NCBI GenBank assembly: GCA_937899835.1
Contig: CALCCE010000285.1
Location: 1-51,195 of the forward strand
Source: an uncultured Flavobacteriales bacterium
Lineage (GTDB): Bacteria; Bacteroidota; Bacteroidia; Flavobacteriales_G; Salibacteraceae
Direction of reading: 5' to 3'
Length of the DNA stretch: 51,195 nucleotides
In this document: positions 1 through 51,195 of the stretch, piece after piece
How the letters are laid out: each line of letters begins with the position of its first letter
Numbering within the stretch: the first letter of the stretch is position 1
Made by a program: the position numbers and the translations under genes
Notes under the pieces: generated by a model
Told to the model about the DNA's origin: nothing
What the model saw: only the letters and a program-made list of their open reading frames with translations
Database searches by the model: none

Positions 1-87
1 CCTCTTATTTGTTCCAATGTCCGTGAAACGCTGTTGCACATCCGAACGGATAGTGTGTTTCTGTTGAAGAAACCTGATTCGTTTTGA
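1..87 (+). CDS. C-terminal end of a DUF4437-like cupin protein (5' end outside window)
   Basis: Reading from base 1 gives 28 codons and a TGA at 85-87. The peptide aligns residue for residue with the last 28 residues of the DUF4437 lipoprotein at 836-1711: PLICSNVRETLLHIRTD here against [17 protein letters not shown] there, both ending in PDSF or ESDSF. It is therefore the tail of a paralogue lying to the left. Whether that gene is intact cannot be seen. The GNAT gene behind it is broken, so this may also belong to a decaying copy. Confidence 0.6.
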   Translation, partial: PLICSNVRETLLHIRTDSVFLLKKPDSF

Positions 88-135
88 TACTGCAAGGTGA
101 TAAACCTCCTTACTCAACCATTTAGCCTCAATAAA

Positions 136-240
136 ATGAACCAATATAAGCTTAGACCCTGGAAAAATGCTGATTTGGATAGCCTGGTGAAGTACGCCAA
201 TAACTGGGAAATTGCGAAAAACATGACGGATGGATTTTCG
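136..240 (+). pseudogene. Truncated GNAT acetyltransferase, N-terminal 35 codons only
   Basis: The ATG at 136 starts MNQYKLRPWKNADLDSL and continues to the residues NMTDGF, matching the first 35 residues of the intact GNAT at 1760-2275. Bases 168-237 are identical over 70 bp to 1792-1861. At about 240 the similarity stops abruptly; the frame continues into unrelated DNA and ends at 351. The acetyl-CoA-binding part is missing, so this is a non-functional remnant. It follows the DUF4437 tail at the same spacing as in the intact pair. Confidence 0.85.
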
Positions 241-509
241 TACCAAAAATGGCCGCCATTTCTCCTACAATTCTCCCTGTCCGATGTCGCCCAGCATTTG
301 ATCGTCTTCTCCTTCGCGCTGGTGAAAAGCGCGCAGGCGCCCTTCGAGTAAAATGTAAGCTTCTTGGGTGGTTTCGCCCTGTTGCATCAAGGTTTCGCCA
401 CATTTTACCTCCTTCAACTGCCCTTGGTTTTGTACCACCAAGCCTCTTCATCCAAGGCTTTGAAATAAGCAGCTTCTCTTAAAAGGCTTTGCTGAATATT
501 CATAGGCAT
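241..509 (-). pseudogene. Broken cyclic-nucleotide-binding-domain gene (N-terminal part, two frameshifts)
   Basis: On the minus strand an ATG at 509 opens MPMNIQQSLLREAAYF then KALDEEA. One missing base near 440 shifts the frame. The next frame reads QLKEVKCGETLMQQGE, then AYILLEGRLRAFHQRE and MLGDIGQGEL. A second shift near 260 leads to VGEMAAIFG. This order (F..LDEE, G..L..QGE, ILLEGRL, VGEMA) is the classic N-terminal half of a cNMP-binding (CAP-family) domain, as found in cNBD-patatin or CRP-like proteins. The frame ends at the junction with the GNAT remnant at 240/241. I cannot tell which full-length protein it came from. Confidence 0.7.
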
Positions 510-583
510 TTGGGCGTGTCATTGAACGAATCAGATGGACTACGAATATAATCGGTCAATGGAAACACCGTAACAGTTGACCC

Positions 584-821
584 TTAATTTTTACTTAGAG
601 GTGAAGTAGGTGCTTTTCCTGCAACCGCAGAGTATTGGGAGCAGCCCGAACCATAGCCAAAACCAACAACTTGATGAAGATTTTCGATTGGAATGCTTTC
701 TATTGTAGAATCGCCTTCTTTAATCAGCTAAAAATGAAGTTCTTTGTGGCTGTCCATCAAATTTCAATTGGTTGAATGCCGGTTTAGCTCCATCTGGCAA
801 TTTTCCACCTTTCAAACTTTT
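584..821 (-). pseudogene. Decayed reading frame of unknown family
   Basis: Minus-strand translation gives coding-like sequence in two frames joined by one shift near 727. The first reads [20 protein letters not shown] and the second continues LIKEGDSTIESIPIENLHQV, then GFGYGSGCSQYSAVAGKAPT before TAA at 584-586. No start codon is present; a stop at 822-824 closes the frame upstream. I do not recognise the family. The fragment lies just upstream of and divergent from the DUF4437 gene, in the same debris patch as the broken cNBD gene. The bases between it and 509 show nothing further. Confidence 0.4.
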
Positions 822-835
822 CTACCTCCATTGCT

Positions 836-1711
836 ATGTTATGTCCACTCGCATATTTCTCACTGGTGCTTGGTTTGCTCTCGGCTTGTGCACCTCCAAC
901 GAAAAAAGATGCTCCTCCAATAGAGGAAAAAACCGATAATCCTTCACGCCAGGCAATGCCAAGCAATGCCATTGAATGGGAGCAACTGAATCCAGCCCGG
1001 GGGGATCAGAGCCCGCAGGCAGGAACTATTTGGGGCGACCGCAAGGGTACCGTTGCTACCGGCTTTCTGGCCAAATTTGTGGACGGCTTTTCCTCACCAC
1101 CCCACATCCACAACGTGACCTACCGAGCTGTAGTGCTGAATGGCCTGGTGCACAACGATGACCCCGATGCGGAACCGATGTGGATGAAGCCAGGTTCTTT
1201 CTGGACACAACCGGCCGGTGAGTCCCACATTACTTCGGCCAAAGGAGAAGAGGTGATCGCCTATGTAGAAATTGGAACAGGACCGTATTTGGTAAAACCA
1301 ATCGACCAGGCTTTTAACAACGGTGAAAGTCCCGTAAATATAGCAGCAGAAAACATCGTTTGGCTAACCGATAAGCAATCCAGTTGGATCGCTCCTAAAA
1401 GCAAGGCAGCCATCAGCTTTTTATGGGAAAGTGCCCAAGAACCAGGATTAAGAGGAATTTTTATACGTCTTTCTAAGGGTTTTCATGGCACTATAGAGAG
1501 CAAAGGGGCACAATTTCGTGCCATTCTTATTCAAGGCAATTTGGATTACCGAATGCCGCAAGCCGATTCGATGCAAGCGTTGGATCCTGGCAGTACTTTC
1601 TACTCAAAAGGCCCAGCGTTGCATCCCCTTATTTGTTCTGATGCTCATGAAACACTTTTATACATCCGAACGGATAGTGCGTTGTTGGTGAAAGAATCCG
1701 ATTCGTTTTGA
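836..1711 (+). CDS. DUF4437-type double-cupin lipoprotein
   Basis: The 291-residue protein starts with a hydrophobic stretch and a lipobox LLSAC (Cys about residue 18), so it should be a periplasmic or outer-membrane lipoprotein. The body reads as two related beta-sandwich halves. The first carries the cupin-like elements [18 protein letters not shown] and [15 protein letters not shown], with histidines that could bind metal; the second repeats the pattern in a more degenerate form. This is the DUF4437 layout; no enzymatic activity is established for the family as far as I know. The GNAT gene follows after 48 bp, and the same gene order is preserved in the decayed copy at 1-240. Confidence 0.75.
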
Positions 1712-1759
1712 TACTGCTAGGAAATAAACCTCCTTACCCAACCATTTAGCCTCAAGAAT

Positions 1760-2275
1760 ATGACCCAATACAAGCTTCGACCTTGGAAAACTGCTGATTT
1801 GGATAGCCTGGTGAAGTACGCCAATAACTGGGAAATTGCGAAAAACATGACGGATGGATTTCCGCATCCTTATACCCGCCAGGCCGGCGAGCGCTTTATT
1901 GAAAAAGCGTCTCAGGGTTCGCCAATCACAATTTTTGCCATTGATATTGCTGGCGAAGCGGTAGGCGGTATTGGCATTCACCCACAAACCGACATTCACC
2001 GCCAAAACGCGGAATTGGGCTATTGGTTAGCCGAACCCTTTTGGGGACAAGGCATCATCAGCAAGGCGATCGGGGAAATGGTTGATTTCGCTTTTTCTAC
2101 GTTGAACATCAATCGGGTCTTTGCTCGTCCCTTTGGCACCAATGTAGCTTCGCAAAAAGTATTGGAAAAAAACGGCTTTACCTTAGAAGGTCGGTTTGTG
2201 GAGGTCCTGATCAAAAACGGAGAGTTGAATAATGAGTTGGTGTACGCCATTCGGCGAAAGCACTGGAAAAAGTAA
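1760..2275 (+). CDS. GNAT acetyltransferase, RimJ/RimL type
   Basis: The 171-residue protein has the complete GNAT fold of the RimJ/RimL branch, which transfers acetyl groups from acetyl-CoA to protein N-termini or small amines. The N-terminus reads LRPWKTADLDSLVKYANNWE. The central strand ELGYWLAEPFWGQGIISKAI contains the acyl-CoA pyrophosphate-binding loop (G-Q-G-I), and a late motif VASQKVLEKNGF is typical of the family. The substrate cannot be read from sequence. It is probably co-transcribed with the DUF4437 lipoprotein (48 bp gap). A truncated paralogue of its first 35 codons sits at 136-240. Confidence 0.85.
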   Translation: MTQYKLRPWKTADLDSLVKYANNWEIAKNMTDGFPHPYTRQAGERFIEKASQGSPITIFAIDIAGEAVGGIGIHPQTDIHRQNAELGYWLAEPFWGQGIISKAIGEMVDFAFSTLNINRVFARPFGTNVASQKVLEKNGFTLEGRFVEVLIKNGELNNELVYAIRRKHWKK

Positions 2276-2348
2276 GCTACGGAAGCCTACAGCAAACGTA
2301 GTCAATACTTAATTTTACTACTCCCATACGGTGTAAAGCCAAATACAT

Positions 2349-2786
2349 ATGGATATGAAAAATACGATCGCCAACCTGCTGCTGCTGTTGATTTTATGCG
2401 GTTGTGCCGTTGATTCAAAGCCTGGGTTTTCTGATGCCACCGACCGGGAAATGGTGCGGGCAATTCTGGAGAATTTGGACAGCCACACCCTGGATATGGA
2501 AACTAAAATGAGTGTGTACCATGATGATGCCATCCATATGGGCCAAGGCAAACGGGCCATCACCAACTTGAAGGACCTCGAAGCCCTGCTCACTGAGGAG
2601 CGCCAATGGGGCCATTCGGAAATGAAGCACGAAGCTTACGAAATCCACAGCTACGCCGACCATGTGATTGTACGGGGCGGAGTAAAAGGCACCTGGCATT
2701 CGAAAGATGGGGAAACAGAGGTACCCTTTGAAACCAATAATCTCCTTACGCTCAAACGCATACCAGAAGGCGGCCTCAAAGTATGA
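2349..2786 (+). CDS. SnoaL/DUF4440-like lipoprotein, possibly shortened by a nonsense mutation
   Basis: The ATG at 2349 starts a lipoprotein signal with lipobox LILCGC (Cys about residue 19), followed by a 120-residue domain of the NTF2/SnoaL (DUF4440) type: a helix (DREMVRAILENLDSHTLDM), then YHDDAIHMGQGKRAI and strands such as HVIVRGGVKGTWHS. The frame stops at TGA 2784-2786 after LKRIPEGGLKV. Reading through gives LVIFNRIED and a second stop at 2814-2816. Since DUF4440 domains usually end with a Trp-containing strand at this point, the TGA may be a mutated TGG. The loss is only about ten residues, so the product may still fold. Confidence 0.7.
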   Translation: MDMKNTIANLLLLLILCGCAVDSKPGFSDATDREMVRAILENLDSHTLDMETKMSVYHDDAIHMGQGKRAITNLKDLEALLTEERQWGHSEMKHEAYEIHSYADHVIVRGGVKGTWHSKDGETEVPFETNNLLTLKRIPEGGLKV

Positions 2787-2878
2787 CTCGTTATTTTTAA
2801 TCGGATTGAAGATTGAAGGCAAACAAAGTAACTTACCACACATCACCTTAGACACACCGCGCCAATTAAAAGCCACTC

Positions 2879-3370
2879 ATGATCACCTTACGACCCGCTA
2901 CCCTCAACGACCTGGAAATGCTACAATATTGGGACACCAAGCAACACGTGATCGATTGTGACCCGGATACGGATTGGGATTGGGAATATGAATTGGGGCG
3001 CGAACCCGAATGGCGCGAGCAACTGGTGGCAGAATGGGAAAATCGGCCCATTGGTTTTATTCAAATCATCGATCCCCATTTGGAAGAGTCCAGGTATTGG
3101 GGCAACGTACCACCTACCAAAAAAGCCATTGATATTTGGATCGGGGAAGAAAAAGACCTGGGCAAAGGCTACGGCTCCATCATGATGAGAATGGCCATCC
3201 AAAGGTGTTTTAAAGCTCCTACGGTCGATGGCATTTTGATTGATCCTTTAGCATCCAACACCAAGGCGCACCGGTTTTATGAGCGCTTGGGTTTTGTGTT
3301 TATAGAGGAACGGACGTTTGAAGGAACGGTTTGTCGGGTTTACGAACTCAAGCGATCTTCCAGGGTGTAA
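2879..3370 (+). CDS. GNAT acetyltransferase resembling the aminoglycoside 6'-N-acetyltransferase branch
   Basis: The 163-residue GNAT begins MITLRPATLNDLEMLQYWD. It contains PIGFIQIIDPHLEESRYWG, the strand-loop IDIWIGEEKDLGKGYGSIMM with the acetyl-CoA-binding G-K-G-Y-G, and ASNTKAHRFYERLGFVFIEE near the end. The spacing of IDIWIGE, LGKGYGS and NTKAHRFYEKLGF is that of the AAC(6')/AacA4-like branch, but many members acetylate other small amines. No resistance function can be inferred. It is a different subfamily from the GNAT at 1760. It starts about 90 bp after the SnoaL-like lipoprotein on the same strand. Confidence 0.8.
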   Translation: MITLRPATLNDLEMLQYWDTKQHVIDCDPDTDWDWEYELGREPEWREQLVAEWENRPIGFIQIIDPHLEESRYWGNVPPTKKAIDIWIGEEKDLGKGYGSIMMRMAIQRCFKAPTVDGILIDPLASNTKAHRFYERLGFVFIEERTFEGTVCRVYELKRSSRV

Positions 3371-3449
3371 AGCAGATTTCTTTCGCTGATAAAATTTCGG
3401 GCTTTTTCCGCTTTTCTTTTGAAGAACGAGCGTATGATCAAAAAAGAAG

Positions 3450-3467
3450 GTGCGTTTACCAACGCAC
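3450..3467. other. Small perfect hairpin upstream of the outer-membrane barrel gene
   Basis: GTGCGTT-TACC-AACGCAC is a 7-bp perfect stem with a 4-base loop, 65 bases before the barrel gene start and 80 bases after the GNAT stop. No T-tract follows, so it is not a classical terminator. It could be a repressor site, an mRNA structure or chance. Confidence 0.35.
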
Positions 3468-3531
3468 GGTACACTTTGCTACATCTCCTTTTTGCTCTCC
3501 TTCCCGAAATCAATTTTTTGGGGAAATAGCG

Positions 3532-4278
3532 ATGAACCACAATTCCACCCTACTCATGACCCGTGCACTTATCCTTGCCTTCATTTCCTTTACCCCTTTT
3601 TGGGGTTGGAGCCAGTTCAACCGATCCATTGATGTAATGGGAAGTTTGGACTATGGCTACCGAACCATCTCCACTGATGCCGAGGAGGCTATCACCAAAT
3701 TAATTGTAGATAAACGCAACGAAAAGGAGCTGCCCAAGCTCAATTGGCGGATAGGTGTGAATTTCAATCAACGGTTAAGCAATAAATTTGTGTTGAAAAC
3801 CGGGCTTCATCTCGCGAATGATGGATACACTACCAAGAAAACCGATTTAATCTATGGGAGTGAGTTCGATGAATTTGGCAACTACACACCCGATCCCAGC
3901 TTACCGCGTAAATCACATTTTGTCTACAACTATTGGTTCGCAGAAATCCCGCTGGTTGGGAGGTTTGAACTGAATCAAAAAAAGTTTGCTCCATTTGTGG
4001 AAGCAGGGATTCTGCCTTCCGTCTATTTGACCTCAAGAGTTCGTACAGTGGTAGATGATGAATCTTCTACTAATTTCATTGATGAAACCGACATCGGCTA
4101 TAATCGATTACACCTATCGGGCAATGTAGCCATCGGTGTGAACTACAGCCCTAATGAAAATATTCAGCTTTTCGGGCAACCCAGTCTCCGATACCATTTC
4201 ACAAGTTTGGTAGATGCGCCAATTAAGGAGCACTTATACAGCTTTGGCTTGGAATTGGGCCTCCGGAAGAAAATTTAA
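3532..4278 (+). CDS. PorT-like outer-membrane beta-barrel protein, copy 1
   Basis: A 248-residue secreted protein with signal peptide (LILAFISFTPFWGWSQ, cleavage after SQ), followed by alternating strands typical of an eight-stranded porin-like/PorT-type barrel: NWRIGVNFNQRLSNKFVLKT, YWFAEIPLVGRFELNQKKF, FVEAGILPSVYL, LFGQPSLRYHF. It ends in a strand of glycine and aromatic residues (YSFGLELGLRKKI). The frame is open further upstream, but ATG 3532 or ATG 3556 places the signal peptide correctly; 3556 matches the start of its paralogue. The protein at 7863-8582 is a clear paralogue over the full length. Outer membrane location is inferred; ligand or role is unknown. Confidence 0.8.
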   Translation: MNHNSTLLMTRALILAFISFTPFWGWSQFNRSIDVMGSLDYGYRTISTDAEEAITKLIVDKRNEKELPKLNWRIGVNFNQRLSNKFVLKTGLHLANDGYTTKKTDLIYGSEFDEFGNYTPDPSLPRKSHFVYNYWFAEIPLVGRFELNQKKFAPFVEAGILPSVYLTSRVRTVVDDESSTNFIDETDIGYNRLHLSGNVAIGVNYSPNENIQLFGQPSLRYHFTSLVDAPIKEHLYSFGLELGLRKKI

Positions 4279-4360
4279 ACGGTGCGGTATCAGGCTCCAA
4301 AAGCCGTGTAAAATTGGATTGCATTACGATCAATTAGAATGCGGTGTGTCATTTACAGCA

Positions 4361-5545
4361 TCAGTTCACTACTATTTTCTCGGTGAAATTGCACTCGTCA
4401 GTATTTATTTTTAAGTAATAAAAGCCCGCTGTGAGGTTAGAAACATCAATCTCTAATGTTTGATTGGCGTATGCGCGAGAAAAAACAACTTGGCCTTCAC
4501 TGGAAAACAAGTGCACTTCATAATCGCCCAGGGCTTCTACCGTGAGTTGGCCGAAAGTAGGATTCGGATAACTTCGGATGGCAAAAGGACATTCGCCCTC
4601 CGCTGATTTAATGTATTTGAATACTTCCCCGTTGTAACTACAGGCATACCCGATTTGCGAGGATGGAAATTTCATATCTCCCAAGCCACCAATGCCCGGC
4701 AATGCTTGCTCGTCCCAGGTTTGGCCGCCATCGGTGGTGTGGTAAATTACGCCCAATTGGTTAGTCGGTGCGGCAAAACCCTCCTGTCTATCTAAAAAAT
4801 GCATTGCCGCTACCTCCGTTGAGGCAATGGCCTGTGGCGTTCCACTGCTCCAGTTTCTTCCGCTGGAAGAAAGAAATTTACCGTTTTGGGCTACAAATCC
4901 GGTTGTAAAATCGAGGAAAAACATGGATTGAACATCGTTCATGTTGCCATCGCCCCGCTTGCGCAGTCGCATTCTCGACCCTACGTCACTGTAGAGTTGA
5001 TAGTCGTAAACAAAACCCGAGGAAAATAAAAAATGTCCCAACGAATCGTTGATGAATCGGATTTCAATGGCATTCCCGGGTATGCTACTCGCAACATATT
5101 CCCACCACCACTCGGCTCCATTTTGAGTAGCATAAATCACCCCATTATCGCTGGCCACATAGCCAATTTCGGTGTTGATGAATTGTACCGATACCAAATC
5201 TGCGTTTACATCGGGAGCAACCGAGTTCCAGGTTTCTCCGCCATCCAAGGATTTGATCAGCGTTCCGTTGGTACCAGCAGCATAAACGATGTCTGCTGTT
5301 AGGGCATCAATTTGAGCAAAGTTTTCTGTTGTTCCGGTGTTCAATACCTCCCACCGTATTCCTCCGTTGGTAGTTTTGAGAATCAGACCGTTGTCACCTG
5401 CCACGTAGCCCAATTGGTTGGAAACAAAATCCAAGTGGTTGAAACGAGCACCTGCTACGCCGGTTTCAAGTTTTATCCACGATTGCCCTCTGCCAGAGAA
5501 ACAAATCAAGAAGAATAAGAGGGTAAAAAAAGTAAAGTGCTTCAT
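4361..5545 (-). CDS. YCF48/BNR-like beta-propeller protein with T9SS sorting domain
   Basis: A 394-residue protein with signal peptide (FFTLLFFLICFSGRGQS). Repeated propeller blades of the YCF48/photosynthesis-stability-factor type follow, recognisable by TTNGGIRWEVLN, SLDGGETWNSV and TTDGGQTWDEQ, each next to a G-Y-V/A strand such as QLGYVAGDNGLIL. The last 75 residues are a type A T9SS C-terminal domain: SYPNPTFGQLTVE, then VHLFSSEGQVV, then LTAGFYYLKI and a final EKIVVN. It should cross the outer membrane through T9SS and be released or anchored at the surface. Its 3' end converges on the barrel gene at 3532-4278. Binding partner unknown. Confidence 0.85.
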   Translation of the reverse strand: MKHFTFFTLLFFLICFSGRGQSWIKLETGVAGARFNHLDFVSNQLGYVAGDNGLILKTTNGGIRWEVLNTGTTENFAQIDALTADIVYAAGTNGTLIKSLDGGETWNSVAPDVNADLVSVQFINTEIGYVASDNGVIYATQNGAEWWWEYVASSIPGNAIEIRFINDSLGHFLFSSGFVYDYQLYSDVGSRMRLRKRGDGNMNDVQSMFFLDFTTGFVAQNGKFLSSSGRNWSSGTPQAIASTEVAAMHFLDRQEGFAAPTNQLGVIYHTTDGGQTWDEQALPGIGGLGDMKFPSSQIGYACSYNGEVFKYIKSAEGECPFAIRSYPNPTFGQLTVEALGDYEVHLFSSEGQVVFSRAYANQTLEIDVSNLTAGFYYLKINTDECNFTEKIVVN

Positions 5546-5780
5546 AGTAGGTCATTTTCGGGTATTATTTGAAACTATAAAGTCAATCGGCTGAAACCAA
5601 TGCAGGATGAGAGTATGGCGGGATTTGTTGGATGAGCGGATTATTGTCCTCTACTTTGGTGAACGGTGGTCTACCTTGAACGCACCAAGCGGAATTCGGG
5701 AACATGAACGGTTTCAAGCCTCAAAAACGGCAAGGTTTTACCTACCTTTCTACCGGGTATATGAAAGCCTTAACGCTTCT

Positions 5781-6083
5781 ATGATGGCAGTAACTTTAAT
5801 TGGTGAAGACATTAAAACCAAAGCCGGTTTGATGGACCAAATGCAACATCCTTTTGGACTGCCCGACTATTTTGGAAAAAATTGGGATGCTCTTTGGGAG
5901 TGCTTAAACGAATATTATTATACGAAGAACCAGCATTGCAAAATCACTATCCTTGACAGTGAAGCCCTAATTGGCAAGCACCGGGAGCAAACTATTTCAT
6001 TTTTTCAGGACCTCACCTCCCATTGGGAAAAGAGAAACGAAAGCGACCGTTCGGGAAATCGCTTTGAAGTGGAATACCTTTGA
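5781..6083 (+). CDS. Barstar-family ribonuclease inhibitor (orphan)
   Basis: From ATG 5781 the protein has 100 residues: MMAVTLIGEDIKTKAGLMDQ, then GLPDYFGKNWDALWECLNEY, which is the barstar signature. Asn, Asp and Trp of the barnase-facing helix are present; the second acidic position is Glu where classical barstar has Asp39. Barstars bind and block RNases of the barnase/Sa type or polymorphic toxins carrying such domains. The frame is open back to ATG 5607 (158 residues), but that extra part resembles no barstar and I prefer 5781. No RNase toxin gene is nearby, so it may protect against an incoming toxin. Confidence 0.75.
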   Translation: MMAVTLIGEDIKTKAGLMDQMQHPFGLPDYFGKNWDALWECLNEYYYTKNQHCKITILDSEALIGKHREQTISFFQDLTSHWEKRNESDRSGNRFEVEYL

Positions 6084-6282
6084 TTTCTGATGGTGAATAA
6101 GCAACGGGTTGCTGTTATACCAAATCTTGATTGTCGGTTACAAAAACAACAATTGATGCCCTTACAGTTGAACTTAAATAACCTCTTCGTTGTTTGTAAA
6201 GCATGATTATTGGGTAGTTAAGTGCTGCTAAACACTCCTCCCAAAGAACACCATAAGCCATTACCCAATCCATGCCTCAACT

Positions 6283-6936
6283 ATGAAAATACTGTTACTT
6301 GGCGCCACGGGACGAACCGGTAAATGGGTACTCCAAATGGCTTTGGAAATGGGGCATAAAGTCACTTGTTTGGCCCGCAAATCAGAACGCATTCCACGAT
6401 CGGATGGCGTACAGGTGGTAGAGGGAAACCCCGCAAATGCCACCGATTTAGAAAAAGCCCTTATCGGCTGCGATGCCGTCATCAGTGTGTTGAACATTTC
6501 ACGCACTTCTGATTTTCCCTGGGCTCCTTTGAGAACCCCCAAGCATTACCTTTCCGAAGTAATGCAGCTGTTAATACCGCTTGCCGAAAAACAAGGCATT
6601 CAACGCATCGCGGTTTGCTCGGCTTGGGGCGTGTTAGAAACCAAAGCCGATATTCCTTTTTGGTTTCGTTGGTTCATCAACAACAGCAACATTGGCGTAG
6701 CCTATGCCGATCACGAACGTCAAGAAGAACTCCTCGCAGCTTCCCCGCTTCGTTGGACCATTGTGCGTCCGGTAGGTCTCAGCAACTTCCGTAAATCGGA
6801 GACCGTGCGGGAATCTTTCCAAAATCAACCTCGGCCCAGCCTAATGATCAGTAGAAAAGCCTTGGCAAACTACCTGGTTACAAGCCTCGAAAAGGACCCG
6901 TTGATCGGAAAGCGGGTGGTGGTTTCCAAAGGATAA
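6283..6936 (+). CDS. NAD(P)H-binding atypical SDR protein
   Basis: A 217-residue protein opening with MKILLLGATGRTGKWVL, the GxxGxxG dinucleotide-binding loop of atypical short-chain dehydrogenases (NmrA/YwnB/biliverdin-reductase-B-like group). Then come KVTCLARKSERIP, VEGNPANATDLEKAL (the usual V.GD...D..L element) and AVISVLNISR. The mid-chain PLAEKQGIQRIAVCSAWGV and RWTIVRPVGLSN are the family's later strands. The classical Tyr-x-x-x-Lys pair is absent, as is normal for this group. Cytoplasmic; substrate unknown. It stands alone between barstar and a lipoprotein. Confidence 0.85.
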   Translation: MKILLLGATGRTGKWVLQMALEMGHKVTCLARKSERIPRSDGVQVVEGNPANATDLEKALIGCDAVISVLNISRTSDFPWAPLRTPKHYLSEVMQLLIPLAEKQGIQRIAVCSAWGVLETKADIPFWFRWFINNSNIGVAYADHERQEELLAASPLRWTIVRPVGLSNFRKSETVRESFQNQPRPSLMISRKALANYLVTSLEKDPLIGKRVVVSKG

Positions 6937-6998
6937 TTGCTCGCTTTTCACTTTTAAGGTTATCTTGAGTGCTTTACGCATTTAATACCCCAATTCTC

Positions 6999-7754
6999 GT
7001 GAAATACTTTGCCGCCTTTGTAATGCTTTGTTTGTTGTTCGGTTGCTCTACCGAAAAGCAAGGATTTTCGGATGAATCAAACGAAAAAGATCACCTTGAT
7101 TTTTTAGAGTTGAGGGTGGAAGAGGCTTATGATCAAATGGATAAAGCTTATCTCGATGACCCTTTAAAGGCAAACCCTTTTCACAAAAAGGGAAGAAAAT
7201 TTAGAGAAGCCGCTTTTCAAGTCGTGAGTTATTTGGAAGGGGAGGCGAACAACGTAGAAGTCAGTGTAGTTTTCGAGCAATTTTCTAAGCTGCTCAATGA
7301 AATATTAGCATATGAGCGTCATAACAAAGATTTAGTAGCGCTTATCGAAAATGAATGCAAGCAATTGGCCACCAAACTGCTTCCCAACGGAGATGTTCAT
7401 ACCATTGAACGCATTCGCATGATAGAAGTACTTGGCGTTAATGAGTTTCACGAAGCTATCAACTGCAATGACTACAGGTTCAATAACATCAAAGTGATGA
7501 CCACCAACCATACGGTCAATGATGGTGATACTTTTTCCACTTCAATTATTCCAGTAGGAATTGGGAACAATCATGTTCCCATTATTAAAATTGATGGAGA
7601 TGCGTCTCCCAATTTACAACTGACTTCCGAGGAGATAATTTTTAAAACCATCAACTATGAAAAAGGATGGAACAAAATAAGTGGATCTTATGGTTTTAGA
7701 AGAAATGGTTCGATCGACTACCAGCCCTTCGAAATTGAATTTGAAGTAAAGTAA
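6999..7754 (+). CDS. Lipoprotein with a C-terminal domain resembling GldM Ig-like modules
   Basis: I start the gene at GTG 6999, which puts a short signal and lipobox LLFGC (Cys 16) at the N-terminus; the frame is open 30 bases further to GTG 6969. Residues 30-150 are helical. The last 85 residues run VGINEF-like, VMTTNHTVNDGDTFSTSI, PIIKIDGDA, then GSYGFRRNGSIDYQPFEIEF and a final V-strand. That order (G-D-x-F start, I-x-x-DG, gap, G...NG...Y-x-PFE-x-E-x-V) recalls the periplasmic Ig-like domains of the gliding protein GldM. This is a pattern resemblance only, and the gene is not in a gld cluster. Confidence 0.55.
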   Translation: MKYFAAFVMLCLLFGCSTEKQGFSDESNEKDHLDFLELRVEEAYDQMDKAYLDDPLKANPFHKKGRKFREAAFQVVSYLEGEANNVEVSVVFEQFSKLLNEILAYERHNKDLVALIENECKQLATKLLPNGDVHTIERIRMIEVLGVNEFHEAINCNDYRFNNIKVMTTNHTVNDGDTFSTSIIPVGIGNNHVPIIKIDGDASPNLQLTSEEIIFKTINYEKGWNKISGSYGFRRNGSIDYQPFEIEFEVK

Positions 7755-7862
7755 CTTCCTTGTAGAAAAAAACACCTTGATCTGATAATAGTCGAAAATA
7801 GTTTCCGTTGATTGCACCAGGACGCGTTATGTATAGTTTGTTTTATTCAAAATTCACTCATC

Positions 7863-8582
7863 ATGACTCTTCCTTCTATTTCCTCCCTCCTGTTCTTGTT
7901 TCTCCTTTCGTGCATCGGTTGGAGCCAGAGTAACCAATCGCTCGACTTCATTGGTAGCATTGATTACGGTTATCGTGCCCTACGTACTCCCGATACCGAC
8001 GAAAGCTTTTCACAGCTAGTGAAAAACCGCGACTCTTATGAAATTGGCAAAGTCAATTGGAGAGTAGGATTTAATTTCAACCAGCGGCTGGGCAGTAAAC
8101 TATTCTTCAAAACTGGTCTTCGACTGGCCAATGGAGGCTATGGTACCAAAGAGCTTACCACTGCTACCACCACCCTTCCAAACGCCTCTCTGCCAAATAA
8201 ATATAAGATCAACTACAACTATTGGTTTGCCGAAATTCCGTTGGCATTAAGGTTCGAAATCAATCAAAAAAAGTTCTCTCCTTTTATAGAAGCTGGAGTA
8301 GCTCCCTCCGTTTATCTTGTCAATCGCAATCGAATTTTTAGGAATGGCGAAGCTTCTACCGAATTCGTTGATCAAGAAGCAATTTATGGTTTCAACCGGC
8401 TACATTGGGTGGGAACTTTATCGTTTGGCGCAAACTACAACCTCAATGAAAAATTTCAATTCTTTGGCCAGCCTACCTTTCGCTATCATTTCACGAAGGT
8501 AGCAGATGCACCCATCCGGGAATACCACTACAACTTTGGCTTAGAATTGGGCGTTCGGAAACGTTTTTCCTACAAAGGATAA
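7863..8582 (+). CDS. PorT-like outer-membrane beta-barrel protein, copy 2
   Basis: A 239-residue paralogue of the protein at 3532-4278. Signal peptide LFLFLLSCIGWSQ, then LDFIGSIDYGYRAL (copy 1: IDVMGSLDYGYRTI), NWRVGFNFNQRLGSKLFFKT, NYWFAEIPLALRFEINQKKF, PFIEAGVAPSVYLVNRN, FQFFGQPTFRYHF and the closing YNFGLELGVRKRF. Start ATG 7863 is chosen because it directly precedes the signal peptide; the frame is open to 7812. The two copies are separated by four other genes, so they are an old dispersed duplication. Function unknown. Confidence 0.8.
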   Translation: MTLPSISSLLFLFLLSCIGWSQSNQSLDFIGSIDYGYRALRTPDTDESFSQLVKNRDSYEIGKVNWRVGFNFNQRLGSKLFFKTGLRLANGGYGTKELTTATTTLPNASLPNKYKINYNYWFAEIPLALRFEINQKKFSPFIEAGVAPSVYLVNRNRIFRNGEASTEFVDQEAIYGFNRLHWVGTLSFGANYNLNEKFQFFGQPTFRYHFTKVADAPIREYHYNFGLELGVRKRFSYKG

Positions 8583-8651
8583 GCTGATAAAACTCCCGAA
8601 AATGCTAAATGAGTTCTGAAAAATTGCTCATTCTTTGAACAAAGAAGTTAT

Positions 8652-9659
8652 TTAGTGATCAACTTCGGCCCATAACCTGCGCATGAACCGCAGCACATTT
8701 TCGCTGCTCATGGCCGTTACCAGGTTGGGATCAACCCGATCGGCAATGGTGGCTAAGATGGCAGGATAGCGAGTGGCATCGCTGTGTTCGGGATAATAAA
8801 AAGGTACCCTGGATCGGTCCGGATGATGGTCGGTGCAAAAGTAATCGGCTCCGAAGCAGACGGCTTGCGCTCCACCGAGTTGCAAACCGTGCGCAAGATG
8901 ATCGTAAAGGGCATTGGAGTCGTCATTGTTGACAAAAGCCCGAAGGAAGTTGAGGCCAATGAGCCCCTTGCGTTTAATGATATCTTTGGCCAAATCGTCG
9001 GGCAGGTTGCGCACGTGATGAAACACTTCCCGGTAGTTGGAGTGACTGGCAATGATGGGCAAATCGAGGTTGTGCTGGTCGATGTATTCAAGCATACCGT
9101 AAGCCAAAGCATCACTAGCATGGGAAAAATCGATAGCAATTTTTCGACCACTCAAATATTGCAGCAAGGTTTTACCGTCCTCTTTTAATCCGGCTGCACT
9201 GTTGTTGCCTCCTCCAAAGCGATTCTCGGGATGGTGCGTTAAGCCAACATACAACAAGCGAGAGGTATTGCTAATGATTTGTTCCAATCGCTCCAAGCCT
9301 TTCTCCAAGGGTTCGTCTTCTTCACAAATCCCAGAGGCATTTTCGATGGCCGCAATCATTCCCAAACGATCATCAGTGGGCAATTGGTCCAAAGCCTCAA
9401 CATCGTCTACCACGTAACAGTACCCTGCATGATCGGTGCAGAGTTCTTGAAAAATCTGACTTTGCCGCAAAGCCATGGCGGTACTCCCCGATTTAGTTGG
9501 TGTAAAAATGGCCATTACCTGTAGCTTAACTCCACCCTCGGCGAGTGCCGGAAAAGAACTTCCAATGCGCTCCCGGTCAAAGGGGTTTAGCGGAGTAGTG
9601 CTCAAAAGGTAGGCAAGCAGGTCGCAGTGCAGGTCAATTACGGGTGAAGGCATAGGCAT
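8652..9659 (-). CDS. Membrane-dipeptidase-like peptidase M19 (renal dipeptidase family)
   Basis: The 335-residue protein shows the M19 zinc motifs: H11 and D13 in VIDLHCDLL, the bridging glutamate in GMIAAIENASG, and histidines in LTHHPEN, AIDFSHAS and PIIASHSNYR. M19 enzymes hydrolyse dipeptides, including ones with a D-residue at the second position, using a binuclear zinc site in an amidohydrolase-like TIM barrel. There is no signal peptide, so it should act in the cytoplasm. ATG 9659 and ATG 9653 are both possible starts. It has its own -7 box at 9684-9691 and is transcribed away from the SnoaL lipoprotein at 9794. Confidence 0.9.
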   Translation of the reverse strand: MPMPSPVIDLHCDLLAYLLSTTPLNPFDRERIGSSFPALAEGGVKLQVMAIFTPTKSGSTAMALRQSQIFQELCTDHAGYCYVVDDVEALDQLPTDDRLGMIAAIENASGICEEDEPLEKGLERLEQIISNTSRLLYVGLTHHPENRFGGGNNSAAGLKEDGKTLLQYLSGRKIAIDFSHASDALAYGMLEYIDQHNLDLPIIASHSNYREVFHHVRNLPDDLAKDIIKRKGLIGLNFLRAFVNNDDSNALYDHLAHGLQLGGAQAVCFGADYFCTDHHPDRSRVPFYYPEHSDATRYPAILATIADRVDPNLVTAMSSENVLRFMRRLWAEVDH

Positions 9660-9683
9660 AAATAAAATGGATGCTACTTTTCC

Positions 9684-9691
9684 AAAGGTAT
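9684..9691 (-). promoter_or_regulatory. Putative Bacteroidota -7 box for the M19 dipeptidase
   Basis: On the minus strand TACCTTTG matches TAnnTTTG exactly, 25 bases before the ATG at 9659. No convincing -33 TTTG is seen at the usual distance. Confidence 0.4.
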
Positions 9692-9793
9692 CTTTAAATT
9701 CACAGAAGATCGATTTTCAACCTTCCCAACAAAGGAAAAAGAAAAATCCTCACCTCTTTTAGTTACTGGTCATACACCTTCAATTATCTCATT

Positions 9794-10267
9794 ATGCCCA
9801 ACTTCTCCTCTCGCCTACTTTTAGTACTCTATCTGCTACTCCTGGTTGCCTGCCAATCGCCTGCTAACGAGGAACATATACGGCAGCAAATTCTCGACAA
9901 CGGGGCAGTAATCCGGGCAGCTTTTGCTGAGGGAGATCTGCAAAAAATCGAAGCCTTGCACCACCCGAAAGTAGAGAAGGCCTTGGGTTATACCAATGTG
10001 CAGAAAGGACGCGAGGCCGTTATAAAAGGAGTAGCAACTACCCTGGAAAACTATTCGATAGAGTTTATCGAAAATGAGGTGGAAAGCATTTTAATAGATG
10101 GCAACCTCGCCATTGAGCAAACGAAGTTTTCCATTGCGGGAAAGCCCAAAAAGGGAGGCGAGCCATTTACTTTCAGTGGGCGCACCCTGGTGACCTACAT
10201 ACGCTATGAAAAAAGCCCTACCGGCTGGGCCACGATTCGTGAGATCATTCAGCCCGCTACCAATTGA
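9794..10267 (+). CDS. SnoaL/DUF4440-like lipoprotein
   Basis: A 157-residue protein with a strong signal and lipobox LLLVACQ. The following domain has the NTF2/DUF4440 layout: helix NGAVIRAAFAEGDLQKIEAL followed by HHPKVEKAL and KGREAVIKGVATTLEN, then alternating strands SILIDGNLAIEQTKFSI and TFSGRTLVTYIRYEK, ending GWATIREIIQPATN, with the Trp-containing last strand expected for the family. That last strand is the piece missing from the related lipoprotein at 2349-2786. DUF4440 domains form dimers with a small-molecule pocket; ligand unknown. It is separated from the PLP enzyme at 10427 by a 160-bp gap holding a promoter. Confidence 0.75.
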   Translation: MPNFSSRLLLVLYLLLLVACQSPANEEHIRQQILDNGAVIRAAFAEGDLQKIEALHHPKVEKALGYTNVQKGREAVIKGVATTLENYSIEFIENEVESILIDGNLAIEQTKFSIAGKPKKGGEPFTFSGRTLVTYIRYEKSPTGWATIREIIQPATN

Positions 10268-10383
10268 GCTTTTGGTGCCCACTAATTGCGATGCAAAACA
10301 AAGGCCATCCGTAAAACGAGCCATCTGTCCCTACTCCCCCTTTTTTGCGGGGCAAAATTCCAGATCAGCTAATGGGTATATAG

Positions 10384-10391
10384 TAGTTTTG
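10384..10391 (+). promoter_or_regulatory. Putative -7 box for the Cys/Met PLP enzyme
   Basis: TAGTTTTG is a full match to TAnnTTTG, 35 bases before the ATG at 10427. The -33 element is not obvious. Confidence 0.4.
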
Positions 10392-10426
10392 GGCCAGATA
10401 GTTCAAACCCAGGAGAAGACTTACCT

Positions 10427-12304
10427 ATGAATACTGCCAAGCCCTTTGATCCAACGACCACCGAAGATGCTCACTTGTTGCAATTCCTTGCCAACGTGCT
10501 TGCGCATTTACCCTCCGATTGGTTAAAACTCACCACGCACCGCTTGGACATTTACACCGAGAAGCTGGCCAAAACCGAGTTTTTAGAACATTTGGACCAT
10601 TTGTATCAACAGCAGCAGGTGAATACCGAAGCGCTCCGCGAATTGCCTACCGCGTACGACTACATTCGCCTGGGGCATCCGCTTTCGTGCGTATTAGAGT
10701 GGAGTATAGCCCGTTCTCACGGTGTTTCTGCCGATCAGGTCATCAGCTTTGCGTCTCAGACTGCACCGATACTGGCAGTGCTTCGAAAAAACCACTTTGA
10801 AAAGAAAAATACGCAAATCTGCTACTCGGGCGAGTTGCCAACCTTTTTCGATGCCGATACGGTGAAAAGGGTTTACGGCTATGCTTTTGAACTCAAGCAA
10901 GTTGGTGGTCCCGATGAGATTACTGATTTCAACGGTAGCACCATTTTCCTCTCGGAGGAAACCGAAATTTCTCCTTTCAATACACTCCCTCCTGTGGATT
11001 TTTACATCTGTACTTTGGGACATCTGGGCAGTATTATTCTGGTGAATGGAGAACACAACCGGTCATACATTTCTGAAATACAACACGTGCGCAGAAGGGA
11101 AACCATTGCCATGACACCCGCCGATTGCTTTTCGGTTTTGAAAACCATGACCCAAAGCACTGCTCTCGATACCTCTCGCGGGCCTCAAAAAGATGATTTG
11201 AAGGTGGTGCAAGAGGCACTGCACAACATCACTGGGGTGACGACCAAAGTTTTGGTAGGCTCCAGCGGCCTTTCAGTGCAATATGCCATCATGATGGGAC
11301 TGGTTCACCACGCCATGGAGCATCATCCTGGCAAAGCGATCAAGTTCATTGTACCGCCCAATTGCTATGGCGGCACCAACGATCAGGCCCGCCGGGTGGC
11401 CGCTTGCCTCGACCATGTGGAGGTAGTAGATCTGCCGGTGGATGCCGGCAGCGATATGGTGCAAAGCATTGAAACTGTTTTAACTCGTATGGCGGCTGAA
11501 GATGCGGTACCTTATATCATTGTTGAAATTCCCACCAACCCAAGGGTAGAAGTGCCCAACTTGCCCGATTTGCAAGCGGCATTGGTTCAGGTACGTCATA
11601 CGCCTGCTGGTGAAAAAGCGATCGATCCGGTTTTTATCCTGGACCAAACGTTTTGTCCCAATGTTCACTTTTTGGGAGCAGATAAAATTTTGGGTGCCGT
11701 ACGCACCGTTGTTTACGCCAGTGGTTCAAAGTTTCCCAGTGGCGGCCTTTGCACGGCAGGCTATTGTGTTGGCAATACCCTGGTGGTGGATGTGATGGAC
11801 ACTATAGAACGTCATCTTAACCTCTGCGACAACGCAGCTACCGGACTACAAGTGGGGCTACTCGCCCAACAATTGCCTTCGATGAACCAGCGAATTGCAA
11901 AGGCTTATCAAAATACCCGGGCGTTTGTCAACCACATTCAGGTTACCTTACCGGGGGCAAAAATCAACTTTGTGTCGGAAAAATTGGCCAAGGAAGGCTT
12001 TACTCCATCGGTTTTCTCCCTCGACCTGCCCACCAAAGGCGAAACGGAAGAGGCCCGGGAAACTTATAAACGGGCTTTGAACCACCAGCTCATTCAATTG
12101 ATGATCTCGCAGATACCCAAAGAATCTAAATACTGTGTGAGCTACGGGCAGCTAAAAGGATGCTACTGGACCATTCCGGCCACTTCTACCCAGGGAACCA
12201 CCAAAGAAGGGGACAAAGACTACATCGCGCGGGTTGCCCTCTCCCCCAACATGGACCTCGAACGACACATGGAGGTGTTTAGCGCATTTGTTGAAGGGTT
12301 ATAG
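10427..12304 (+). CDS. Long Cys/Met-metabolism PLP-dependent enzyme (cystathionine gamma-synthase/beta-lyase superfamily)
   Basis: The 625-residue protein ends in a recognisable Cys/Met PLP fold. VLVGSSGLSVQYAIMMGLVH is the substrate/PLP-binding helix start, IVEIPTNPRVEVPNL corresponds to the ESPTNP motif, FILDQTFCPN to the DNTF(A/C) motif with the PLP-pairing Asp, and ASGSKFPSGGLCTAG carries the likely Schiff-base lysine K435. Such enzymes handle cystathionine, O-acyl-homoserine or methionine. It is far longer than the usual 380-430 residues: about 250 residues precede the PLP-binding part, and motifs deviate from the canonical TKxxxGH. It is therefore a divergent subfamily and the exact reaction is open. 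Cytoplasmic, apparently monocistronic. Confidence 0.8.
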   Translation: MNTAKPFDPTTTEDAHLLQFLANVLAHLPSDWLKLTTHRLDIYTEKLAKTEFLEHLDHLYQQQQVNTEALRELPTAYDYIRLGHPLSCVLEWSIARSHGVSADQVISFASQTAPILAVLRKNHFEKKNTQICYSGELPTFFDADTVKRVYGYAFELKQVGGPDEITDFNGSTIFLSEETEISPFNTLPPVDFYICTLGHLGSIILVNGEHNRSYISEIQHVRRRETIAMTPADCFSVLKTMTQSTALDTSRGPQKDDLKVVQEALHNITGVTTKVLVGSSGLSVQYAIMMGLVHHAMEHHPGKAIKFIVPPNCYGGTNDQARRVAACLDHVEVVDLPVDAGSDMVQSIETVLTRMAAEDAVPYIIVEIPTNPRVEVPNLPDLQAALVQVRHTPAGEKAIDPVFILDQTFCPNVHFLGADKILGAVRTVVYASGSKFPSGGLCTAGYCVGNTLVVDVMDTIERHLNLCDNAATGLQVGLLAQQLPSMNQRIAKAYQNTRAFVNHIQVTLPGAKINFVSEKLAKEGFTPSVFSLDLPTKGETEEARETYKRALNHQLIQLMISQIPKESKYCVSYGQLKGCYWTIPATSTQGTTKEGDKDYIARVALSPNMDLERHMEVFSAFVEGL

Positions 12305-12322
12305 CCTTGTATCGGGGTTCAT

Positions 12323-12651
12323 TTGGTAAATCCTAAACTCCACATCCTGCAGATTCTAATTTCCCTGTTCCTGCTCTGGTGTCTGCTCAATTGTTAAAGG
12401 GGCCTATGCTTACCACTATGCGGTAGGGGATGATTTAACACCAGAAGGGGAAAAAGAATTTATGTTTGAATACCTTATCAAAGGTGGCATGATTCACTAC
12501 CGTTGCCACGATTTTGAACACCCCAAGTCTGATTCAAAGTTTAATTCGATGGGTATTTTACCAAAAGAGTGGATTCCCGGTGAGAATGCCCTCCACCGAA
12601 GAACAACATTCACAGATTGAGTTGGATCTGAAATTGAATGCATTCCATTAA
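12323..12651 (+). pseudogene. Decayed small lipoprotein gene (two frameshifts)
   Basis: From TTG 12323 one frame gives a hydrophobic leader ILQILISLFLLWCLLNC that ends at a stop. A shifted frame continues KGAYAYHYAVGDDLTPEGEK, then FMFEYLIKGGMIHYRCHDF and GILPKEWIPGENALH. A second shift gives PSTEEQHSQIELDLKLNAFH before TAA 12649-12651. The order (lipobox leader, charged body, regular end) suggests a once-intact lipoprotein of about 105 residues. Family not recognised. Nothing else is visible between here and the next gene at 12881. Confidence 0.5.
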
Positions 12652-12880
12652 GGTGGTGTCTAAACACTACTTGGATTAGACCAACATTCTTTTGGGTGAT
12701 TTATCCCTCTTTCACTACTTTCCATAGCGGGAAAGGGGAGCAAAACCCTCTTGTTAGGAAGCGACCATACGAAGGGAATTTTCACAGATTTGACTTTTAA
12801 TTTGACCAATAATCGTTTTATACTGAAAAGGGATTTTTAAACTATCCAAAGTGATGCAACGGTTTTGTCGTTATACGGTT

Positions 12881-13843
12881 ATGAAATACTGGTTTTCGCT
12901 TTGCCTCCTGTCTTTGACTATTTCGGCAGCCTTTTCTCAATCTAATTACCTCCATTATCACCAAGGTATCAACCAAACCGAAGCATTGATTGTAGAAGAG
13001 CAGTTTTCGGAGGCGGTCCGAGCTTATGATTCTCTCTTTGCCGAATATGAATACGTTTTCCTCAAAGATTTGCTCATTGCAGCCCAAATTGCTGTGTTGA
13101 GTGAGCAACCAGAAAAGACCACCCAATGGCTCGAACGAGCTTTGAAGAAAGGTTACCAATGCGACTGTATCACCCGAATGCCAGTTTTCGAAAAGTACAT
13201 CGAAACCAAGGCATGGCAACACTTGCTGGACCAATCCGAGGAGTTCAAGGCTGATTATTACTCCAGCATCCAACTCCAATGGCACCGTGAATTTCACCAA
13301 CGATACAAACGAGAACAGGAAAGCAAAACCGCCTCCGACCGAAGTGCTTACATCTCCATTGTTTCCAATAATTATCAGCGGATAAAGGTGTTAATGGACT
13401 CTGTTCCCTTTCCATCCGAAAGAATCGTGGGCATCGACAATGAAATGTTATTCCCCAGCCAAAATGGAGGAAAACTCAGCAACTGTGATGCCGCTAACTC
13501 GAAGGTGATTCCTACTTTGTTGCACTACGACAACCCGATCACCGATATTGGTTGGGACAAATTCGTAGCAGCCTTGCAATCCGGGCACCTGCATCCGAAT
13601 CAATTTGCTACCATCTACTCTTTTGAAAGCAACTATGTGAGCCGCTTAAACGCGAACAAGAACATCAACCGCCCGGAATTGCCGCAATACTATTTCCAGT
13701 TCCCTTTTGGAAAAAAATCGAAAGACCTGGAAAAGGTCAATCGCCACCGTGCGCAATTTGGTATATGTTCCATCGAATTGAGCGAAAAAAAGAAACTGAT
13801 TTGTCGAAAATACAGGCTGCGTATGCGCTTTGGGTATCAATGA
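12881..13843 (+). CDS. Secreted protein of unknown function
   Basis: The start ATG 12881 gives MKYWFSLCLLSLTISAAFSQ, a clear signal peptide; the frame is open to GTG 12851. The 320-residue product has an N-terminal helical part with TPR-like texture (ALIVEEQFSEAVRAYDSLFA, KDLLIAAQIAVLSEQ, KTTQWLERALKKGY). A C-terminal part carries IVGIDNEMLFPSQNG, IPTLLHYDN and DKFVAALQSGHLHPNQFATI. No catalytic motif is recognised. Similar helix-plus-tail secreted proteins are common hypothetical proteins in Bacteroidota. Location periplasm or outside; the role is unknown. Confidence 0.65.
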   Translation: MKYWFSLCLLSLTISAAFSQSNYLHYHQGINQTEALIVEEQFSEAVRAYDSLFAEYEYVFLKDLLIAAQIAVLSEQPEKTTQWLERALKKGYQCDCITRMPVFEKYIETKAWQHLLDQSEEFKADYYSSIQLQWHREFHQRYKREQESKTASDRSAYISIVSNNYQRIKVLMDSVPFPSERIVGIDNEMLFPSQNGGKLSNCDAANSKVIPTLLHYDNPITDIGWDKFVAALQSGHLHPNQFATIYSFESNYVSRLNANKNINRPELPQYYFQFPFGKKSKDLEKVNRHRAQFGICSIELSEKKKLICRKYRLRMRFGYQ

Positions 13844-13931
13844 GCACCTTTTCTTAGTTGCTTTAATCCCAGTTTGAGTTTCTCTTTATGATAGGCATAC
13901 AGGTTATCGCTTATCCTCTTATTTTCGCCTC

Positions 13932-14717
13932 ATGGCTTCTCCCAATCGCCCCTTTTTGCAGTATAGCAACGCTTATCTGGTTTATATTATCGATACGGAG
14001 ATTGAGCCCATTCGAAAGGTAGAAGCAGCTCGGGAGATTGAACTGAGAGAGCTATCAACTGAGGAAATAGACCGTATTCGCGAAAGGGCATCAGAAGTAA
14101 ATGATACCCCTCCCACTACAGGGGTATCTGATGCGGCAAATGAAAGCCCCGAATGGGATCAACTCGGGGAAGACATACTGGATGTTGATTTAGAACCCGA
14201 CAGGTTTGCGCTTACCCGAACCGGCAGGCGGTGGTTTCGCGTTTTGTCCTGGCTTTTGGGGCTACATGTACTCATTAGCTGGGTGGTACAGATCATTGTC
14301 CATTCGCAGATGGGGTATCAATTCACCGATATGGGCTTGTTTCAATTCAAACGCGTTTTGGTGATGCTGGTGCTACCGGTTGCCCTCATTCTTTTTGTCG
14401 CCAGGATGTCTTCCGGGCTGCAGATAATTGCCAGTATTTTTGGCTTTCTTACCGCCAGCGCTGTCATCTATCACCTGCAAGAGGTGCCGTTGTGGTTCAA
14501 CGAACCTAATCTTTACCCCGAATACATGTTCTATGGGGTGGGAATCAACCTGGTGGCTACCTACACCTACATGATAATCATCTTAGTTGGTTTAAGTCAC
14601 AAGCGGCTCACTGCTATTTTTAGGTTAACCTCTACCCGAATCTACTACCTCTTTTTTGGGTTTGGTTTACTGGGTGTAGTATTCGAATTGATGGATGCTT
14701 TTATGATAGCGTTTTGA
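13932..14717 (+). CDS. Integral membrane protein of unknown function
   Basis: A 261-residue protein. About 95 charged residues come first, with an acidic helix AAREIELRELSTEEIDRI. Then come about five transmembrane segments: SWLLGLHVLISWVVQIIV, RVLVMLVLPVALILFVARM, IIASIFGFLTASAVIY, GINLVATYTYMIIILVGL and IYYLFFGFGLLGVVF. No enzyme motif is visible. A soluble N-terminus on a membrane bundle suggests an inner-membrane protein. It converges on the isocitrate dehydrogenase gene, with that gene's terminator between them. Confidence 0.65.
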   Translation: MASPNRPFLQYSNAYLVYIIDTEIEPIRKVEAAREIELRELSTEEIDRIRERASEVNDTPPTTGVSDAANESPEWDQLGEDILDVDLEPDRFALTRTGRRWFRVLSWLLGLHVLISWVVQIIVHSQMGYQFTDMGLFQFKRVLVMLVLPVALILFVARMSSGLQIIASIFGFLTASAVIYHLQEVPLWFNEPNLYPEYMFYGVGINLVATYTYMIIILVGLSHKRLTAIFRLTSTRIYYLFFGFGLLGVVFELMDAFMIAF

Positions 14718-14741
14718 CACCTGTATATACCAGCAGAAAGC

Positions 14742-14766
14742 AAAAAGGGCACCCTCACGGATGCCC
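14742..14766 (-). terminator. Rho-independent terminator of the isocitrate dehydrogenase gene
   Basis: Read on the minus strand, GGGCATCC-GTGA-GGGTGCCC is an 8-bp stem (one T-G wobble) with a GTGA loop, followed at once by TTTTTG. It lies 25 bases downstream of the stop at 14792. Confidence 0.8.
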
Positions 14767-14791
14767 CTTCATCTATTCTATTGGTTGCTAA

Positions 14792-17020
<2,229 letters not shown>

Positions 17021-17054
17021 TTAAAAAGGCTCCTGAGCCTTGGGAAAAGTGCGA

Positions 17055-17062
17055 CAAAAATA
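17055..17062 (-). promoter_or_regulatory. Putative -7 box for isocitrate dehydrogenase
   Basis: On the minus strand TATTTTTG is a perfect TAnnTTTG, 49 bases before ATG 17005. Upstream the sequence is T-rich, with no exact TTTG at the expected -33. The remaining bases between here and 17340 hold nothing I can name. Confidence 0.5.
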
Positions 17063-17340
17063 GGCTTTAGATGCGTTGAAAAAAAGCTGAAACAGGAGCT
17101 ATTGTCGTCTTTAATTGGTGTACCCTTTCCTCAGTCCGTTACCGAAACCTACGAATTGGTATTTGCCTTGCTATCCCAACTCATTAAGAGGCCTTGACAG
17201 GAGCCGATTGGATAAGGCTGGGCTTATCACTGTTCAGGTAATTTAGCTACTTGTCTTTGCAGGAAACAAATAAAAACACAACAGGCTCATTTTGAGAAAC
17301 TTGTATAAAAATCTACACGGCGAATTGGAAAAAAATGCAC

Positions 17341-17436
17341 CATTTAATAGAATCCCTACAGCGTCATTTAATAGAAATAGCACAACATCATTTAATAGAA
17401 TGTCTACAGCATCATTTAATAGAAAAGCTACGTAAG
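17341..17436. repeat. Four 24-bp tandem direct repeats upstream of the Fic gene
   Basis: The 12-base core CATTTAATAGAA occurs at 17341, 17365, 17389 and 17413, exactly 24 bases apart, identical in all four units. The 12-base filler between cores is partly conserved (CTACAGC in units 1 and 3). A fifth, weaker core with ATTAATAGAA lies at about 17562-17571. The array is 190 bases before the Fic start and about 340 bases from the isocitrate dehydrogenase start. A 24-bp period is slightly more than two helical turns, so proteins bound to successive cores would sit at a regular angular offset. It looks like a multimeric operator or iteron set. Confidence 0.85.
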
Positions 17437-17450
17437 CTCTATTAAAAATG
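17413..17450. promoter_or_regulatory. Imperfect inverted repeat formed by the last direct-repeat unit
   Basis: The fourth core and its flank (CATTTAATAGAAAAGCT) face a near-complement whose reverse reads CATTTTTAATAGAGCTT, with a short centre ACGTA. The array therefore ends with one reversed copy of the same site. This fits a dimeric winged-helix regulator. Confidence 0.5.
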
Positions 17451-17529
17451 ACTCTAAATGAATATAATAAGCCATCTTTCGATGAATAAGGAGGGCATAA
17501 ATTTTACAAACTTTATACTGTTGCAGATT

Positions 17530-17567
17530 TTAATTGATGATTTTTGGGTTTAAAAAGCATCAATTAA
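17530..17567. promoter_or_regulatory. Perfect 10-bp inverted repeat in the Fic promoter region
   Basis: TTAATTGATG at 17530-17539 and CATCAATTAA at 17558-17567 are exact complements, 18 bases apart. The spacer holds GATTTTTG, one base from the -7 consensus TAnnTTTG. The gene starts 60 bases downstream. A repressor bound here would cover the likely promoter. Confidence 0.55.
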
Positions 17568-17627
17568 TAGAAAAAATACATAAATTAGGGTTGAGAAAGT
17601 TAAGATTAAGAAGATATACCTTGATTC

Positions 17628-19193
17628 ATGAGCTCTAACGAAAAGTTAGCACAGTCTTTAGAGCGTCTAAAAAAACTTCAAGACGAGGGAAAAGTTGGCC
17701 TCAGAGCAGATGAATTGTCCAGAGTTCATCGTGAACGCCTCATTAGGGCAGGCTTCATCAAAGAGGTGGTTAAGGGATGGTATATTATCTCACCACAGGA
17801 TGAACAGCCCGGTGACAGCACCTCCTGGTATATTTCTTTTTGGGGATTTGTGGCGCGTTACCTAAAGGATCGGTACGGCCAGCATTATTGCTTGTCTGCC
17901 GAACAATCGCTTTTACTACATTCCAAAAATACTTCTGTACCCGGGCAATTGTTGGTACGCAGTCCTTTTGGCAACAATCGGCCAACTCAGCTAATGTTTA
18001 AAACATCGCTGTTTATGCTGAAAGGGTCTTTGCCGTCAGATGACGAAGTAGACGAATGGAACGGTCTAAGAATTTTCTCACTTGCTGCATCGATCACCGA
18101 CATCAATCCTTCATTCTATTTGAAACGCCCAACGGATATACGGGCGGCTTTAATGATGATTTCCGATTCTTCAGAAATTCTGGAGCCGTTGCTGATCGGT
18201 GGCCATACGGTACTTGCGGGTCGATTGGCCGGAGCCTTTCGTAACATGGGGCAAGATAAAATTGCCGATGAAATTGTAATCGCCATGCGGATGGCGGATT
18301 ATGATGTCCGGGAGAAAGACCCTTTTCAGGCACCACCACCCGTAACTTTTCGGGAGCGATCGCCATACGTGAACCGCCTCCGACTTATGTGGCATCAAAT
18401 GCGCCCGGTGGTGCTCAAGCATTTTCCCGATATTCCTGGTATTCCACAAGATCGAGAGGCTTTCCTGAAACAGATTGAGGCTTTGTATACCACGGATGCC
18501 TACCACTCTTTATCCATTGAAAAATATACAGTTACACCAGAATTGATTGAACGGGTACGCTCCGGCAAATGGGATCATCAAAACAATGCCAACGACCAAC
18601 GCGCAAGAGATGCAATGGCCGCCCGTGGTTACTGGCAAGCTTTTAATAAAGTGAAGGCAAGCATCATCCATGTATTGGATGGAGGCAACCCGGGAGAAGT
18701 AGCCAATCAGGACCACGGTGGTTGGTACCGCGAGCTATTTGCCCCTGGGGTACAAGCTGGATTGCTCAAACCAAGCGATTTGGCGGGTTATCGCAATCAC
18801 CAGGTTTATATCGGCCAATCCAAACACACACCGGTAGATAAAGTAGGGGTGCGCGATTCTATGCCGGTTTTATTCGAATTGATCCAAGAAGAAGAACACC
18901 CGGCAGTTAGGGCTGTGCTGGGGCATTTTCTTTTGGTATACATCCACCCTTATATGGATGGAAACGGCCGAATGGGTCGTTTCCTAATGAATTTAATGTT
19001 GATTTCGGGTGGTTACCCCTGGACGGTTATTCCCGTGGAGCAACGCTGGGAATACATGGAGGCACTTGAAAGCGCCAGCACCTTGAATGATATTGAGCCT
19101 TTTTGCCAATTTATGAGCTGGTTGGTAGAGTCTGGCCTTAAAGGAAATCCGGTTGCCCAAATCACATGGGCTAATCTCAGTTTCCCAGACTAA
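17628..19193 (+). CDS. Fic-domain protein with N-terminal antitoxin-like winged helix
   Basis: The 521-residue protein has a C-terminal Fic domain with the catalytic loop HPYMDGNGRMGR (His440 to Arg451), which fits HxFx(D/E)GNGRxxR with Tyr for Phe. Such enzymes usually transfer AMP to target hydroxyls. Residues 294-299, SLSIEK, sit where class II Fic proteins carry the self-inhibitory (S/T)xxxE(G/N); Glu298 is present but followed by Lys. Residues 20-130 resemble the AbiEi/type IV antitoxin N-terminus: a winged helix (VHRERLIRAGFIKEVVKGWY) and the strand HYCLSAEQSLLLHSK. A DNA-binding, self-regulating Fic protein is inferred. Its stop overlaps the convergent gene by 4 bases. Confidence 0.85.
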   Translation: MSSNEKLAQSLERLKKLQDEGKVGLRADELSRVHRERLIRAGFIKEVVKGWYIISPQDEQPGDSTSWYISFWGFVARYLKDRYGQHYCLSAEQSLLLHSKNTSVPGQLLVRSPFGNNRPTQLMFKTSLFMLKGSLPSDDEVDEWNGLRIFSLAASITDINPSFYLKRPTDIRAALMMISDSSEILEPLLIGGHTVLAGRLAGAFRNMGQDKIADEIVIAMRMADYDVREKDPFQAPPPVTFRERSPYVNRLRLMWHQMRPVVLKHFPDIPGIPQDREAFLKQIEALYTTDAYHSLSIEKYTVTPELIERVRSGKWDHQNNANDQRARDAMAARGYWQAFNKVKASIIHVLDGGNPGEVANQDHGGWYRELFAPGVQAGLLKPSDLAGYRNHQVYIGQSKHTPVDKVGVRDSMPVLFELIQEEEHPAVRAVLGHFLLVYIHPYMDGNGRMGRFLMNLMLISGGYPWTVIPVEQRWEYMEALESASTLNDIEPFCQFMSWLVESGLKGNPVAQITWANLSFPD

Positions 19194-19864
19194 ACGACCG
19201 CTAAAGCTAAAATACAAGCCAGCAACATCACTGCTCCTTCGATCAAACCCAGGCCAAGGATCCAAAGCCACGAACTCTTTTCCACGCAGAGCAACAAATA
19301 CGGGACGGGCACCATAAGCAGCCCTTCGGCTATGATAACATAAATGGGCACCGGGCCCAGCATTGGAGTGTCTTTGTAGCTCCACCAGCCTGCATCAATG
19401 GCCCAATGTTCATAAAGTGGTACCAATAAAGCGCCCAAAACGCCCAACAGCAACCCTGCCAGCGAAGGGTGCATTTTGCGCGCCATTAGCCAACCTAAAA
19501 AGCCAAACTCGATCAGCACCACCGTCCAGGAAAAAGGCATATAGGCTGGAGAGCTCCAGAGCATCGGCTCATCGGTAGGATAGATCAAAGTATCTGAAAT
19601 GGCTACGAGGTAATGATCGGCTACCAGTTCGGCCAATCCGGCTACAACCGCAAAGCCCAGAAACTTAAGTATGAGCTGGTCTTTGGCCGCAATGGCATAG
19701 AGTAGAAAGACTGCGGTGAAACCATAGCCCCAAATTTCAGCAGACAGGACTCCCTTGAAAAAAAGGCTATCCAACAGCAGTATCCCAATGGACACTCCCA
19801 TGGTGCCCATTACAAAGAATGTTCTGCGTTTACCTTCGTTAGAAATTGCAGTGGAGCTGCTCAT
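19190..19864 (-). CDS. Multi-pass membrane protein, possibly carotenoid-biosynthesis related (CruF-like)
   Basis: The 224-residue protein has about seven hydrophobic segments. The polar loops are distinctive: LVADHYLVAISDTLIYPTDE, then LWSSPAYMPFSW and YEHWAIDAGWWSYKDTPMLG followed by PVPIYVIIAEGLLM. Conserved His/Trp/Asp positions between helices are typical of CruF-like carotenoid hydratase or lycopene-cyclase-type membrane enzymes. I treat that as a resemblance, strengthened by the desaturase-like flavoprotein just upstream. ATG 19864 overlaps that gene's stop (ATGA), so the two are translationally coupled. It is the last gene of the operon. Confidence 0.6.
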   Translation of the reverse strand: MSSSTAISNEGKRRTFFVMGTMGVSIGILLLDSLFFKGVLSAEIWGYGFTAVFLLYAIAAKDQLILKFLGFAVVAGLAELVADHYLVAISDTLIYPTDEPMLWSSPAYMPFSWTVVLIEFGFLGWLMARKMHPSLAGLLLGVLGALLVPLYEHWAIDAGWWSYKDTPMLGPVPIYVIIAEGLLMVPVPYLLLCVEKSSWLWILGLGLIEGAVMLLACILALAVV

Positions 19865-21504
19865 AAAAAATGAGGGCTTTTCCAGGGTAAACCCTGCTCA
19901 AAGCGTTTTTGATCGGCCTTGCGCCAATGACTCAACAAATCGGGTTCGTGAAGGTGCCAGATTTCGCAATGTTTTGCTTTTGATTCACTTTTCTCCAAAA
20001 TAGCATTTACAGCTCTTCGGGCAGCCTCATTGGCCCCTTCCATGGTTGCCAGATCGGTGAAGGTGCGCACGTAATCGGAAGCAAGGAACAAGTTGGGGAT
20101 ATGTGTGTAAGCATCCGGACGCAGAGGCCAAGTATTCACTTTATTGACCAATAGTGGCTCTTTGTTGGTTGATGGACCATGCCCGGGAATGATGATATCG
20201 GCATCGATATAGGAGGTTACTAACATGTCGTCTGAAAGCATGCTTTTACCGTCTACGATCAGGCTTTTTTTCAATTGCTCCCACACCTCTGAAAGGATTT
20301 CTTCCTTTGTACACTCGTTGGCCTTCTTGCCGTTCAAGCCAGGAGTAGTCCAATCGGAAACATCAATGGAAAGCACTCCTTTCACTTCTCCATTACCGTA
20401 TTGAGAAATGTCAAAGTCTTTCCAAAATTGCAATTGGGATATGGAAGTCAAGGCCCAAGGTGAGTCAGTATACATCACGTGGCCACGCGTCATGGTCACA
20501 TCCTGATTGAGGAAGTATTGAATTCCATTCATCCAAGCGGTGTCTTCGGCTAGATGCGGGAGGTACTGTAGAGTTGGGTCAGCTTCTAACATGGCAGGAG
20601 TAAGCATTTTAGCCATCACTTCTACGGGTAAAGCTGAAATGTAATAGTCGCCCGAAGCAGCAACGTGCGCTCCGTTTTCATCTACAAATGTGGCTCCGGT
20701 AATTTGGCCATCATCACAAGCGATGGTACTACAGGTGTGACCGTGATGGTATTTCACTCCTTTTTCTACCAGATAATCCCACCAAGGATAAAGAAAAGCC
20801 TCATTGGTAGGTCCGTTCAATATGCGATCAGGATGCGCAAAAGGATTGCCCATTAAGAAGAGCAATTGCAAGAGGATGTCACCACCGGTTTTGGTGCTTA
20901 CTTCTTTGGGCTTTGCTGCCACTAAGGTGCGGGTAATGCCGCCAACAAAATACTGTCGGTAGGCCTCACTGTGTTGACCGGCATCGGTGAACTCCCACCA
21001 GGAAATCCGCTCGTATTCGGAGTTTCGGCGGGCGTAAGAACTGGTCATGAGTTGCCAGATTTTTTTGGCAAAGGTGTCGGTGTCTTCCTTTGTCAATCCG
21101 GTGTTGCTGTGATGAAGCGCATGAAACATCACCTCAATGTCTTTGAGCGACTTTGGAAAATTTACAATGTTGATCAGTGGAGCCTCATTGAAACGGGCCA
21201 TCATCACCCGCTTGGATACCGCCTGGTTATCGAAAACTCCGTGTCGCTTCCCAGAGAAAGGAATCCGTTTCATAGTATCGGTAATGTGCTTGTAGAAACC
21301 CGGAAAAAACCGGAATCCGTGTTCTCCCGGAAGGTCTTTTCGGCCATCGACTCCACTGTTGGGTACATCAATACTCCGGGCTTTTCCTCCCACATAACGC
21401 GGCTGTCGATCGTATACTTCGACCTCAAATCCCCTTTCAATCAATTCGTGGGCTGCACTCATACCGGCAATCCCTCCTCCGATAACTACAATTTTTTTAC
21501 TCAT
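19861..21504 (-). CDS. FAD-dependent desaturase/oxidoreductase (phytoene desaturase / hydroxysqualene dehydroxylase-like)
   Basis: The 547-residue protein starts with the flavin-binding Rossmann motif VVIGGGIAGMSAAHELIERG followed by EVEVYDRQPRYVGGKARS, and ends with NLFLASDYVRTFTDLATMEG, then NEAARRAVNAIL, which is the C-terminal FAD-contact motif of the phytoene desaturase/HpnE/amine-oxidase clan. Between these, EHGFRFFPGFYKHITDTMKR is typical of the squalene-associated branch. The substrate (carotenoid, squalene-type lipid or amine) cannot be decided. It overlaps the kinase gene upstream by 8 bases and the membrane-protein gene downstream by 4, so the three form one operon. Cytoplasmic face of the membrane is likely. 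Confidence 0.8.
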   Translation of the reverse strand: MSKKIVVIGGGIAGMSAAHELIERGFEVEVYDRQPRYVGGKARSIDVPNSGVDGRKDLPGEHGFRFFPGFYKHITDTMKRIPFSGKRHGVFDNQAVSKRVMMARFNEAPLINIVNFPKSLKDIEVMFHALHHSNTGLTKEDTDTFAKKIWQLMTSSYARRNSEYERISWWEFTDAGQHSEAYRQYFVGGITRTLVAAKPKEVSTKTGGDILLQLLFLMGNPFAHPDRILNGPTNEAFLYPWWDYLVEKGVKYHHGHTCSTIACDDGQITGATFVDENGAHVAASGDYYISALPVEVMAKMLTPAMLEADPTLQYLPHLAEDTAWMNGIQYFLNQDVTMTRGHVMYTDSPWALTSISQLQFWKDFDISQYGNGEVKGVLSIDVSDWTTPGLNGKKANECTKEEILSEVWEQLKKSLIVDGKSMLSDDMLVTSYIDADIIIPGHGPSTNKEPLLVNKVNTWPLRPDAYTHIPNLFLASDYVRTFTDLATMEGANEAARRAVNAILEKSESKAKHCEIWHLHEPDLLSHWRKADQKRFEQGLPWKSPHFL

Positions 21505-22957
21505 GATTTTGGTTGATGCTGAATTCTACAATAAAAGTGGCACCTTGGCCGGGCTTGCTGGAGCAATATACCTGCCCTCCAAGCATTTCTACATACCGTT
21601 TCACCAGCGAAAGTCCAAGACCGGTGGAGCTTTCTCCTGCGGTGGGTTTGGCGGTCAGGCGATTGTATTTGCCAAAAAGTTTCAATTGATCTTCAGGTGG
21701 TATTCCAGGACCTTGATCCTGCACCTCGATCCGAACCTGATTGTTTTGTACCAACTGACGCACCACCACCTGACTGTTTCGAGGCGAAAACTTTAAGGCA
21801 TTGGAAATCAAATTATCCATGATCTGGCGCAGGTAAATCCGATCAGCCTTTAGCTCAACAGTATTGTCCCAATCCGTCCACAAGGCAATTTCTTTGGCTT
21901 CGGCCTTGGCCCGGTAATCGTCGATTACTTCTTGCAAGACCTCGCTCAGTAGCAGGGTTTCCCATTCGAGTTTCATTTCCCGCGTTCCTGCTTCCCCTAC
22001 TTCCAATACCTTTCGTATCAGGCGTTGGGCTTGTTGGTTGGATTGTCGAATGAGTTGCAGGCACTCTACCTGAGCATCGCTCAGTTCTTCAGCAGACAAC
22101 ACGGCCAATAATCCTTCAATGCTATGCAGAGGGGCTTTCAGGTCGTGCGAAAGCACTTCGATAATGTAGTCTTTCTGTTCGTTGAGCGACTGCAAATGGT
22201 TGCTTTGTTCAGCTATCTGTTCGGTTTGTGCCAACAATTCGTCGTTCGAGGCTTGTACATTGGCATTGATTTCTTCAAGTGCTGCCTGCGCAAGTTTTAA
22301 CTTCTGGAGGGTGGTTTGTAGCTCTTCGTTTTTTACGTTGAGTTCTTTTACTGCACTGTTGCGGTTTCGCTCAAAAACCCGGATAATGACAAAGACAATG
22401 ACTACAATTCCGGTGATACACAGCCAATTGAAGAGTACAGACCAAGAGGTGTCGTAAGCTACCGGAAATTGCCTGCCTTGCCATTCTGAATAAGTGATTA
22501 CAGTAATGACCATCAACACTACGGCAGTCCATACAATGGCCCAACGGGTGGTGATGAGCAACAAGGAAATGGCCGGAACAAATATGAGCCACGGAAGAAT
22601 GGCGGATTGCATCCCTCCTGAAAACAGCACTAATATTACCACTGCGAGGGTTCCTGCCAATACATACAAATTGCCAATGGATAGTGTTGGAACACCTGCG
22701 CGCAACAAGAACGGTAAAAGGAGAAAAGCGGCCACATTGAAAGCCATGAGGTAAACCCCCATGTCGAAATTGATCCACCAACTCAACAGCAGGTAAGTGA
22801 AAGAAAACAAACTGGTAAGCAGCGAAGCTTTGATGACCAATCGCGCTTGCATTTGGTCTTTTACGGAATCCTTGGCTCCGGGAGGGAGAAAGAAGCTAAC
22901 TGGGGGGAAGTTCATACCGATGGAGATTCGAAAAGATGATAAACTGCCTCGTTTCAT
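21497..22957 (-). CDS. Membrane-bound sensor histidine kinase
   Basis: From ATG 22957 the protein has 486 residues. Six hydrophobic segments come first (for example LLTSLFSFTYLLLSWWI, LYVLAGTLAVVILVLFSG, AIVWTAVVLMVITVITY), without a large periplasmic domain. A long coiled coil follows (KELNVKNEELQTTLQKLKLA). The kinase core has the H-box VLSHDLKAPLHSIEGLL, N-box DNLISNALKFSP, and nucleotide-binding DQGPGIPPE and TGLGLSLVKRYVE. It should autophosphorylate on the H-box His. No response regulator is encoded nearby; instead it is coupled (8-base overlap) to the FAD-enzyme gene. The signal sensed is unknown; it presumably acts through the membrane or its redox/lipid state. Confidence 0.85.
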   Translation of the reverse strand: MKRGSLSSFRISIGMNFPPVSFFLPPGAKDSVKDQMQARLVIKASLLTSLFSFTYLLLSWWINFDMGVYLMAFNVAAFLLLPFLLRAGVPTLSIGNLYVLAGTLAVVILVLFSGGMQSAILPWLIFVPAISLLLITTRWAIVWTAVVLMVITVITYSEWQGRQFPVAYDTSWSVLFNWLCITGIVVIVFVIIRVFERNRNSAVKELNVKNEELQTTLQKLKLAQAALEEINANVQASNDELLAQTEQIAEQSNHLQSLNEQKDYIIEVLSHDLKAPLHSIEGLLAVLSAEELSDAQVECLQLIRQSNQQAQRLIRKVLEVGEAGTREMKLEWETLLLSEVLQEVIDDYRAKAEAKEIALWTDWDNTVELKADRIYLRQIMDNLISNALKFSPRNSQVVVRQLVQNNQVRIEVQDQGPGIPPEDQLKLFGKYNRLTAKPTAGESSTGLGLSLVKRYVEMLGGQVYCSSKPGQGATFIVEFSINQNHE

Positions 22958-23348
22958 AGGTTGGTGAAAAGGCAATCACCTTGGCATAAGCAAGTTTTAG
23001 AGCGTTAGTAACGAACTGTTACAGTCGGGTGAGGAATTCTCCGTTTTCCACACCGCTTAATCAGAATGAGGGCTTTTGAATTCGTCGATTGGTTCTATGA
23101 TGGTGAGGCCTTCTCTTACGCAAGCCATTGAAAAGGGTTGCATAAGCATCTGAACGACAAAGTAGGTGTTTTCCTTTAATTTCCGAACGATAAGTACGAA
23201 GTATTCCAGGCGGAAAACCTGTAGTTGAATGCGTATTAAATGGATCAAAGTGAAGCTATGGCATATTGAGAAAACAATCCGACTTTAGCGCCAAGAGTTC
23301 AGGAATCACCTTTCCGCGCACTTTTTATCATTTAACCCAGATTATCAT
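22958..23348. other. Intergenic region between the divergent kinase and binding-protein genes
   Basis: These 391 bases hold no strong gene. A weak inverted pair GTAAC...GTTAC lies near 23008-23023, upstream of the kinase. One short minus-strand frame (23057-23248) is listed separately. No exact TAnnTTTG was found for either flanking gene. Confidence 0.4.
23057..23248 (-). CDS. Possible small protein or gene remnant (63 codons)
   Basis: From TTG 23248 the frame reads as well-formed protein: LQVFRLEYFVLIVRKLKENT, then YFVVQMLMQPFSMACVREG and LTIIEPIDEFKSPHSD before TAA 23057-23059. The frame stays open upstream to about 23287 but no ATG opens it. Codon choice is like neighbouring genes. It could be the tail of a decayed gene. 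Family not recognised. Confidence 0.3.
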   Translation of the reverse strand: MIHLIRIQLQVFRLEYFVLIVRKLKENTYFVVQMLMQPFSMACVREGLTIIEPIDEFKSPHSD

Positions 23349-24257
23349 ATGTTCCAACTTACCCTTGCATTGGATTGGACTCCAAACATCAACCACATTG
23401 GCTTCTTTGTGGCACAAGGTAAAGGCTTCTATCAGGAAGAAGGATTGCAGGTTTCCCTCCTCGATCCCTCTGCGGACAATTACGCTACTACTCCGGCAAA
23501 AAAGATAGAATTGGGTATTGCTGATATGGCCTTGTGCCCGACGGAGAGCGTCATTAGTTACCGAACCAAAGCCAAACCTTTCGATCTTATTGGGATAGCT
23601 ACGCTGTTTCAGGAAGATGTGAGTGCCATTGCTACTTTGGTCAGTTCCAGCATTGAGCGTCCCAAGGAGCTGGATGGCCGCTCCTATGCTTCGTATCAGG
23701 CACGCTATGAAGACCAGATTGTGCGCCAAATGATTGCCAACGATGGTGGGAAGGGCGAATTGCAGGTGGCCTACCCCAGTAAGCTGGGTATCTGGGAAAC
23801 GTTGGTTAAAGGAGAATTCGATTCCACTTGGATTTTCACCAACTGGGAAGGAGTAGAAGCCGAAACCTCTGGGATAGACCTTCACCTTTTCCGCATGAAG
23901 GACTTCGGTATTCCCTACTCTTATTCCCCACTATTGGTGGCCTCACAAAAGCGGATGCTCCAAGAGAAAAACACTTATCACAAGTTTTTGAAAGCCTGCC
24001 GGAAAGGCTTTTTATTCTGCCGCGAACACGCGGCAGAAGCCGTGGAAATACTCCAACCTTACCTGCCAGAAAGCGACAAGCACATCGATCTCGATCGCGC
24101 CCTGGAACTTTCCGTCCCTTCCTTTGGCAACGGGCTCACTTGGGGGGGAATGCAAGAATCGACAGTCGCCGAATTTCTGAATTGGATTTACAAAGAAGGG
24201 TTGGAGACACAACCGCTTCAAATACAGGATTTAATTACTAATGAATTGTTGGGATGA
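23349..24257 (+). CDS. NMT1/THI5-like substrate-binding protein without signal peptide
   Basis: The 302-residue protein has the periplasmic-binding-protein type II fold of the NMT1/THI5/SsuA family: LALDWTPNINHIGFFVAQGK, then GFYQEEGLQVSLLDPS, KIELGIADMALCPTES and ELDGRSYASYQARYE. Family members bind pyrimidine, sulfonate or nitrate-type ligands for ABC importers. Thi5 itself makes the thiamine pyrimidine in the cytoplasm. Here there is no signal or lipobox: the sequence starts directly with the first strand at ATG 23349, and no in-frame start lies upstream. No permease or ATPase gene is nearby. The Cys cluster (CCCFC) of yeast Thi5 is absent. Its stop lies 3 bases from the convergent gene. 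Confidence 0.75.
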   Translation: MFQLTLALDWTPNINHIGFFVAQGKGFYQEEGLQVSLLDPSADNYATTPAKKIELGIADMALCPTESVISYRTKAKPFDLIGIATLFQEDVSAIATLVSSSIERPKELDGRSYASYQARYEDQIVRQMIANDGGKGELQVAYPSKLGIWETLVKGEFDSTWIFTNWEGVEAETSGIDLHLFRMKDFGIPYSYSPLLVASQKRMLQEKNTYHKFLKACRKGFLFCREHAAEAVEILQPYLPESDKHIDLDRALELSVPSFGNGLTWGGMQESTVAEFLNWIYKEGLETQPLQIQDLITNELLG

Positions 24258-24260
24258 AGC

Positions 24261-25151
24261 TCAATACCAAGGTGGTTTTACCTCGTTACCGGTGCTATCA
24301 AACATTACCCATCCACTATCGGTATAAATCATTGAAGGGGTTCCATTTTTATGGAAACGATAGGTGGTAATGTTAAGATCGGCTTCAGGGTCATAGACTG
24401 CAGAATCCTTTTTCTCTCCAGAATAGTAATAGGAGACCAACGGGCTAATTAAACTATCGTTTTGAAAGGTCGCGGTGGCCATAAGGCCATTACCATGAGT
24501 GTAATACCAACTCCACTTTCCTTCTTTTCCGCTCGTTTCGTCATAGTGACCTTGGAAGTTTCGAAAGATGGAGAAACCCCGATAATACCCGTCAATGTAG
24601 GCTTTGTATTTCTTTCCTGGCTGAACATACTCCGGACGAAACTTCAGTAAGTGATCATTTGGAAGAACGAAATCCGTTCCGTAAACGAGCATATTTCGCT
24701 CCCAATTTCCGCCGTAGTACCAATGGTGTCTAAAATAGTTGAGGGTTTGCTCCCCACTGAGGTGCAACCGCATCAACTCATTGAACTTTTTATTGGCCCA
24801 CGATTGGTTGGCCGATTTTTCCAAGCTTGGATCTTCGGCGATGGGGAGCGGAATGTCCCAAATCTTGTTTTGGGTGGTAGCATCGGATAAGCGAAGAATC
24901 GCAGTGCCATAATAAGTGGAAGTGTCCTCATTGAAGGCCCTGAAAACCACATCCGGCCGGTCTTCTGGTGTGAGGTTTCGGTTAACATATAAGCGCAGCA
25001 GTGAATCTCCATCTTCTACCAGAAACTCAAAGTGTTCTATTGCATAGGGTTCCGCCAGAAAAAACGGATCGTTTTTAACAACCTCCTGGCAGGATAGCAG
25101 CATACTACCTGACAAAAGAATAAATCCCAAAAGCCGAAAAGGATAAACCAC
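24261..25151 (-). CDS. Lipoprotein with MORN/YwqK-like C-terminus, unknown function
   Basis: The start is GTG 25151, overlapping by one base the TAG of the gene upstream (TAGTG), so the two are coupled. The 296-residue protein has lipobox MLLSCQ (Cys about residue 21). After a beta-rich middle (EHFEFLVEDGDSLLRLYVNR) the C-terminal third has MORN-like YwqK repeats: GKWSWYYTHGNGLMATATFQ, SPLVSYYYSGEKKDSAVY and TTYRFHKNGTPSMIY. Such repeats occur in surface-lipid-binding or immunity-type proteins, but the function here is unknown. Its 3' end nearly touches the convergent binding-protein gene. Confidence 0.65.
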   Translation of the reverse strand: MVYPFRLLGFILLSGSMLLSCQEVVKNDPFFLAEPYAIEHFEFLVEDGDSLLRLYVNRNLTPEDRPDVVFRAFNEDTSTYYGTAILRLSDATTQNKIWDIPLPIAEDPSLEKSANQSWANKKFNELMRLHLSGEQTLNYFRHHWYYGGNWERNMLVYGTDFVLPNDHLLKFRPEYVQPGKKYKAYIDGYYRGFSIFRNFQGHYDETSGKEGKWSWYYTHGNGLMATATFQNDSLISPLVSYYYSGEKKDSAVYDPEADLNITTYRFHKNGTPSMIYTDSGWVMFDSTGNEVKPPWY

Positions 25152-25921
25152 TACAAATTCAAAAGATAAAGGAGCAACAACAACAGGCCAAAAGCTAGAG
25201 AGAACAGGATTAGAAAGGGCGTTTTAGCCACTTTGACACTGGCAATAAGCCCTTGTTCCAGAATTTCTTTTACGTCACCTACCCAAAGGGCAAAACTATC
25301 CACCTCATTGATCACTTCTTTGGTAGACAATTTTTCGGGATCGTGCTCAAAAGGTTCTATTTTCATCCAACTGGTGAGGATACGCAGCACTTTCACGATC
25401 ACCCGTCGAAGCAAGCCGCCAACCAAGGGGATTCCGTCCTGGAATATCGTTGCTACCGTTGGAATTACCACCAGGTGAAAAACCCCTAAAAACAAGAGGC
25501 TGTAAACTCTTTTTCGATTTTCGGGGGTGATCTTATTCTTGGTTTTACTCAAATCTTCAATGGCCGACTCAGCAATACCAATGGTAAATTCCATAATACT
25601 CCACACGTCTTTGCGGATCTTGGTCATTAACAACAATAAGCCAAGAAATAAGCCCGAGAGTAGAAACAGCACCAAGCCCAAAAGCCCGTAAAAGAAGTAT
25701 TCGACGTGCACTAAATCAAACACCCAATAACCTAAAAAATATAAGAGGAGCGCGATACCTACCGGGCGTATCATGGCTTTGAAAGCATAAGAAGGCAGGA
25801 CCAACAATTCGCCAATACTTTCTCCTATCCGATCATCTCGGTAAGTCTTCATATCGATGCTCAACTCTTCCTGGATGGTTTTATCCAATTGATCGACATC
25901 CTTCGTACTTCGTACACGCAT
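25151..25921 (-). CDS. Membrane protein of unknown function, coupled to the lipoprotein
   Basis: The 256-residue protein opens with a charged cytoplasmic helix (KDVDQLDKTIQEELSI). A hydrophobic block with two or three membrane spans follows (GIALLLYFLGYWVFDLV, YGLLGLVLFLLSGLFLGLLL). A third region (VYSLLFLGVFHLVVIPTVAT) precedes an amphipathic stretch, and the C-terminus is a strongly hydrophobic tail (FLILFSLAFGLLLLLLYLLN). No motif is recognised. It starts at ATG 25921 and is the first gene of a two-gene operon with the lipoprotein at 24261-25151. Confidence 0.6.
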   Translation of the reverse strand: MRVRSTKDVDQLDKTIQEELSIDMKTYRDDRIGESIGELLVLPSYAFKAMIRPVGIALLLYFLGYWVFDLVHVEYFFYGLLGLVLFLLSGLFLGLLLLMTKIRKDVWSIMEFTIGIAESAIEDLSKTKNKITPENRKRVYSLLFLGVFHLVVIPTVATIFQDGIPLVGGLLRRVIVKVLRILTSWMKIEPFEHDPEKLSTKEVINEVDSFALWVGDVKEILEQGLIASVKVAKTPFLILFSLAFGLLLLLLYLLNL

Positions 25922-26015
25922 AATGGAGGCTTTTGGGGATTAAAAGCAGAATATTGATGTGGAATTAGGGCTAATATCTGCTCGAAGGTAAACTACTACA
26001 GCTGGATTTTGAAAC

Positions 26016-27170
26016 TTAGTTCAAAATTATTCGCTTGGTATGCACCGTTTGATTGGTGGCCACTTCTACGAGGTAAATTCCCCTGGGAAGGGTTGCCACC
26101 GCTAAAGCACCGAATCGAGTGCTTTCAAATCTCTTTTCCAAAAGCGCTTGCCCTTGCATATCGATCAGGCGCAATTCCCAATCTCCGGCTTCTTCTACCC
26201 AAATATTGACTTGCTCTGCCGCTGGGTTCGGGTAAATGGCAAAGGATGGATTATCAAATTGTTCGGAGAAATGGCGTCTGTTAAAATCCTCCACTTTCCC
26301 AAAACAATTTATCGCAGTATCACCAAGACAAACCACTTCAAAGTGCAAGGCTTTGCGAGCATCCACGTGCACCAACACCAGATTATCGCCGGATGGGCTC
26401 CCCATGCCACTGGCTACGAACCGAAAGCTACGCATTTGATCCGAGGTTACTTTGGAGGCCCACACAACCCCAATATCTCCCGCAAAAAAGGTCACCGGCT
26501 TTTGCAACGCTTCAAAGAGAGGCGCCACCTCTGTCCAAAAGTTGAGCGGTTCCGAGCGTCCGGCACCCGAATTAAGGCCGATGTAGTTAAAGACATTATC
26601 GGGGGCATGCCAAATGAGTTGATGCGTAAATACAAACACCTGGTCTGCCTTCGGGCCCAAATCCGACAACACCTGCTTCAAATAGGCCAGTTGTGCTCCT
26701 CGAATGCTCCAACCATCCAGATCGGCATCCAGCACAATAAAAAGGTCGTTTTCATGCAGCAAGTGATACCAGGTTTGGCCATACCGCGCCTCAAATTCGG
26801 GGCGATTCTCCATATCGTGGTTCCCTACTACCAGATGTACCGGAAAGGGGAGTTCCTGCAAATCTGCCTCTACTTCATCCCAGTCTTTGGCCGTTGGAAA
26901 AGGAGAAACAATATCGCCCGTTAAAAAGCCCATCGCCAGATGGTTCTGGGCTCTAAGTAACGGGAAAGCTTCTTTGAATGGTGGGTGTACTCCTTTATTG
27001 TTAACTCCCGGCTCACCATAAACGTGCCCGGCCACAAAAAACGAGTACAAAGTATCGGTACTCTGGCCTTGTACACGGCTCAGACCCGAAACGAGCACAA
27101 GTAGCATGCCTGCAAACCCAAGCCTCAAGAGCAGCCGAAACAACAATTGTTGAAAAAGTAGGGGCATCAT
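26016..27170 (-). CDS. Secreted metallophosphoesterase-like protein with T9SS sorting domain
   Basis: I start at ATG 27170, before the signal peptide (LRLGFAGMLLVLVSGL, cleavage near VQGQS); the frame is open to GTG 27209. The 384-residue protein has calcineurin-type elements: FFVAGHVYGEPG, MGFLTGDIVSPF, HLVVGNHDMENRP and VFVFTHQLIWH, with a later TFFAGDIGVVW. The first DxH motif and the final GHxH are not in canonical form (GHVYG and GDIG appear at those places), so metal binding may be altered. The last 75 residues are a type A T9SS domain (YPNPAAEQVNIWV to TLPRGIYLVEVA and KRIILN). It sits next to three giant T9SS substrates. Confidence 0.8.
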   Translation of the reverse strand: MMPLLFQQLLFRLLLRLGFAGMLLVLVSGLSRVQGQSTDTLYSFFVAGHVYGEPGVNNKGVHPPFKEAFPLLRAQNHLAMGFLTGDIVSPFPTAKDWDEVEADLQELPFPVHLVVGNHDMENRPEFEARYGQTWYHLLHENDLFIVLDADLDGWSIRGAQLAYLKQVLSDLGPKADQVFVFTHQLIWHAPDNVFNYIGLNSGAGRSEPLNFWTEVAPLFEALQKPVTFFAGDIGVVWASKVTSDQMRSFRFVASGMGSPSGDNLVLVHVDARKALHFEVVCLGDTAINCFGKVEDFNRRHFSEQFDNPSFAIYPNPAAEQVNIWVEEAGDWELRLIDMQGQALLEKRFESTRFGALAVATLPRGIYLVEVATNQTVHTKRIILN

Positions 27171-27260
27171 CCGTACTAAAGCTAAGATTCTTTTACCAGA
27201 AGCCGCCACTCAAGGCAGTTTTAGATGAATAGCAAACGGAGACAACCGCTTCCTGGTATT

Positions 27261-30200
27261 TTATTGACGGACAATCAAGCGAACAGTTTGGGTGCTCACC
27301 TCACGCTGTACTTGAACCAGGTACAACCCCGGAGAAAATCCATCCACCGATAGGTGAATCGGATTACCCGCTGCCTCGACTTCCAGGTTCTGGATGAGGA
27401 TACGTTTTCCGGTTAGGTCAAAAACCTGAAGGGTTACCGACTCATCGGTTTCCCATCCGCCCTGCAGCCATACCTGATCATGAGCCGGATTGGGGAAAAG
27501 GGTCAATTCCTGAGTGGCTTTTTCTTTATTTGATTCGTTGGACTCAAAAGCCACCGCCAACCTCGGTTGTGGAGTAGCGGGCGTAGTGATGGTACATACC
27601 GGCCCGTAGCTGCCCCAGGTGCCATTGACTGAAGCTGCTACGCGTACGTTGTAGGTAGTGTTGGGCAGGTAGTTGTTAGAAGCCCAATCAAAGCGCCAGG
27701 TGGTCCACTGATAGCCACGCACATACACCGTGTTGAATCCTGAACCGGTATTGGTGATTTCTACCCGATAGTTGTCGGCTCCGGGAACACCTTGGTAAAA
27801 CAAGTATTGATTCCAGCTACTGAGGGTGATGTTGCACTGACTGGAAACCATTTGAGTCAATGGAACATTGCTCGGCGTAGTTACCTGGCAAGCACTTCCA
27901 TAAGGCCCCCAGCTACCATCGATAAAGGCGGCTACTTCTACGTTGTAGGTCGTATTGTAGGAAATACCTGGAATAAAGCTCAATTTAAAATTCGTCCATT
28001 GGTAGCCACGGGTATACACTTGTGAAAATCCACCGGCCGTCACCCGATAACGATAATTAGCAGCTCCCGGCACGGAGTTAATATAAAGCCATTCACCAAG
28101 GCTGTTCAACGTGATACCGCAAGAACTGGTACCTAATGTTGTAGTAGGGGCAGCCGGGGGTGTCGCAATGGAACAAACCGGACCGTAGGTTGTCCAGTTG
28201 CCGTTTACCAAGGCCGCCACCTGCACCGAATATGTAGTGTTGTATTGGATGCCTGGCACCGAAGTCATTTGAAAACTGGGTGCGGCAAATCCACGCACGT
28301 GCACCACATTAAAGCTCCCGGAAATGATTTGATACCGGTAGTTAGTAGCCCCTGATACCGAGGCATAAAAGATGTAATCGCTCAAAGCGTTGAGGGTGGC
28401 ACCACAAAAAGAAGTCACAATGGCGGGGCCACCCGTATTGTTGCTTGCTACTGTAGCCTGTGCTACTTTGGTACATCCGCTGGCATCGGTTACCGTTACG
28501 GTGTAGACACCTGCTGCAAGGCCACTTAAATTAGCCGATGTTGATCCATTGGACCAGGAATAAGTGTAAGGCGTTGCACCATTGGATACGGTGCTTGTAA
28601 CACTTCCATTGCTTCCAAAATTCACTTCGGGTGTGGTGCTTAAACTAATGGTTGGTCCGCCAAGAGTTGTCGTTACTACATCCTGTGAAGTGCCACAAGC
28701 ATTGGTGCTGGTTACCGTCCAGGTGCCGGCGGTAGAAACCACGATGCTATCTGCTGTAACTCCAGTGCTCCACACATTGGTAGCTCCGTTGAGATCACCG
28801 TAAAGGATCACCGATTGGCCGGAGCAAATGGCAACAGTAGGTTGTGGGAATGAAAAACTGGCTGCTGGATCAAACTCATCCGCTCCAATGTCGGGAGCCG
28901 CTTGATTTCGGGCCTGGCCATCGAAATCAATGTTCAGCAAGCCGTTTAGATTCTTACCGGCATTGTTGAGTTGCGGTTTGCAGGTATGCAAATCACCGTT
29001 GGTGACATCGGCAAAATCGGGGAAGGTTTCAAAGCCATTGGCATCTTGACCGGTAGCAGCTTGCCAACTGCCGAAAGCGCCCAAACCATTGTTGAAATAT
29101 GCAGGCTCTGCGCCACTGGAGAAGGTCACCGTATGATCCATATTTCCAAAAGCACTACTGCCCACACCATATAAGCCGTAACCAAATCCCAGGTTGGCGA
29201 AAATGTTGTTGTAAATGTTGAGCGAGCTACAACTGACAAGGGAAAAAGCCCGACCGGTGGTAGCCATCTCTTCCAAAGCAATACTGTTGTGCAACACATT
29301 CAAAAAAGTACAAGAAACCAACTCCAGTCCTCTGTGCGCAACATTGGAATTGGGCGAGCCCAGTTTCAAAGCGTTATTGGCAATTAAGCCTCGATTGGTA
29401 CTGGTGCCATTCGAAATTCCGATGCTAAGTCCAGTAACCGGCACATCTCCAGTGCTCTTGATCCGGTTGTTGACAATCTCGAAGGCTCCATTGGTTCTGG
29501 AAAACTGGAACCCATACGTAGCGCTTGTATTGGTTGAATTGGTTCTCATCTCGTTATTGATCACCTTCAACCCTTCAGTGATTGAAGATCGAATGCCGTA
29601 GACCGATTGGTTGATGAGTTCATTGCCTTCAATGCGGTTCCCTACTTCGGGCAAGGAACCGGCAATTTCTCCATTGAGGTAAAACCCATGACTGCCGCCA
29701 ATCAACACATTGTTGAGAAACGTGTTGTAGTTGTCCTGGGAATTGCTGGAATACACCAACGCATTGTTTAAGCTACTGGAGGAATAGTTCACCGGAGCGA
29801 TCAATCGACATTCTTTAATGGTATTGTACTCTGCTGCACTGGTGATTTGAATGACGCGACTGAGGCTGCTGTTAAGGCTTTCAAAGGCAAGGTTTTCGAA
29901 AGACAGGTAATCGGCTCCTTCAAGACTGAGTACATAGTTGCTAAAGGATGAACTCACATTGTGCCGCAAGATGGTGGTACTCACCAAACTCGGATTGCCT
30001 TTGAAAGTAATGGTGTTAGCGCTACTTGTGCCCGCTATTTCATTGATAACGAGCTGTTCTAAATAAACACCATTTGCAACGTCAAACACAACGGGACCAC
30101 TGACGCCACAAGACTGTAGCACGTTGATCGCTTCAGCAAACGAAGCGAAATTGACGCCTCCGGTGGCGGTTCCCGAATTGATCGTATAGTTGCCACTTAA

Positions 30201-31088
30201 AGGAGTGCAGAGGTTGGTAGAAAGAGTATCGTTGTTTTGCTCAATATCAGGCCCTGCCCCGTTTACATCAGACACGTAGGCCTGGATTGAATAACTCCCC
30301 AAAGCGGGGACTACAAATGGTGTAGCAAACTGATAATCGTAGATGCCGCCAATCGGAATGGGAAATGGAAAAACTGCATCGTTGACCGAAACGGTTGCTC
30401 CATTGTTAAACCGGTAACTGAGATCGGCCTGCGTAATGGTGGTTTGACCAAAGTTCGTTACCCGAACCGTGAGATTATTGTTTCCCACCACGGGTTGAAT
30501 TGGAGCCACAACTTCGGTGATACTGGCGTCTACATTCGCTAAAACGGTGTAGCTAACCCCTCCATTAAATTGTCGGGTAGCAAAAGTGGGGTTTGGCAAC
30601 GAACCGCCATAACCCACATTTGGCCCAGTATTGATAGAAATGTTAGCATCCGAATATGGATTGCCACTATTAGTGGTGTAGTCGCTGTAAACAACATTGC
30701 AAGTAGCACAACCAATGTAAAAGCGATAAGTAGTTCCCGCCGACATAGCGAGACTGACGGGAATGGGTAGCGATTGAAGTACTGGAAACAAACCACTACT
30801 TTGACCAAATACAATAGCCTCACCAAGCTTGGTCCAGTCAGGTGAAGCAATATTAGGAGCCCCCGTAAGATCGGTAGCGGAGTACCAAATTTCCACGGTT
30901 TGGTTACCGTTTTGTAAGGCAGCACTAAAACCATCGATAAAGATGGAGTTGTTGGCAGTTACCTGAAAGGTTGTTCCACCAGATCCGTTGCCACCTGCTA
31001 AAGGCGGAACAGTGTTTAGGGTAAATTGGGCATTAGCCAAAAAAGAGGTGAACAATAGAATTGCCCACATTAGCACATTTTTATGCAT
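27261..31088 (-). CDS. Giant T9SS-secreted beta-helix protein with three fibronectin-like repeats
   Basis: The 1275-residue protein starts at ATG 31088 (signal MWAILLFTSFLANAQ). Order: an N-terminal beta domain (TVPPLAGGNGSGGTTFQVTA) shared with the protein at 35928; a CARDB-like domain; a right-handed beta-helix (about 300-680; NTITFKGNPS, NALVYSSNSQDNYNTFLN); the linker PDIGADEF; one SprB-type repeat (ATPYTYSWSNGST, GVYTVTVTDASGC). Three tandem repeats of about 93 residues follow, each with YNTTY.V.VAA...G.W..YG and a TTP boundary. A type A T9SS domain (LFPNPAHDQVWLQ to SPGLYLVQVQ) ends the protein. Probably a surface adhesin or glycan-binding protein; no catalytic residues are seen. Expected repeat-mediated length variation. 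Confidence 0.85.
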   Translation of the reverse strand: MHKNVLMWAILLFTSFLANAQFTLNTVPPLAGGNGSGGTTFQVTANNSIFIDGFSAALQNGNQTVEIWYSATDLTGAPNIASPDWTKLGEAIVFGQSSGLFPVLQSLPIPVSLAMSAGTTYRFYIGCATCNVVYSDYTTNSGNPYSDANISINTGPNVGYGGSLPNPTFATRQFNGGVSYTVLANVDASITEVVAPIQPVVGNNNLTVRVTNFGQTTITQADLSYRFNNGATVSVNDAVFPFPIPIGGIYDYQFATPFVVPALGSYSIQAYVSDVNGAGPDIEQNNDTLSTNLCTPLSGNYTINSGTATGGVNFASFAEAINVLQSCGVSGPVVFDVANGVYLEQLVINEIAGTSSANTITFKGNPSLVSTTILRHNVSSSFSNYVLSLEGADYLSFENLAFESLNSSLSRVIQITSAAEYNTIKECRLIAPVNYSSSSLNNALVYSSNSQDNYNTFLNNVLIGGSHGFYLNGEIAGSLPEVGNRIEGNELINQSVYGIRSSITEGLKVINNEMRTNSTNTSATYGFQFSRTNGAFEIVNNRIKSTGDVPVTGLSIGISNGTSTNRGLIANNALKLGSPNSNVAHRGLELVSCTFLNVLHNSIALEEMATTGRAFSLVSCSSLNIYNNIFANLGFGYGLYGVGSSAFGNMDHTVTFSSGAEPAYFNNGLGAFGSWQAATGQDANGFETFPDFADVTNGDLHTCKPQLNNAGKNLNGLLNIDFDGQARNQAAPDIGADEFDPAASFSFPQPTVAICSGQSVILYGDLNGATNVWSTGVTADSIVVSTAGTWTVTSTNACGTSQDVVTTTLGGPTISLSTTPEVNFGSNGSVTSTVSNGATPYTYSWSNGSTSANLSGLAAGVYTVTVTDASGCTKVAQATVASNNTGGPAIVTSFCGATLNALSDYIFYASVSGATNYRYQIISGSFNVVHVRGFAAPSFQMTSVPGIQYNTTYSVQVAALVNGNWTTYGPVCSIATPPAAPTTTLGTSSCGITLNSLGEWLYINSVPGAANYRYRVTAGGFSQVYTRGYQWTNFKLSFIPGISYNTTYNVEVAAFIDGSWGPYGSACQVTTPSNVPLTQMVSSQCNITLSSWNQYLFYQGVPGADNYRVEITNTGSGFNTVYVRGYQWTTWRFDWASNNYLPNTTYNVRVAASVNGTWGSYGPVCTITTPATPQPRLAVAFESNESNKEKATQELTLFPNPAHDQVWLQGGWETDESVTLQVFDLTGKRILIQNLEVEAAGNPIHLSVDGFSPGLYLVQVQREVSTQTVRLIVRQ

Positions 31089-31154
31089 AATTCGGGTGAA
31101 AATTGGGGTCAACAAGTTGGGTTAATAGACTGACTTTCAACTGAAAATCAAGGG

Positions 31155-31162
31155 CAAAAATA
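31155..31162 (-). promoter_or_regulatory. Putative -7 box for the 1275-residue T9SS protein
   Basis: On the minus strand TATTTTTG is a full TAnnTTTG match, 66 bases before ATG 31088. TTTG and TTGG occur shortly upstream, but at less than the usual spacing. Confidence 0.4.
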
Positions 31163-31246
31163 CTTACCAAAGCCCAATACACCTAATATAAATACCACGT
31201 TTAACCACCTTTGCTAAAAGCTGATAGGTGGATAATGTCATAGAAA

Positions 31247-31279
31247 TAAAAAGGGCCGCCTCTGGTAAGAAGCAGCCCT
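31247..31279 (-). terminator. Rho-independent terminator of the 1496-residue T9SS protein
   Basis: Read on the minus strand, AGGGCTGC and GCGGCCCT form an 8-bp stem (one T-G wobble) around a 12-base loop, followed by TTTTTATTTC. It is 22 bases downstream of the stop at 31302. The three giant genes are thus at least partly separate units. Confidence 0.75.
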
Positions 31280-31301
31280 GTATTTCAGTGTTTTTCTGGC
31301 C

Positions 31302-34300
31302 TTATTTCACCGAGATTCGCTCTACCGCAGAAAATCCTTCGGCACTCAACTGCACCACATACATCCCTTGTGCCTGATCGCTCAGGTCGAGGAAATGTAG
31401 GTAATTGGCCGGCAGGTTGAGCAAGCGCTCGTTGTGTACTACTCGTCCCTGTAGATCGAAAATGGAAATATTCAGGTCTTGCCCCACAAAACCATTCAAT
31501 TGCACGTTCAATTTCCCATTGGTTGGGTTGGGGAAGAAGTTGACCAAATGCGCCTCCTCCAATTGATTGACACCCACGCATGGATCGGAAACCAAGTCGA
31601 TGGAATCTACATCAGAACAACCGTTGATGTCGGTGGCCACGACCGAGTAGATACCAGGAGTAGCCACGACAATTGAACTGGTGGTTTCTCCATTGGACCA
31701 AAGGTAGTTGGCAAATCCACCGGTAGGATTGATGGTATAGGTGTAGGTTTCACAAATGAAATCTTGTGCCGGTCCGAGGTCAACCACTGGTTTGGGAAAG
31801 TTAAAACTCACCGTGGCGGATTGCACTTCGGTGCATCCATTGGCATCGGTCACGGTTACGGTGTAAGCACCACTTTCCAGGTTGTTGAGCGCAGCGGTAG
31901 TAGAAGCATTGGCATCGCTCCACAAGTAAGTGATTGGAGCAGCACCACCGCTCACATTGGCTACTGCAGAGCCATCGGCATCCAACTCACAACCTACATT
32001 TTGCGAAGAAGTATTCAAATTGAATTGTGGCCAATTGGTCAACAAAATAGAATCGCGGTTGGTACATCCCTGGTTGTCGGCTACCTGCACCCAATAAACG
32101 CCCGGAGTAGCAGCCGTGATACTGGAGGTAGTAGCACCAGTAGACCACAGGTAGCTGATAACACCACCACCCCCGTTGAGGGTGTAACTATCCCCATCAC
32201 AGAAACTGTCGTCGGCACCAAGGTTGACCGTAGGCAAGGCTGCGCCTGCCCCAACGGTAGTATTGCCCACCTGGGTACAGCCATTGGCATCGGTGATGGT
32301 AACGGTGTAATTGCCCGGCGTGAGCGAAGCCACATTGGCACCGGCTGCGCCACTGCTCCACAAGTAGTTGTAGGTTCCGCTACCGCCTGCAGCCAAAACA
32401 TTGGCCGTTCCATTGCCATCGCCCAAACAGGTTTCGTTAGTGGAACTCAAGGAAGCACTCAAGGCAGTAGGTTCGGTAACCGTAGTAGCAGCCGTAGCCG
32501 TACAACCGTTGGCATCGGTCAGGGTAAGAGAATAAGTTCCGGCACTCAGGTTGGCAACAATGCCATTGCTACCACCGTTGGACCAGGAATAAGAATAAGC
32601 TTGGGTGCCACCACTGGCAAGGCTAGCTGCCACACCATCGTTGCCTCCATTGCAACTCACCTGCGTTACCGTAGAGAGGTTCACCGAAAGGGCCGCAGGC
32701 TGAGTGATGTTTACCGTACTGGAAGCGGTACACCCTTGGGCATCCGTTACTGTCACGGTATAGTTTCCGGCCAAAACACCGTTGAGGCTCGAAGTGGAGT
32801 TTCCGGTGGACCAGTTGTAGGTATACGGGCTGGCTCCACCTGCAGCTTGTGCATTGGCGACACCGTCTGCGCTGCCAAAGCAACTGGCAGCAGCATTAAC
32901 GGTGGTAGAACTCACCAAGGGCACGGAAGGTGCAATAGCGAACGAACTTTGGGAAGCGCAACCGTTGGCATCGCTCAAGGTAACGGTGTAGACTCCTGCA
33001 GCTAAACCTGTAATAGCAGCTGCACTTCCACTGTTGCTCCATGCATAGGTATAAGGTGTGGTTCCACCAGAACCGCTCACATTGAGGGCGGCAGTAGCAC
33101 CACCCGTACAACCCAAATTACTGGTTTGTGCAATGCTGCTCCCCAAAAGACTTGGAGCAAGCAGGGTAGATTGTGCAGTGGCCGAACAACCGTTGCCATC
33201 GGTAATGGTTACCGTAAAGGTACCGGCTCCGAGGCTCCCCATAACGTCAGTAGTGGCACCATTAGACCATGCATAATTGTAAGGCGCATCTCCACCACTG
33301 GCCGTAGCCGTTAGTTCACCATCCGACAATCCATTACAGGAAATAGGCGCACTCACCGAAACAGCAGCACTCAAGGTGCTCGAAACGACCATTAGAGTAT
33401 CAGTAAAACTGCCACAGGCATCGGTAATCGTTACACTGACGCTGCCGGGAACTCCCACCAAAATGCTGGAATTGGTGGACCCGTTGCTCCACGAGTTCAA
33501 CATGCCACCAGTGGCACCATTCAACAGCAGTGTACTGCCGGAACAGAGCACTGCAGTATCGCTGCTAAAGGCAAAATCTTCGGGCGATTGAAATTCGTAG
33601 GCACCAATATCCGGAGTTTGAGGATCACGCGCATTGCCGTTATAGTCGGTATCCACAACTCCAAGTAAACTAACGCCTCCTGCACTTAAGTCGGGAGAAC
33701 AAGTGGTGAGATCGCCCGTCAAAACACCGGTAAAATTTGGATTGGCCGAAACCGAATTTTGGTCAAAACCAGAGGCATTTTGCCAATCGGTTAGGGACAA
33801 TTGATTCGTACTGAAGTAACCTACATTTCCGGTAGTGGTGTAAAGGTTGTTGTAGTCGGAGTCAAACGAAAACGAACTGGTAGCGTAAATCACATGCCCG
33901 GGTCCGTTTTCTACAAATACATTATTTCTCACTTTGTTGCCGCCTCCACTCAGGAAGTAACCGGCTCTGGAAGAAGCATTGGTACTGCGATGGTAAACAC
34001 TGTTGTGGTAAATGTTCAGGAAACCAGCGTTGGAGAAATAAATGCCGTACAAAACACTACCTGAGGTAGAGTCGATCTGGGTAACGGAGTTGTTGCTAAT
34101 GTCGGCCGGAGTGGCATTTGATCCAGAAACGGATGACACGTAAATGCCTCGGATAGGAGCGCGAAAGCCACCAGTATTGGGATTCAAACGGTTGGCGCGA
34201 ACCACAACCTCTCCATTTACATTCAGGAGATAGATGCCGTAGGAAGTAAAAGTATAGGCCGAACCTGTTTCCAGGGTACAATCAAACACTTTGAAACCAT

Positions 34301-35792
34301 TCTGGTAATTGGTGTAGACGCCCATGTAGTAGAAATCTTCCATGGAGCAGTCTTCAATATCAGTATCTTCCAAATCAACCGCGGAAGTCCCAAACCAATA
34401 GAAGCTGTAGGACCCACCCGAAAGGTCGCAGCTTTTAAACTGACTTCCTTTCACATCGGTAGTATTGGCGTAAATCAATGCTGCGAGATTGGAAGTGGTG
34501 GTAATATTGGCAAACCCTTCAATGGAGCAATTCTCCAAACCATTGTAGTTGGACCCGGTGGCAAACTCTACCACCCTGGAATAAAAAGAAGATTGGTTTT
34601 TAAGGGTCATGTCTTCAAACCGGACATGATCGGCACCATCCAACTTAACAATGTAGTTAAGGGTGGCATTCCCGGTACCCTGTAGGGTCACCAGACTGTT
34701 GTTGCTGGCATTTCCTTTGAACGTAACGGAGGCCGAAGCGCTCGATCCGTTAATCGCCGGGATTACGATTTTTTCATTGTAGATACCCGGTGCTACGTTG
34801 AACGTGACGTTGCCACAAACCCCAATGGTGGACAATAGGTTGACGGCATCAGTGAAGGAATTAAAATTGGATCCCGAAGTTGGAAAACTGCTGTTGATCG
34901 TGAAATTCCCAACCAAGGAAAGCGGAGGAACTACAAAAGTGGCAGTATCGTTCAACGGGTTTCCATCCGTCCCGGCGTTGGGATTTGAGGTCCAGGCCTT
35001 GATCACATCCCCAATACTGTAACTGGCGGTGGTACTCAACACTATGTTGTTGTCTGAGCCTCCGGTGGTTAAACTTCCGGTCCTGGGAGTTGTAGACTGC
35101 ACTACACCATTCAACGACCAACCGATGGTTGCTGTGGTCAGGGTATTGGCTCCCAGCGATCCCAGATTTACTGAAATGGTAGTGCCCAAAGAACAAGCCA
35201 CCGTGGTGGGAGCCGAAAAGCTGGAAATAAAGGCATCATTAGGAGAAGGCGCCAACACAGTGACTAAGTAATCCTCCACCTCACCATAGGTCTGATTGTT
35301 GCAAGGATCAGTAGGCAGCGAGTTGTAGCTACATCGCACACGCATGCGGTAAACTCCTGCTCCAATCGTTCCAGGAACGGTAATGGAGGAAGACTGGGCG
35401 GTAGTGGTCCAGGTGGAAGAGGTCCAAACATCTTCACCGGTGTCCACAAAATCACCATCGTTGTTCCAATCAATCCAAATCTTTTGCCCTTGGCTAAAAG
35501 TGGGTCCCGATTGAACGGTAAAATTGAAGGAGTTGCCTGTGGTAACAGTAACGGTTTGGGAGCTTATGAAGCTGTAGTTGCCCGTTGAACATCCAGAATT
35601 AAGGTTGCTAATGTTGGTGCTACCACCAGTAGTAGAAAAGCTGGTTATTTGATCACCAAAGCCACATCCATTAGCAGTGACCGGCGTGCAATATTGAGCC
35701 TGCACAGTCATTCCGGAGAACAGCATGGCGCAAAGCACAGAGAAAGCAATGTGCCACCTTGGCATTGGATTGAGGGGTAAATTTCTGGTCAT
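31302..35792 (-). CDS. Giant T9SS-secreted protein with GEVED domain, beta-helix and six SprB-type repeats
   Basis: From ATG 35792 (signal FSVLCAMLFSGMTVQAQ) the protein has 1496 residues. N-terminal GEVED domain: KIWIDWNNDGDFVDTGEDVW, then YRMRVRCSYN and YGEVEDYLVTV. Next a CARDB-like domain, then a right-handed beta-helix (FEDMTLKNQSSFYSRVVEFA) and PDIGAYEF. Six SprB-type repeats of about 75 residues follow (SCNG..DG.A, GG..PY.Y.WSNG, G.YTVT.TDANGC), interrupted by two Ig-like modules (LNGGGGVISYLWSTGATT and GFANYLWSNGETTSS). It ends with a type A T9SS domain (FFPNPTNGKLNVQ to AQGMYVVQLS). From the beta-helix on it matches the protein at 35928 module by module. Probably a surface adhesin; SprB itself works in gliding. 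Confidence 0.85.
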   Translation of the reverse strand: MTRNLPLNPMPRWHIAFSVLCAMLFSGMTVQAQYCTPVTANGCGFGDQITSFSTTGGSTNISNLNSGCSTGNYSFISSQTVTVTTGNSFNFTVQSGPTFSQGQKIWIDWNNDGDFVDTGEDVWTSSTWTTTAQSSSITVPGTIGAGVYRMRVRCSYNSLPTDPCNNQTYGEVEDYLVTVLAPSPNDAFISSFSAPTTVACSLGTTISVNLGSLGANTLTTATIGWSLNGVVQSTTPRTGSLTTGGSDNNIVLSTTASYSIGDVIKAWTSNPNAGTDGNPLNDTATFVVPPLSLVGNFTINSSFPTSGSNFNSFTDAVNLLSTIGVCGNVTFNVAPGIYNEKIVIPAINGSSASASVTFKGNASNNSLVTLQGTGNATLNYIVKLDGADHVRFEDMTLKNQSSFYSRVVEFATGSNYNGLENCSIEGFANITTTSNLAALIYANTTDVKGSQFKSCDLSGGSYSFYWFGTSAVDLEDTDIEDCSMEDFYYMGVYTNYQNGFKVFDCTLETGSAYTFTSYGIYLLNVNGEVVVRANRLNPNTGGFRAPIRGIYVSSVSGSNATPADISNNSVTQIDSTSGSVLYGIYFSNAGFLNIYHNSVYHRSTNASSRAGYFLSGGGNKVRNNVFVENGPGHVIYATSSFSFDSDYNNLYTTTGNVGYFSTNQLSLTDWQNASGFDQNSVSANPNFTGVLTGDLTTCSPDLSAGGVSLLGVVDTDYNGNARDPQTPDIGAYEFQSPEDFAFSSDTAVLCSGSTLLLNGATGGMLNSWSNGSTNSSILVGVPGSVSVTITDACGSFTDTLMVVSSTLSAAVSVSAPISCNGLSDGELTATASGGDAPYNYAWSNGATTDVMGSLGAGTFTVTITDGNGCSATAQSTLLAPSLLGSSIAQTSNLGCTGGATAALNVSGSGGTTPYTYAWSNSGSAAAITGLAAGVYTVTLSDANGCASQSSFAIAPSVPLVSSTTVNAAASCFGSADGVANAQAAGGASPYTYNWSTGNSTSSLNGVLAGNYTVTVTDAQGCTASSTVNITQPAALSVNLSTVTQVSCNGGNDGVAASLASGGTQAYSYSWSNGGSNGIVANLSAGTYSLTLTDANGCTATAATTVTEPTALSASLSSTNETCLGDGNGTANVLAAGGSGTYNYLWSSGAAGANVASLTPGNYTVTITDANGCTQVGNTTVGAGAALPTVNLGADDSFCDGDSYTLNGGGGVISYLWSTGATTSSITAATPGVYWVQVADNQGCTNRDSILLTNWPQFNLNTSSQNVGCELDADGSAVANVSGGAAPITYLWSDANASTTAALNNLESGAYTVTVTDANGCTEVQSATVSFNFPKPVVDLGPAQDFICETYTYTINPTGGFANYLWSNGETTSSIVVATPGIYSVVATDINGCSDVDSIDLVSDPCVGVNQLEEAHLVNFFPNPTNGKLNVQLNGFVGQDLNISIFDLQGRVVHNERLLNLPANYLHFLDLSDQAQGMYVVQLSAEGFSAVERISVK

Positions 35793-35883
35793 ATTAATTG
35801 ATATTGGGGATTTAGATGCCTTGCCACCATCATTGACAAGGGCTGACTGTGACGGCCATTGAACTGCCAAAGCCTTTGGAATG

Positions 35884-35919
35884 GTTCACCTCCTCAACCC
35901 GTGGGTTGAGGAGGTGAAC
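35884..35919. other. 36-base near-perfect palindrome between two giant T9SS genes
   Basis: GTTCACCTCCTCAACCC and GGGTTGAGGAGGTGAAC are exact 17-base complements separated only by GT. It begins 8 bases after the stop of the 1501-residue gene and is about 90 bases upstream of the next start. No T-tract follows on either strand. It could be a 3' stabilising hairpin, a factor-dependent terminator or a dispersed repeat element. Confidence 0.8.
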
Positions 35920-35927
35920 GAAATGAG

Positions 35928-38900
35928 TTATTGAATTAATAAACGCTTTACAACACTTTGGGAATCGGTAGCCACCTTCACCAGGTATACTCCTTGTGCC
36001 TGACCGCTGAGGTTTAATTCTCCACGAAAATCAGAACCCGTCGTGTTCCATTGTTCCTGCGCTACAAGTTGGCCTTCCAACGTAAATACGGTTACCTGAA
36101 CCACATCACCGGTCAGTCCGTCAAACTCAAGCGTTACTTCGCCGGTAGTAGGGTTCGGATACATGGCAACCAAGGCTTCCTCCTCTACGGTGGCTATTCC
36201 CACACAGGGATCAACCGTGAGTACAATGGAGTCGGAGTTGGCACATCCGTTGATGTCGATGGCTTGCACTGTGTAAGTACCAGCAGTTGTAGCCTCAATA
36301 GAAACCGTTGTTTCGTTGGTAGACCAAAGGTAATTGGCAAAACCAGCTCCCGGACTCAAGGTGTAGGAGTAGGTTTCGCAAATCACACCGGTAGCAGGAC
36401 CTAAATCCACTACAGGAGTTGCAAAATCGAAATTCACATTGGCGGTGGAACTGTCTTGACAGCCATTGGCATCCGTGGCTACCAATTGGTAGTTGCCAGC
36501 AACCAGGTTGCTGGCAATGGCTCCGGTTTGGGCATTGGCATCGTTCCACAAATAAGTAAAGGGTGCTGCCCCTCCATTGATCGCGGAGGCAATGGTACCA
36601 TCATTATCTTCCTGGCAAGTGGTATTCTGTGGGGTCAAACTCACCGATAGGGCTGGCCAATTGTTGATCTGGATGGTATCGCTGGCCGTGCAACCGGTAC
36701 TGGCCGTTACTTGTAACCAAATCATACCCGGCGTAGCAACCGTAATGCTGGAAGCGGTGGATCCGGTAGACCACAAGTAGCTGATTACGCCTCCTCCACC
36801 GTTGAGGGTGGTACTTTCGCCCGGACAAATGGTGAGGTCAGGCCCCAGGTTGACCGAAGGTGCAGGGTTGGTTACCCCAATCGTAAAAGCATCGGTCACC
36901 GAACACCCGTTGGCATCGGTTAGGGTAAGGCTGTAATTACCTGCCAAAAGGTTCGTCACTGTGGTACTGATGCTTCCACCCGCACTCCAGGCATACGTAT
37001 AGGGGCTGGTTCCACCACTGCCGGCTACCGTGGCCGAGCCGTTGCTTCCGCCCGCACAATTGACATCTTGCACAGTGATAGCAGTACTCAAAGCATTGGG
37101 TTCGGTGATCGTAACGCTCGATGCAACCGTACAACCATTCGCATCGGTACAGGTAACCGTGTACGTTCCGGCTGCCAACCCATTAAGTGGACTGCCTGTG
37201 CTGCCGTTGCTCCAAGAGAAGTTGTAAGGAGAAGTTCCGCCATTGCCCAAGGCACTTGCCGCTCCATCCGAGCCGCCATTGCAGCTTACATTGGACAACA
37301 CCAGGGTAGATACCGATAATGCGGAGGGTTCGGAGATGGTAATAGTAGAAGTAGAAGTACATCCCCCTCCATCGGTAATTGTTACGGTGTAAGTTCCTGC
37401 CGCTACGTTACTGATGGCAGCCGTAGTGGCAGCATTGGACCATGCGTAGGAATAAGGTGTAGTACCGCCCACAGCGGTTCCGGTGGCCCCGCCATCGGCA
37501 GCTCCATTGCAGCTGGCATTGGAATCGAGCGTGGTTAGGGCAACTACCGCCGGAGCCTGCGTAATGGCCGCTGATGAGAGCGTGCTACAACCGTTGGCAT
37601 CGCTCACCGTTACGGTGTAGACACCAGCATTGAGCCCCGTATTGTTGGCCGTAGTAGTTCCGTTGGACCATGCATACGTGTAGGGAGCAGTTCCTCCCGT
37701 GGCGGATACTGCAACTGCTCCTGTGGCCCCACCAGTACAAGCAATGTTTGCCGATACGGTGGTTGTGGCGGAGATAGCAGCAGGTTCAGAAATGGTGACG
37801 GCTCCTACCAGCTGGCAACCGAGTGCATCGGATACCGTTGCGGAATACACGCCCGCCGATAACCCGGATATGGATGCTGTAGTAGCTCCACTGCTCCAGG
37901 CATAGGTATAAGGCAGTACTCCTCCGGTGGCAGTTGACAGCGCAGCACCATCCGAGCCGCCGTTGCAAGAGACCTGAGACACCACCGAACCGGTAGCAGC
38001 TAAGTTGTTGATAACGGTGGTGATCGTATCGGTGAAAACACCACAAGCTCCGGAAATGGTTACAGTCCAGTTGCCAGCGGTATTCACCACAATACTATCA
38101 GCAGTGGACCCGGTGGACCACAAGTTGGCAGAACCGTCAGTTGCACCTACCAGCGTAGCGGATTGTCCTACACAAAAAGTAATGGTGTCGGTAGTGAAGG
38201 CAAAATCGCTCGGCGAATTGAACTCGTCGGCACCAATATCGGGAGCAGCGGTATTGCGCACATCGCCATCGATATCTTCTGCGACCAGCCCATTGAGGTT
38301 TTTACCAGCAGCATTTAGAATATCGTTGCAAATGTGTAAGTCACTGTTTTGGTAGTCTGTAAAAAGTGGATCAACATTGAAACTGTTCAAATCTTGACCC
38401 GAGGCCGTTTGCCAGTCGTTAAAAGTTGTCTGATTGCTTAGGTAATAACCTAAGACTGCCCCATTGGAGTAATAGACATTGTTGTCCATTTGAGTGACCG
38501 CAAACGTATTCGAAATGTAGGAGGCATAACCTTGACCAAAGTTGGCAATCACGTTGTTGCAAACGGTATTAGCGCCCCCGCTGGGAATCCACAAAGCCCT
38601 ACCACTGGTCGAAGTTCCTTCTACGGCAATGCTGTTGTGCACCACTTGCTGAAAGCCAGAATTACTCATGTACATTCCATAAAATGTGCTTGAAAGGGCA
38701 GTATCTCCTACGTGAATGAAATTGTTGGCCACTAAGCCTTTGTTGATATTGGTAGCATCACAATTCACCATATACAATCCGTAGGTAAACATTCTCCCAC
38801 CGCCCTCTATGGTATTTCCGGTGGCTTCAAAAGCGTTGTCGGCATAGTAAAAGTATGCCCCATAGGAAGTACCCGTGTAGAGAGCATTGGAACGAATCTC

Positions 38901-40433
38901 ATTGTTCCGAAACTTTAAGTTGCTGGTATACCAAGTGCGAATTCCATAGAAATATTGGTCTTCAAACAAGTTGTCTTCAATAATACCGCCTTCTTCTAAA
39001 GAGGTGGTGGTGGTTCCATACCAGTACATTCCGTAGCTGCCGCCATGAAAGTGGTTGTCGCGAAACTCATTGTTGTTGTCGTTGCCATTTGCAGACCATA
39101 CCAAAACTTTGTTGGTAGAAGTAGTGGACACGTTGGTATCTCCAAGAAAAGTGCAGCCTTCAAACTTGTTGTTCTCGGCTCCGTTGGAAATGTCCACTAC
39201 CCGGGTGAAGGACGTACCCGTTGCCTGAATGGTCATGTCTTCAAAACGTACCCAATCAGTACCGTTCAAACGCACAGTGTAGTTGGTGGTTGACAAAGAA
39301 GTAGCATTGGAAAGCACGACTTGCGCAGGGTTGGAGGAAATCCCCCGGAAGGTAATGGGCCGAATGGCACTTGCACCGGCAATTTCTCCCAGTACTATCT
39401 GCTCGTTGAAGGTGCCGGTAGAAACGTTGAAAGTGACCGCCCCTGAAACACCGCAGTTGTTGAGGTCGGCTACCGCATCGGCGAAAGAATTGTAGTTGCT
39501 GCCCGCAGTAGGAAACAGGTTGGTGATGGTATAGGTGCCGCTTAAGCCCTCACAACGAGATACCGTTAGGTTGTCGTTGCTGGTGTTGTTGTCGTTGCCC
39601 ATGCCGTTGACATCGCTCAGGCCAGCAGAGATATTATAGGTGCCTGCAGAGAGGACATTGAACGGAGTTGAAAAAGTATAGTCGTAAAAATCTCCGGGGC
39701 CCAGTGGGCTGGGAAAAACAAAGTTATTTGCATTTACGGTGGGACCAGCATTGAAACTGTAACTCAAATCGGCTTGGGTAATGGTATCAGCAGCCTGATT
39801 GGTTACCCGAACCGTAAGGTTGTTGCTTCCCAAGGCCAGTGTTTGTGGAGCAGTAATTGCCGTCATGGCCAGGTCGAGACCGGAGGCGGGTAGATAATTG
39901 ACTCCCCCGTTGAATTGACGCGGATGGAAAGAAGGATTAGGAAGGCTTCCCCCATACCCAATGTTGGTTCCGGTGTTGATGGTTATCGTTCCGTTGGAAT
40001 ACGGGTTGCCATTGCCGCTGTTGAATGTGGTATATACTGCCGAACAAGAGACGCATCCAATGTAGAAACGATAGGTGGAACCGGCGGTCATCAAAAGGTT
40101 GACCGGAATGGGCAAGGTTTGCAGTGTAGGAGCAAGTCCAATACTCAAACCGGTCACCGATGCGGTTCCAATTTGGGTCCAGTTAGCCGTTGTGATGTTT
40201 GTAGGTCCTGTAAGGTCGGTAGTCGAGTACCAAATCTCAATATTTTGAGTATTGGATTGCAGGGCGGCATTGAAACCGGTGATAAAAATACTGGCATTGG
40301 CAGTCACCTGGAAGGTAGTTCCTCCAGAGCCATTTCCTCCATTCAATGGAGGCACCGTGTTAAAGGTAATTTGGGCGTTAGCAAATGTGGCAAAGCACAG
40401 AACAGCCCATAGAATGGGTACAATTCTTCTCAT
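35928..40433 (-). CDS. Giant T9SS-secreted beta-helix protein with six SprB-type repeats
   Basis: The 1501-residue protein starts at ATG 40433 (signal ILWAVLCFATFANAQ). Its N-terminal domain (TVPPLNGGNGSGGTTFQVTA, then YRFYIGCVSCSAVYTTF) is shared with the protein at 27261. The right-handed beta-helix (FEDMTIQATGTSFTRVVDIS), PDIGADEF, six SprB-type repeats (for example GGTAPYTYAWSNGTTT and AGVYTVTVSDANGC), the two inserted Ig-like modules and the type A T9SS tail (MYPNPTTGEVTLEF to AQGVYLVKVA) follow the order of the protein at 31302. It looks like a chimera or common ancestor of its two neighbours. Probable surface adhesin; no enzyme motif. A -7 box lies at 40534-40541. Confidence 0.85.
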   Translation of the reverse strand: MRRIVPILWAVLCFATFANAQITFNTVPPLNGGNGSGGTTFQVTANASIFITGFNAALQSNTQNIEIWYSTTDLTGPTNITTANWTQIGTASVTGLSIGLAPTLQTLPIPVNLLMTAGSTYRFYIGCVSCSAVYTTFNSGNGNPYSNGTITINTGTNIGYGGSLPNPSFHPRQFNGGVNYLPASGLDLAMTAITAPQTLALGSNNLTVRVTNQAADTITQADLSYSFNAGPTVNANNFVFPSPLGPGDFYDYTFSTPFNVLSAGTYNISAGLSDVNGMGNDNNTSNDNLTVSRCEGLSGTYTITNLFPTAGSNYNSFADAVADLNNCGVSGAVTFNVSTGTFNEQIVLGEIAGASAIRPITFRGISSNPAQVVLSNATSLSTTNYTVRLNGTDWVRFEDMTIQATGTSFTRVVDISNGAENNKFEGCTFLGDTNVSTTSTNKVLVWSANGNDNNNEFRDNHFHGGSYGMYWYGTTTTSLEEGGIIEDNLFEDQYFYGIRTWYTSNLKFRNNEIRSNALYTGTSYGAYFYYADNAFEATGNTIEGGGRMFTYGLYMVNCDATNINKGLVANNFIHVGDTALSSTFYGMYMSNSGFQQVVHNSIAVEGTSTSGRALWIPSGGANTVCNNVIANFGQGYASYISNTFAVTQMDNNVYYSNGAVLGYYLSNQTTFNDWQTASGQDLNSFNVDPLFTDYQNSDLHICNDILNAAGKNLNGLVAEDIDGDVRNTAAPDIGADEFNSPSDFAFTTDTITFCVGQSATLVGATDGSANLWSTGSTADSIVVNTAGNWTVTISGACGVFTDTITTVINNLAATGSVVSQVSCNGGSDGAALSTATGGVLPYTYAWSSGATTASISGLSAGVYSATVSDALGCQLVGAVTISEPAAISATTTVSANIACTGGATGAVAVSATGGTAPYTYAWSNGTTTANNTGLNAGVYTVTVSDANGCSTLSSAAITQAPAVVALTTLDSNASCNGAADGGATGTAVGGTTPYSYAWSNAATTAAISNVAAGTYTVTITDGGGCTSTSTITISEPSALSVSTLVLSNVSCNGGSDGAASALGNGGTSPYNFSWSNGSTGSPLNGLAAGTYTVTCTDANGCTVASSVTITEPNALSTAITVQDVNCAGGSNGSATVAGSGGTSPYTYAWSAGGSISTTVTNLLAGNYSLTLTDANGCSVTDAFTIGVTNPAPSVNLGPDLTICPGESTTLNGGGGVISYLWSTGSTASSITVATPGMIWLQVTASTGCTASDTIQINNWPALSVSLTPQNTTCQEDNDGTIASAINGGAAPFTYLWNDANAQTGAIASNLVAGNYQLVATDANGCQDSSTANVNFDFATPVVDLGPATGVICETYSYTLSPGAGFANYLWSTNETTVSIEATTAGTYTVQAIDINGCANSDSIVLTVDPCVGIATVEEEALVAMYPNPTTGEVTLEFDGLTGDVVQVTVFTLEGQLVAQEQWNTTGSDFRGELNLSGQAQGVYLVKVATDSQSVVKRLLIQ

Positions 40434-40825
40434 ACAGACGGGTTTTAGTTGTCTTTAAATGGGGTTAAGATGTGTGTTCCTTCTGAGGGGAACGGTGGGG
40501 TTAAAAGTTTGCTTCCTAACTGGGAATCAGGAACAAATGTAATGTCCGCAATCCAAATAACCTAACCCGCCTAAAGTTGCTACTTCCCTGGATGAACCTG
40601 AAGAAAACCACTGCCAGTAACAAAAAACGGGCTATGAGAAGCTGAAGGTAGATTTCAGCACTACTTATTTGTCCTTACCCATAACGAATAAGTCAAAAAA
40701 TCGACCTTCACGGCCCAAAAACCGAAAAATTTCGATGATTATCACTGAAAAAATTGACTTCAGTTATGAAAAAAACTACCTTCAAGAGGTTAATTTAATT
40801 ATACACCCAATTTACCCAAAGCACG
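40434..40825. other. Intergenic region between the divergent giant T9SS gene and a small secreted protein
   Basis: These 392 bases contain the minus-strand -7 box at 40534-40541 and a 7-bp inverted pair ACTTATT/AATAAGT at 40663-40692. An AT-rich stretch follows before ATG 40826. No gene is visible. Confidence 0.4.
40534..40541 (-). promoter_or_regulatory. Putative -7 box for the 1501-residue T9SS protein
   Basis: On the minus strand TACATTTG is a perfect TAnnTTTG, about 100 bases before ATG 40433. A TTTG lies 12 bases further upstream, closer than usual. Confidence 0.4.
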
Positions 40826-41197
40826 ATGAGAAAATATGCTTTCCTCTCATTGCTCTTCCTGGCTTCTTTGTTTGCCTATGAAGCGCAAGCTCAATGTTCT
40901 GGCGTATTCAACGTCAACAACCTCACCACCGAAACCTGGACACTAAGTATCCACAACGTTGATATCCCTATTCCACCAGGATTCAGCGGTCCTGTCCCTT
41001 ACACCGGAGGTATTCCGAGTGCATCGGTAGGCGCCTTTGTGACTCCGAGTTTCACGCCATTTTGTGGTTTCAAATTTTTGCTTAATGCAGAATTTATTCC
41101 CACACCTTGTGCGATCAATACAAACGGGATTTTCTATCAGAAAAACTTCATCGATCCCAATGGATGTGTCGTTACGGCAGATGTATTTTTCTTCTGA
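40826..41197 (+). CDS. Small secreted cysteine-containing protein, unknown function
   Basis: The 123-residue protein has a signal peptide (FLSLLFLASLFAYEAQAQ). The mature part of about 100 residues has four cysteines (QCSG, FCGF, PCAI, GCVV), enough for two disulfides, and a beta-rich sequence (ETWTLSIHNVDIPIPPG, FIPTPCAINTNGIFYQKN). No T9SS tail or lipobox is present, so it should be periplasmic or exported by another route. A strong terminator follows 20 bases after the stop, so it is a single-gene unit. Family not recognised. Confidence 0.65.
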   Translation: MRKYAFLSLLFLASLFAYEAQAQCSGVFNVNNLTTETWTLSIHNVDIPIPPGFSGPVPYTGGIPSASVGAFVTPSFTPFCGFKFLLNAEFIPTPCAINTNGIFYQKNFIDPNGCVVTADVFFF

Positions 41198-41217
41198 GAA
41201 ATCAAGCATTGAACAGC

Positions 41218-41246
41218 AAAAAAGCGGCCTTTGTGCCGCTTTTTTG
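41218..41246 (+). terminator. Strong rho-independent terminator after the small secreted protein
   Basis: AAAAAAGCGGC-CTTTGT-GCCGCTTTTTT forms an 11-bp perfect stem including the A/T tails, followed by more T. Because of the A-tract it may also work on the minus strand, for the long operon ending at 41437. The bases from 41247 to 41436 show no convincing gene. Confidence 0.85.
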
Positions 41247-41436
41247 TTTTTATAGTAGTAGCTAAAAGCTGCAAAAAGGGGTGGACCAATACCAAATCTA
41301 ACTGCTAAGCATGCAGGCAAATCAGGCGCAGCGAGGTTGGCAAGAAAATGGTTGCTGTTGAGCGTATCTGATTGGGCGTTGGCTGCAAACCAGCCGCCTC
41401 CAATACCCAACAAGCATCCGGCTCACATCCAATGCT

Positions 41437-41808
41437 TCATGCCACGAGGCCCAAAAAGTCTAAGGTGGCGGTATCCTCGCTGAAATCGCCCCGCTGGCGA
41501 CTCTCCCCTACCGGCTGCCCTGCTTGCCATATGCTCCATTTTACACCATAGGTAGGCACATTAGCCAGGTCAAGAGCAGACAGTTTTACGGACATTATCA
41601 ACACTGCATCGCAATGCTCAGTGGCCGCACCCGGCAAATGGATGGATACGCTTGAGCTTCCATTGCTGGTGCCTTGGTATTGAAAGTAGGGTGTTACCGC
41701 CTCGCCTTGAAGCAAATTCAGGTCGTAACCTGAGGTCATCATTCCGGTAAATTCAAGCAATAGCATGAGCGGGCCGCCCTGTGGGTCGATCGAAAATTGG
41801 GTGGTCAT
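41437..41808 (-). CDS. Unknown 123-residue protein, last gene of the long operon
   Basis: Begins MTTQFSIDPQGGPLMLLLEF and continues with beta-strand-like sequence: GEAVTPYFQYQGTSNGSSSV, then HCDAVLIMSVKLSALDL and VPTYGVKWSIWQAGQPV. There is no signal peptide or membrane segment. It lies about 105 bases after the GH19-type gene, same strand, and no gene follows. A small partner encoded next to a cell-wall hydrolase could be a cognate inhibitor or a structural partner, but nothing in the sequence proves it. Family not recognised. Confidence 0.55.
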   Translation of the reverse strand: MTTQFSIDPQGGPLMLLLEFTGMMTSGYDLNLLQGEAVTPYFQYQGTSNGSSSVSIHLPGAATEHCDAVLIMSVKLSALDLANVPTYGVKWSIWQAGQPVGESRQRGDFSEDTATLDFLGLVA

Positions 41809-41913
41809 GTTCTTTGAAAACTAAAGGGGAAAAGAAAAAGTAGAAGGGAGCAAAAGCGGACTCAGGCATGGCCTTCGCTGCCCTTCTTTAAGACTGCAGG
41901 CTAAGCACGGCTC

Positions 41914-42831
41914 CTACAATCCGAATGCTTGCTTGCCTTTGGCAAGGTATTTTTTGCGGTCGTCCAAGCCATTGGTTCCGCCATTGATGCGCTTGGTGAT
42001 GGTTAAAATGTCATCGGCATCGGCGTATCGGTTCAGATTACGCATGTCCCAAAACCATCCTGCAGCAGCTACGGCCAATTCGGGTTGGGCTACCTTGGCC
42101 GAATTTTCTCCCGAAGTGAGGTCTTGCCCCATGGATTTTTGAAATGCCGTGTAATTGTCACGGCCGGTAAGTTGAATCAAACCGCGGCCACGAAACCGCC
42201 AACCGTCACCACTTGCCTCATCTCCGTTGCCCATCCGGCTACCGTATACCCGATTGGCGATCTTCTCCGGCTGACGGGCATAGGCTTCTGCCGTGGCATC
42301 ATCCGGAAAGTATTTTCCAAAAACCGACCGCAAGGCACTTGCACTGTAGTTGAGGTTTTCTACCACAAAGCGAAAACTACCGCTTTCATGAGCTACCTGA
42401 GCGATGAAGTGTACAATGCGCAATGGCGTATTGATCTGAAATTTTTTGAGGGCATCATTAAGGGCTTGATAGTAGGTATCGATGTATTCGGAAGTGCTTA
42501 AGATTTCCGCCAACTGTTCGCGGGTGATGAGCACATCTCCGGTTAGGGGCTCGCTGCCTTTGGAGTTATCGGAAGCACCACCATCGTTAGCCGCACTACC
42601 ATCGGCCAGCAAAGCCTTCCAGGTAGCCGGCCCCACAATACCATCGGCACCAAGCTGGTGCTGGGTTTGAAATTTTTTCACCTCTTGGAGGGTGCCTGAT
42701 CCGAAATAGCCGTCGGTATCGGTATTGTAGCCGTGGCGCGTCAAGGCTTCTTGCATTCGTTTCACATCGGGGCGCAGTTCTGGCCGTTGAGAATTAAAGC
42801 CATCTCTTTCGCGGAGGGTTGGGTTGCTCAT
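41914..42831 (-). CDS. GH19-type lysozyme/chitinase-like protein with N-terminal peptidoglycan-binding domain
   Basis: A 305-residue protein. Residues 15-75 are a PG_binding_1 domain (DVKRMQEALTRHGYNTDTDG, then YFGSGTLQEVKKFQ and DGIVGPATWKALL). A linker rich in Ser/Gly/Asp follows, then a GH19-type catalytic domain: IAQVAHESGSFRFVVENLNY with the probable catalytic Glu in AHESG, YARQPEKIANRVYGSRMGNG, DGWRFRGRGLIQLTGRDNY and LAVAAAGWFWDMRNLN. This layout is that of phage endolysins and cell-wall hydrolases. There is no signal peptide. It starts 9 bases after the transporter-like gene, so it is co-transcribed with that operon. Confidence 0.85.
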   Translation of the reverse strand: MSNPTLRERDGFNSQRPELRPDVKRMQEALTRHGYNTDTDGYFGSGTLQEVKKFQTQHQLGADGIVGPATWKALLADGSAANDGGASDNSKGSEPLTGDVLITREQLAEILSTSEYIDTYYQALNDALKKFQINTPLRIVHFIAQVAHESGSFRFVVENLNYSASALRSVFGKYFPDDATAEAYARQPEKIANRVYGSRMGNGDEASGDGWRFRGRGLIQLTGRDNYTAFQKSMGQDLTSGENSAKVAQPELAVAAAGWFWDMRNLNRYADADDILTITKRINGGTNGLDDRKKYLAKGKQAFGL

Positions 42832-42840
42832 AGCTGTATT

Positions 42841-45800
42841 TTAAGTGGATATTATTAGGGTTTCAGAAGATTCAGTTCTTCGAAGCCATTGAAAAATAGT
42901 GTGCGTAAGTTCAGGAAAGCGGTCCAGCAGATCGTAAAAGTTACCTGCATCTATCCAGATTACAGCAATAGGAAACTCAGTTTCCAGGGTTTCATTCTGC
43001 CAGGTCCGCTCTTGGTCCAGCCCAAGTAATTCAAAGGTACAGGTTTCGTGCAAGCCACCGTTCTGGTCGCTGCTTCGAATGGGCCCTTGAAGCGGAAAAC
43101 CAATTGGTTGTTGCTTTTGGGATGGGATCCCGATGGTCTTTGAAGGCATCCACCACGCTTGTTGGCAATGGCGGATCAGGTGCATCAGCAAGGCCTTGGG
43201 CAAATTTTCAAAAGCCGGAACCTGCTTCAATATTTGCAACAGCGCTGTCCAAGACAGTTCTTTTTGCCGATGGTTTTGCACTTGTAACAGATTGTGTAGG
43301 TGCTGCCGAAATTTTTCGGTTTCGTGTGCGATGTAGTGAAAGTACAAGCTTTCGTCCCGCCGATACAGCACCCGATAAGCAGTCTCTTTCAATATTGGGT
43401 CGTGATGATAGGTAAGTGCAATGACCGGCCCCAAGTCTTCGGAATTGCGCTCAGCGAGAAGCTCCAAAGCTCCCAACCGGGGACCTGTCGGAAGCTGGCT
43501 GTAGTCGTAGAGCAAGAGGTCGGCCAAACGGTGATCGGTTTTCAATCGCTGTTGCGGAAAATCGCGCCTGAGCTTTTTGAGCCGATCGCCCGGGGCACCT
43601 GGCTCGAGCAGTGGAGCTACCAGTTCTTTGAGGTCTTCGGCCAGCAACAAGTCCATCATCTCCAAAGCCAGCACTTGCCGTGCATTGTCGTCACTTTCGA
43701 GGTTGGTTTTAATGTGTTGAATGGCGCTGGCATCGTAGAAAAAGGAGAGCAACTCAAACACATTGCCGAGCGCCTTTCCGTAAAGCACCTCCATGTCCTC
43801 CACTAAAGCCTCGGCGGCAGTTTCCTCCTCCAAATCGCGCCGTGCGGCCAACAGCCAGGTGGCGAAACGCAGGTCTTTTCGAATTTTGTCTTTGAGGAGG
43901 GCACTTTCGTGGGTACCCACCCGAAGGTTGAGCCGGCGGGTTTCGCGCAAGGCGACCGACCTTACCGTCGAGTCGGGATGGTTTTGCAACTCCATCAAGC
44001 TCTCGAGCGCTGCTTCTCCTCCAATCTTGGCCAATACGGATAACAAGCGCACCAACACTTCAGGAGCATTTTCGTACCATTTGGCGGCTTGCCGCAATGC
44101 GGCAAAAAGAGCAGCATCGCCCTGTGCCAATTGATGAAAAACGGTTCTCCGAAGCTCGGTGCTGGCCAGGTGCTGCACCAATACCTCGGCATAATTGGTC
44201 AGCTCATCGGCAGGGATGGAATGGATAGTCGCCCGTACTACGTCTACATGTGCGTCCTTCAACAGTTCAGCCGCCAGCGTTGTGCGCAGTGTTTTTGGGC
44301 AATAGCGCAATAGCCGGGCGGCATTTCTTCGGTCGTTGCTGTTCGCCGAATCGGCACGGTTTTGCAGGCCTGCGGCATTCCATTGTTCGGCAGTTTGTAG
44401 CGTATCGATGGCCTGCTTCAATTGCTGTTGGGCAGTGGAAGTCCAACCGTTGGTCGCACAGCTTTGCAGGGCGGGCAATTGGTCGAGGTACAATTCTCTT
44501 TCCATCACCGCAAGGGCTTTTAGTTGCAGCGCCCATTCCTCCCCTGCCCACCATTGGTTCACTACGTGGGACATTCTCCCTGGAACTAATTTTTCCAGCA
44601 TGGCAAAAGCAACGATGGCCTCCTCCGGTGGAGCTTTTAAACAAAGGGTTTCGAGGTATTGAGCGGTATCCATGTTGGTTGCTGAACCTTCGGCTTCCAC
44701 GGCCTTTTCTTCCTCCCGGCTCTGATTGATTTTGCTCAACAGGTTTTGCCGATAGGCCTGCGCCATGCGGTGCCCAATCCACATCCACCCCCCCAGCAGA
44801 AGGGCCAACGTAAGCGCCACTTGCAAAATGCCAAAGCCAGAATATTGGCTGCCTATGATGAGAAACGCACCGGCCAGCACCACGGCCAGCTGCCGGGCGC
44901 TGCCTTCGGTTTGGGTTTGCAACCACTGCCGGGCCTGGTCCTCAAGCGGTTGGTAGAGCACCTTGATGCTCGGTTCCTCAATCGATCGGCGAATGAAACG
45001 GTCGAACAATTTGTTGAAGGCCAGGGGCAACAGCAACAGTGTACCCACTTGCAAACCTGCCGAAGTAGTATCCGAAAACCCGCCCGCCAAAACAGCCCAC
45101 AAAGCAAAAAACAGCAACAACAAAGGCAGCAGCAACAAACCAAAACGAATGCCGAAACGACTCAACACACTGCCGGTAAGCAGGGTTTTCCCCAACAGTT
45201 CGGCCAACTTGATGGCTCCGAAAAAACCTCCGATAAAACCGGTGATGGCCTTGGGGTTGCCGGCATATTTGAGCCGAATGGCGCCCATAAAACTAAAATC
45301 GACCAGGTAGGAGCAAAAGACCGACACCAACATGAGCAAAAACACCCAGCCGAAATAACGATGCCGAAACAGGCTCGAAAAGCCATAGGTCGAAGTTTTT
45401 GCCTTTTCAGCAGGAGCTGCTTGCTCTCCTGAAGTTTCCTGATTGATTTGCGTGCCAAATTTTCGAATCAGCACCACCTGAAAAAAGATGCCCGTGAGCA
45501 AACCGAACAGGCCAAGCACCATGAGGTTGGCCGCGTCTTCCATCACGGTGAGCAACAGCGGAATGGACAAGTAGCCCAAAATGGAGGACAACACGTCTCC
45601 CGAACCAATGAGCCCAAACAAACGCTTGCCCTGCCTCAGGTCGAAAAGGTTGGAAACCATGTTCCAAAACTGCAAGCCAATGAGCCCCAGAAAGGGACCT
45701 GCCCAAATAAAGATCAGGAACACGAGCCAGGGCTGTTGCCCAAGTGTCAACAACCCGAAACGAAACAGCACGGTGAGCACCAACAAAAAAGCCAAGGTGA

Positions 45801-46056
45801 GCAGCAACACCCGCGTTAGCCGGAAACGGGATTGAAAACGGGCAAAAAGACTGGTGGCCACAAAGCCTGAAGCACCCGAAGCCAGATAGGCCCATGGCAG
45901 CATGGACAAGTCGAAAACACCCAGGAAGGCTCCGTTGGCGAAAGAAAAATAGGAGGAAACGAAAATGCCCATGAAAAAGGAATGTACCAACAACAAGCCC
46001 ACTCGTTGTTGCTCATCAGCACGTACGCCAAGGGCATTTGCCACCGTTCGAATCAT
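42841..46056 (-). CDS. Transporter-like membrane protein fused to HEAT repeats and a degenerate cNBD-like tail
   Basis: A 1071-residue three-part protein. Residues 1-440 have about twelve transmembrane segments in the MFS/NTP-NDP exchange (Tlc) style: LLLVHSFFMGIFVSSYFSFA, LTRVLLLTLAFLLVLTVLF, FNKLFDRFIRRSIEEPSIKV near the second half. Residues 470-900 are helical HEAT-like repeats (ELTNYAEVLVQHLASTELRR, VLVRLLSVLAKIGGEAALES). The last 180 residues start ILKQVPAFENLPKALLMHLI like a cyclic-nucleotide-binding domain but lack the phosphate-binding cassette. Such fusions occur in Bacteroidota; the substrate is unknown. ATG 46056 overlaps the upstream gene's stop (ATGA). Confidence 0.75.
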   Translation of the reverse strand: MIRTVANALGVRADEQQRVGLLLVHSFFMGIFVSSYFSFANGAFLGVFDLSMLPWAYLASGASGFVATSLFARFQSRFRLTRVLLLTLAFLLVLTVLFRFGLLTLGQQPWLVFLIFIWAGPFLGLIGLQFWNMVSNLFDLRQGKRLFGLIGSGDVLSSILGYLSIPLLLTVMEDAANLMVLGLFGLLTGIFFQVVLIRKFGTQINQETSGEQAAPAEKAKTSTYGFSSLFRHRYFGWVFLLMLVSVFCSYLVDFSFMGAIRLKYAGNPKAITGFIGGFFGAIKLAELLGKTLLTGSVLSRFGIRFGLLLLPLLLLFFALWAVLAGGFSDTTSAGLQVGTLLLLPLAFNKLFDRFIRRSIEEPSIKVLYQPLEDQARQWLQTQTEGSARQLAVVLAGAFLIIGSQYSGFGILQVALTLALLLGGWMWIGHRMAQAYRQNLLSKINQSREEEKAVEAEGSATNMDTAQYLETLCLKAPPEEAIVAFAMLEKLVPGRMSHVVNQWWAGEEWALQLKALAVMERELYLDQLPALQSCATNGWTSTAQQQLKQAIDTLQTAEQWNAAGLQNRADSANSNDRRNAARLLRYCPKTLRTTLAAELLKDAHVDVVRATIHSIPADELTNYAEVLVQHLASTELRRTVFHQLAQGDAALFAALRQAAKWYENAPEVLVRLLSVLAKIGGEAALESLMELQNHPDSTVRSVALRETRRLNLRVGTHESALLKDKIRKDLRFATWLLAARRDLEEETAAEALVEDMEVLYGKALGNVFELLSFFYDASAIQHIKTNLESDDNARQVLALEMMDLLLAEDLKELVAPLLEPGAPGDRLKKLRRDFPQQRLKTDHRLADLLLYDYSQLPTGPRLGALELLAERNSEDLGPVIALTYHHDPILKETAYRVLYRRDESLYFHYIAHETEKFRQHLHNLLQVQNHRQKELSWTALLQILKQVPAFENLPKALLMHLIRHCQQAWWMPSKTIGIPSQKQQPIGFPLQGPIRSSDQNGGLHETCTFELLGLDQERTWQNETLETEFPIAVIWIDAGNFYDLLDRFPELTHTIFQWLRRTESSETLIIST

Positions 46057-46715
46057 AAGGCATCCATTTGTACCAGCGGGTGTTGCGGTTCGCCACTGTA
46101 AGCCCCCGCTTTGCCCCTTTTCAGGTTAATTCGGTAATAGACCAAGCCCAAAATGAGGTTGTCCTGGCTTAAGAGGTCATAGGTATAGGCCGTAACGATG
46201 CCTCCACGTGGTGAGAATCGAATTTTGAAAGTGGGCCCGGCAAAAAAGACAGCTCCTACCCGTAAAGTCTCCCGATAAAAGGCCAGTATACCGGCGTTCA
46301 CTTCCTGCCATTGCAGGTTCATGCTTTCGATCAGAAAAACCTGCGGTTGGGTCAGTCGATTTAGCCCAGCGAAGTAGCGAAGCTCCGTTTTGCTGAAAAA
46401 GCGGTTTTTCCACGCTCTGAAGTTGTAGTCTGTGCGGTAGCCCAACCACTTCCGATGGCGGGAATCGCTGCGGTAGTAGAGGTAATTGTACCATCCTTTC
46501 AAGGTCTTGTGTCCCACCATCAGGTCTACCCGTGCCAGGTCGCTGTGCAGCGAATACATCAAGGGCCGCCACCGCACAATCCAGGGGTCGAGGGTGAGGA
46601 TCCACTCGCTCAGCAAAGTTTGCTTGTGCACCCGCTGTTGGGCTTGCAAGCGCAGGCTACTGCACCACAGCAGGCACAGCAACAACGAACTCATCGACCA
46701 CATCCATTTTTTCAT
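46053..46715 (-). CDS. Small secreted beta-rich protein, unknown function
   Basis: Starts at ATG 46715 with a signal peptide (MWSMSSLLLCLLWCSSLRLQ, cleavage near AQQ); the frame is open to 46757. The 220-residue product is rich in Tyr, Trp and Arg with alternating strands: GWYNYLYYRSDSRHRKWLGY, then RTDYNFRAWKNRFFSKTELR and VGAVFFAGPTFKIRFSP. This would fit a small outer-membrane barrel or a periplasmic protein. Its stop overlaps the start of the transporter-like gene by 4 bases (ATGA). Family not recognised. Confidence 0.6.
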   Translation of the reverse strand: MKKWMWSMSSLLLCLLWCSSLRLQAQQRVHKQTLLSEWILTLDPWIVRWRPLMYSLHSDLARVDLMVGHKTLKGWYNYLYYRSDSRHRKWLGYRTDYNFRAWKNRFFSKTELRYFAGLNRLTQPQVFLIESMNLQWQEVNAGILAFYRETLRVGAVFFAGPTFKIRFSPRGGIVTAYTYDLLSQDNLILGLVYYRINLKRGKAGAYSGEPQHPLVQMDAL

Positions 46716-46737
46716 CGCAGTTCTCCTCCCTTGCACC

Positions 46738-47550
46738 TCATTCAGCATGGACCTCATAGATCACCTGCTCGAAATCCAGGCACACACTTTCGTTGGTAAT
46801 TCGGGCATTGAGTTTTTCGGCCAGGCGGCCATTGTCGGCTTGTAATGCTTTAGCCAAGTAGTTGTTCCATTCGCCCAAGAGTGGCTTTTCGTTCCGAAAT
46901 TCGGAGCGCAGGCGCTTGGCCGTATCAAAAGGATAATCCCACACCCTAATGCGCTGCCAGCGCTGAAAACCAGCTGCCTGAAGCAAGGCAAAGAGCTCCG
47001 ACTCAGCAATAAAATGCCGGTCGCGCGCCAGGTTGGCGAAGCCCGCCAACTCGTCTTTCTTGCGCATCAGTTTCCTGAAAAAGGCCACCGATTCCAGGTC
47101 GAGCAGCGTTTGCCAAATGAAAAATCGGCCGCCAGGGGCCAGCAAGGCTTTCACCTTTTTCATCAAGTCGATCTGCCGGTTAGAGGGAAACTCGTGCACC
47201 ACCATTTTGGCCACTACTATTTCGTAATGTTCCGGTTCCAACGAGAGGTCCAAAAAATCACCACAATAAAATTTAAGGCGAGTGTCAATGGCCGGTCCGT
47301 AGGCTTCGATCAATTCGCTACGGGCGCGGGTCAGTTGCACCGGACTGCGCTCCAATACATGCATTCTTAAGTCGCTTTCCGGGTACGCCTCTAAAAAGGC
47401 CTGCGTAACGGCTCCATAGCCGGCCCCTAAATCGAGCACACAATCACCGGGTTGTGGATCGGCTTGTTGCACCAGGGTTTGAAACAAGTGAGGGGGATAA
47501 TGAGAAATTTCTTCATAGCGCACCACGCGCTGATCGTAATCAAGGGTCAT
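46738..47550 (-). CDS. Class I SAM-dependent methyltransferase
   Basis: The 270-residue protein has motif I VLDLGAGYGAVTQAFLEAYP (SAM binding), then LRMHVLERSPVQLTRARSEL with the acidic ribose contact, LKFYCGDFLDLSLE (motif II/III region), and VKALLAPGGRFFIWQTLLD (post III). This is the common UbiE/small-molecule class. Substrate cannot be inferred. There is no signal peptide, so it is cytoplasmic. It starts 38 bases after the TonB-dependent receptor's stop and ends 22 bases before the next gene, within the long minus-strand operon. Confidence 0.85.
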   Translation of the reverse strand: MTLDYDQRVVRYEEISHYPPHLFQTLVQQADPQPGDCVLDLGAGYGAVTQAFLEAYPESDLRMHVLERSPVQLTRARSELIEAYGPAIDTRLKFYCGDFLDLSLEPEHYEIVVAKMVVHEFPSNRQIDLMKKVKALLAPGGRFFIWQTLLDLESVAFFRKLMRKKDELAGFANLARDRHFIAESELFALLQAAGFQRWQRIRVWDYPFDTAKRLRSEFRNEKPLLGEWNNYLAKALQADNGRLAEKLNARITNESVCLDFEQVIYEVHAE

Positions 47551-47587
47551 GGGTGTAGGGTTTTATAGGGTTAGCGCCTCCTTTAGG

Positions 47588-50359
47588 CTACAGGATATAG
47601 GTGAGCCGAAGCGTATAGTTTCTGGTGGGTTGAGGCACCCGGTAAGGGCGGGCCGAACGAATCCCCGGATCGAAATATTTGTGGTTGAGCAGGTTGTTGA
47701 CAACGAGCTGCAACCGCAATCCGGAAACTCCGGTTGGTTGCCAGGTGAGCGCACTGTGCAGCAGGAATACGGCCGGAAAGCTACTTTCCGGGTTTTGGGG
47801 CACCGAAGTATCCTCTCCGGTGGGTCGCCGGACGATGTAGTTGGCCCGAAGGTTGAAATTGAGGCGTTCTTTTTCGGTGCGTGGATGCCGCCAAAACTGC
47901 AGGTTAGTGCCTGCATTGAGGCGTACATTGGCAATGTCGCCAACGGGCTGAAATTCTCCGGTCGGTTCTTGGGTGATGGGGTCGGGAATGTTGTTGCGGG
48001 GTCGGGTAAGGCTCAGGTTGGCATATACCTGGCAAGGAGGCTGAAACGCTTTTTGCTTGTTGGTAGGAGCCACCCAATAGAACCGATAACTGGCAGTAGC
48101 CTGTAGCCCCAATACCTGTAGTTTGCCAATGGCTTCGTTCTTTTTGTCGGCACTGCCCGGGCTAACGGGCACCTCCCCTATCGCGCCACTGTACCAGGAT
48201 TGGTAAACCACCCAATCGGCAAAAAAGCGTTGGTTGGGATGGTAGGCACCTGAAACCTCGATGTTTTGCACCCGCTCAGGGTCCAGGTTTGGATTGCTTT
48301 CGGTGCGGGTGGTGCCCAACGAATACTTTTCGCGGTTAGAGGCATCTTTAAATGCACTGGCGTAGATCACTTTCCACACCCACGGAGCTTCTGCCCGTAC
48401 GCCACTGGTGGCCTTGCCGGGTGTATACACCAAAGCCAAACGCGGGTTGAACACCAAGCCATAGCCGCCGGTTTGGCGCACCCGGTTAAAATCCAACCGT
48501 GCACCAACGGTAGTTCGAAGCCGGTTTTTCAGCACCTCGTAGGTCCCCTGGGAGTAGGCACCCAAATCCAGCGAAAGAAACAGGTTGCCGCCCGGCTCAT
48601 CGTCCAGCGAACTGCTGCCAATTTCGGCCACACTGGAGTCGGCTGCTGCTGCGGAGGTAGTGGTAATGTAATCTCCCTGAATGGCGCTGTTGCGTACTTC
48701 GATCCCCGAAACGGTGGTGAAACGGTCGGAAGGCAAGTAGACCAATTTGAGTTCGTTCCGAAACTGCCGGGAGGATTGGTAAAAATAGCGGGTGCTCCAA
48801 AAGGCCGATCGGGTTTGTATCAGGTCGTTCGCATCCAGGCTTCCGTTGCTGTAGTTGCGCAAACTGGTGATGCGGGTTTCGTCAGTAACGGTGGTAAGAC
48901 GGTACTGAGCGATGTTGCTCACCAACAACTTTTTGCCCAGTGCATCCGAGTATTTTAAAAAGTAGTGCGACTGTTGCGGCACCCAGAGATCGCCGTTCAA
49001 TGAGGTGGCCCGGGTATTGTCGGTGCCATAAGTTCCCGGGCTGTGTTCGCTGCGCCAAAACTGGTAGCCGCCCACAAAATTGCCTACCCGCAATTCGCCA
49101 CTGAGGTACCAATGTTCCAAGGTATTGGCAAATCCAGGCCGCTCCCCTCCTACTACTTCGTCGAGGGCAGCCTTATCGGCATTGCGTGCGGCTGCTGCAC
49201 CTCGATCATTCAAGGTAGCTACCGAGTCTCCCGCATCATTCACCGATACATCAAAATATCCTTCAGGGTCGTCCCAAGTGGCATCGACCAGGGTATTTCC
49301 CAATTGAGCCGCATAATCAAAACGGTTGTAATCGTCCGGATTGTAGTCGAATTCGGTCACTGGGTTCTCCGAATCAAAATCCCTGACGGTTGCCGAAGAA
49401 AGGTCCATACCCGAAGAGGTAAACCGCCGGCCAGTCACCAAAAAAGAGACGCGCTGGTGCACGCCCGAAATGCTCAAATCGGCATGTGCCGTTTGAAAAC
49501 TCCCGTATCCCACATCGGCCGCAATGCCAAGGGGCAAGGCTCCTTTTCGATCACCTCTCCCGGAAGGCGATTTGGCCATTAGTTCTTCTGGCGAATAGGT
49601 CACCACGTTTACCACACCCAAAAAAGCATTGGCCCCATACATCGTAGATGCCGGTCCGTAGATCACTTCTACCCGTTTCACCATGGTGAGGGGATACTGT
49701 CGGGCCCAGTAGGCCCAGTTGCCCCAAAAGTCGTTTTCTTCAATGCCGTTGATCATGAACAAGGTGCGGTCGGTATTGCTCGACCGGTAGCCACGTTGGT
49801 ACAGGTTGGAATAGGTGCTTCCATAGGTGCGCGAAACATCAAAACCTGGCAGGTCGCTGAACAAGGCCTCCAAGTCGATGTAGCCCCGCTGCATCAGCTC
49901 TTCGTGCGTCAGCACAATCACTGTTGCCGGAGATTCAAACAGGCTTTCGGCACTTTTCGATACCGAGGAAATTTGGGTGACCTGGCGGTTTTGTTTGGAC
50001 TGGCTCACCATAATGCGGAAAGCCAAAGGGTCTTCCAAAGGCGGTTTGTAGGTATCGTCGATTTCGAGAATCTGGTACACGCTTTCCACCGCGCGGTCGT
50101 TGGAATCCAGAGCAAGGTAGAGTTTGGCCAGCCAGCGATGAGCCGAGAGTCGGTCTTGCTCGGTGGGGAAGCCATTTTCTTGTTCGATGCAGCGTTTTAG
50201 TTTTTGAATGGCCGGTTGAAAATTGCCCATTTGATAGTCGCTACGGGCATTTTCAATGCTTTCGTCTCCACAGGTTTGGCCTTTCAAAAGGCCGGGCAAG
50301 CACCAGAGCGCCAACAGGCTGCAGCGCAATAGTTTTTTGGTGAATCGATTGATGGGCAT
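47588..50359 (-). CDS. TonB-dependent outer-membrane receptor with N-terminal TPR-like domain
   Basis: I start at ATG 50359 (TTG 50368 overlaps the previous stop). The 923-residue protein has a signal (LLRCSLLALWCLPGLLKGQ). Residues 30-110 are TPR-like helical repeats (ARSDYQMGNFQPAIQKLKRC, YLALDSNDRAVESVYQIL). A plug domain follows (SPATVIVLTHEELMQRGYID, then LFSDLPGFDVSRTYGS and VKRVEVIYGPASTMYGANAF). A 22-stranded-type barrel ends in LQLVVNNLLNHKYFDPGIRS and YTLRLTYIL with a terminal hydrophobic residue. There is no N-terminal carboxypeptidase-like domain and no SusD partner. Such receptors import siderophores, cobalamin or oligomers; the ligand is unknown. Confidence 0.9.
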   Translation of the reverse strand: MPINRFTKKLLRCSLLALWCLPGLLKGQTCGDESIENARSDYQMGNFQPAIQKLKRCIEQENGFPTEQDRLSAHRWLAKLYLALDSNDRAVESVYQILEIDDTYKPPLEDPLAFRIMVSQSKQNRQVTQISSVSKSAESLFESPATVIVLTHEELMQRGYIDLEALFSDLPGFDVSRTYGSTYSNLYQRGYRSSNTDRTLFMINGIEENDFWGNWAYWARQYPLTMVKRVEVIYGPASTMYGANAFLGVVNVVTYSPEELMAKSPSGRGDRKGALPLGIAADVGYGSFQTAHADLSISGVHQRVSFLVTGRRFTSSGMDLSSATVRDFDSENPVTEFDYNPDDYNRFDYAAQLGNTLVDATWDDPEGYFDVSVNDAGDSVATLNDRGAAAARNADKAALDEVVGGERPGFANTLEHWYLSGELRVGNFVGGYQFWRSEHSPGTYGTDNTRATSLNGDLWVPQQSHYFLKYSDALGKKLLVSNIAQYRLTTVTDETRITSLRNYSNGSLDANDLIQTRSAFWSTRYFYQSSRQFRNELKLVYLPSDRFTTVSGIEVRNSAIQGDYITTTSAAAADSSVAEIGSSSLDDEPGGNLFLSLDLGAYSQGTYEVLKNRLRTTVGARLDFNRVRQTGGYGLVFNPRLALVYTPGKATSGVRAEAPWVWKVIYASAFKDASNREKYSLGTTRTESNPNLDPERVQNIEVSGAYHPNQRFFADWVVYQSWYSGAIGEVPVSPGSADKKNEAIGKLQVLGLQATASYRFYWVAPTNKQKAFQPPCQVYANLSLTRPRNNIPDPITQEPTGEFQPVGDIANVRLNAGTNLQFWRHPRTEKERLNFNLRANYIVRRPTGEDTSVPQNPESSFPAVFLLHSALTWQPTGVSGLRLQLVVNNLLNHKYFDPGIRSARPYRVPQPTRNYTLRLTYIL

Positions 50360-50364
50360 GATGT

Positions 50365-51195
50365 TCAAGGGGTGAGCAATTGTGCAATAAGGTCAGCGGA
50401 TTGGGGCCAAATGCGCACGGTGGCGTCTTGACTCACCGAGACCAGATATGGCGGGCAGAAGGCTACGCGGTGTACCCAACTTCCATGGCGTTTGAGTTGC
50501 ATTTTGTCTTCTCGGCTCGCTGTTGCGTACAGCAGATCGTCGGCGGCCGAAAGGGCCACCATTTGATCAAAACTGCCCGAGGCCAACAAGCGGGTTTTTC
50601 CGGCGGATGCTGCTCCGTAGGCCAGGCCGCTCACCGGCGAATTGGGGTTGTGTATGGTGTTGATGCGGGGAACCCAGGTGTTGCCCTGAGGCGCGAACTG
50701 AACTACTTTTCCATTGGCCAGCCCAACCGCTACTTCTCCCGATTGGGGTTCAACGGCCACCGATTGGCCCGTGGCAGGCAACGCAAAGGCAGTATTCATC
50801 ACCAAACGGTTGGGGGTGCTGCTGTCCAGCAACCAAAGCGAGTCGCGGGTCACTACCGCCAATTGGCGCTGGTTGAGGGCCATTGCGGTGGCCTTAATGT
50901 GGTCTTTTTTCCACTTCCCAGCGGCAATCCACGCTTCGTCTTGCTGCTGAAAAATGACCAACTCTTGTTGGGTAGCTACCGCCAAATACCAGCTGCTTTC
51001 CGCCGGAAGGCACGCCATAGCTACAATGGGACTTTCGCGGTCAAACTCGCCCATTTTGAGGCCGGTAGACCATTCCCATATCACCACTAATCCACTATAG
51101 GTGCCCGCTATCAACCAGGTGCCTTCCGGACTAAAAAGCAGGTGTCTTATTTTCTCGCCTTCGAGGGTGAGCCAGGGTTTGCCGTCCAGCTTTCC
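50365..51195 (-). CDS. WD40/beta-propeller-like protein, 5' end cut by the window edge
   Basis: The frame is open from the right edge (277 codons visible) to TGA at 50365-50367. Blade-like units of about 40 residues are visible: LEGEKIRHLLFSPEGTWLIA then GTYSGLVVIWEWSTGLKMGE; VAVEPQSGEVAVGLANGKVV; SGLAYGAASAGKTRLLASGS then FDQMVAL; HGSWVHRVAFCPPYLVSVSQ then DATVRIWP. WD40-like proteins are scaffolds; in Bacteroidota they are often fused to caspase-like or TPR domains, which would lie beyond the edge. It ends 5 bases before the TonB-dependent receptor, so it leads or belongs to that operon. Confidence 0.8.
   Translation of the reverse strand, partial: GKLDGKPWLTLEGEKIRHLLFSPEGTWLIAGTYSGLVVIWEWSTGLKMGEFDRESPIVAMACLPAESSWYLAVATQQELVIFQQQDEAWIAAGKWKKDHIKATAMALNQRQLAVVTRDSLWLLDSSTPNRLVMNTAFALPATGQSVAVEPQSGEVAVGLANGKVVQFAPQGNTWVPRINTIHNPNSPVSGLAYGAASAGKTRLLASGSFDQMVALSAADDLLYATASREDKMQLKRHGSWVHRVAFCPPYLVSVSQDATVRIWPQSADLIAQLLTP

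What the first reader, a model, noticed from the sequence alone, without database searches (positions are those of the whole stretch)
17341..17567. 24-bp operator-like repeat array and two inverted repeats in front of the Fic gene
Four identical CATTTAATAGAA cores sit at an exact 24-base period, the fourth is answered by a reversed copy (17413-17450), and a separate perfect 10-bp inverted repeat (17530-17567) brackets a near-consensus -7 box. The downstream protein itself carries a winged-helix N-terminus. AbiEi-type antitoxins are known to repress their own promoters through repeats. Together this suggests cooperative self-regulation of a Fic toxin by its own DNA-binding domain, which I do not know to be described for this architecture.
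Basis: partly seen in the sequence, partly recalled or inferred. Interest (0 to 1): 0.75.

Follow-up and report, generated by a model that had tools for sequence, protein, structure and literature searches.

The report
Fic enzyme with private operator array
A bacterial Fic enzyme that appears to be fused to its own DNA-binding repressor is preceded, in most relatives examined from several bacterial phyla, by a row of 24-base repeats whose letters differ from gene to gene, which suggests that each protein reads a private landing strip to control itself.

Summary
The array is real: four identical CATTTAATAGAA cores at exactly 24 bp (17341-17424), a one-mismatch fifth copy (17561-17572), a weak reversed copy and a 16-bp inverted repeat (15 of 16 paired). 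Four of the five exact copies in the 6.9-Mb genome lie here. The surprise is its generality. In 56 of 63 family loci scored (the window's own unnamed class and phylum, Neomarinimicrobiota, alpha-, beta- and gammaproteobacterial plasmids, viral contigs) the Fic gene is preceded by a 23/24-bp direct-repeat array; none of 19 other Fic genes and none of 9 stand-alone AbiEi-type genes has a comparable one at that period. Letters change by lineage, even between two paralogues in one genome, but period, orientation and closeness to the start codon mostly do not. Array similarity tracks the N-terminal domain beyond what the Fic domain explains. AlphaFold plus fold search give the N-terminal 225 residues the two-domain AbiEi/Rv2827c fold, whose characterised members bind 23-bp repeats; the rest is a class II (self-inhibited) Fic. 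Best reading: an AbiEi-Fic fusion that autorepresses, one monomer per unit. Not shown: binding, repression, toxicity. Close precedents: AbiEi, Rv2827c, CccR. A new variant of a known kind; ten open-literature searches found no description.

The parts
17341..17352 (+). repeat unit core 1 (CATTTAATAGAA)
   Evidence: exact match
17365..17376 (+). repeat unit core 2, 24 bp on
   Evidence: exact match
17389..17400 (+). repeat unit core 3, 24 bp on
   Evidence: exact match
17413..17424 (+). repeat unit core 4, 24 bp on
   Evidence: exact match
17336..17437 (+). whole 24-bp direct-repeat array (about 4 units of the generic form core + GCACAACA-like half)
   Evidence: lag-24 identity 55 of 78; 0 of 100 shuffles reach the score
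17437..17450 (-). degenerate reversed copy of the core
   Evidence: 9 of 12 ungapped; weak
17530..17567 (.). inverted repeat, arms 17530-17545 and 17552-17567 (15 of 16 complementary)
   Evidence: possible start-proximal operator pair
17561..17572 (+). fifth core copy, one mismatch, 55 bp before the start codon
17628..19193 (+). Fic gene (521 aa), AbiEi-like N-terminal region fused to a class II Fic domain
   Evidence: ORF; Pfam Fic 6.4e-13; alignments of relatives
17628..17801 (+). winged helix-turn-helix (residues 1-58)
   Evidence: model H3-19, E24-26, H32-41, E44-48, E51-54; fold matches over about 1-58
17817..18302 (+). AbiEi C-terminal-domain-like part (residues 64-225)
   Evidence: Rv2827c Z 10.2 over 5-225, AbiEi Z 9.4 over 9-204
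18507..18521 (+). Fic inhibitory motif SLSIE (residues 294-298)
   Evidence: invariant in 34 of 34 aligned proteins; aligns with FICD TVAIEG
18945..18980 (+). Fic catalytic motif HPYMDGNGRMGR (residues 440-451)

Best explanation
The gene encodes one polypeptide that joins an AbiEi-type DNA-binding repressor (winged helix plus AbiEi C-terminal domain, residues 1-225) to a self-inhibited class II Fic AMP-transferase (about 268-505). The 24-bp array is its private operator: one monomer sits on each unit, neighbours packed head to tail, so that rising protein levels shut off the promoter and keep the Fic enzyme scarce. Array and N-terminal domain co-evolve, so each locus has its own recognition letters. 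Shown here by computation: the array, its recurrence with near-fixed period and orientation, the fold of the model, the co-variation. Inferred: binding, one monomer per unit, repression, and that the Fic part is harmful in excess.
For: 56 of 63 scored family loci have a lag 23/24 array beating all 100 shuffles (42 of 47; 14 of 16 fetched after the idea was formed). Controls: of 19 other Fic genes one scores 12.6 or more, at lag 28, and the two whose best lag is 23 or 24 score 7.0 and 7.8, the background level; of 9 stand-alone AbiEi_4-type genes none has its best lag at 23/24. In 41 array-bearing loci under 80% identity, with lags limited to 22-25: period 24 in 36, 23 in 5, array end a median 28 bp before the start codon, same orientation in 40 of 41, unit identity 0.73 within arrays against 0.45 between loci. 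DNA core similarity follows residues 1-140 (r 0.55) beyond the Fic domain (partial 0.36, 0 of 2000 permutations) and not the reverse (partial -0.04). Two paralogues in one genome (L010, L049) carry different arrays, which speaks against a shared host factor. The N-terminal model matches Rv2827c and AbiEi first and second; AbiEi and Rv2827c bind 23-bp repeats at their own promoters (PMC7319586, passages). Two plasmid loci with 98.8% identical proteins differ by one whole 24-bp unit. In at least 12 of 27 loci an exact TAnnTTTG lies 7-18 bp before the array (no shuffle control run for this).
Against: No binding or expression data. Seven of 63 loci fail the test (L007, L017, L044, L048, L061, L096, L115), though some show degenerate units by eye. 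In this window the main array lies 196 bp before the start codon, the extreme outlier of 41, and no clean promoter was found. The co-variation could be inflated because the N-terminal part varies more than the Fic part, and the permutation ignores relatedness; no single peak falls on the recognition helix (best windows 41-55 and 121-135, partial 0.20 and 0.18). By sequence alone the N-terminus matches no AbiEi family well (PADLOC AbiEi E 0.046; no AbiEi family in Pfam), and with the full-length model AbiEi is not among the 50 listed fold matches. Direct repeats before AbiEi-like genes are not unique to this family: 3 of the 9 stand-alone controls beat all 50 shuffles, at lags 29, 30 and 38. 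Of 80 other ORFs 12 had their best lag at 23/24, 3 of these being loci of this family.
Confidence: 0.8

Rival explanations
1. The array works as RNA: it is transcribed as a leader, as in type III toxin-antitoxin systems, and the repeat RNA restrains the Fic enzyme or its translation.
For: In at least 12 of 27 loci the array lies just after an exact -7-like box and before the start codon, so it is probably transcribed there. L045, L075 and the window's inverted-repeat stretch fold better than shuffles (z -3.7, -2.6, -2.1).
Against: No consistent structure: z +0.45 (window array), +2.29 (L006), +0.87 (L074), -0.24 (L013), -1.04 (L043). No terminator between array and gene found in the window. 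No Rfam match up to E 1. Fic is not a ToxN-type RNase, and the model has a DNA-binding fold.
Confidence: 0.07
2. The array is the operator of another regulator, encoded elsewhere or by the host.
For: The window does not prove which protein reads it.
Against: In 18 annotated plasmid stretches no named neighbour recurs more than three times (a recombinase in L073, L118, L079; a DEAD/DEAH helicase in L076, L077); two paralogues in one genome have different arrays; letters follow this protein's N-terminus.
Confidence: 0.06
3. The repeats are a replication or mobile-element feature (iterons, minisatellite, recombination site) that happens to sit there.
For: Iteron-like period; many loci are on plasmids; a unit was gained or lost whole.
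Against: Also on contigs of many whole genomes; same orientation to the gene in 40 of 41; not seen at this period and strength before 19 other Fic genes.
Confidence: 0.03
4. The units are tandem promoter (-7) boxes giving graded transcription.
For: In some loci the units contain TAATTTTA-like letters.
Against: Proteobacterial arrays keep the period with other letters; the window's units do not match the box.
Confidence: 0.03

Closest known systems
AbiEi of the AbiE type IV toxin-antitoxin system (Streptococcus agalactiae) and Rv2827c
   Same: Same two-domain fold for residues 5-225 of the model; promoter repeats of nearly the same length (23 bp) and autorepression; AbiEi binds as monomers, and four bound species were seen for Rv2827c on four repeats (PMC7319586, abstract and passages).
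   Different: There the antitoxin is a separate protein with an AbiEii/DUF1814 partner and the repeats are inverted pairs; here it is fused to Fic, the adjacent genes are not AbiEii and the repeats are head-to-tail arrays.
CccR of Yersinia pseudotuberculosis
   Same: Fic protein with its own DNA-binding domain that represses its own promoter (PMC9755527, abstract and passages).
   Different: HTH at the C-terminus; two 10-bp inverted boxes 26 bp apart; dimer; secreted by type VI secretion.
CbFic2 of Coxiella burnetii and SoFic
   Same: Class II Fic with a winged helix; DNA binding changes CbFic2 activity (PMC10628234, abstract and passages).
   Different: C-terminal winged helix and N-terminal DUF4172; no repeat array in the passages read; the Fic part here is closest by sequence among solved structures to FICD.
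Type III toxin-antitoxin systems (ToxIN; recalled, not from a call)
   Same: Tandem direct repeats before a toxin gene.
   Different: There the repeats act as RNA on a ToxN RNase; here no consistent RNA structure and a Fic protein.

Membership tests
AbiEi antitoxin/repressor family | winged helix plus AbiEi C-terminal domain fold | tested here: met
   on a predicted model: Rv2827c Z 10.2 over 5-225 (210 aligned), AbiEi Z 9.4 over 9-204 (166 aligned); Foldseek E 4.2e-4 and 2.3e-3
AbiEi antitoxin/repressor family | significant sequence match to AbiEi profiles | tested here: not met
   PADLOC AbiEi E 0.046 over residues 36-63 only; no AbiEi model among the nine Pfam families matched up to E 1 by 36 members
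AbiE type IV toxin-antitoxin system | adjacent AbiEii nucleotidyltransferase gene | tested here: not met
   window neighbours are monomeric isocitrate dehydrogenase and a DUF6989 protein
AbiE type IV toxin-antitoxin system | 23-bp inverted repeats at the promoter | tested here: inconclusive
   the shared feature is a direct 23/24-bp array; the window has one inverted pair of 16-bp arms besides; promoter not located
Class II Fic AMP-transferase | HPFx[D/E]GNGRxxR-type motif | tested here: met
   HPYMDGNGRMGR 440-451; H, P, D, G, N, G, R, R invariant in 34 of 34
Class II Fic AMP-transferase | inhibitory helix [S/T]xxxE[G/N] before the Fic core | tested here: met
   SLSIE invariant in 34 of 34, aligned with FICD TVAIEG; the residue after E is K here, so the last position of the motif departs; it is G in the majority consensus
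CccR/SoFic/CbFic2 architecture | DNA-binding domain C-terminal to Fic | tested here: not met
   Fic match reaches residue 504 of 521; winged helix modelled at 1-58
Autoregulated Fic repressor (function) | protein binds its own promoter and lowers expression | not testable with these tools
   needs binding and reporter assays
Type III toxin-antitoxin | structured repeat RNA antitoxin | tested here: inconclusive
   fold z-scores from +2.3 to -3.7 with no common fold; no Rfam match in the window stretch

The most novel reading that the evidence does not exclude
The array is more than an operator: it is a DNA-based brake. AbiEi-Fic monomers packed head to tail on the units are held with their Fic domains close together, in a dimeric inactive or deAMPylating state (as proposed for CbFic2 on DNA), so the locus measures protein per gene copy and frees active Fic when the array is lost, diluted or cleared, for example by plasmid loss or phage infection. 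This would be a single-gene toxin whose antitoxin is its own domain plus its own DNA.
Probability: 0.13. Interest if true: 0.88.

Novelty: new variant of a known kind. Interest (0 to 1): 0.66.

Why it matters
It ties a widespread Fic subfamily to a cis-element that can be spotted by eye and that predicts its regulator. Because dozens of natural protein/array pairs exist, one set as paralogues in one genome, the family is a ready-made collection for working out how AbiEi-type winged helices choose DNA letters and how self-restrained Fic enzymes are kept in check. It also extends AbiEi-type control from two-gene systems to a one-protein fusion found on plasmids and in genomes of several phyla.

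Tried and rejected
RNA reading: folds, terminator scan and Rfam gave no common structure; kept as a low rival. Looking for the N-terminal domain without Fic, to separate the two roles: in 149 class genomes 10 matched with 11 places; nine lie in frames of 516-540 aa and two (G072, 162 aa; G112, 324 aa) in short frames that I take for broken copies, G112 having a second Fic-side match beside it and G072 none. In plasmids 78 records matched, 60 were listed and 52 of these carry the label Fic; the other eight are unannotated, hypothetical or without a feature. So the test could not be made cleanly. Co-variation by sliding window: no clear peak on the recognition helix. Stand-alone AbiEi control by PADLOC model: 1 of 149 genomes, so Pfam AbiEi_4 was used instead (11 loci; 9 tested, 2 without a usable ORF; two of the nine ORFs, L125 and L130, look poorly chosen; three of the nine have shuffle-beating direct repeats at lags 29, 30 and 38). 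Phage records: 4 of 50,697, Fic-domain matches only. The one exact core elsewhere in the genome (C97) has no second exact copy and was not studied further.

Rows dropped: the 63 scored loci are those with a usable gene start. Left out as fragments or without the N-terminal end: L015, L016 (same place as L068), L069, L070, L071 and L072; L069 shows repeats by eye but was not scored. Repeat fetches of the same genes (L051, L053, L055, L084-L094 and the like) were not counted again. Of 180 plasmid records matched (75 covering 80% or more) I fetched 18 stretches. Of 17 viral loci the nine full-length ones were used. Some of the 63 are near-duplicates (L098, L099, L101). The 59 unit profiles leave out L048, L061, L096 and L115; the 41-locus set also leaves out short proteins, L017, L044, L065, L099 and sequences 80% or more alike, so period, distance and identity figures are conditional on having an array. 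In one search the L014 stretch was given on the wrong strand and is ignored.

Literature: ten searches showed no paper on Fic genes with direct-repeat arrays; only open-licence PubMed Central papers are held, no preprints. Seen: abstract, outline and passages of PMC9755527; abstract and passages of PMC7319586, PMC10628234 and PMC8562856 (104, unrelated direct repeats). Hampton 2018 on AbiEi was seen only as a reference.

Full report
Observation. The four CATTTAATAGAA cores lie at 17341, 17365, 17389 and 17413, exactly 24 bp apart; a fifth with one mismatch lies at 17561. The exact 12-mer occurs five times in the 6.9-Mb genome, four of them here. The lag-24 self-match of the 320 bp upstream of the gene scores 31.8; the best of 100 dinucleotide shuffles scores 16.6. 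A 16-bp inverted repeat (15 of 16 paired) lies at 17530-17567, its right arm running into the fifth copy. The reversed copy at 17437-17450 is weak.

Protein. The gene at 17628-19193 encodes 521 residues; Pfam finds only Fic. Neighbours are a monomeric isocitrate dehydrogenase (14792-17011, other strand) and a DUF6989 protein (19190-19864, other strand), so no partner gene of a two-gene toxin-antitoxin system is adjacent. Across 34 aligned relatives the Fic motif core and SLSIE are invariant; SLSIE aligns with TVAIEG of FICD, so this looks like a class II, self-inhibited Fic. The modelled N-terminal 225 residues (mean pLDDT 90) match Rv2827c and AbiEi first and second in Foldseek (E 4.2e-4 and 2.3e-3) and in VIA-align (Z 10.2 over 210 residues; Z 9.4 over 166; the tool warns that Z of 7 to 8 is common for unrelated folds). 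With the full-length model the listed matches are Fic proteins and AbiEi does not appear among the 50 rows. Sequence profiles alone do not show the relation.

Generality. Orthologues are patchy: 20 of 395 class genomes at E 1e-60 or better, own genome and two fragments included; 23 of 395 in the phylum with the N-terminal query at 1e-5; two Neomarinimicrobiota loci; plasmids of alpha-, beta- and gammaproteobacteria and gut Bacteroidales; nine full-length relatives on viral contigs. Of 47 loci, 42 have a 23- or 24-bp direct-repeat array before the start codon that beats all 100 shuffles; of 16 fetched afterwards, 14 do. The seven that fail are L007 (5 of 100 shuffles reach it), L017 (lag 32), L044 (38 of 100), L048 (57), L061 (99), L096 (lag 33) and L115 (3 of 100). 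What was left out of the 63 is listed in Tried and rejected.

Controls. Of 19 other Fic genes (from the genomes) one scores 12.6 or more, at lag 28; the two with best lag 23 or 24 score 7.0 and 7.8. Of 80 other ORFs five score 12.6 or more: two (L057, L060) are truncated members of this family, one (L065) is probably the divergent gene facing the same array, one is the lag-28 Fic gene again, one (L040) has lag 21; 12 of the 80 have their best lag at 23 or 24. No shuffles were run for these controls. Of nine stand-alone AbiEi_4-type genes none has its best lag at 23 or 24, but three beat all 50 shuffles at lags 29, 30 and 38, so repeats before AbiEi-like genes may be wider spread; what sets this family apart is the near-constant 23/24-bp period.

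Layout. In 41 array-bearing loci under 80% protein identity (lags limited to 22-25) the period is 24 in 36 and 23 in 5; the median is 3.5 units (1.6-6.7); the array ends a median 28 bp (quartiles 18-43) before the start codon, with this window (196 bp) the extreme; orientation to the gene is the same in 40 of 41 in a leave-one-out test; units are 73% alike within arrays and 45% between loci, the first figure helped by the way arrays were chosen. The generic unit is roughly aCTAAtttTtacACAaCAnnAAAA, with lineage-specific letters such as CCTAA, GCTAA, ACGTG, ACTTG, ACAAAGT or, here, AATAGAA. Two plasmid loci with 98.8% identical proteins (L073, L118) differ by one complete 24-bp unit and little else nearby. 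In at least 12 of 27 loci tested an exact TAnnTTTG lies 7-18 bp before the array, two of them (L044, L048) loci whose array is not significant; no shuffle control was run. The window shows no clean promoter.

Who reads it. DNA core similarity correlates with similarity of residues 1-140 (r 0.55) more than with the Fic domain (r 0.44); the partial correlation for the N-terminus given Fic is 0.36 (0 of 2000 permutations) and for Fic given the N-terminus -0.04; bootstrap 2.5-97.5% for the difference in r is 0.03-0.18. The N-terminus varies more and the permutation ignores relatedness, which may inflate this; no peak singles out the recognition helix. One genome holds two paralogues, 76% identical, with different arrays. 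In 18 annotated plasmid stretches no named neighbour recurs more than three times. Together this makes the Fic protein's own N-terminus the likeliest reader.

Mechanism. AbiEi and Rv2827c bind 23-bp repeats at their own promoters and repress them, as inverted pairs (PMC7319586). A period of 23-24 bp is not a whole number of helical turns, so the spacing looks like the footprint of one monomer packed against the next rather than same-face alignment (inference). I therefore propose head-to-tail loading of AbiEi-Fic monomers and repression at or just after the start site. Binding, repression and toxicity are not shown.

Comparison. Fic self-repression through an attached HTH is known for CccR, with a C-terminal HTH and one pair of inverted boxes (PMC9755527). 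DNA binding changes the activity of CbFic2 (PMC10628234). What appears new is the N-terminal AbiEi-type fusion with a private head-to-tail 24-bp array, kept across phyla. Ten literature searches showed no account of it (listed in Tried and rejected).

Noticed in passing
L073 and L118, upstream of the fic gene: Plasmid loci of B. thetaiotaomicron and Phocaeicola vulgatus with 98.8% identical Fic proteins differ by exactly one 24-bp unit; the gene recurs on plasmids of about 31-35 kb in gut Bacteroidales.
   Followed up: partly
L010 and L049 (genome G045): Two Fic paralogues in one genome, 76% identical, with different array letters: a natural test pair for private specificity.
   Followed up: partly
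L061, L065, L057, L060, L016/L068, L017: Truncated or frame-broken members of the family; L061 keeps only one recognisable repeat unit by eye.
   Followed up: no
window 17817-18302 (residues 64-225): This part also resembles nucleotidyltransferase-fold proteins such as MenT1 (Z 8.2) and JHP933, hinting that the AbiEi C-terminal domain is a worn nucleotidyltransferase fold.
   Followed up: no
L128 upstream region (genome G087): A stand-alone AbiEi_4-type gene has a direct repeat at lag 29 close to its start (score 16.6, 0 of 50 shuffles), perhaps a cousin of the Fic arrays.
   Followed up: no
L078 98-1219 and 1495-3033: Aminobacter plasmid with two different Fic genes in a row, the second being the array-bearing kind.
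   Followed up: no
window 17449-17490: Tiny ORF (13 codons and a stop) between the array and the inverted repeat; probably chance.
   Followed up: no
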